DNA from: Glandiceps talaboti
Taxonomy: Eukaryota; Hemichordata; Enteropneusta; Spengelidae
Assembly: GCF_964340395.1 (NCBI RefSeq)
Contig: NC_135552.1
Location: 28,322,181 to 28,386,180, forward strand
Length of the DNA stretch: 64,000 nt
Reading direction: 5' to 3'
A program made the position numbers and the translations under genes. The notes beneath the pieces were generated by a model. The model made no database searches and was not told the DNA's origin. It was given only the letters and a program-made list of their open reading frames with translations. This document shows, in pieces, positions 1-64,000 of this stretch; position 1 is the first letter of the stretch; every line of letters begins with the position of its first letter.

Positions 1-39
1 AATTAATATGTTACGACAGAACATACACCATCACACCAC

Positions 40-105
40 ACCACATCACCTACATCAAACCACACCACACCACACCACACCACACCACACCACACCACAC
101 CATAT
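40..105. repeat. (CACAC)n simple repeat
   Basis: Five-base CACAC/ACACC units repeat with little interruption. The open reading frame across it (His/Thr/Pro-rich) is a by-product of the repeat and not a gene. Confidence 0.9.
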
Positions 106-239
106 CAGCTGCATAAAAGTATATGACAGCTCTCACCATGTCAGCGAATTTCTCTGTAGTTGGTCGGCGGATGTTGCAGTGCATGAACAGATTGTCCACG
201 GAAAAGGAATGTTCTTGGACACCGTGTGGGAAACCTGAA

Positions 240-2540
240 AATGGGTGTAGGGTATATATTAGGTGTCTTGTAGGTAAGTTAAAATAAAAACAATAAGCAA
301 ATTTACTCTCTCAAGAAACTTGTTTTTAATTCATTGGCATGATTTTATCTGGCTCTATTAGTGTTGTGCTGGTGTTGGTACATGTATATCTAAAGGAATT
401 CACACAATTCCAACGAAACTCTTGTAGGCTTTCATAGTCTCTCTATCGATGTTATGAAAATAGTTAGACGTGTTTTGGTTCATAACTATCAAACGGAAAT
501 TTTATCTTAAAATTTGCATTTCGTTAAGAAACATACTATATATTTTTGTATTCCTAAACACATTGTATTTCGTATGATGTTTAATACATCTATCTGACGT
601 TAAACTATTTGAGTTTTTTTGAGTTCTACATCGTAAACAGGTGTCATATGTCACCTGTCACCAATATCGCATTCTGATTGGTCGTGAGCCTTTCAGATAA
701 GCAAGCCCTGGTTATTTTTCATCGACAGCCGTATTTTTTACGTGGTCACTACAATTCAAATTGTAAACAAACCCCACAGACAACCAGAAATCAACTTATA
801 ACACATCATTTCGAATGACAAACTAAATGTTAACCGTACAGTGTATACAAAATCGTTGTGCACATTGTAACATCTTTTGAATTTTATGTTTCGTGTCACA
901 GAGAAATCGTCAAAAAATTCTACCACGGAACGGCAGACACGATTGACGCATGGTCGTCACGTGATCTTACACATGAATTTTGGTAAAGATATCAAAATTA
1001 TGACGACGAAGGACGCACATTTGAACTAGAGCAGCAACGCATATTATGTACACTTCTGTACTTTTTATGAAATACTGTACAAAATACACGAACGCACTCA
1101 TTTTTAAGCTGAAGGATATTTGTTTGAATCTGACGTTAAGTAATAAGCAAAAATAGTAAACATTACGTCATTACTACGTACGGAGCAAGCGCGCATCCTG
1201 ATTGGATGATAAAGTCAAGGCTGAGATGTAAACACCCTCATTGCAGTCATCAGAGAGATGAATGATATTAGGCTCGACAGAATAAAAAGGAAGTGATTAT
1301 ATTTTGAAATGGGACAGTATTTTCGTACATTCAATGATTAATTCACAGTTGCTGGCTACTAATAAATATGTCATGATGAAAACCCATCTGTGCAGATTAA
1401 TAGTAAATAATTGAAAACTATTTAAAAAAATTAAATACATTATTTGCCAAATACCGTGCTCCACTGGGTCATTTTAATTTCCGGTATAACTAAAAATAAG
1501 CTCTCACAGCAAGATTTGGAACTGGTAACTAACATATATAAATGTACTTTTTCTTGCAGGTGGTTTGTAGTACAATACTTTACAACGTCAGTGATTAGAT
1601 GTGACAGGTACATATGAATCGTTAGTGCGCCCCCAACGATAGTCAAGAACAATAATAACATGTTGAGAAAACCTTACCATAGAACGCAACAGATAACTAG
1701 AACGTAATGTCTTCCAAATACGAAATGTAAAAATAGACTTATTTCGTAATTTCTAGTAATTGTTCTATGTTATTTGTAACGTGTATGTCGTACGCTTTAA
1801 AACTAGATGTTAGTAAATCGACTTTTAAGTAAGGGCAATTTTCATTTGATGTTCTTGATAATGTGAAAAAAATCACCATACAGCTTAAAACGCAACTCAT
1901 TATCTAGCAGAAACGGATCTTTGACACAAAAATAACAGTACGGGAGGCCAAAGACAAATTAGTACAATTCGCTGGATAATCCAAGTTATTGAGACTGCTG
2001 AATGTTTGCACATCGATCTCGGACATACGATTGGCAAGGCGTCTTTGAGCATTTGAAGCAGATACAGAAATAACGAAGGCACAAACCTTTTCATGGTATG
2101 CAATGGCATAAGAGATATCGTGATAAAAAAAAATCTTGGAATGTTGACTAAAACACTTATTTTGGTTTCATATGGACTTTTGGGACTAATATTGACCTTA
2201 GACGTAAGAAACCGTACTTACATAACACATCGGCACTAGCAATGATTTATCGTCTCATAAGTTTTACAACGGTGTAGTTATATCTAAAACACAGAAACTA
2301 CTGTCAATGTTACACTATTACATTAAAACCCACACTTTCACATATTATTTATGCATTAATAGGGTCGTATTAGCAAAAGTCATTACTTGTAGTCACTTAA
2401 TAACAGGAGTAAATGAGACATTCTAAAATTGGTAACACATGAACGACTTTAGTGATATAAAACACCACAAAATTTATCAGGGGTCAAATTTCTAGGCATA
2501 CTGCATGTGAAAATAGTACTGCATATCAACCAGTAAACTA
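240..2540. other. Gene-free AT-rich stretch
   Basis: I see no coding pattern, RNA gene or clear repeat here. The short frames present lack protein-like composition and recognisable domains. Confidence 0.5.
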
Positions 2541-2766
2541 TCACACATCTACTGTCGATACGATGGACCGTCAGAGCGCCATCTACGACCGTAATTTACA
2601 ACCAACGCACTTCCCTATAAATGTTATCAGTGAATAAATTTAACTTCACTTTAAGTGAAGTTTAGTCACTGATAATATTGATAGGGGGGGGGGGGTGGTG
2701 CGCGAATGTAAATTACAGTCATAGATGGCGCTCTGATGGTCCATTGCATCGACAGTAGATGTGTGA
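2541..2766. mobile_element. Palindromic MITE (inverted-repeat element)
   Basis: The left end reads TCACACATCTACTGTCGAT and the right end is its near-perfect reverse complement. The match continues inward through an AGCGCCATCTA / TAGATGGCGCT pair. The centre is a short palindrome, CTTCACTTTAAGTGAAG, next to a G-run. The whole 226-bp unit can fold into one hairpin. No unambiguous target-site duplication is visible, so the superfamily is unknown. Confidence 0.75.
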
Positions 2767-3523
2767 AATTATTTTATTTCAAACGTCTTGGAATTGGCTA
2801 CAAATGACTCATAGACTTCGAGTAGGTGTGAGTGAACGGAAAAATGGTATATTTGTGATATATATGATGTGATGATTGCTTCATTGAGGATGCCGACCAA
2901 AGGATTATGTTTCTGTCTTGTGAGGGGAAGAGGGGGGGGGGGTGTTACAGTTGAATATCGTTCTTGTAAACTTTTGTTAATGATAAAAGTACGAACATTG
3001 TTTCTCTGCCGGACACAAGCGGTTGTCTGTGAAGGTTAGATCTTTGCCAGTGAAAATATACATTTTGTGTTTATAGTCGTCTTGTACAACGTCTATCATA
3101 ATTATATTAATGAGAGTAGAAAGGAAGGATAGACATTGTGAGAAACAAAAAGTAGATGAGAATTGAACTTGAATGGAAAAGTTTCTAGTAAGTCAGAGAG
3201 AGAGAGTTTATTGATAAAGCATTACGTTTCATTAAATACCATAGCACGTTATACGCGACAGTTAAATGTGATACAAATGCATTATTTTAAAACACAATTT
3301 AACATTTGTCTATGGTAGGCACTAATAATTTTACTATTTAGGTGATGCCTTGGGTAACCTTTATGGCAAACTGTGATAATTGTTATTGCTTTTCGAAATG
3401 ACATTATGACTGTCTTGTACATGCACTCTATATAAAGTAGAATAAAGTATTTTGAGTGACTTATTATAACACTTTTCATTTGAAGAATAACTTTATTTGT
3501 ATAATGATCTAAACTGAGATTTA

Positions 3524-3676
<153 letters not shown>

Positions 3677-4022
3677 TCACATGTGTCGTTAGCTAGGTGA
3701 AAGGAAGATCGACTTGGGCAAGCGGTCTGAGGGCTAACGGACGTTCCATCAACAACATTAATACCAAGAAATTCGATAACTCATTCTCTGACCATCACGT
3801 TATATGTCAAATCAGAAGTTAACTGTTTGGTGTGTGTGAGAGCTCGCAGAACTCGTGTGAGAACTAAACAAAAAATGGTTCATATCACTGGACAGGCTTT
3901 ACTGTCACCTTGACTATATGGATCATATTACTGTGTGCTACCTCGAGGAGTATCAAATAAAAGTGAGTTTTAGATGTCATTTATACATCGTGCTTCTTAG
4001 TGATCCAGAAGGAGTGTAAGTA

Positions 4023-4088
4023 ACAGATACAATCCGACCAATATGCGTCGAGCGGTAGCGAGGCGCATATTGGTCGGATTGTATCTGT
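4023..4088. repeat. Perfect 25-bp inverted repeat (hairpin)
   Basis: Two perfect 25-bp arms (starting ACAGATACAATCC and ending GGATTGTATCTGT) flank a 16-nt loop. The arms contain CCGACCAATATGCG. Just outside, TTTTGTACACCGG at 4088-4100 is mirrored by CCGGTGTACAAAT at 4811-4823, so the hairpin may be one end of a roughly 0.8-kb non-autonomous element. No target duplication was identified. Confidence 0.7.
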
Positions 4089-4830
4089 TTTGTACACCGG
4101 CTAATTTCCTTTGTTGTGTATTGAGTTTCGAAATCCAATATACTCCGGAGATAACCAGCGTTCCGACTGAACTCATACACTGCTATCATACCACCACAAC
4201 AATAATAATAACAGTGTCTGCGCCATCGTGCATGTCTGCATATCTTCCGGGCTATTTATACACTCTAGCTAATACACATACACAAACAAAATTAGACACT
4301 CACTTCACACTACAAGTTCTCAAATACAGTGTCTGCTGTACTGTGCATTATCTCAGAGGATATTTTTGACATTGGAGTCAGAATTACATACATCAATGAA
4401 GTTGGATACTCTCCGCACTCTCCATGTTCATAAATGTAAACTGAGCGAAACATCGCTTTCGACAAGACATGCTTAGCTACTGAAAGGTTCAAACACACAA
4501 GCTATTGACGTTTATTTCGTTGGGCTTTCGCCACCATCGATCATTCATTTTGACAGCTCTTTCTGGTTGATAACAAACTCGTATTACAAACTTCTTCCTG
4601 TTGGAGTATATTGCGCACACAGTCAAATATACTCCGGATGTTGACTTTTCATTACCATGTCTGTCTAATATACTCTGGGTATGGACTTTTCATTACCCGG
4701 ATGGTATTTCTCATATTCTCAGCTCACTGGATTTTGAAGCGGGAAGTTTGAGGACACCTGATTGGCTGATCGCCCGATTAGTCACTGTCGCTTGACAAGT
4801 AACGCCCACGCCGGTGTACAAATATTGATT

Positions 4831-6831
4831 ATTTTAAAACACAGACACTATTTCAGTATCAAAAAGATAATTAAGTTTGCGGACGATAAATTTGAGACCA
4901 TGCAATAGCAGTAAACGGCACGGTATGTCCAGATGGTTGGGAAATCGATATCAGGCGCAAACACTGAGGAAATGAACAGAGAAACAAACATACAGTCATC
5001 TACATATTTTCTCGGACAGATTTTAAGTTGTCTTTCCTAATCAAGTTAGTGTAGCGAAAGTGATATGATTCTTATAAAGTAATGGAGACAGGTTGGTGAG
5101 ATCGACTTAAAAAGTGGGTCGTGGTATTTCCTTTTACGATAGTTAAAACTAATCAGTTTCTTTCCAGTAACCACTTCCTGGCAAATAGACATAAGTGGCG
5201 GCGCTAGTCATTAAAATGGAATGATACACAAGGGTGAGTGTTTTCAGTTTACGATTTCAAGGAATATTTCTAATATCCTTTCGTTGTATTTTTGAGAGGT
5301 CTCAATGGCAAGTCAAATTTACCTCTTGGAGCGGCATCGTTTTAAATGTTGTATAAAGACAACAATGTGACTTTAAGGTAATTTTTGCTGGCCTTGTAGG
5401 ACAGCTTTTTAATATGTCGACATAAACAAACATCGTTAAAAATTTTATTCAACGATGCGTAAAGTTACACACGGCTGAAATTGATATTAATCACTTGAAT
5501 GGCCCTTGAAATTTCATATTTAAATTTTGGTGTAAATATTCCGGAATAAAATCACGAGTAAGACGCCATAAGGTGTATTTTGCGTGACGATTTGTCGAAA
5601 TCCATTTTTGTGACAAAAAGGAAAAATATCTTTCTACATTTCAACGCACAAATCAGACATCTGGTTGTGTAGAAAATGAAAACACAGTTAGTGAGGAACA
5701 GCCTTGTAATACTTTTGTCGGGGGATTGTATTTGTAAATTACCTTTGGAAAATTAGTTGAGTTTTGGACATTCTTACCCCACTGCAGTGTTAACACTCCT
5801 GGAATAGAATAATTTCACAAAAGAACTCAAAAGACCAGTTAAAACCTTTCTGTAGTTGAAAATTGGTGACTGGGCGAAAATATCCTGGGTCTTGCGGTTG
5901 TCATTTGAATGTTTTGGAATATGATTTCCCACTTTATTTATCTAGAGGATTCTCAGATTTTATAAGAGCGTTTCGTGTCCGTGTTACCTTGTTCAGGGAC
6001 TGCATGGTGCGTTTCGTGTCCGTGTTACCCTGTTCAGGGACTGCAAGGTGTGTGGAAAGTACAAATAAGGAGGCGATCGCACTCCTTTATGATCATTCAT
6101 GACTGTTGATCTGGGCTGCAGGACTAGACTAGCCAAGAATGGTCAATTTGATATGAAATAACAGTGACGTTATATTTTTGAGTAAATAAAACACGTTGTC
6201 TCCATCACGTATTTATTTAAGGATACTATAGGACACTAGCTCACTAACGCGATAATTGTATCAATAAAATGAAAAAGGAATGTGCATGGAATGGTATCAC
6301 AACTGCAAACTCAATTTTTTTTTTTTTTTTTTTTTTTTTTAACGTTATGACATATATATTATAACATAATATTTGACGCTACAAGCGCAAATGAAGAAAA
6401 TGAAATTGTGCGCAAATAAAACGACTTAATCATTTGAGAACATTCGTGAAGAGTACTATAGTTTCTGTTAAGTGTTCGTTAGGAAGCTGATTAAACATCC
6501 ATTCTTGCTCTTATGGTTTTTTTATTGACGCTAGATCAAATACCGAATGTCGATGCGAACTTACCGGCAAGCTGCATGGACTCGCCGTGCTCAGGATGTA
6601 TATAGCAAGTTATTAATGGGAATCGTAATAGAAGTGTACAGGTCACGTACGTCAGATGGTTGTGTCGTTTGACAGAGTGCTTGATTCTACGTGGATACGT
6701 ACTCATACTGAATCATCACTGTGGTGATATGGATTTCGCGGGACTTCATTCAATATAAAAAGAATAACCATTATCAGGAGTATTCTTCATCTTTTTCAAG
6801 TAATGTTCATCACTTTACGTTGTCAATCGCC
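4831..6831. other. Upstream region of the PAN/EGF gene
   Basis: No coding exon is recognised. The stretch holds a 41-bp tandem duplication at 5968-6049 (GCGTTTCGTGTCCGTG units) and a poly-T run at about 6313-6340. The promoter of the gene starting at 6832 should lie in its last part, but no convincing TATA box is visible. Confidence 0.45.
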
Positions 6832-23150
<16,319 letters not shown>

Positions 23151-25079
23151 TCAACTTAAGCATTGGTGCTTACATAATTATAATGCAGTGTTTTAGATTT
23201 AAATACAAGCACACTGCGATAACTCAAAGACACTGTATCTCATGCAAAATCCATACCACGATCTCTGAAAGTGTTTACAAGGTTGTGTTAAAACAACAAC
23301 AAACCCAGGTGATTTAGACTTTGTCTCTGTCCAGTCTTGGAGAAATGTTTTTTTTTTCACAGTCCTAGCCATTGGTGTTCGATACCCATTATTGGTCAGT
23401 TTATGAGTGGTTTCGTCAAATAGTGTTTTGTTTATTGCAGGTACCTGACAAAAATCTTCCTCATGGGGAGCCCAGTGGGAACTACTTTTCATTATATTAT
23501 ACAACAGTCGATACTAGATTCTAGACACAATATAGCAGTCCCATAATCCTCGCAGACATTGGAAATGGTGGTTGCAATAACGATGAACTGGATTTCTTCA
23601 GTGCGCACGCGTGTGATGTTTCTTGGCATACAAGTAGCTTTTACCACCACAGACCTACAATATTTTACAGAAGCTTCAGCTTTTGGGGTTTGACAGACAT
23701 AAGACACGTGGCTAGAATACAGAAAACACTCCATGTTGTTGGAAAGGCTGAATATGAATAATCCAATTGATATCAAAACTTTAGACTTGTTACTTGTGCT
23801 TAACATAGTGATATTAAAACAAGCGAGCCCATCGTTTTTCCTAGGTATGTTTTCTTTCCCCTTTTTGTTGTTTCAAAGTAAGAATGTAATGACACCCTGA
23901 AAGGAAAATGTGCGAGTCTAATTATATCTACACATGGCCAAAAATATTGTACGTATGAATTTTGAGTTTTGCTGATATCTGTTGTTTCATTATTAATTAA
24001 ATGTTCTCACTTGCAGTTATTAATCACTAAAGTCATACACTAATTCATTAGTTTATAATATTTCGTTCAATTCAATTTGTTTTTCCTGCAATACAGTGAA
24101 CACTACATCATCACATGACCTGTGAATTCGTGTGAGACCACAGATAACTAGTAACCGCCATCTTGGATCTGCCATCTTCAATTAGGCCTATGTATACGAT
24201 CTTCATTTGTATACATTCCCACAATTTTTTACGGTTATTATCAGATTGCCTCAGTCAATGATAGTACAGCTGGCGAATACTAGTTGCCTGCGTACATACG
24301 CGAACCATGAACACAGGAACCAGCGAAGAACTGAGACCGTTTTTATATGGTGGCCTACAACTAGAGGTGTACATGAGTTACAGTTCTTGACAGACAGGAC
24401 ATGATATATGACACACTGCGGTTATTTCAATTGAGTCGACGATTTAAAGTTACAATTGATGGTAAATTCACAGTTATATGATATAATCACCCGTAGTTTG
24501 GTTATGAAGCACTGGTTAAGATAGAATGTGCCTCTGGGACCAATCTCCCTGAATATCAAGTTTGTCAAATCTTTGCCATATAAAAGACTGTTGCTGGTCC
24601 GTTTGAAATAATGACAGAAATGTGGTTGTTTACATTCATGTTTTCAAGGAACTCAGCAAACTTTTACTTTATTCCATACAATTTAAAAATATTCGGCGGC
24701 CATATTGGATTCTAAAATGGCGTAGTTTTGGCATCATTAAATACCTATTTCTTAACTTTTAAAGTGACCATAGGCATGATTATTTGCTTGATTTTAACTG
24801 AGAAAGGGTCGAGTTTTAGTGAAACTTTACCTGCAAAACTTCGAGATATTTATTTTCAAAGCTCATAGTACGTTAAACAATTTAATACTAATAACTATGG
24901 TCCTCACTAGAAACATTTTATTCATATTCATTTATCCAAGGCCAATCAATAGAATAGTTTGCATTGTCTTTTCTGGTTTGATATTGTTTGGACTTACCAC
25001 AGGTTGTAGACGTGCTGGATGAAGTGCTGCTAAGTTGTTGTAATGCCGGGGGCCGGGGATATACTGATTTTGTGATGAC
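23151..25079. other. Intergenic stretch, no recognised gene
   Basis: No exon with plausible borders and protein-like content is seen. If the PAN/EGF gene is spliced at 23136, its next exon would lie here or beyond; a phase-1 acceptor at about 23433 would give an immediate stop. Confidence 0.45.
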
Positions 25080-25080
25080 T

Positions 25081-25145
<65 letters not shown>

Positions 25146-25160
25146 TGTTGTTGTTGTTGC
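25080..25160. repeat. (GTA)n/(GTT)n trinucleotide repeat
   Basis: GTA triplets (25080-25143) pass into GTT triplets. The poly-Val and poly-Leu frames have no other protein-like content. Confidence 0.96.
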
Positions 25161-25924
25161 AGGTAAACATCAGCGTTCATCAATTCTTTCAGCTGAGATT
25201 AAGTGGCAGGTGATTGACGATGGGGTTGTGTTTTCTTCATATGTGTCGCGACAGCTGCTGTAGCTGTTAGCTGTTTGCGAATTGCGTGCTTGGCTGGTCG
25301 AAACTTGCAACATTTTAAGTGATGACGCGTCATCTGCACCTGGGCATTTGATATTTGCAGTTGGCGCTTCTTTTTGAAGTGAGTGAATTCCTTATATTAC
25401 TGAGGCAAAAGTGTATTGCATTTCAGGCATATGTAGCCGAAGTTCATCGATGTCGTCAGACTGTCATGGAGAGGAACTTGAGGGAGAAGTGTCAGCAAAA
25501 CCATAACGTTGCTAAATAGACGATTTATCTTTACGGGCCTTTATTGGACGAAACGACGGTCTGCCTTGTTTGATGTTGGGTTTTATTTACCACTGGTACT
25601 TCAGCCGTAGGTTCTGTCTTGATATCACTGACGTTTGATGACCAGTCTTCGACATGTTTTGGATCATCAGTCTCAATATCGATGTGCAATTCGGAATTTG
25701 ATGCCATGTATTGTGCGCGATGATAATTTGTAAACACCCCATCAGTGGAACTTCAACTGACATGCAGTTTTGAATTATTGAAACTGCGCATGTGTGACCA
25801 ATTAACGGCACCAGAAGGGCGCCCTCCATTCCCACCATACGGTTTATTATAAATCTAATTATGATATTATAATATTAAATTATAATATTATGTTTAGGTA
25901 CTGATATGGTTTACAGTTCACTGA

Positions 25925-27150
25925 ATGTTCACAAAGTACAACCACCACCCCACCCCACCCCACCCCATGCATTACCACCATCTTACTAAAGATACTGACG
26001 ACTCAAATTTATTTTACACAATTAAAAGACATGAAAAATGTACTATAGACCTAGACCTTGTAAGTAAAATTTTCAGAGATGTCATCAACTGGTGTGATGC
26101 CAACAGATTGACGATCAATTCAAATAAGACAAAATTTACAATCTTAAAAAAAGCCATAGAAAAAATGTCGCATTGATTGGTTCCCTTGAACTTAAGGGGG
26201 TCTCGCTCGATGAAGTTCGAAGTTCACCTTTTGTTGGGGTCAACATTGACAATATGCTGTCTTGGAAGCAGCATATAGCTGAGGTGAAAAAGAAAATTAG
26301 TAGAATGACAGGTGTGTTTTATAAGTTACGTCACATGGTTCCAGAATATGTACTTGTACTGTTGTATAATGCTTCGGTTCTGCCCCATATCACCTACTGT
26401 CTCGAAGTGTGCCTGGGGCAACACGTGTCCGACATACCTGACTGAAATATTTTTAATTCAAAAGAAGAATAGTGCGCATCATAACAGATAGTCACTGGTG
26501 TGCTCACACATTTTCAAACAGCACAAATTACAGCTTGCCGTTCTCGTTCATGACGTTTTGCACTTCAGATTACCGGATACCTTGCACAATTTCTTTACCC
26601 CCATTCAACACTCCTTCACAACACGACAGAGCGCCAGAAACAACCTTACCATCCCAAAAGCAAACCATAGGACTGGCCAGTTCACTGTCAAGTATTCAGG
26701 TGATAAATCATGGAATAGCATCCCTAGCAACATTCGCAACATAAATAGCAGAAGTCATTTCCAAAAAGAGTTCAAAAACTATCTCCAATCATCGTAAACT
26801 AGTTATACTTCATATTCATAGATTGATTACCGTTTGTCTGTATACTTAAGCAGGTCATTTTTTGTTCCTTTGTGTTTGTGTATTTTTGTTTGTTTTTTGT
26901 CCACCTATATATATAATGTATTTTGTAAATCCTTTATGATTTTTTCTATTCTGTCAATATTGCAAAACATTCAATTTGATCAGCAGCCCCAGTAATTAGT
27001 AATTCCTAATATTGTAAAAGGGGACGGACTCGACGAGTTGCGAATACAACTATTTTTCGTCTCCCTTTCCCATGTTGAATACTTCATACATTGTAGAATT
27101 GTTGTATATGTATATGCATTTCTGGGAATAAAGATTATTATTATAAGATG
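25925..27150 (+). mobile_element. CR1/L2/Rex-like LINE, 3' end
   Basis: The first frame ends with a degenerate reverse-transcriptase palm motif (TDDSNLFY, like YADDTNLF) and DVINWCDANRLTIN. The next frame gives LYNASVLPHITYCLEV, and the last gives GDKSWNSIPSNIRNINSRSH with FKNYL near the end. These are typical landmarks of the ORF2 C-terminal half in this LINE group. The 3' part ends in ATTATTATTA-type short repeats near 27140. The reading frame is interrupted and the 5' part is missing, so this is a dead copy. Confidence 0.82.
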
Positions 27151-28282
27151 ATGGATACTGTAATAAGGTTATTATCACTAGACTTGCTCGTAAAAATACA
27201 CGAATATTTAAAAAAAAAAAAAAAAACATTTTGAGAAAAGGTAAATAGTTACGATGAAAGTTTCGAAGAGGACCTTGTAGGTTGAGATCCTTGTTTTACG
27301 TACGTTACTGTTCATTGGCAACAACGACGGATGTGTCAAATGCTTAAAATGGACGACACCTCGAACATAATGCAAGGTGTAGTTCATGAACAAAGCAAGT
27401 TGGAGTGTTGAAGTATGGATGTATTATTATACGACGGTAATACATCCATGATATATACTGACTAGCAGGAACTTCCCACATTATCACTCAGTAAACTACA
27501 CGCGGTAAATTCAGAATCTGTCGAACAGAAGGCAGTCGTTTATTATCTACAGTAGTAGCAATTATCTACATCCACAGTTAAAAAAATTCACAAACACAAA
27601 TTATATCAAAAGAAATACGATATAATTCCAAATAAAATGGGTACGCACTGAAATTAAACATTACAATGCCTTCTCTAGTTTCCATAGGTAGTGAGACTAC
27701 AATATTAACACTTTAAAACAGCGATGAACATAAAAAAGTCTCACCGAGAAAAGTGTGACATTTTATATATAAATATTATAGATGTAACAGTTTAAAAAAA
27801 CACGAATAAGTTATATCTTCTCAATGCAGCTGGAAAGAATATTGATTATATTATTATAAAATATTCATATTTAAATGTCACCATAATATGCTACATAATT
27901 ATGTATGCAAATTCAAGGATGTACATTTTATTACAGAGTTCACTATCATTGTGAAGGATAACTGCTACAAGCTTGGTGTATCATAATCTTAGCCACAAAC
28001 AGATAAAGTAAGTTCTGTCAACTTTTGAAAGCTAGCATTTGATGGATTTTCGAAATTTCGAGGTTCTGTAACTTAGGAATGCGCAACTTTTTGGAGAAAC
28101 AATTTCAGAGGTCAAAAAAGTGAACAATACCAATAAATGAAGAGAGAAATAAAGCATTGTTAGACCTCTTCCTTTGCATAGTCGATTAGTTTGTAAGGTA
28201 TGCCATGTTGGATACCCTCCCGCATCGGCCAACCAATATTGAGGGCAAAGTCGGATACGTACACGATGTATATGTATGCTGT
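27151..28282. other. 3' flank of BHMT copy A
   Basis: No gene is recognised. It should hold the 3' UTR of the minus-strand BHMT copy A. The nearest minus-strand AATAAA candidate I noticed is at 27927-27932, which is unconfirmed. Confidence 0.4.
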
Positions 28283-29855
28283 CTAACTGTCGGTAATTTC
28301 AATATTGGCGAGATTTAACGTGTGAGATCGTCCGGTGGCTGGCTTTAGCGTTGCCCAATATTCTTTACTGTTCCTAGGATAGAGAGAAAGAATGCTATAT
28401 AGTGAACAAACCATTTGATGAATCACTTTCTTAAGCCGAAAACTGAAATTGGAATAACTTTGACGTCTTCTCGACAATGCAAGATAAAAGCTAGCCAGTG
28501 GGATACGATGTCTGCATTGTGCTTCTCCATCTGCCAGCACTTTTGAAAAACTGATTGGGCTGAACAACACACCGTATCTTAGAGTGTGTAATTTACAGGC
28601 ATATTCTCCCGTCATGATATATGTTTACGGTACATAAAGTACCAGTATTTTACACATATAAGTAATTGGAGTAAAGCCAACTTACTTGGAATTTGAAGCA
28701 ATGACTGTACTCTCACCCAAGGAATCACCCCATAGGCTGTTCTTATCATGACCAGGAGGACGAGCTCCTTTTTCTTCAGCAAGCTAGAAAAAATAGTTGG
28801 CCATGACAGTAAATGAGCGACAGAGACACTTAATTGACTGGGATTGTGTTTTTATGGTGCTGTGGTGTCATATCGGATATAACTTATGAAGGTAAGGTGG
28901 GGCGGGGGTATATTGGATATAACTTTTGAAGGTAACGGGGGGGGGGGGGTCATATTGGATATAACTTTTGAAGGTAAGGGGGGGGGGGGTCATATTGGAT
29001 ATAACTTTTGAAGGTAACGGGGGGGGGGTCATATTGGATATAACTTTTGACGGTAAGGGGGTCATATTGGATATAACTTTTGAAGGTAAGGAGGTATGTT
29101 GGATATAACTTTTGAAGGTAACGGGGGGGGGTCATATTGGATGTAACTTTTGAAGGTAAGGGGGGGGGTCATATTGGATATAACTTTTGATGGTAAGGGG
29201 GGGGGTCATATTGGATATAACTTTTGACGGTAAGGGGGTCATATTGGATATAACTTTTGAAGGTAAGGGGGTCATATTGGATATAACTTTTGAAGGTAAG
29301 GGGGTCATATTGGATATAACTTTTGAAGGTAAGGGGGTCATATTGGATATAACCTTTGAAGGTAAGGGGTCATATTGGATATTGGTAAGGGGGTTTATGT
29401 TGAATAACTAGACATAAGCAGGTGTATGGATGAAATAGCCTCATGTTCGGGTCTTTCTTGGTCATATCAGAAAAGTCAGCCTGTCTATTATCATTTGCCA
29501 TCTCTGGACTGTTATCACAATAGTCACCATAACATAGCTTTCCTTGATACATGTTAAGGGTTTATGATTTTAGGTAAATGCGTCTCACTTGTACGAACCA
29601 AAGATGAAATAGTTCGACCCAATATGGCGATTGGGCATCCAAGACAATTCGCTGCAACAACACCGACATAGAAAACCAATACTCCTGATCCATCCCCAAT
29701 AATTTATTTAATTAATAGAGTCTCCTATATAGATTCGAAAATCAAATCATAGAGTGGGGTCATTTTTGTTTTGCAATGTCGCATCGTGACTAACTAAGTA
29801 ACATCCCTGCAACACGTCCAAAGAATTTTCAATTTAAAGTCGCACAGTAGCGCTC

Positions 29856-29908
<53 letters not shown>

Positions 29909-32900
29909 GGCAGACGGACAGCAAGACAAACAGACAGATGGACACTTTACAATGTATATAGCACAACTGTCCATTAAGTCATGTAGTTTAAATGTAACTA
30001 CAAATTGCAGTAAGTTCTTAAGTCTATGGATTTAATTAGAGAGTGTAGCCCCCGGTGTGTAGTCCCAATTATGAGAATCTGAGAATATATGGCAAATATG
30101 TAATTCTTACCTCTTCAGCTATAGCTCGAATATGATAGGGTTCAAAGCCACAACACCCTCCAATGTAATGTATTCCTAAATCATAGGCTTCACGGGCAAA
30201 TTTATGAGCATCGGCTCGGCTTATCAAACGTGTTTCCATGGCTGCCAATTGAACAATAATACAAACTATGGTCAATATACAGTGCAGTACTACAACCAAT
30301 GACAGACAAACATTAACAAACAGAACTTATTACAGACATGGAAAGTAAACAAACACACAGCATGTTTTTAGTATAGAGATATGTCTGATTTGATAAAAGT
30401 AGTTTTATGGCCTCTATAGTAATAGCTCACATTCACATACAAATTTCAGGTTCCCCTGGCATTTCATGTAAATGTTAAGATCTAGAGGCCATAAAGCTCC
30501 TCTTATCAACCCATTAAATCTAAATCTCCATACTTCCAGTATGATGTGCCATGTGTTATCAACCCATTAAATTTAAATCTCCATACTTCCAGTATGATGT
30601 GCCATGTGTTATCAACCCATTAAATCTAAATCTCCATACTTCCAGTATGATGTGCCATGTGTTATCAACCCATTAAATCTAAATCTCCATACTTCCAGTA
30701 TGATGTGCCATGTGTTATCAATCCAATTCATTTGTTTACTTTCCTGACTAACAAGTTCTAATTGTTAATGCTTGTCTGTCGATGGGTGTAATATTCGCAG
30801 CTGAGATTTATGCGTTGTATATTCTTTGCCACATCTCGTAAGCTTGCCATGACAACCCCCCCCCCCCCCCCCATGTACAGGCACTGATTCGAACAAATTA
30901 CTCACCAAGGGGCCACTCTGGTAAATGCATATACCCGAACTTATTATTATTGACTTCTTGTGTATGGAATCCAACTGGTTGAGCCATCAGGTAGGGTTTC
31001 AAACCCGCTTCATCCAGAGCTTCCTTCATCATCTTCATCGTACGAATACTTGTATCAGGATCATATAGACAGTTAACACCAAGCACATCAGCACCTGTAT
31101 AAATGTTAGAAGACAAGTGTCTTGGTATTTTAGTTGTTTATCGTTAACATGGGGCACATCAACACTTGTATTGGAGTAGGCGGAACACACCTTTCTCACG
31201 TTAATGACGTTTTGGCACAGTTATTATCTTATAATAGTAAATGTAGTTACCAAGACAACTTATGGATATCGAATGCCGTTTTCGAACAATGATAATTCTT
31301 TTCCTTTATTTGTGAGTACATAGCCCAGAGACTTTGTTATGTGGTTCAACATGATGTCATTGGCAAGAATATTGTTGAGATAAAAAAACAGCAGCAGCAG
31401 CAACAGCAGCAACAGCAACAACAACGCATATTTCTCATTCATAACCATCGATATCATTCCGATCTTGGTGTATTTTAAATCAGTGAGTTTATGATTTTGG
31501 AAGTATATAAAAATGGCAGGTAACCCTTGACTATCTCACCAGTTCTCAGGAGCATCGCTAGCGCTGAAAGGGCTGTTTTGTATGTACCGATATCTTCCGC
31601 ATAATTACTGTACTCACATATCCTTGTACTGTCATGCCCTCATTGACTACATATAATAGGGCTAATCATTCGTAACCGTGTTACTGAGATGCCCCGAGCA
31701 TCGCAATCACACGGAACATCGCAGTATAACACGTCAACAAGTGATTATAGCCCTATGTTGTCGGTAGATATCGGTACATACAAAACAGCCCTTTTAGCGA
31801 TCCTCCGGTGCGGACTGGCGAGACAGTCGATCACCTTTAGGCGACCTGTATGATCTTCTCGTTGGCGGCGCTCTAATCTCCGTTTGCAAACAACAAGGCG
31901 TTTACATTTCAACGGTGCCATCAGAGACTGCTTGTAACAGTGTCATTTGTTGTAAACCCCAGTGTGTACGGTCAGAGTGTACAGAAAAGTCGGGTACATT
32001 GGAGGTTCTACAGGCATTCAAACATAAGAAAAAATATGACAGGGCAAATTTAAGATATTGGAATATTTCCACCATATGAAGATGCCTGGTTTCACGGTGA
32101 GATTATAAGCACATACAAAACATACATACATACATAATTTCAAAGTCATGCTACCTAACAACCACTGACCTGCTTTTGCCATTCGGACTGCACACTCTCC
32201 AGGACTGACGTCGTTCGAGTCGCCTGCAGGACATATTCTCATTGTTGCCGCCAACGGTTTCCCTGTTTTCTTCAGCACTTCCAGTCCCCATTCAAGTTCC
32301 TCAATGGAAGCGAAAAACTATAGATTGAAGTGATAGTGCAGGGGCATGAGTTTTCGTGTGAGATGCATGTTAATTTTATGAAACATATATGGTTACGTTC
32401 ATTATAGGACCACATATAAAAAAAGACATGTTGGCAGTTTTTATCTTCAAAATTAGTCTGAGGGGGCTAAAATAAAATTTGGCCCCAAGACCCTATTCTT
32501 AACCATTGGTTAGGCATTGAAAACCCATGAATCCGTGATTATAGTCAACTTCCATTGATATGGCCTTAGCAACAGCCAACAATGCCTGTATATTTTGTAA
32601 AGATAACAACATTTTTGGTTAGTCAAATTTACCCACCTTTACCCAACCTTTACCCTACCTGTGACCCACCTAACTACCATCTCTGTCAAGGGGTAGTACG
32701 AGATAAAGTAATACTTTTGACTTCACAGCCCCAGGGGAGAGGTCACCGGAGGTGAATTAAGTCAAAGGTGTCACTTCGTCTCATATTCAGCACATTTACA
32801 CATCCTCTGCTAAAGATTTACCCCGGTGGAAAGACATGGTCAAATATCACATTTCGTATAGTGAACTAAACTCTAGTGAAAGTTATAGTGGGTTGAAAAT

Positions 32901-35257
32901 ACAACAAACTCAACTTTTACAGAAGAGGATATGAAAAATGAGTTCCAAAGCTACGTTTTATTTATTGATGTAGCAACTAATGGATATGCAATATCATGTC
33001 TGGTACCGCAGAATTTTTCTTTCGACAAGGCGTGAAGGAACAGCAATCTAAAGTTTTGCCTTTATTGAAGGCATTCAGTTTACATCTGATATAAACACAT
33101 TGTTGATCAATAGCATAGCATCAATTGAATGGTTACTATACAACGTTATGTATTCGAGTGAATAGACCCAATTATTTTTATTCAAAACTACTCGCGCCAT
33201 TATGTCGTATGCATTGTCTACGTTTCTACTAGTATAGCTATTTGGGTGGCGTTACATGTCAATTCAAAGGAACAACATGAATAGACGTGTTCTCCGCTGT
33301 TACATTTGATTACGTTATTTCATCGAAATTCTAAAATAAAACATGATCAAGGACAATGTAGTATAAAATAAAGATGATAAATTCAGTATCTGAAGAATAT
33401 CTTTTATAATATTTCAAAGGAACAATATGAATATATGCATATTTAGTTTAGTTATTCAGCGTGAAGGCACTCTTACATTCGATTACGCAACGAACTTCCT
33501 CTTGGTCAGTCATGAATAAAGGTTGAAAGTAACAGCAGAGACAGATTCTAATGTACCACCCAACCCCAACCCACCAGAAAATAGTATCTTGAATCAAATT
33601 TTATTGCATTGTTAGCTATCATTCCACGTGTTTTAGTACTCAAAGAAAATCTGACATTCAAATCCTCAACGTAAACGTCTCATACACAAATAACTTTCAT
33701 TGCTTGGAATAAGTAGTCACATGCCAACTTGATGACTAAGTCTATCTCATTTTGACACATTGCAAAGTGGGAAATTAATAAGCACTCATGAAATGCCTTT
33801 AACAACGATTCATTTACTTTTTAATATGATATTTCTACAGAACGTAGAGGAAGAACTGCATACAGAACAAATAACAAAAATACCGCCAATGTAGTTGTAG
33901 CACAACTGTACAGTTTTTAAAAATGCTAACATGCGAACAATAAGTGTTCATTTGGTGAATGACTATCCAGTTGCCTATCCAACCATGTTGCTATCTTTAC
34001 GATATATGCTATCATTTGGCTGTTGCTATGAATGTGGTCTTGTTGCTAGGCATATTTACATACATTTTTTGAATGTTTATTCAATTGTCTATTAATCCCC
34101 TTTGTTATCTTTGCAATATATGTGATCATTTGGCTGTTGCTATGGGCGTGGTCTTGTTGCTAGGCACACTTGCATACATTTTTTGAATGTTTATTCATTT
34201 GTCTTCTGTTCCTGTTGTTATCTTTGCAATATATGTGATTATTTGGCTGTTGCTATGGGCGTGGTCTTGTTGCTAGGCATATTTACATACATTTTTTTGA
34301 ATGTTTATTCAATTGTCTATTAATCCCCTTTGTTATCTTTGCAATATATGTGATCATTTGACTGTTGCTATGGGCGTGGTCTTGTTGCTAGGCACATTTG
34401 CATAAGTTTATTCATTTGTCTTTCTATTCCTGTTGTTATCTTTGCAATATACATGATTATTTGGCTGTTGCTATGGGCGTGGTCTTGTTGCTAGGCAAAT
34501 TTACATACATTTTTTGAACGTTTATTCAATTGTCTATTAATCCCTGTTGTTATCTTTGTGAAATACACGACCGTTTGGCTGTTGCTATGGGCGTGATCAT
34601 GGTTACTACGGTATTTACATACATTTTTTGAATGTTTATTCATTTGCCTACCATATGATGTTGTTATTTGACCAAAATATACTGCCATTTGGTTGTTGCT
34701 AAGGGCGTGGTCATGGTTGCTAGGGCCAATTTTGTCAAAATGTTTTGAAGAATAACATGCAGAAACATCTCACCAAGTTTCAGACTCGGTGACCAAGTAC
34801 TTTTTGAGATATAAGTTTTTGACCAAAAATGAACATTTTTACACCTAATTTGCATATCACTCATGGAATCATGGTATGCTTAATATTTCTTTGTCCATAC
34901 ATCCCTAGATACATTCCCATTAAATTTCAGCCCAATCTGCTCAGTAGTTTTGGAATTATAGATTTTTAACCAAAAAGACACATTTTTAGCCCTAATTTGC
35001 ATATCACTGATGGAATCCTCCCGTCATGGACAAATCTTACTTTACATCCCCTTAAGAATGTTCCCACCAAATTTCGCACCAATCTGCCCAGTAGTTTCTG
35101 AGTTTAAGTTTTTTGACCAAAAATCACATTTTTTTACCCAAATCACACATCTGTGATGCGATCATTTTGATTTGAACAATTTCCCAACTAGACACCCAGG
35201 GTAATGGACCCACCAAATATCATGGCAATCGGTTCAGCAGTTTTTGAGTTTAAGTTG

Positions 35258-35345
<88 letters not shown>

Positions 35346-37359
35346 GACAGACGCCGGGCGATCCCTATAGCACTACTGAACCTCAGTTCAGTTGTGCTAA
35401 AAACGTTCTAAAGTAGCTGCCATATTGACTTTTTCCATTGCTCTAGAAAGTATCTCAATTGGTCCAAAGTGGGGGTAAAACATTCTGAAGGTTTCTAAAG
35501 GTGTTTTACTGAGTGATGTTTCTTTTGTATCTAATATTTGCAAGAGGTCCAATTTATGTAACTTGTATATTAATATTGAGAGGTAAAATTTCAAATTTTG
35601 TGTAGACCTAAACTTGGACTCTATCCTGTGTAGAATGTACCTGGACAGGATTCAATACTACATGTGTAGATACGTATTAAAACCAGATGCCATATCTGAA
35701 AAGGAATATTTTTAATGTATGTGTATACACTTGATAACAAGTCACACCAATACGCCGAAATTGGTCAAAAGGACATATCATTTGGCAAGGGTCGTTCTAT
35801 GCAGTAAATGAATGCCTTTATTTTTTTACGATGCATGTACCCATAAATGTACATGGGGAAGGAAGCCATTGATGCTTTTATAGATCCCTTACTGTTCTGA
35901 GGTGTTATCAATACACACTATAAAATGATTAATTGATGTAGTCACAATAACCCTTTCTGGTAAACTGTTCCAAATGTCTACGACATATTGACTGGAAAAA
36001 TATTTACGTATATCCAATCTGGATTAAAAGAATTACTAAGTAATTACGATGATTTAATTGGTGTAGTAATAACAATAACCCTTTCTGGTAAACTGTTCCA
36101 AATGTTTACAACATGTCGACTGAAAAAATATTTTGGTATATCCAATCCGGATCTGTCTTTAAATCATTTCAATCTATATCCCCTGGTTGTCGAAGTAGAT
36201 ACTTTGAAAAATACAACTGGATCAAGGAGAATATGTAAATGGAAAAGTTTATACACTTCAAGCAAATCAGCTCTAATTCATCTAAAGTTGTCTGTTTCAA
36301 TACTGTATGCGTAACTGTCCTCATAATTCAAGCCACCAAGCTGCGGAATCATCATGGTGAACCGACGCTGCACTGTTTCAAAAAATGCAATATCCCTACT
36401 CGTATATATGTGGGGAAAACACTGGGGAAGCATAGTCAAGGTGTGGACTTACTAGTGCTTTAAAAGATAAAAACCAACCAGAGTATTCATATCATAGTAA
36501 CTGAAATAATTCATGGTTGGCGTACATTTTTGAAAGAATAGCAATCACCAACATCAAACAATACAGGAAATCAAATAAACTGGAAGCATCGTACATAATA
36601 TGCAAATGATATGCAAATAAAGAAGCCAGAATTTATCATTTTGTGTTTAAAATGCAAAATTATACAACTGTCTACAAGTTTATAGTCTACAGGATGCCCA
36701 TAAGTACATGTATACAGATATAAAGCAATCGTACAGTTCACATATTTTAATTTGCCATCAATATACAGAAAAATCATGATCTTACATCATTTATGAAACT
36801 GCTGCAAAAATTACCCTTATTATTGAAATAAAAATTGCCAACATATATTTTTTTAATTGCTCAGATGATGGGGAACACAATGAGATATGTTGGCAAAAAT
36901 TAACATGAATTTCACACGAAACCCAAAAATCTGCCATATGCCCCCACACTATGAATGAAATATGTTTTCAAAATTATGCGACCCAAATTTTGAGAGAAGA
37001 GTTGGGTTGATGGAAGATACCATGCATCTGTTGTGGACAACAAAGCGCATACTGACAAATAATTTTAATATTTACCTCCGCTAATAGGAAATCCACGTCC
37101 TTTTCAACAAACACTTTACACTGAGTTTCAAATTCCTTCTGTACGGCCTCCTTTCCTTTGCCATCGGTATAACTAGGTGTTGGTGATATCCCACCGACGA
37201 CCAAGGCGTTACTTTCGTTGGCAACTTCTTTTGCGATGTCACAACCAGCACGATTTAGTTGGTCACTCTGTGTATAAAAAATTCGTTGACAATACAGACC
37301 CATGGGTATGCACATCGAAACAAACACATTCTTATGAGACACAGATACACAGACACGCA

Positions 37360-37439
<80 letters not shown>

Positions 37440-38048
37440 TCACATGTAACAGAGAGCGTTAAGCTATGGTGCCACTTTGATATGGCGGAAAGTATTAAAA
37501 AGTACTTGATGGCAATTTTAGCGAGATAAACAGTAGCAGATACCTCCCACTTATTGTTTACCGTTATATTTGTAGCTTCTGTTATACTCTGACTACCTCC
37601 GGCTTTGTAGTTCAACTTGTCATCAGTAGAGTAAAATGTGAACGCTTGAATGACGTCCGCTCCAGCTCGTAGGTACTCACGACTCAACTGTCGAACTGTC
37701 AAAAATCGAAGAGAGGGTTTACATAAATAATACTGAAAATGATGACATTTTCAAAGGTATCACACGTTTCTGTATACCAATCTGCATGTTGCATATAGAT
37801 GATTAAGCCCCTTCTCGCCGAGTGCTCTGCAAGCCACAAACGTAGCTAAGTTATGTCTCAGTGTGTATATATGTATGTATGTATGTGTGTATATATGCAT
37901 TACCTGCATCAGGATGTTGTACGGAGGCTTCTGACGTCCAAGGACCAGCTTTCACATAACCCCTTTTCTCAAGAACAAATACGAAACTACCATCGCCAAT
38001 CAATGGTCGACCTGACGCTAGACGCTCCAAAAGACCTTCCTTTTTAAC
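28283..38048 (-). CDS. BHMT: Betaine-homocysteine S-methyltransferase, copy A
   Basis: Transfers a methyl group from betaine to homocysteine, giving dimethylglycine and methionine. Minus-strand exons in order are 38048-37904, 37695-37562, 37267-37076, 32317-32170, 31094-30906, 30241-30111, 28783-28686 and 28373-28283 (stop TAG). All have AG/GT borders and phases 0,1,0,0,1,1,0,2. Together they give about 375 residues plus a short start exon. Diagnostic motifs are [20 protein letters not shown] (substrate pocket), [10 protein letters not shown], and the three zinc-binding cysteines in GVNC and [13 protein letters not shown]. The C-terminus ends soon after [13 protein letters not shown], about 35 residues shorter than human BHMT, so the long dimerisation tail is reduced. 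With no evident targeting peptide, a cytosolic location is inferred. Intron 3 (32318-37075) is swollen by repeats. Confidence 0.95.
28870..29400. repeat. Roughly 33-bp minisatellite with G-runs
   Basis: About 15 units of CATATTGGATATAACTTTTG plus GAAGGTAA and a G-run of 4 to 11. Most length variation is in the G-run. It lies in the intron between the sixth and seventh listed coding exons of BHMT copy A. The Pro-Pro and Leu-Pro frames across it are artefacts. Confidence 0.95.
29853..29912. repeat. (CAGA)n microsatellite
   Basis: Tandem CAGA units in the same intron of BHMT copy A as the 33-bp minisatellite. A short TAGCACAACTG motif follows at about 29960, resembling the terminus of the TIR family at 17341 and 33897. 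Confidence 0.9.
30504..30715. repeat. 53-bp tandem repeat, four units
   Basis: Four units starting TATCAACCCATTAAATC and containing ACTTCCAGTATGATGTGCC differ at only about one position. The array lies in the intron between the fifth and sixth listed coding exons of BHMT copy A. Confidence 0.95.
31528..31834. mobile_element. MITE, inverted-repeat family with GGGCTGTTTTG arms
   Basis: Left-arm phrases (TCACCAG, AGCATCGCTA, AAGGGCTGTTTTGTATGTAC) return as reverse complement at the right end (GTACATACAAAACAGCCCTT, TAGCGATC, CTGGCGAGA). The middle shares GTACTGT.(G/A)(T/C)GCCCTCAT and TAGGGCTAA with 42590-42770. It lies in the intron between the fourth and fifth listed coding exons of BHMT copy A. 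Confidence 0.78.
32318..33896. other. Intron 3 of BHMT copy A, unique part
   Basis: No coding exon or recognised element is seen between the fourth listed coding exon and the TIR element at 33897. Confidence 0.5.
33897..35399 (+). mobile_element. Non-autonomous TIR element with internal repeats (copy 2)
   Basis: The ends are GTAGCACAACTG and CAGTTGTGCTA. The left half consists of about six degenerate roughly 117-bp units sharing GGCTGTTGCTATGGGCGTGG. The right half has three or four roughly 140-bp units sharing CCAATCTGCCCAGTAG and TTTTTGACCAAAAA. A (CA)n run (35262-35341) and GACAGACAGACG follow, then an imperfect terminal hairpin (AGCACTACTGAAC / GTTCAGTTGTGCT). It is the same family as 17341-18328, lies in intron 3 of BHMT copy A and has no coding frame. 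Confidence 0.72.
35940..36480 (-). mobile_element. CR1-like LINE, C-terminal ORF2 fragment
   Basis: In shifting minus-strand frames one reads [33 protein letters not shown] and then [18 protein letters not shown]. That is the usual order at the end of CR1-type ORF2. Part of the end (about 35949-36035) is a second, more diverged copy of 36073-36158, so a local duplication followed insertion. It lies in intron 3 of BHMT copy A. Confidence 0.8.
37361..37436. repeat. (CT)n(CA)n compound microsatellite
   Basis: A CT run followed by a CA run in the short intron between the second and third listed coding exons of BHMT copy A. The Val-Cys and Arg-Glu reading frame that appears to join the exons across it is intron sequence. 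Confidence 0.95.
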
Positions 38049-39209
38049 CTACAAAATATGACAAATATAGCACACCTGTAGTATAGAGAAGAGAGGAGCA
38101 AACAGCGATGACAGTATTTAAAAAAAATATTTGCAAATACTAATTAATGACGCAAATGTTTGTACTTGTTTGTATTTGGGCCATCCTTGATTAGAACATT
38201 AGCCGAAATGCTTTACCTGTGAACATTCAACTGTAATTCGTTTCATCTTTAATTTAAAAAAACAATTTGTACACTTAGGAATTGTAATACATGTAAAACA
38301 TGTATTTGTGTAATAACAATTAACATTTGAATTTACAAAGAAACAATAACTTTCTGAATGCAATCGTGTTTCACTGAGTAGATTACGTAACCGTATGCGT
38401 GTCAATGCTTGGGAAGACTACTTTTGCTTTTGGCCATCATGGATCAAAGTCGTTCACTTAGTCCCACCACCACTACCATCGCGTTGAAAGGCATTGGTTA
38501 AGTTTCCCAACGACTGCCACCAAAGTAAATTTGTGTGAAGGCATTGAATGAGTCAGTACGTTTGTTTGGATCTGATTAGCTGAGCTGAAGGCCAATATTG
38601 CAAACACTAGATGGGAACACTCCTTACATTGTCAGGACTGAGCTAGGTCACCATTTTTACAACATTATCCTTACTACCTTACCCAACTATTCCCACTTTT
38701 CTCCTGTGAGATCCACTTCTCTCCTCACATCACAACTGAAAATTCACTATATGGTTGTCAGCAGCGATTTGATGATATGGTCTGATATTATGTAGACTGT
38801 CGACAGTCGCTCGCGCCTTTTTTTCCCTACGTTTTATCGTTGCCACTATAATCGTATACTGATATCGAGGGCCGAAGCATCATACTAACTCGTCTTCTTT
38901 CATGGTGATAGTAGTAATCGTAACGCGTCGTATATGAATTAAAATACTAAACGTACAAAACAGAGACGAAAATATCATGACAAAGACAGAAATAGCGACA
39001 CTGAGTATGTTCAAAAAGCTTTAACGTTATCCAGCTATACATAGAATGAATATATAATGATCACTATATTTCACTCTCTGTGTTATACCATAGACCATAT
39101 GGTCATACAAAGTGACGAGAAGAAAAGCCAACTTAATGTCATCGCCAGCCTGGACAATGTTCTTCTTATTCTGGCGATTGCCTAAGATCTGAACTTGAAG
39201 ATACAGTAA

Positions 39210-39430
39210 CTATACAATGAAAATCGCTGACCTTCAGTTGTGCTCTCAGTCTATATTGTCCATGTCAGAGGACCACTTTCTACCTCCACGACCTTGCGTT
39301 ATATATAGTTCTGTTTGCAGACGGCGGAGTAAGTCGGCATTCGATTCTGACATTGCCCTACATACCTACTTCCAAAACACCTATGTTACAAGTCTATTGC
39401 TAATCTGGATGCCAACGTGGTCTCTAATGG
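39210..39430 (-). repeat. Dispersed repeat with small SES-type frame
   Basis: The minus strand holds a short frame starting MSESNADLLRRLQTELY that stops after about 35 codons. Its DNA (CAGAATCGAATGCCGAC onward) resembles 52700-52815, and a weaker match lies near 52290. A flanking phrase, ACGTTGGCATCC, also occurs on the minus strand at about 50395. I do not recognise the protein. It could be a transposon-borne exon or a duplicated host exon. Confidence 0.4.
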
Positions 39431-39468
39431 AGGTGTAAATCGTAACGATACTGTATAGGAACTTGACG

Positions 39469-39538
39469 AGCCTATTCCGAGCACGTAAGCAAAATGCTTG
39501 CGGAGCCTATTCCAAGCACGTAAGCAAAATGCTTGCGA
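39469..39538. repeat. 34-35 bp direct duplication
   Basis: Two adjacent units of GAGCCTATTCC(G/A)AGCACG followed by TAAGCAAAATGCTTGCG. Each unit contains the palindrome-like GCAAAATGCTTGC. Confidence 0.85.
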
Positions 39539-39855
39539 ATAACACAAGAGACGAAAAAGTACAATAGAATGATAGAATCGCTATATATGTAATAGCCAAG
39601 TACTTCAATTTGTTAAAACCGTTCAAAAGCCTTCAGAAACACGTTGCCATTTCCAATTTGATGATCCCATGTAAGTGTTAGTCTAGAATGGCGTACTCTA
39701 GTACAAATATTTGTAGAACAGACTGGGCAGTGGTGTGAATTCAGAATTTTGACAGGCGATATCGCTATATCGTGGTATATGTGGTACTTGCATCGATATT
39801 CGTGGATGGGTTCTCACACGACATACGTAAGCTACACTTGTATGTATATACTCAC

Positions 39856-39861
39856 CTGCAT
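39856..39861 (-). CDS. BHMT: Possible start exon of BHMT copy A (Met-Gln)
   Basis: On the minus strand ATG CAG is followed directly by the donor GTGAGT and ends in phase 0, as needed by the next exon at 38048, which starts [10 protein letters not shown]. An in-frame stop lies five codons upstream of the ATG, so this ATG would be the start. The exon would be mostly 5' UTR. The assignment rests only on phase and donor match; a different start exon between 38.1 and 44.9 kb is possible. Confidence 0.3.
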
Positions 39862-39989
39862 TTTCAGAGCAGCTTATCCTATAGACGAAATGACCGAGCT
39901 GTTTATGTTGGAAGACTGATGACACACATGTGTTCACTATCACTATGACCTCTTCATACAAACACGCCCTACGATGAGAGTTGTCAGCC

Positions 39990-41724
39990 CCAGGTCGACT
40001 TTAATAGCTATGGGCGTCTCGATTATGCTATGTAGGACAGCTGGGGAAATGGAATCCCTAACTTAATCAGGGATACTGAGGTCTTGTAGGGGAAATGGAA
40101 TCCCTAACACAATAAGGGAAAGGTCGTCTGCTAGGGCCCTATATAAATGCTACGACACTTCTGGTGTTATTCTACCTCTTTCGCATTTTATCATTCCATG
40201 TATACGTCAATATTATCAATAATCTAATCCATTCTCTGAAGTACACAACGAGTAACTAGTGTCCGATGAATACCCCTCAAAATACTATCATTATCGTCCG
40301 ACATTATCGCCACTCTATGTAATTCTCGTATCGATCTTGGCAAAATTTGAAGTTCTTAATGAATGGAAAGAATATAAAACGGACTTCAAAACTGTCATTA
40401 TAAATTATATTAAGATCTATGGTGGACGTCCACCTATTTGATATGAGGGATCCCTTTCTTTAGTTGAAAACAACGGTTCGATAAAAATTACGTGCTTTAC
40501 TGAGGACTGAGCCTTGAAGCATTTTACTCTCCACAAAGAGAAACTACTTTCCACACTCATGATATTGTACATTATAATGGGTGTGTTAACACTGAGTGAC
40601 CCATAAGCCTACCTGTCACAGAGTTCATCTTTCCATGGCCAATCCAACGTCTATACTTGAACAAATACCTGGAAAGGGGTTTGATTGCTGAGCGTCAAAT
40701 TTTGTCATAAAACTCACTGACATCTGACGACTCGACTGTACAACTTTAGCGTATACTAGGATGAAGGGTCATAGTTACCATAGATATATAGGAAATGAAT
40801 GATAAAGGGTTATAGTCATCTTTTCTTAGCGCCTGGCGTTCCCTAAATTAACCCCCCCCCCTCCGCCTCCTCATTTCACTCTTCCCTAAAACCTGAAAGC
40901 GACACGCAGCGCAGGTCATCCATCACACAAAGTCATGGCAATGTAAGGGTTAATGACATGACAATAGGTCATTTTGTTTGCTGTAGCTGTACGTTGTATG
41001 CAGTCGGGACAAAAACAAGTGTTCATAATATACATGTAATACTCGTTTGTTGACTAATAAGACATGTGTTATATCGGAGTCAGTCATGATTCAGAGTGAT
41101 TTTGTGGCATAAACCACAGGGGCACGTATTATTGCTTAGATTGCCGTTTTCTTAGGAAAATATCGTACGAATCCTGCCGCTACAAATGTATCAATCTCAG
41201 TCTATACTAGTAGGAATACTCCTTTCTCCTTACACTGATCTCGAGGTAGGAATATATAGTCAAAAGGTTGTTATACTAGTATTTAGTCTGTAGACCTGGA
41301 AAACAACAATCTATAAAATATTGCACGCCCCTATGGCATAAACAGGCTAGGATTAGTAAGTTCTGTATTAACACGATCCATTCTGAATTTCAATTTAAGT
41401 CAACAATTGAAAACAAGAAGGCATTATATCGTTTTCGTTCGTTCGTTCGTTTGTTTGTTTGTTTGTTTGTTCGTTCTTTCGTTTGTTGCTGTCCCAATCC
41501 CTGCAATGCATGGTTGCCGTCCCGAAGAGACCACACACAAATTTGCATAAAAAATAATAATTAACGAGGAACGTCATTCTAAGTAATAATTTAAAAGGTA
41601 TTTCATAAATGTTGTGTTCTGGAGAGTCATTTCATGATTTCACATTACAAATTTCCCGCGATTACCTAGAGCAGCTTGTTGAAACTCTATTCACCTTCAT
41701 AATATTATATGAATTTCAACCCAG
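39990..41724. other. Intergenic between BHMT copies
   Basis: No gene is seen. It contains a 20-bp phrase (GGGGAAATGGAATCCCTAAC) twice near 40044-40108, a TATATAAAT sequence near 40139 of unknown use, and a TTCG/TTTG microsatellite at about 41432-41475. Confidence 0.5.
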
Positions 41725-41900
41725 CTAGCTGTATATTATAGGGGACCTGGCAGGATAGAGGTTGCAGTGTGAATGCTTTAATCCCAAGTGCTTATAAGGG
41801 GGTCGTTGTGTCGCAATAGATTTGTTCCAGGGGTAATAATATTGTAAAGCGCTTTGAGCACAGAGTGGGAAAGCGCTATATAAATTATAATTATTACCGA
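41725..41900 (+). mobile_element. SINE fragment with conserved 3' tail
   Basis: It ends in GTAAAGCGCTTTGAGCAC, AGAGTGGGAAAGCGC and then an AT-rich (ATTATA) tail, a 3' tail found in several invertebrate SINE families. The whole segment aligns by eye to the inner part of the complete SINE at 49165-49522 on the other strand. The tRNA-like head is missing. Confidence 0.78.
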
Positions 41901-42504
41901 CAATGAATAGTCATAAGTTTGAACTGCTTTTTTTCCTTCAGATAAACGTTCAGTGAATATTTACATATTTCAAACGAGAAAATTAATGATTGCAGAGTTT
42001 GAGCTGAATAGGATTTCTACTCCATAACTTGATCTTATCTCATCCAGTAGGGATGTACTATTATGCAATCTGTTGTCATAATATTCCCTAAACAAACTAA
42101 AAACCATCTGTTATCTTGGACACTGTGATAACAAATTTGAAGTATACACGAACTAGGTATACAAATCAATTTCATCCAACCTCGCCGAAATATTGCGTGT
42201 CACAAAATACATTCTTATCTTTGCTCATGCAATATTCATGAATAAAGCCATGAATATATTAATATGATGACGACAACATAAGCCGTATTTACAAATGAAA
42301 ACAAAATACAAGTGATTGTAACACATTTCTACCACTCAAGTCATTGAAGTCTGGGAGAATGCAGGTCTATGCATATATTAAAATTTACATAGTCTACTCG
42401 TGCTACTGCAATGGGCCGGATAGAAACAGTATTTCACATTTACTTATATTCTGCCTTCATTTGTAGCAAGTTCACATGTCTGATCAGTGTTCTCCTTATC
42501 TAAC

Positions 42505-42580
42505 ATTGTTGTATGAACCATGAACCCTATACACGTAGGGTCTATGTATGAACCATGAACCCTATACACGTAGGGTCTAT
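42505..42580. repeat. Detached two-unit copy of the 35-bp satellite
   Basis: Two units of GTATGAACCATGAACC followed by CTATACACGTAGGGTC lie about 180 bp before the main array and are separated from it by a MITE. Confidence 0.93.
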
Positions 42581-42584
42581 GTTA

Positions 42585-42765
42585 GACTCTCTCACAGTCC
42601 TCGAAGCTTCGCATAAATAGCTAAAACTTGGGTTGTTTTGTGTGTATCTACTGCATAATTGTACTTGCATACTAGTATCCCAGTATCCCTAACCCTGTAC
42701 TGTGCGCCCTCATCGATCACATAGGGCTAACATTTTGTTGATGTGTTAGGCGAAGCCTCGTAGGG
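42585..42765. mobile_element. MITE of the 31.5-kb family inside the satellite
   Basis: Begins TCTCTCACAGTCCTCGAAGC and ends near GGCGAAGCCTCG, an inverted pair. Its middle (GTACTGTGCGCCCTCAT, TAGGGCTAA) matches 31528-31834. It sits between two blocks of the 35-bp satellite, so it either interrupted the array or the array grew around it. Confidence 0.65.
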
Positions 42766-44215
42766 TCTGTGTATGAACCATAGACCCTATACACATAGGG
42801 TCCGTGTATGATCTATAGACCCTATACACGTAGGGTCTATGTATGAACCATGGACCATATACACGTAGGGTTTGTATATGAACCATAGACCCTATACACG
42901 TAGGGCCTATGTATGAACCATAGACCTTATACACGTAGGGCCTATGTATGAACCACAGACCCTATACACGTAGGGTCTATGTATGAACCATAGACCCTAT
43001 ACACGTAGGGCCCGTGTATGAACCACAGACCCTATACACGTAGGGTCTGTGTATGAACCATAGACCATATACACGTAGGGTCTATGTATGAACCATCGAC
43101 CATATACACGTAGGGTCTGTGTATGAACCATAGACCCTATACACGTAGGGTCTGTGTATGAACCATAGACCCTATACACGTAGGGTCCGTGTATGAACCA
43201 TAGACCCTATACACGTAGGGTCCGTGTATGAACCATAGACCCTATACACGTAGGGTCTGTGTATGAACCATAGACCCTATACACGTAGGGTCTGTGTATG
43301 AACCATAGACCATATACACGTAGGGTCTATGTATGAACCATCGACCATATACACGTAGGGTCTATGTATGAACCACAGACCCTATACACGTAGGGTCTGT
43401 GTATGAACCATAGACCCTATACACGTAGGGTTTGTATATGAACCATAGACCCTATACACGTAGGGTCTGTGTATGAACCATAGACCATATACACGTAGGG
43501 TCTATGTATGAACCATAGACCATATACACGTAGGGTCTGTGTATGAACCATAGACCCTATACAAGTAGGGCCCGTGTATGAACCATAGACCCTATACACG
43601 TAGGGTCCGTGTATGAACCATAGACCCTATACACGTAGGGTCCGTGTATGAACCATAGACCCTATACACGTAGGGTCCGTGTATGAACCATAGACCCTAT
43701 ACACGTAGGGTCCGTGTATGAACCATAGACCCTATACTCGTAGGGTCTGTGTATGAACCATAGACCCTATACACGTAGGGTCTATGTATGAACCATAGAC
43801 CCTATACACGTAGGGTCTGTGTATGAACCATAGACCCTATACACGTAGAGTCTGTGTATGAACCATAGACCCTATACACGTAGGGTCTGTGTATGAACCA
43901 GAGACCCTATACACGTAGGGTCTGTGTATGAACCAGAGACCCTATACACGTAGGGTCCGTGTATGAACCATAGACCCTATACACGTAGGGCCCGTGTATG
44001 AAGCATAGACCCTACACACGTAGGGTCTATGTATGAACCAGAAACCCTATACACGTAGGGTCTGTGTATGAACCATAGACCATATACACGTAGGGTCCGT
44101 GTATGAACCATAGACCCTATACACGTAGGGTCTGTGTATGAACCATAGACCCTATACACGTAGGGTCCGTGTATGAACCATAGACCCTATACACGTAGGG
44201 TCTGTGTATGAACCA
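42755..44215. repeat. 35-bp hairpin minisatellite, about 41 units
   Basis: The unit is TATGAACCATAGACCC followed by TATACACGTAGGGTC(C/T)(G/A)TG. Each unit holds GACCCTA and TAGGGTC separated by six bases (TACACG), so every unit can form a 7-bp stem. Sequence variants (CTGTG, CCGTG, CTATG; CCATATAC) recur in blocks, suggesting higher-order amplification. The repeat has no stop codon in some frames because 35 is not divisible by three; those frames are artefacts. It lies between the two BHMT genes. Confidence 0.97.
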
Positions 44216-44372
44216 AGATAAAAATTCATTTGTCACAGTGACGCACACTTTTGGCGAGATTCGGTGAAATTGGTTGTAACATTTAAGATATATATCCGAC
44301 ACTCTAAATCCAAGAGAGAGAAACAAATTATATGAACGCTAAGGGTTATGTAATTGTTTTCTGAATTTTGAC

Positions 44373-44417
44373 AAGACAAGACATAACAAGACAAGACAAG
44401 ACAAGACAAGACAAGAC
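44373..44417. repeat. (ACAAG)n microsatellite
   Basis: Pentanucleotide ACAAG units with few changes, downstream of BHMT copy B. Confidence 0.92.
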
Positions 44418-44949
44418 ATAAGAGAACACGGCAGGACATTGTTGTGTGGATTGATGAAGTATTAAAAAAATTATCAATGTTTATACACAGAAATGATTCA
44501 TGTACAAGTAAATTTACTATTATTTACCACTATGATGTTTAGTAACCACGGCAATCAGATATCAATTTGATTCATAATATTATGTATTTGACACTTTTAG
44601 TACAAATATTTAGAAAAGGAAAATTGAGTTTAAGTTTGTTTCATTCACGGTCTCCCTAAATAGCAGATGTCTCAAAATGAAATAGATTCGTACTACACCA
44701 TAACATACTACTACATCATCGTCGTCGTCGACGTCGTCGTAAAAAATATATTCTGGCTTTCGACAATGAACATCTTAAGACGCTATCATTTCCGTTCTTT
44801 ATCCCTTATTTCACGATCATCTCAGAATGTTGTTCTCTATAATGAAAGTATATACGATATATTGCCAACACATTTAGTTTTGATTTTGAAGGAATTTGTT
44901 ATGTTGGAAGGCAGTCAAAGTTCAATGGCGGAAAGACGAACGTCTAAAG

Positions 44950-47900
44950 TTATTTGTCTTCGATCTCTGCGAGTTGTAGAGCGTTAGCTCGTCCTGTTGC
45001 AGGATTCAATCGTGTCCAATATTGCTTGTTTGCCCTGATGAAAAGATAGACAGAGACAGAAAGTTTTATTACGTGTATTTGTACAATGATAATATCATCA
45101 TTCAAAATTCGACTTTATGTATGTATGTATGTATGTATGTATGTATGTATGTATGTATGTGTGTGTGTGTGTGTGTGTGTGTTTGTATGTATGTATGTAT
45201 GTATGTATGTATGTATGTATGTATGTATGTATGTATGTATGTATGTATGTATGTATGTATGTATGTATGTATGTATGTATGTATTTATTTATTTATTTAT
45301 TCATGCCAACTTACTTCCATTTGTCAGCTTTGACTGTACTTTCTGCCAATGCATCACCCCAAAGGGCATTCTTAGTGTGACCAGCAGGACGAACTCCCTT
45401 CTCCTCAGCAAGCTGGAAACACAATGAAAGAGTGCACGGGTGTCAATGACTATGAGGCACATCTGTACATAATACAATTGACTTCACTTATTGTGAGTAG
45501 GTCTTTTATTATTGTTTCAGGCAGTTTGAACTTTGTTTATCAATGAATAATGAAACTGTATTCGGTTTATACACTAAAAACTTACAGCTAGCAAAATACT
45601 GTAAACCTAGATATTTTCGCTACTTTTCAATTTTGCGATTTTACAGTCTTCAGTTAGTTCTCAAAGACTATATGTACTAATTGCCAGACTGGTACAAAAT
45701 GCTTTGTTAGACTTTCCAGGGATGTAAATATTTGTAGATTAGGGTTTTCAATGTAATTAGCAATAATATTTGGCTTTCTTAAGTGTACAGTTAAAATTAG
45801 AATGTAACCCTTTCTTGCCTTCCACCTTTAAAATGTTTATCAAAGTCAAAGGTCATAGTCTCATAAATATGAGGGGTAGATACGTGAATGGTATACGAAT
45901 GTATCAACTTTTCAATGTATGGGAACGCCATAGAAGCATGTGTGGATTGGAGGTGCTGTAACGATTACTCATATTAACACAATTTATAAGCTTATACAAA
46001 TGTATGCAATATAACAATTTGCAATTTATTGACTTACAAACATGGACTTAGCCTTATGTTTTACTATTCTATAAAATCTAAAATAATACCCATTTCATAT
46101 GGCTACCTTAAAAGTGAATTCTCCACACAACGTCCATCAATAATCAATTCTTACCTCTTCCGCCAAAGCTCTGATGTGATATGGTTCAAATCCACAACAT
46201 CCACCGATATAACGTACCCCTAGGTCGTAGGCTTCACGGGCGAATTTGTGAGCATCGGCACGACTAATTAGGCGGGTTTCCATGGCTGAAAAGCAGAACA
46301 TATAAACCATTGATAACTGTAGAAACATGTATTGCTGAAGATATCAGGGTTTCAAATGTCCATCAGCTAAAATATAGGTCTACTTGTTTCATTATAATCA
46401 CTTATAATATAATGCATAACATGATACTCATTCACGCTCTGTTATTATTTTCGCTACCAATATTAACTTGTTCACCTTCTGAGTTTCTATCTACCAGCAA
46501 AAACCCTAAATTACATACCTAACGGCCACTCTGGTAGAGCCATGTATCCCATTTTAAGAGTATTGACTTCCTGTGTGTGGAATCCAACTGGTTGAGCCAT
46601 CAGGTAGGGTTTCAAACCCGCTTCATCCAGAGCTTCCTTCATCATCTTCATCGTACGAATACTTGTATCAGGGTCATATAGACAGTTAACACCAAGCACA
46701 TCAGCACCTGCATAAATGTTAGAAGACGAGTGTACTTGATGTTTTAGTTGTTTTTCGTTTTCGTTTTTTTCTTTTTGTTACTATTTTGAAGTCAGAATCA
46801 TTCGGCAAAACATGTACTGTTAATACACATACTATCAAATGGAAGTAATAATATCCACTTCTTCGTTTTGAAATAAAGTCCCAAACCAAAATGTATTGAG
46901 AACTGCTACTAGATCATACTAGATTATTCTGACAATTAAAGTTGTATAAATGCACGAAGATTTATATAATTATATTCAGACAAAACTCAACAGAGATTTG
47001 GGTTTATGTGATCACATTTCAGGCAACATTTTATTTTGAGGAAGTGGAACTTAAACGAACATATCTTATATATACGTGGCGTATTTGGAGCATTATACTA
47101 CTGTAGTGAGTACGTGTACCTGCTTCTGCCATTCGAACAGCACACTCTCCAGGGCTCACACCATTGGAGTCACCGGCAGCACAGATTCGCATAGTAGCAG
47201 CCAAAGGTTTTCCGGTCTTTTTTAAGATCTCCAATCCCCATTCGAGTTCCTCCACTGCAGCGAAAAACTACGAGAACAAATGTTAAATGACGGATGTGAG
47301 GATACTGATTATTGAGGACGCGTCCTTAGTTTACTTACTGGCCATAGTCGTGTATATAACGTCACCAACCATTTCAGAGACGTTAACAGTTTTTCTTTTC
47401 CGTTTTTCCCCCTCCCCCCTTTTTTTGGGGGTGGGGGTGGGGTGGGTGTTGTTTAAAATAGAGATTGAGAGTTACCTCGGCTAACAGGAAATCCACATCC
47501 TTTTCAACAAATATTTGACACTGAGTTTCAAATTCCTTCTGTACGGCCTCCTTTCCTTTGCCTTCGGTATAACTAGGTGTTGGTGATATCCCACCGACAA
47601 CAAGGGCGTTTCCTTCGTTCGCTACTTCTCTTGCGATGTCACATGCAGCACGGTTCAGTTGGACACTCTGTGTCAAAATAAGAAACAATGTAAGTTATAC
47701 CTTTATACAACGTCATCTGCAGGATAACGCTTGTGTAACTTTTGAAAATGTAATTTTTCATAACATGAAAACCCCGGAATCTGGAATGCTGAATCCGAAA
47801 TAAAGAATGATATTACACATGCACTCCGGCAGCACTATACCATGTTATATTCCATATATTAAAAACAAAGCCCGTCTTTACCGTTATATTTGACGTTTCT

Positions 47901-48653
47901 GCAATACTCTCACTTCCTGCTGTTTTATATTGCAATTTGTCATCAGTAGAGTAAAATGTGAACGCTTGAATGACGTCGGCACCAGCTCGTAAGTACTCAC
48001 GACTCAACTGCCGAACTGAAAATTTCAAGTGAGTAAAATTTTTGAAATTAGAGGAAATTTAAAGGTTTAATATAGTTTGAGAGTATACGATTTTTCAATC
48101 ATTTTCTCGCTAGACTACACTTTCATAATGTCACCTTCATTTATATATATCGCATAACTGTGAAAATCATATCAAATATGGATACCGTATCAAAACAAGT
48201 AAGTTATAAAGTTAGACATAATTCAACCATATGGATATGAGGATTAGGGTATTTATTTGTGATTTTTTAAATTCATAAAACAATTTTATCATGGCTTCCT
48301 ACTTGAAAATTCAATGTGAAACAACATATGCCAAGTCCTTGTTTGTAAGTCAATAAATTGTAAAAGATTAAAAAATGTGTAAAATCTTTGTTATTGTCCG
48401 TTCAATAACAAACCTTTTGCACATTTTGAAAACAAATTTGAAACAAAAATACCCGGTTTCCGACCACAGCATAGAGTTGCACTGAGACTTTGGCCCTTTG
48501 CTACTAACCTGCATCAGGGTGTTGCACTGCAGCTTCTGACGTCCAGGGACCCGCTTTAACGTAACCCCTTTTCTCTAGTGTAAATACAAAACTTCCATCA
48601 CCGATGATTGGGCGCCCTGATGCCAGTCTTTCAAGCAAACCATCTTTCTTAGC
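44950..48653 (-). CDS. BHMT: Betaine-homocysteine S-methyltransferase, copy B
   Basis: Same reaction as copy A. Minus-strand exons are 48653-48509, 48015-47882, 47667-47476, 47267-47120, 46707-46519, 46285-46155, 45412-45315 and 45034-44950 (stop TAA). They encode 373 residues before adding the start exon. The first seven lengths equal those of copy A; only the last differs (85 against 91 nt). Seen are [34 protein letters not shown] and [13 protein letters not shown], so the zinc ligands and pocket are kept and the enzyme should be active. It ends after [13 protein letters not shown] with a short tail. Introns are much shorter than in copy A. With the exon at 50592-50693 the protein would have 407 residues and an N-terminal presequence, making copy B a likely mitochondrial form. 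Confidence 0.95.
45117..45300. repeat. (ATGT)n microsatellite filling the last intron of BHMT copy B
   Basis: TATG units with a central (GT)n block and a terminal ATTT block occupy about two thirds of the 280-bp last intron (45035-45314). Confidence 0.96.
45598..45705 (+). repeat. Dispersed repeat (copy 1)
   Basis: ACTGTAAACCTAGATATTTT onward, including CAGTCTTCAG and TAGTTCTCAAAGACTA, recurs in the same orientation at 59064-59165. Its class is not recognised. It lies in an intron of BHMT copy B. Confidence 0.75.
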
Positions 48654-48999
48654 CTGCAGAAATAAAAAAGAAATAAAAATGCCTTGGCGTTTCACTCATA
48701 AGCATGGGACATGTTTTCAACACAACCTTTAAGATAGCCTACCAATACTAGATACACAACACATACAGCAGCATCCTTTACCAAATCATATTGAAAAGTT
48801 ACAATGCGGTACGTGTAGTAGAAACAGGCTTCTACTGAAAAAAATGCAAATCAACACGTTAACTTCTTTTTTCATTTTTTAAAATCTTTTTTAAAATCAA
48901 AATTGAATTGTGATATCATGAGCTTCCTCAGTTGCCGTAGTACTGTGCGTGGCACCTCTATCATTGAAGTTGTGTGTATGGATGTAAAACCATCATGTC

Positions 49000-49164
49000 C
49001 TCAGACTCTCTCACAGTCCTCGGAGCTTCGCATTACTAAAATTAAAGCTAAACGAGTTATTTTGTATGTAACGATATCATCTATAACCGTACTCGAATAT
49101 CCTTGTACATCGACATCGTTGAAGTGTGACTGCGACGTTCCGTGTTTTCGCGAAGCCAGAGCTA
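49000..49164. mobile_element. MITE related to those at 31.5 and 42.6 kb
   Basis: Starts TCTCTCACAGTCCTCGGAGC and TTCGC, and ends near TTTTCGCGAAGCCAGAG; the ends are partial inverted repeats. The inner TTTTGTATGTAACGATATC resembles the arm of the 31.5-kb copy. It lies in intron 1 of BHMT copy B, directly beside the SINE tail. Confidence 0.6.
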
Positions 49165-49522
49165 ATAATAATAATAACAATAATAATAATAATAATAATA
49201 ATATGTTGCTTTCCCACTCTGTGCTCAAAGCTCTTTACAATTATTACCCCTGGCTCGGATCAGAACGGCACAACGGCTATTTAGTCTTCCTCAACTCCCC
49301 GGGGAGCATACAGTCCATTATAGCCATTTAAGCGCCTTTACATTGCAACCTACATCCTACCAGGTCCCCAGTTATACAGCTGGGTTGACTGAGGCACAGT
49401 CGTGGTTCAAATCTTGCCCAAGGACTTTAGCCACTCAGAAACAAACAGCAGGCAGCGACGGGGCTCGAACCTGCAACCTGTACATTCCAAACCGGTCACG
49501 CTAACCATTCACCCATCATGTG
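49165..49522 (-). mobile_element. tRNA-derived SINE, apparently full length
   Basis: On the minus strand the head has a Pol III A-box (TGGTTAGCGTG, about 49507-49497) and B-box (GGTTCGAGCC, about 49472-49462). A body shared with the 41.7-kb copy follows (CAACCCAGCTGTATA, GGGGACCTGGTAGGATG), then a tail with TTGTAAAGAGCTTTGAGCAC and AGAGTGGGAAAGC that ends in (ATT)n. That order (tRNA-like head, body, conserved tail, short repeat) is classical SINE layout. It lies in intron 1 of BHMT copy B. Confidence 0.85.
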
Positions 49523-49709
49523 TTATGAATGATCGAAACACCAAGGCATCTTCACTCGCCTTTAAATGGTGCCTACCAATGAATTGATGAGTATGTGCAC
49601 AGAGTAACACACTTGCTTGTCTGAGATACGTGATGGATGGTAGCCTCAATATCGGTAGTAATCTTGACAAACGTGATAATGTAATCGACTGTTTGTCAGT
49701 GGTTACTCA

Positions 49710-49795
49710 GTGATAGGTGGGAGGGGTGGAGTACGTAGTTTGCAGAACTGAAGAGTGGGAGGGGTTGGAGTAGGTAGTTTGCAAAACTGAAGTCA
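49710..49795. repeat. Roughly 42-bp tandem duplication
   Basis: Two adjacent units of GTGGGAGGGGT(T)GGAGTA followed by (C/G)GTAGTTTGCA(G/A)AACTGAAG. Confidence 0.8.
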
Positions 49796-50591
49796 TGAAT
49801 GAAGATAATCAAAAGGGTCATTTCCAGTAGACTGTAGGGTCATGAGGCTGAGGTCAAAAAAGTCACAAGTCATCATGGCGTGGTTATGTAGGATAAAGTG
49901 TGAATGAATGTGGACACTGATATCATATGACTAAACTACACTCACAGACTTTTAGACTTTGATAAAATAATGCTAGAAGTAAACAATCATTTACTATCTC
50001 ATCTGGATTGGATTGTGCCTGCAGACACTCTACGGGTCAGTTTGTTTGAATGACTCCCAATATATGTATCATCATCATCGTCCATTACAGAAACGCCTCA
50101 TTCGATCAACCATTTCGTGATCTACGGAGGTTGTACATCAAACAATATATGTGTTTGTTTCCACATAACCCATGATAAGCCTAGCCTTATCTCTCATTCA
50201 ATCATCGTTATTTCTGCTATGTCACTAATCCACACGCAATTCAATTCTTTTATTACTCAACTCACACTATCAGAGAGTGTGGTATGGTATTACAATTCAA
50301 AAATAATACAAAACTGTTTAGTATGAATAATAGAATAGATACAGGCTTATACAGCAATACCAAGTCGCTTGTGGATTAGTATGGATAAGGATGCCAACGT
50401 TGTCTCTTACTAAACCACCAAGCCCCAAGATGTTTTCTATTGCAGCTAAAAAGTTACCTACGGCGTCTGTGCCTACGGTCACCAATCTGCAATACTATTG
50501 TAATGCTAATACTATTACCTACTTAAACATTGTCTGTTTATGGAATATGTTAATCATCTTAGCTTGGACATTTGCAGAAGAACGTTCTTAC

Positions 50592-50693
50592 CTGTGATAT
50601 TGGCCCTGCCTGCCACTTAAAGGTTCTGTGACACCTCCGGGCGCCCTGTCCACAATATTGCACAAGGAGACGCGAGGTTGTCGTCAAGATCAT
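50592..50693 (-). CDS. BHMT: Likely first exon of BHMT copy B (mitochondrial presequence)
   Basis: The minus-strand ATG at 50693 opens 34 codons that end exactly in phase 0 at the consensus donor CAG|GTAAGA, matching the phase-0 start of the next BHMT exon at 48653. The peptide starts MILTTTSRLLVQ and contains GARRCHRTFKW. It has five Arg/Lys residues and no Asp or Glu, with hydroxylated residues near the start, all usual for a mitochondrial targeting peptide. The ATG context (GCAAAATGA) has A at -3. Adding it gives 407 residues, close to human BHMT in length. The link is inferred from phase, donor and composition; transcripts are needed to prove it. Confidence 0.6.
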
Positions 50694-51335
50694 TTTGCAA
50701 ATGTTTTAAAGTGACAAAAGTCGAGTTCTCTGAATGGTCGTCTAGAAGTGCATAGCGTTGTCTCTTTAGTCAATCAGTAAATGTACAGTACATGTGCAGT
50801 GGGGATTATATCAGGAGGTGCCTAGTTTCCGTAGGGGTGTACAGCTAGCCTGTACAAAAAATAAATTATGGCTGAGTCTGCTGACAGGCGCCGGTCACGA
50901 GAGACTCCGAAAATTTATACACCCCATTTTAGGTATATATATATATTTCGACCAAAAATCTTACTCTCCCCCCCCCCCTCACATGTCATTTTGGACCCTG
51001 TATATTTATATACCATTTGACTCGAATACGTATGTTATGTGTTGTATTGTTCTAAAAGACAACAATTTAACCAAATTTCACAAATGAAACCCTGAAATTA
51101 ACTGGCTATCATACTGTTTACTATACAAAGTATACAAAGGCTGTATTTTTTTGAGAGGAAAGAATATAGTATTGTGCATTCCATTTGAGACTTTTCCAGC
51201 TAAACGTTATACCCCTATTTTAGACAAAAGACGGATAAACATTTCCGAAGGGTGGTGTATAGTAAAAACAATAGGGCGTACCACCCCCGGGATCACACTT
51301 TGCCCTTCAAAGTTAAGGGTCACTCTGAAAAATGA
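50694..51335. other. Upstream region of BHMT copy B
   Basis: Expected to hold the promoter and 5' UTR of copy B. No convincing TATA box or other motif is recognised. Confidence 0.4.
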
Positions 51336-51343
51336 AAAATGGG

Positions 51344-52159
51344 ACGAGTGTGAAGCTACCATCATATTCATATTCATATTCACTTTCAAAAGTTGACCTC
51401 TAGCTCAATGTGAATATGATGATAGCTTCACACGTTCATCAGATTCGAAGTCTTCCGAATGGGTACGAACAAGCGTTCGGGCCGCGGCAAATCACATAAA
51501 TCCTTCATTGGCAGGTTGAAATCATGTGATTGTAGTTACTTTTCACTTGATTTGCCTGGATTTGCCAGAGTATCCAATTTGCACCATGAATTATTGTTGT
51601 CATATAAAAAACTAATTTGGATGTTTAGTATGCCTTTCCCATATCTTTTAAAATGAAATATCAATATTTGGGTGTACAAAAAACCTGTATGAGTAATGTA
51701 ATAAAATATGGCTTGGCTGGGTGTGTTTTGATTTCCCGCAGTGTCGCTATCTTTGAAACCCTACTTAACACTTACACTGGTGAAATTTACACAAAATAGT
51801 GTTGTCAAGACCACAATTATCACAATGTATGTAGTTCCCTTGATCGGGGAGGGTCAACGCAATCGATTGTAAAAATTATGGTCCATGACAACAATAATTC
51901 ATGGTGCAAATTGGATACTCTGGCAAAAATAAGAAGAAAGCATGCAAATCCACGCAAATCAAGTGAAAAGTAATTACAATCACATGATTTCAACCTGCCA
52001 ATGAAGGATATGTGATTTACCGAACGCGTGTTCGTACCCATTCGGAAGACTTCGAATCTGACGATGAACGTGTGAAGCTATCATCATATTCACATTGAGC
52101 TAGAGGTCAACTTTTGAAAGTGAAGATGAATATGAATATGATGGTAGCTTCACACTCGT
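51344..52159. mobile_element. Fold-back DNA element with 8-bp target duplication
   Basis: The 816-bp unit has terminal inverted repeats of about 265 bp starting ACGAGTGTGAAGCTACC. The left arm spans about 51344-51606 and the right arm about 51882-52159. It is flanked on both sides by AAAATGGG (51336-51343 and 52160-52167), an 8-bp target-site duplication. Each arm also carries a nested hairpin (GTGTGAAGCTA... / ...TAGCTTCACAC, about 85 bp). No transposase frame exists, so it is non-autonomous. An 8-bp duplication fits hAT-type integration, but the terminal sequence is not a standard hAT end. Confidence 0.9.
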
Positions 52160-52239
52160 AAAATGGGAGGCGTTCTAGGCAGAGGTCATGAGACTTTTTT
52201 CTTAAAGGCGTCCGACGAACCGTTTAGATACTCTGTCAA

Positions 52240-52830
52240 TCTCTTAGGAACAAGCAAATAGTTAGCATAGCCAGTCTCTACTAGTCCCGCTTGCATACGG
52301 AGTAAGTCGTCCCTTCCTTCTCATGTCTCTGTCTAAGACTCCACTGAGCCAGCCGTGAAACCTGGGCTTACCAGAAATGCTGGTAACTAAAGAATTAACG
52401 CACACTGTGGTTAATTATTAGCAATAAATCGACTATTTAGTAATTTTACCTCGCCATGGCTACAAAGGTCCCAGTTTGGAGGACCAAAAATCCCGACTGT
52501 AATTTCAGGGATCTAGGATCCGCCTTGCGTACAATGACGTAGTGGACAGCCCAATCAAATATGGCGGCGTTTGTAAGATGGGGCGTTTGAAAAAGTTTCG
52601 ACTTCGGCACTTTTTTGGATCTTACGAGCGACTACTAATCGTCAAAGAGATGTAAAATGAGTACATATTCGATCGCTTGCTCATATTTGATGGGTGGGTA
52701 TGTAATTCTTCGGTAATTGGTGTGGGTGCATTTTGCTCACGCACTCGAGATAGGATTTCAAAGAGTAGTCCTGCTTGCATACGGAGGAATTCGGGACTCG
52801 ATTCTGACAATTGTCCCTCTTAGAGTCAAG
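52240..52830 (-). repeat. Repeated segment with SES-type frame
   Basis: The minus-strand frame at about 52622-52810 (SESSPEFLRMQAGLLFEILS) resembles the frame at 39210-39430, but has TTG where that copy has ATG. A second related piece (CTCCGTATGCAAGCGGGACT) lies near 52290. Function is unknown. It is probably a dispersed repeat and not a working gene. Confidence 0.38.
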
Positions 52831-53122
52831 TCAGTAATACAGACTCGTGCACCGTCATGGAAGCAGGACTATTCAAAGAGGTATTAAAATTTATGATCAA
52901 AGTTTCTCAAAATTATCTTTAAAAAAATACTTCAAATCATGGTTTTATCACTAATAGCTTTGGAAAATTCTCTAATTCATTATTATCTTTGTATTCAATA
53001 TTGTAGTTTAGTGTTTTATTCATATTTATGATAATCTTATCTTTGTTCTTGTTTTTGTATGTTTTTGACTACAGATAATGTATTTCTTACATTATTTCAT
53101 GTCAAATATACTAATACTATTC

Positions 53123-53291
53123 TATACTATACTATACTATACTGTACTGTACTATACTATACTATACAATACTATACTGTACAGTACTGTGCTGTACTAT
53201 ACTATACTATACTATGCTATACTATACAGTATACTATACTATACTATACTATACTATACTATACTATACTATACTATACTATACTATACTA
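53123..53291. repeat. (TACTA)n microsatellite
   Basis: Pentanucleotide ACTAT units with some GT variants. The Tyr/Thr/Ile/Leu frames over it are artefacts. Confidence 0.95.
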
Positions 53292-53499
53292 CATCTTGGT
53301 AGGACCACGAATATATAATTTTATATATACTCTGTATTTTGGTGAAAACATGGACAACTATTATGGAGGTCAACAAACTTTACTCTGTGTATTCGCTGTG
53401 AATTGGCAGCACATTGCTGTGTCAGTGTATGCATGTTTGCCAGGCTTTAAATAGTTTAAAACTGGTGGGGAAATTTTATCTAAAAAGGCAACTATTTTA

Positions 53500-54120
53500 G
53501 TCTATGCAAGCTTCCAATTTCATATAATTTGGTACAGTCATTGATTATGACGTGTACATGTTTTATTATTCTGAGTTTTTGATAGTATTAATAAGTGATT
53601 TGCATATTTAATGACTTGATAATCATATCTTAGAATGTAAGCTTCAAATTTCATATATTTTGGTACATCATAAATCAAATATAACAAAGTGCACATGTAC
53701 TTTAAAGTTTGTAGAGATTTTAGTTTTAATGAGAAATTTGCATAATTAATGATTTTCGGTAATTAGGCTATATCTTAAGAATACAAATTTCAAATTTCAT
53801 TTAACTTGATGCATCCATCAACCATAACATGAAATCATACCTGTTTGGTGTAGTTGTTTATGTAGTTTTTAATTGCAATGTGTAATTTGCATAAATAATC
53901 ATGTTTGATAATTTGGCAATATCTGTAATAGAATACAAGATTTAAATTATAATAATAATTTAGTTCATGCATTGATGGTAAAGAAGTTCATGTCTCCTTT
54001 AAAACATCAGCTTATAATCTTAGTGGTTCGTTTGCACTGAATGAGGTTTCAATAATTAGGTAATATCGTAAGTATGCAAGCTTCAAATTTCATATAGTTT
54101 CATATAATTAATTTTCCAAT
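53500..54120. repeat. Degenerate tandem repeat, about 140-155 bp period
   Basis: About four diverged units share (A)AGCTTC(A/C)AATTTCATATA and, farther on, ATTTGCATA(A/T)TTAATGA. The layout is reminiscent of the roughly 140-bp units in the TIR element at 33897-35399, but I could not show common origin. Confidence 0.6.
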
Positions 54121-55221
54121 GAAGGGGTACATCATGTATAACAGTTAGAGCTCAGAATTTTGCATTCCCATAATGTGTGTAAGAACAAAAATCTATGGTT
54201 TTGCTCTTATGGGAGGCATTCAGTTTAAATCTGGTGTAGTTTTTGCCATTATTTGGAAAGTATATGCAACATGGGGTCACCTGACACATACTGCAGAAAT
54301 GCAAAGGAAAAAAAAAGTTCATATATCAAAAAAAGGTCACAAGTTTTTTAAGTTTTAAATAAGGATAAGCTTTATTCCATTTGCTTTGATACAGTAAAAC
54401 AAATAAAACTCCTGATTTGTGTCAAACGATGAACGAAATTGACATGAATACATCAGTACTGGGTATTTGGGATCAAGACCACAATGCAAATCTCTATGGA
54501 AGACAATCTCTTCATAATTTTTGTTCATCATTACAAAATTCATATGGGAAGTATCAAACATCTGTATGTACAGGGGGTACACCAAAAAATACAAAGAAAG
54601 GATTTGTAGGCATAGTTCATTAACGAAAAACTATGAAAATTACATCCTTGAAAATTAGAGCTTATGAAACCATAGTTCATTACTTGCAAATCAGTTATTC
54701 TGTAACTGTCTATAAAGGGATATTGTCTGAATGTTTGTTCAGAAATCCTGGCCACTATACAATATATATTTGAAAATAGTTCATTTCAAAGTTTTTGCTG
54801 TGTGATTCTTTTCAACAGGATTACTATGGCAAGCAGTAAAAACAAGGGAATGATCGTCCAACTGGAGATTTTCAGAAACTGACATAGTGGCTTCTAATTG
54901 CATCAAAAGAGTGCAAAGAAACTTGACAGCTTGATGCTAGTCTTCTTGTTCAAGGCACAAGAAAAGATCTTTTCTTTGCCTGTGTTCTGGAAGGACATCA
55001 TCTCCTTTCCACAAGAAATGATTGTGTGTGTGTATACATCTGCACATTTGATTGGCTACTGTTGTGTACGGTAATTGATCACATGACAACACAGTAAACA
55101 TTCATATCTGACTCCCTAACCCAGTCAGGAATATAATTATATAAGAAGCCATGGTAGGATACTATCATCATAGTGGGCAGCAATGTGGAGGGGCCATGAT
55201 GATAAATCTTCCATGCAAAGT
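54121..55221. other. Intergenic stretch, no recognised gene
   Basis: Short frames here lack recognisable domains and splice-bordered exons. Confidence 0.45.
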
Positions 55222-55516
55222 GCTTAATGGGGAACACCACTTCAGGAAATGAAATTATTTTCATACACTATGGGTTCTGGGGAGTCATTTTATGATTTTA
55301 CATTAAAAAGCTCTCATGAATATTAAGTGTGCAACTGCCAACTCTTACCACTAAAAGAACCAATGAAGCTATAGACCACAACAAAGATGCCCTACAAAAG
55401 CACAAGATCATTTTAAAATTGCAGTAATTGCAGGTGATGTAAAATCATGATGACTCTCCAGAACCCATAGTTTATGGAAATGTCCCTATTTCCTGGAGTG
55501 GCATCCTCCTTAATAG
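55222..55516. mobile_element. Palindromic MITE
   Basis: Left-arm phrases CCACTTCAGGAAAT, ACTATGGGTTCTGG, GAGTCAT and GATTTTACAT return in reverse complement at the right (ATGTAAAATC, ATGACTC, CCAGAACCCATAGT, ATTTCCTGGAGTGG). Arms are roughly 100 bp. A related half-copy (GTTCTGGAGAGTCATTTCAT) lies at about 41615-41650. No clear target duplication is seen. Confidence 0.78.
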
Positions 55517-56897
55517 TGTATTAGCTAGGTCAACCAATCTTAGATTCTAAACTTCTAGTATAAACAGCCTCTCAAACAAGAACTGTGACTGTACTAGCAA
55601 ACCAGTACTTTCTTTTACTGTATAATGAAATAATAAAATTTCCTGATCGTCAAATTTTCAAAATCTCAAGATTAAATACAGACGTACCAAAAAAGAAATG
55701 CAATAACAGTACTTTGAAAACACCACAACTACTCAATATACAGCTGCAGTCCAATAAGTTGGATTTTCTAAAATAATTCACACTATTTGATTGTCTGGTT
55801 TATGCAAGTGAAACTTTCTCTTCTATTTTTTCAAAGTTATAAGTTAACATATTTACTATAGTCATTTTCAAATAGTACATACATTGCAAAGTCACTTGAA
55901 TTTTAACAGACAAAAGGCACTTCAAGATTTGTTTAGGAATTTCATTAGTTATTTCTGTGGGAGGAAAAATATTTTCGGAGTACTGTACATGAAGTATATA
56001 CTGTCTGAGAGGTCTATTGTTTAGTGTAAATAGATAAACTGTGTTGCCCTGAATTCTGTACAAAATATTCTACATGTTATATTCGGGGAAAATGCTCTCT
56101 TTAATGCTTGCAACACATCACATAGCTATGTATAGTACAAAGAAACACACCACAGAAAGAGTGTAAAATATTTTGTTAATATAACCAGCAAAAGTAAAAC
56201 TTTGGTTTTATTACACTTGGCTAGCCAGTTTATGTACTGAAATTTAGATTCATTCATCATTGTATATTTTATTTTTTACTCCTTCACTCATTTAGTTTAT
56301 GGTCTACATTGTTAGTTTATCCTAGTAAAGGCCCACTTAAGATTAGTCTCATTATGAAATACAGTTATTTGGCAGAGTAATAGAAAAAGTTGGTCCAGAA
56401 CGTTAACGAAAGAATGATCCCATGTACTCCTTATTAATGTAATACTAATGTGTTGACCCAGGACTGAAAATACAGCCCTTTAAAAGGAATGCCAAAATTA
56501 CAAATCTTTAAGTCCACTGGTGCATGACGGATTAAGCAGCTTGTTGCCCCTATTAATACCTGACAACAGCATCTGGTACAGCTTACTGAATACATACAAG
56601 TATGGCCAATTTATGAATTTGAATATCAAATTCAATCATTCCTAGATATATATTATTTGGTCAAAATAAAATGACCTATCTTACGTCAAATTACTGCAGA
56701 TTATGTAAATGAATGTTGAATGTATTCAAAATAAGACAGATCAAATTCTCAAATATGTGCATGTTACTGTTTGACATGGACACAAAATTACTTCACAGCA
56801 CGCAAATTTAACTTTCCCTGCATTAATGTGATGAACACAAACATAAAGGAAAACATGGCTACTTTGTTTCTTGATTGAAAATCTTGTATTTGAAGCT
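55517..56897. other. Intergenic stretch, no recognised gene
   Basis: AT-rich DNA without recognisable exons, RNA genes or repeats. Confidence 0.45.
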
Positions 56898-58520
56898 TTA
56901 ACCCTTTCACCACCAGTACCCGGTATACCGGGACGCGCTAGGGCGCCCACCAGTACCCGGTATACCGGGACGCCAAAGTTCATTCACCTATCTTGCCGTA
57001 AAACCGTTCAAAGGCAGCAATTGCTGCAAAATTTGCTGCCATAACTAGTTCCACACATGCGTATTAGCCTTGTTTATATTGCCTGCCATTTTGAATGTAT
57101 GATAGTGAACGGTATCAGGAGTACGATCCAAATGACGAGCGATCGTAATTTTATGTGCGTTTTTCGCTCACAAAATCGAATTTCAACATGGCGGAAGTAA
57201 TTAACGGCTCTCATAACATGGTCTACGATATAAATTATGTCACTATCTTTGGATATTTCGACAGAATTTGACTCGAAATACATCATTGAATACAAGTATT
57301 TAGCTGTGGGAACACGTTGTACTTGTGTGTAAGCATCAAATTCCCGCTAAGGCCGTGTGAGCTGCCGGCGGCAGTTTACGGTTGAATTTTTGAATGTCGG
57401 CAAATTTACGCAATCTTGTGACAGGTACCGACTCCCATACTAACGTCTTGGTTGTAATTTTTGGCTATAAAATGGATTATTTTGGTTTTATTTCTTTTGT
57501 TACATCTCAATAATGACTTGTATTTGTACTAGCTCAGCGTGTGAAGGTCAGTGGAGGGAAATTTATGCACGATACGGGCGATTTTACGAATCGGATTTTT
57601 TATGTGCGTTTTTCAACGTAACATTCAAATTTCAACATCGCCGAAGCAAAATCTGTCTCCCCTAACGTAACTTACAATGTAAATAACGGTGCTGTTCGTA
57701 GAAATTTCCCCTCAATTTTGACTATGAATACGATGTTTTATACAAGGAGATGACTGAGTGAACTCAATGCAGGAAATGGAAGGATCAGATTATCGCAACG
57801 TAACTTCAAAGTCCCGACTGCATATTTGGTTTTGTGGGTACAGCATGTTGGCAAAAAGCGCCACTTTGGCGTCCCGATTCGGACTCGTATACTACCAACT
57901 TGTGGTCATTTTTTACTGATTTTGAGGATAGATTTGGTGATAATTTTTTGTTGTTCTGTCAAATAATGATATATAATTACACAAACTAATTTTTCTGAAG
58001 GTATTGGTGCAACGACTTCAGGTATTTTTGTCCCTTTCATTGTCGGTGCGGGACCGACTAATTGCGTCGTAATCAGATTAGAGAGCCGTTATTTTTTTCC
58101 GTTCAAATTTAATACGACTGAAAATAACATTTTCTGCCAAATTTTCGCCGATTTTGACCATTTAACCAGTATACAGAATTTTGTAGAAACATAAATGTTG
58201 GTATTTTGAATTTTATTTGTAATATAAATGTTTTGTTTATTTGTGATGTCAATAAATAAACAACACAGGTTTTTTTTACCAATATTTTCTTATTTTAACC
58301 CAAATTTCAGTTGTGAATGTGATATTTGAATGTGCTTATTTGTAAGTATGATATAGACAATTTATTTTCCAGTAAAATGATACCTAATTTTCAAAGATTG
58401 GGCAATTCTAAGTATTTTTACATCAATTTGATTGCATACCACTCACCCTCACTTTATGTTAGTGAGGGGGCTGGTGGAGCACAAACAATCCCATGAGGCC
58501 AATGGTGGTGAAAGAGTTAA
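56898..58520. mobile_element. piggyBac-type non-autonomous element
   Basis: The left end is TTAA followed by CCCTTTCACCACCAG. The right end is GGTGGTGAAAGAG followed by TTAA. TTAA duplications with ends beginning CCY/CTCTTT are the hallmark of piggyBac-family elements. Near the left end a phrase of about 20 bp, CAGTACCCGGTATACCGGGA, occurs twice; its core is the palindrome CCCGGTATACCGGG. No transposase frame is present in the 1.6-kb body, so it is a deletion derivative or MITE dependent on another copy. Confidence 0.87.
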
Positions 58521-58589
58521 GGTGAGATGTATTAATATGCATTTATTTTACAGGTTGTTTTTGGACAATTTCTATTCAGAAAATGGCTT

Positions 58590-59050
58590 TATGAGCCCAG
58601 TCAGACCATTATGAGCCAAGTCAGACCAATATGAGCCCAGTCAGACCATTAGGAGCCCATTCAGCCCATTAGGAGCCCATTCAGACTATTATGAGCCCAG
58701 TCAGACCATTAGGAGCCCATTCAGACCATTATGAGCCATGTCAGACCATTAGGAGCCATATCAGACCATTATGAGCCATGTCAGACCATTAGGAGCCATA
58801 TCAGACCATTATGAGCCATGCCACACCATTAGGAGCCAAGTCAGACTATTATGAGCCAAGTCAGATCATTATGAGCCAAGTCAGATCATTATGAGCCCAG
58901 TCAGATCATTAGGAGCCCATTCACACCATTAGGAGCCAAGTCAGACTATTATGAACCCAGTCAGACCATTATGAGCCAAGACAGACCATTTGGAGCCCAG
59001 TCAGACCATTATGAGCCAAGTCACACCATTACGAGCCCAGTCACACCATT
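58590..59050. repeat. 20-bp minisatellite, about 23 units
   Basis: The unit is ATTATGAGCCCAGTCAGACC with variants AGG for ATG and CAAG, CATG or CATA for CCAG. The array begins about 70 bp past the piggyBac-type element. Confidence 0.97.
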
Positions 59051-59063
59051 AGAATTAATTCAC

Positions 59064-59165
59064 TACTGTAAACCTACATATTTTTGCCACTAAAAATTTT
59101 GTAATTTTGCAGTCTTCAGCTAGTTCTCAAAGACTAATTTTTACTAATTACCAGACTGGCACTGT
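59064..59165 (+). repeat. Dispersed repeat (copy 2)
   Basis: Same family as 45598-45705: ACTGTAAACCTACATATTTT, GCAGTCTTCAG and TAGTTCTCAAAGACTA in the same order. Confidence 0.75.
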
Positions 59166-59841
59166 TGTGTTCATGTACAAGAAGGCATTTTAGTTTCTAC
59201 TTATTTTTACATTTTGGGTGTCCATTGAAATAAGTGCAATAAGATTTACGTGAAAATTTCCAGGTGTACAGTATGTCTAGTTGACAATGCTCTACTCTCA
59301 ACCAATTCTATGTATTCCAGCCATACACAATGATCCACAAATTAGTAAAACACAGTACATCAGATTGTGTTTATATACTATCACCTGCAGCTGCACAGAT
59401 AACACACAAGATGAATGTTAGGTCATGACCTATGACATGACCCTTGGACTTTTTTGTATATTTAGCATCCAAAGTTTCTAAGCAAACAGGGTTATTACAT
59501 TAGCAACCCTGGCCCAACTCTGTATGGAGCCTGGTATATACACTAAAACCACATGTTGGAAAGTATATGAATAAACCATAGGGACCTGGAGGCATATATA
59601 AATAAAGATTTACACATCCTGTTTTTGGCTACTTTTATGTTCAATAAGGAGTAGTATAATTTATTCCCAAAGTTTATCTTTATATAGCTGTACCAGCTAA
59701 TTCATAAAATGTACTTGTCAGGTGTTCGTTGTGTAAACATTCACCATCTAAATTATGGTAAGACTCCTCAGTAAAGTAGCTGATAACAGCTAGAGATACA
59801 CAATATTGACAATAAATTACACTCAACCTATATAATTCATC

Positions 59842-59847
59842 TTTATT
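59842..59847 (-). terminator. Candidate poly(A) signal of the ABCG gene
   Basis: AATAAA on the minus strand about 830 bp past the ABCG stop codon. It is one plausible 3' end; the stretch 59166-60677 otherwise shows no gene and is probably 3' UTR and flank. Confidence 0.4.
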
Positions 59848-60677
59848 GAACACAAGTAGTCAAAAACATAATCTTCATATATGCCTCCAGTTCCCTGTGA
59901 GTAAACAAAAATTTATAGAACTATCTACTGAGTCTGTACAACAGGACAGTACAAAAATAGCTCCATTCACAAACAGAATTCTCTTCTCTTGATTCCAATG
60001 AAGTGAATAGTCTGTCTGTATACTTTTCCATTCAAGTTTTGTAACCTTTCCTAATTCTTCTGGCAATTAGTATGTGTTTGAATAAATTACACACATATCC
60101 CCCATGACCAATTTCTTACCAATAATTAGGACAGTGTTTTAAAATGTCACAATGTGAACTGACGTGATTCTTAATATACTGTGTACACCTGCTCTATCAT
60201 ATGAACACACACCCTTTTTATCTGAGATTATAATTTTGCAGTGTCATTGGTGAGAGGTCAGAGGTCATGTTGCCCTGCATAGTTAGTGTAAATATATGCT
60301 AAAATAATGTTGACTGGTAGATTTGCGTTATCATGAACTGCAATGATCTCAACAACAATGGCTTTTGATATATTGTATTTGGACAGGTGAAGGTTCAACG
60401 TCCTTTACGCTTGACAAGTCAAGCTAATGCAAGAAATTCAATGTGCTAGTTTCATTCTATAGTTGTGTGTCAAAGCCACTGAACTATAATATAGGACAAA
60501 CTGCACTGTATTTGAGATAGTGACACAGCTAGCAATCAATCAATCAAGTGTCATAGTGAACTAAAAATAACTTCACTGTTAGTAATGGTGACAAACAATG
60601 GGAGTGTCTTCTCATGGCTATTGATTTCATGGTCATGGAAAGTAATGGTTAAGTTTGGTCATTTGATGAAATCCTTA

Positions 60678-62651
60678 TTACTTCCTTCGGGATCTGAGTA
60701 CCAATCCTACAAATGCTATAAGTCTGTACACAACCAGTAATGCCAATGTCAAGTATATATTAACCATGAAGTTGTCCTGCAGAAAAATTAAAAAATAGTG
60801 AAAATTTACTGTAAAGTGATGTTTTCATGTTTACCTAATGTTTGATTCTTCCTTATTTTAGTTTTAGTGGGAGGTTCGGCTAACAATTTGATATTTTTTA
60901 GATACTTTGAATTATTTTCTTTTTGTTAAACAATGTCATAATTGTAACTGCATGTTTAATCAATCAATTAATTAATTAATTATGTGTAATAGTGTAATTG
61001 ACGACAATCCGTGACTTCAGCCAATATTCCGATCTGTCTGGACTAGCTTTCTTGTTTACTTTAAACCAGATTTGCTCAATTTGTAGCTATTTGTGTATAC
61101 ACAAACAAATACCCCCCCCCCCCCTCACCCGAAAGGATTAGATTCATAATAATACATGTAGTAGGTTTTCAGTATCTACTACATGACGTGAGCTTTTCTA
61201 TATACAACAAAAATATAATATACTTACAATACTATTACCTATAGCACACTTTATAATCCTCTGAGTAATAGACCACTTTGTAATTCTCTTATTTTTAGTT
61301 ATATTAATTTATATTGATGCTTTCAAATGAAGTACAACGTGGTCTGAAGGGCTATAGTTTGCAGACATTAGCATGTGGTTGTGAAACTTCATCCAGAGTT
61401 ACATCTCTTCTTTTTTTTAACATGAAAATGGAACTAAATTTAGAGTACTTATATAGGAAAGAAGAAAGATATCCTACCACAGAGAACGACAAACTGGCGA
61501 GTACAGTTTCACCATCATTGATACATGGGACAGCGGTATTATTAGGACAGGCTGAAAACAAAACAAAGAAAACATGAGACTTCTTCCTTTTTTTCTGAAG
61601 ATTGCCACTTTTTATAACTTGTTCAAACTGCACAGAATGCAGATTGTGGTCTTTTATCATGAAGACCTATGCCATCTTAAAAACGACACGACCACATTTT
61701 AGAAAAAAAACTTGACCCAAAATCTTTACCCCTTGTGGAACGTGTATTTTTGATAGGACAAATCTGCAACAGTAGTATGCACAATCAATAATAGAGCAGT
61801 GCACCATGGGACAAAATCCTAACATGGTTGTTGACTTGTTACAGTACACACTGCGTGAGACACTTGCCTTGCCTATGTATTTGTCAAATATTGAAGTACT
61901 CCTCCCCCCACCCACTTCCCCCTCCCCCACTCCTGTGTATACCAAAGCCTGAACAGTGTGACCATCATATCTACTAACAACATTTCACGGAAATATAAGA
62001 AAATTTACCAAAATTATATTTTAAAGTGAATTTAGACAATGAATTTGTAAGCATATGGGTAACCAGGATTGGGGATGAGTGCTACAATACAAATTGCAAG
62101 TTCTTACATGTTAGTCACAACAGATAGATCAGTTTCTCTTTTGAAACAACACATGGTAGGTACAACACCATATATAATGCAAAATTCCACAAATGAAGTG
62201 CACGACAATGACATATTCATCAGGCATAGAAATACAAAACAGCAATGTACAAATCTATTCATAACCAATTCTGTATTTACAGAATTTCATTTACATTTTG
62301 TAAATCAGTCAATTCCAATATAATCCCTTTAGCAGTACATAATACAATTTTACCATGCATTTAATACTGAGTATAATGGCATTATATATGAATTGTTATC
62401 AGTTGTTGCTGTTTGTATAAAATTATTTAAGAAAGAATTTAGAAAATTTTACTTCCTATATATGCTATACAAATCCTATCTCTTGACAGAAAATGTGTAT
62501 TGTTATCCTTTGACATAAACAATATGATTGGATGATAATAGTTGATTTACCAATATATGTGATGTCTTCCCATTGGTTGATTTCTAGGCACTCATAGGTG
62601 TATTTAAACCAGGATATATACTGAAGCCATATAAAGTATACTGGGATGTCA
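60678..62651 (-). CDS. White-type ABCG half-transporter, last three exons (partial)
   Basis: ATP-driven membrane exporter of the ABCG subfamily; only the C-terminal membrane part lies in the window. Minus-strand exons are 62651-62551 (101 nt), 61551-61478 (74 nt) and 60776-60678 (99 nt, stop TAA), with phases 2, 1 and 0 all agreeing. The first encodes DIPVYFIWLQYISWFKYTYE and then INQWEDI, the family's conserved (I/V)PVYFKWLSYLSW and INQW signature. The second encodes the extracellular loop with two cysteines (ACPNNTAVPC) and DGETVL. The third encodes the last membrane helix (VNIYLTLALLVVYRLIAF) and a basic end, RSRRK. It resembles the C-terminus of insect White; the substrate cannot be told. 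The ATP-binding half should lie beyond the right edge. Confidence 0.9.
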
Positions 62652-64000
62652 CTGTAAGACAAATACATCACATATAAAGTATACTGGGATGTCACTGTAA
62701 GACAAATACATCACATATAAAGTATACCGGGATGTCACTGTAAGACAAATACATCACATATAAAGTATACTGGGATGTCACTGTAAGACAAATACATCAC
62801 ATATAAAGTATACCGGGATGTCACTGTAAGACAAATACATCACATATAAAGTATACTGGGATGTCACTGTAAGACAAATACATCACATATAAAGTATACT
62901 GGGATGTCACTGTAAGACAAATACATCACATATAAAGTATACTGAGATGTCACTGTAAGACAAATACATCACATATAAAGTATACTGGGATGTCACTGTA
63001 AGACAAATACATCACATATAAAGTATACTGAGATGTTACTGTAAGACAAATACATCACATATAAAGTATACTGAGATGTTACTGTAAGACAAATACATCA
63101 CTTATAAAGTATACCGGGATGTCACTGTAAGACAAACCAATACATCACATATAAAGTATACTGGGATGTCACTGTAAGACAAATACATCACATATAAAGT
63201 ATACTGGGATGTCACTGTAAGACAAATACATCACATATAAAGTATACTTGGATGTCACTGTAAGACAAATACATCACATATAAAGTATACTGGGATGTCA
63301 CTGTAAGACAAATACATCACATATAAAGTATACTGGGATGTCACTGTAAGACAAATACATCACATATAAAGTATACTGGGATGTCACTGTAAGACAAATA
63401 CATCACATATAAAGTATACTGGGATGTCACTGTAAGACAAATACATCACATATAAAGTATACCGGGATGTCACTGTAAGACAAATACATCACTTATAAAG
63501 TATACTGGGATGTCACTGTAAGACAAATACATCACTTATAAAGTATACTGGGATGTCACTGTAAGACAAATACATCACATATAAAGTATACTGGGATGTC
63601 ACTGTAAGACAAATACATCACATATAAAGTATACTGGGATGTCACTGTAAGACAAATACATCACATATAAAGTATACTGAGATGTCACTGTAAGACAAAT
63701 ACATCACATATAAAGTATACTGAGATGTCACTGTAAGACAAATACATCACATATAAAGTATACCGGGATGTTACTGTAAGACAAATACATCACATATAAA
63801 GTATACCGGGATGTCACTGTAAGACAAATACATCACTTATAAAGTATACTGGGATGTCACTGTAAGACAAACACATCACATATAAAGTATACCGGGATGT
63901 AACTGTAAGACAAATACATCACTTATAAAGTATACTGGGATGTCACTGTAAGACAAATACATCACATGTAAAGTATACTGGGATGTCACTGTAAGACAAA
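62652..64000 (-). repeat. 43-bp minisatellite of splice-acceptor units
   Basis: About 31 units up to the window edge. Read on the minus strand, each unit is TGACATCCCAGTATAC, then TTTATATG, then TGATGTATTTGTCTTACAG. The last part is the 3' splice site of the adjoining ABCG exon and the first part is that exon's first 24 bases. Units vary at a few positions (CCCGG, TCTCAG, AAGTG), but ACTGTAAGAC on the plus strand, the acceptor, is unchanged in every unit I read. It lies in the intron upstream of the exon ending at 62651. Confidence 0.93.

Follow-up and report, generated by a model that had tools for sequence, protein, structure and literature searches.

Tandem arrays that copy an intron–exon border are known in amphioxus as 'mirages', the original paper reportedly being Canestro 2002 NAR. 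Published accounts place such border arrays in the globin genes BflGb6 and BflGb9 and in Adh3 (PMC3087553), with PGBD5 and TnC as additional cases (PMC3902484). The globin paper describes these arrays as unstable in length, and its authors suggest from Adh3 data and globin RT-PCR that regular splicing is undisturbed (PMC3087553). For PGBD5, regular splicing over the repeats is an assumption of the authors, and copy number differs between two lancelet assemblies (PMC3902484). Two polymorphisms of human CBS also involve a splice border: a 31-bp VNTR, c.1444_1467+7(16_21), with alleles of 16–21 copies, and 844ins68, a 68-bp duplication of the intron 7/exon 8 border, in the presence of which splicing strongly prefers the more distal site and yields normal mRNA (PMC2630376). 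The same paper terms the 844ins68 sites donor, while a study cited there is titled on 3′ splice sites (PMC2630376). The first-pass annotation of the locus described below had held that such an arrangement had no standard description, a claim that these precedents show to be wrong.

We analyzed a 64,000-nt stretch (the window) of the genome of Glandiceps talaboti, an acorn worm of the phylum Hemichordata, corresponding to positions 28322181-28386180 of contig C5 in an assembly of 590 Mb and 47 contigs. On the minus strand, at 62628..64000, lies the in-window part of a 43-bp minisatellite (TRF: period 43, 31.8 copies, 96% matches), which was also delineated by unit parsing and pattern search. 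With adjoining DNA added, TRF follows the array past the window edge to coordinate 64280, for 38.2 copies overall, in agreement with the earlier estimate of about 31 copies continuing beyond the window. Each unit reads TGACATCCCAGTATACTTTATATG + TGATGTATTTGTCTTACAG on the minus strand, with 24 bases of the exon start and then 19 bases of intron that close with an acceptor, and the start of the exon at 62651-62551 equals the consensus unit over 24/24 exon bases. The composition first proposed for the unit, an acceptor plus the first 24 coding bases of this exon, is therefore borne out by the unit parse.

The Glandiceps array is a striking new example of the known mirage kind, in a phylum new to it as far as searched; a full-text literature search in one library found no report of a hemichordate mirage. 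Its units combine an intron end with the adjoining exon start and carry splice signals, although a definition that included a cephalochordate host would leave this hemichordate array outside. Like the amphioxus mirages, it consists of minisatellite-like tandem copies spanning an intron–exon border, many amphioxus copies bearing AG/GT signals, and, as in BflGb6, the duplicated segment joins an intron's 3′ end to the 5′ part of the exon. In contrast to BflGb6 (6 and 3 copies in haplotypes) and PGBD5 (2-7 copies, for two repeats in two assemblies), the Glandiceps array comprises 38 copies of a 43-bp unit, and it further departs from the amphioxus mirages in its phylum, its gene (white/ABCG) and its occupancy of most of an intron. 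Units of the CBS VNTR likewise span a splice border, with 24 exon and 7 intron bases by its notation, but that notation places the repeat on the donor side, whereas the Glandiceps array lies on the acceptor side; for the CBS VNTR polymorphism was measured, whereas the Glandiceps array is known from one assembly. A splicing effect of the CBS VNTR is reportedly the subject of Lievers 2001. A border is also duplicated in CBS 844ins68, but in two copies only and over 68 bp. With the Glandiceps array, the mirage phenomenon appears to be carried from amphioxus to a hemichordate, and 38 near-identical acceptors within one intron offer a natural experiment on how the spliceosome chooses a 3′ splice site among equals.

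The array resides in a white-type ABCG gene. Our gene model comprises 16 exons, with 16 acceptors ending in AG, 15 donors starting with GT and an open frame free of internal stops; exon borders were refined by eye and by script, and splice sites were picked with the frame in mind. Most upstream exons were placed by tblastn using open frames from NZ_CP137710.1, which we take to be fly white. This entry is labelled an E. coli plasmid yet bears a fly-like white gene, presumably resembling a laboratory fly vector. The resulting 532-aa model is identical at every residue to the NCBI entry 'protein white-like [Glandiceps talaboti]' outside two missing parts, namely residues 1-107 and an internal stretch of 39 residues. 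With the NCBI protein as query, a first exon was located near 88585-88262; two small exons, one near 73098-73012 and the other near 72890-72864, account for nearly all of the missing internal stretch. The ABCG assignment made at first reading is upheld by the NCBI name and by TIGR00955 (pigment precursor permease; E 2e-213), against which the partial 532-aa model scores 710.4 bits, below a curated cut-off of 736.35 that applies to the whole protein. The model can also be aligned to structurally solved chains of ABCG1 and ABCG2 and shares 86% protein identity with Ptychodera flava and 83% with Saccoglossus kowalevskii. As sole query, the 90-aa C-terminus gave no match in Pfam, PDB or the protein database, but it does match TIGR00955.

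Adjoining the array is an exon of 101 nt (62551..62651, minus strand; T/GAC...ATT/G) that encodes DIPVYFIWLQYISWFKYTYECLEINQWEDITYI, the same residues being present in the NCBI protein. It is followed on the same strand by a 74-nt exon (61478..61551) and by the last coding exon of 99 nt with the stop codon (60678..60776). Outside the window, the preceding exon (64516-64411, minus strand) ends at 64411 with ..FLNT plus AA, and the donor GTAAGT at 64410 begins an intron that extends 1759 nt to the last acceptor, 62652..64000 being its in-window part. Since only the first 156 of these 1759 nt precede acceptor 1, the array makes up most of the intron. Two further acceptor-like sites, TCTCACAG and TTTCTTAG, lie in the non-repeated intron sequence that precedes the array, at about 64364-64331.

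The frame was read for all 38 acceptors of the array. Acceptor 38 (TTTGTCTTACAG; 62652..62663, minus strand) is the sole one that keeps the frame open and continues into the next residues of the NCBI protein. The junction in that protein is FLNTN-DIPVYF, identical in Ptychodera and represented by FLNTS-DIPVYF in Saccoglossus, and the NCBI model may have been built from protein homology alone. A stop is met from 37/37 upstream acceptors, in 32/37 cases after Asn plus 14 residues and in the remaining five at total lengths of 14, 23, 23, 32 and 45 residues; an added length divisible by three, as with acceptors 35, 32 and 29, does not avoid the stop. The first-pass annotation had anticipated both outcomes, predicting a stop about 14 codons after use of the next acceptor and a transporter from the exon-nearest acceptor only, and by frame acceptor 38 alone does lead to the transporter. 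Stops reached from upstream acceptors lie 172-1735 nt ahead of the last exon junction, farther from it than the limit of roughly 50 nt in the mammalian decay rule.

Parsing from acceptor to acceptor yielded 37 units, of which 34 measure 43 nt; the other 3 carry a GGTT insert and measure 47 nt. The consensus sequence is found in 15/37 units, 13 distinct sequences occur among the 37, and the 34 units of 43 nt show a mean pairwise difference of 3.0%. Invariance, first ascribed to the acceptor bases at large, holds for the AG itself, which is kept in 38/38 acceptors, but not for its surroundings, as TTATAG is read in 2/38 and the GGTT insert precedes three. In the 34 units that measure 43 nt, with the three of 47 nt left out, 6/24 exonic and 2/19 intronic positions vary; the difference is not significant (Fisher P = 0.27) and gives no significant sign of selection on the acceptor part of the units. 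By reading, five of the six variable exonic positions would alter an amino acid, as expected of untranslated copies. A search of the 590-Mb assembly for a 33-base core pattern gave 27 occurrences, 27/27 inside the 43-bp array, compared with 0 for a reversed control.

We consider it likely that the Glandiceps array is a mirage in the amphioxus sense, that is, a minisatellite formed by tandem duplication of a 3′ splice site, near-neutral and with the last acceptor used. The edges of the array provide a clue to its origin. Leftward of acceptor 1, 26 bases match the next unit with one mismatch inside, and rightward of acceptor 38 the first 24 exon bases agree with those of the previous unit; as 26 + 24 = 43 + 7, the array equals 38 copies plus exactly 7 nt, with TTATATG at both outer edges. 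This is the expected trace of a tandem duplication between direct repeats in intron and exon, and the 7-base microhomology straddling the border, in which the likely origin step is visible, points to a route for the initial duplication of the border. The ancestral intron would have been short (about 156 nt), with one TTATATG that began 26 bases upstream of the exon and a second at exon bases 18-24, such that the heptamers stood 43 bp apart. Slippage or microhomology-mediated repair between the heptamers may have copied the intron–exon border, and further local duplication would have brought it to 38 copies, the upstream ones turning into intron. That the array grew by duplication of this border had been proposed at the outset, and the parsed units, as border copies of 24 exon and 19 intron bases, fit that proposal. 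Furthermore, adjacent pairs of identical non-consensus units number 4 versus a shuffle mean of 0.92 (P 0.009), with 10 versus 6.6 for all identical neighbouring units (P 0.056). Non-consensus variants common to neighbouring units support growth by local duplication and suggest turnover of the array.

For a mirage of this kind to leave the transporter intact, the spliceosome would still have to pick the last copy. Over -20 to +3, 28/38 acceptors are identical, and sequence alone therefore gives no reason for the last to win; over -35 to +10, 13/38 are identical, the last included. Besides its AG, the last unit has a stretch rich in pyrimidines and, judged against the branch-point consensus, two weakly matching A's (CTTTAT at -23 and TGTGAT at -16). 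Acceptor 1 has similar A's plus others at -33, -39 and beyond in unique sequence, which if anything favour acceptor 1. Both first-AG scanning and first-transcribed-first-spliced models would favour upstream copies. Concealment of copies by RNA structure was rejected, as the predicted fold of the last four units together with the exon is no more stable than that of shuffled sequences (z -0.57; 51/200 shuffles at least as stable). Particular to the last copy is its neighbourhood of an exon body and the donor GTAAAT, which makes exon definition the most likely selector. With a real exon body and donor only beside the last copy, exon definition probably outweighs the 37 look-alikes, and the precedents of amphioxus globin and human CBS 844ins68 point to regular splicing there. 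Any leakage to upstream copies would produce an early-stop message, a candidate for nonsense-mediated decay, and the array itself, most likely without effect or mildly deleterious, would be tolerated and would vary in length.

An alternative, put forward in the first-pass annotation as a splicing decoy or copy-number dial, is that the array acts as a splicing brake, in which 37 acceptors compete, a sizeable share of transcripts is degraded and copy number sets output. We regard such a brake as unlikely, and our analysis lends the decoy or dial no support. In its favour, the AG, pyrimidine-rich stretch and weak branch-point-like A's of the last unit are common to most units, every upstream choice ends in a stop, and amphioxus mirages are described as unstable in length (PMC3087553). 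However, a 43-nt unit at this border would yield stops without selection, and the acceptor part of the units shows no significant constraint (P 0.27). The precedents also argue against a brake, in that undisturbed regular splicing is reported by the amphioxus globin and Adh3 authors (PMC3087553) and splicing of human CBS 844ins68 strongly favours the more distal site (PMC2630376). A copy-number-tuned version, in which 37 decoys divert white transcripts and a fast-changing array sets the transporter made per animal, strikes us as quite improbable; if it were true, array length would set each animal's transporter amount.

It is very unlikely that the true locus has few copies and that its length was misjudged in assembly, by expansion or collapse. 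Tandem arrays are error-prone, and PGBD5 copies differ between the two lancelet assemblies (PMC3902484), but the 13 distinct sequences among 37 units, the three units with a 4-nt insert and the variants common to neighbours argue against such an error. So do 12 TRF rows (some overlapping) of at least 10 copies and period at least 15 in 200 kb of random stretches. Competition among 37 sites could also have destroyed splicing altogether, making the locus a dying gene copy, whether pseudogene or null allele, but we find this extremely improbable given a 532-aa model without stop or frameshift, its identity to two other hemichordates (86% and 83%) and the listing of the protein by NCBI. The first-pass annotation had named a pseudogene beforehand as a finding that would overturn its proposal; judged by these sequence features, the white-type gene appears intact and not a pseudogene.

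Returning to the mirage reading, a genome rich in minisatellites most likely produced the array as a side effect that is tolerated. In 20 random 10-kb stretches of contig C5, 9.8% of the sequence is minisatellite (period 10-200, at least 3 copies), with 4680 N bases kept in the denominator, and arrays there reach up to 102 copies. Minisatellites account for 10.2% of the focal 97.8-kb stretch and for 22% of the gene's introns, the 43-bp array included. One of the 32 white splice sites tested lies inside an array (the donor of the first exon being approximate), and under independent random placement at 9.8% at least one of 32 sites would be hit with probability 0.96; TRF lists no array at the two small exons, whose four splice sites lie outside the 32. 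With about 10% minisatellite DNA, a splice site within an array is unsurprising and needs no special purpose. Exon hits of ABCG paralogues lay within 15 nt of an array in 0/16 cases (three stretches, 30 kb, 4518 bases N), which gives no sign, at these paralogues, of a general tendency in the Glandiceps genome, and by-eye inspection of the open reading frames crossing 13 other arrays, picked from 50 TRF rows in the window, revealed no clear exon border.

Other repeats were noted nearby. A 31-bp array of 68 copies, outside the window at about 64594-66723, occupies much of the white intron that precedes the one with the 43-bp array, with a degenerate TGTC array coming after it; CTGCAG or CCAG is present in the 31-bp units, and their array stops about 77 nt before the acceptor of its intron. 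Within the window are a 35-bp array of 41.6 copies (42759-44215), with a two-copy array of equal period at 42510-42582, and a 114-bp array of 6.6 copies (33986-34724), for which a 228-bp period is reported as well. Two long open frames of 194 and 165 aa, on the minus strand at 13296-14375, resemble the end of a LINE-type reverse transcriptase.
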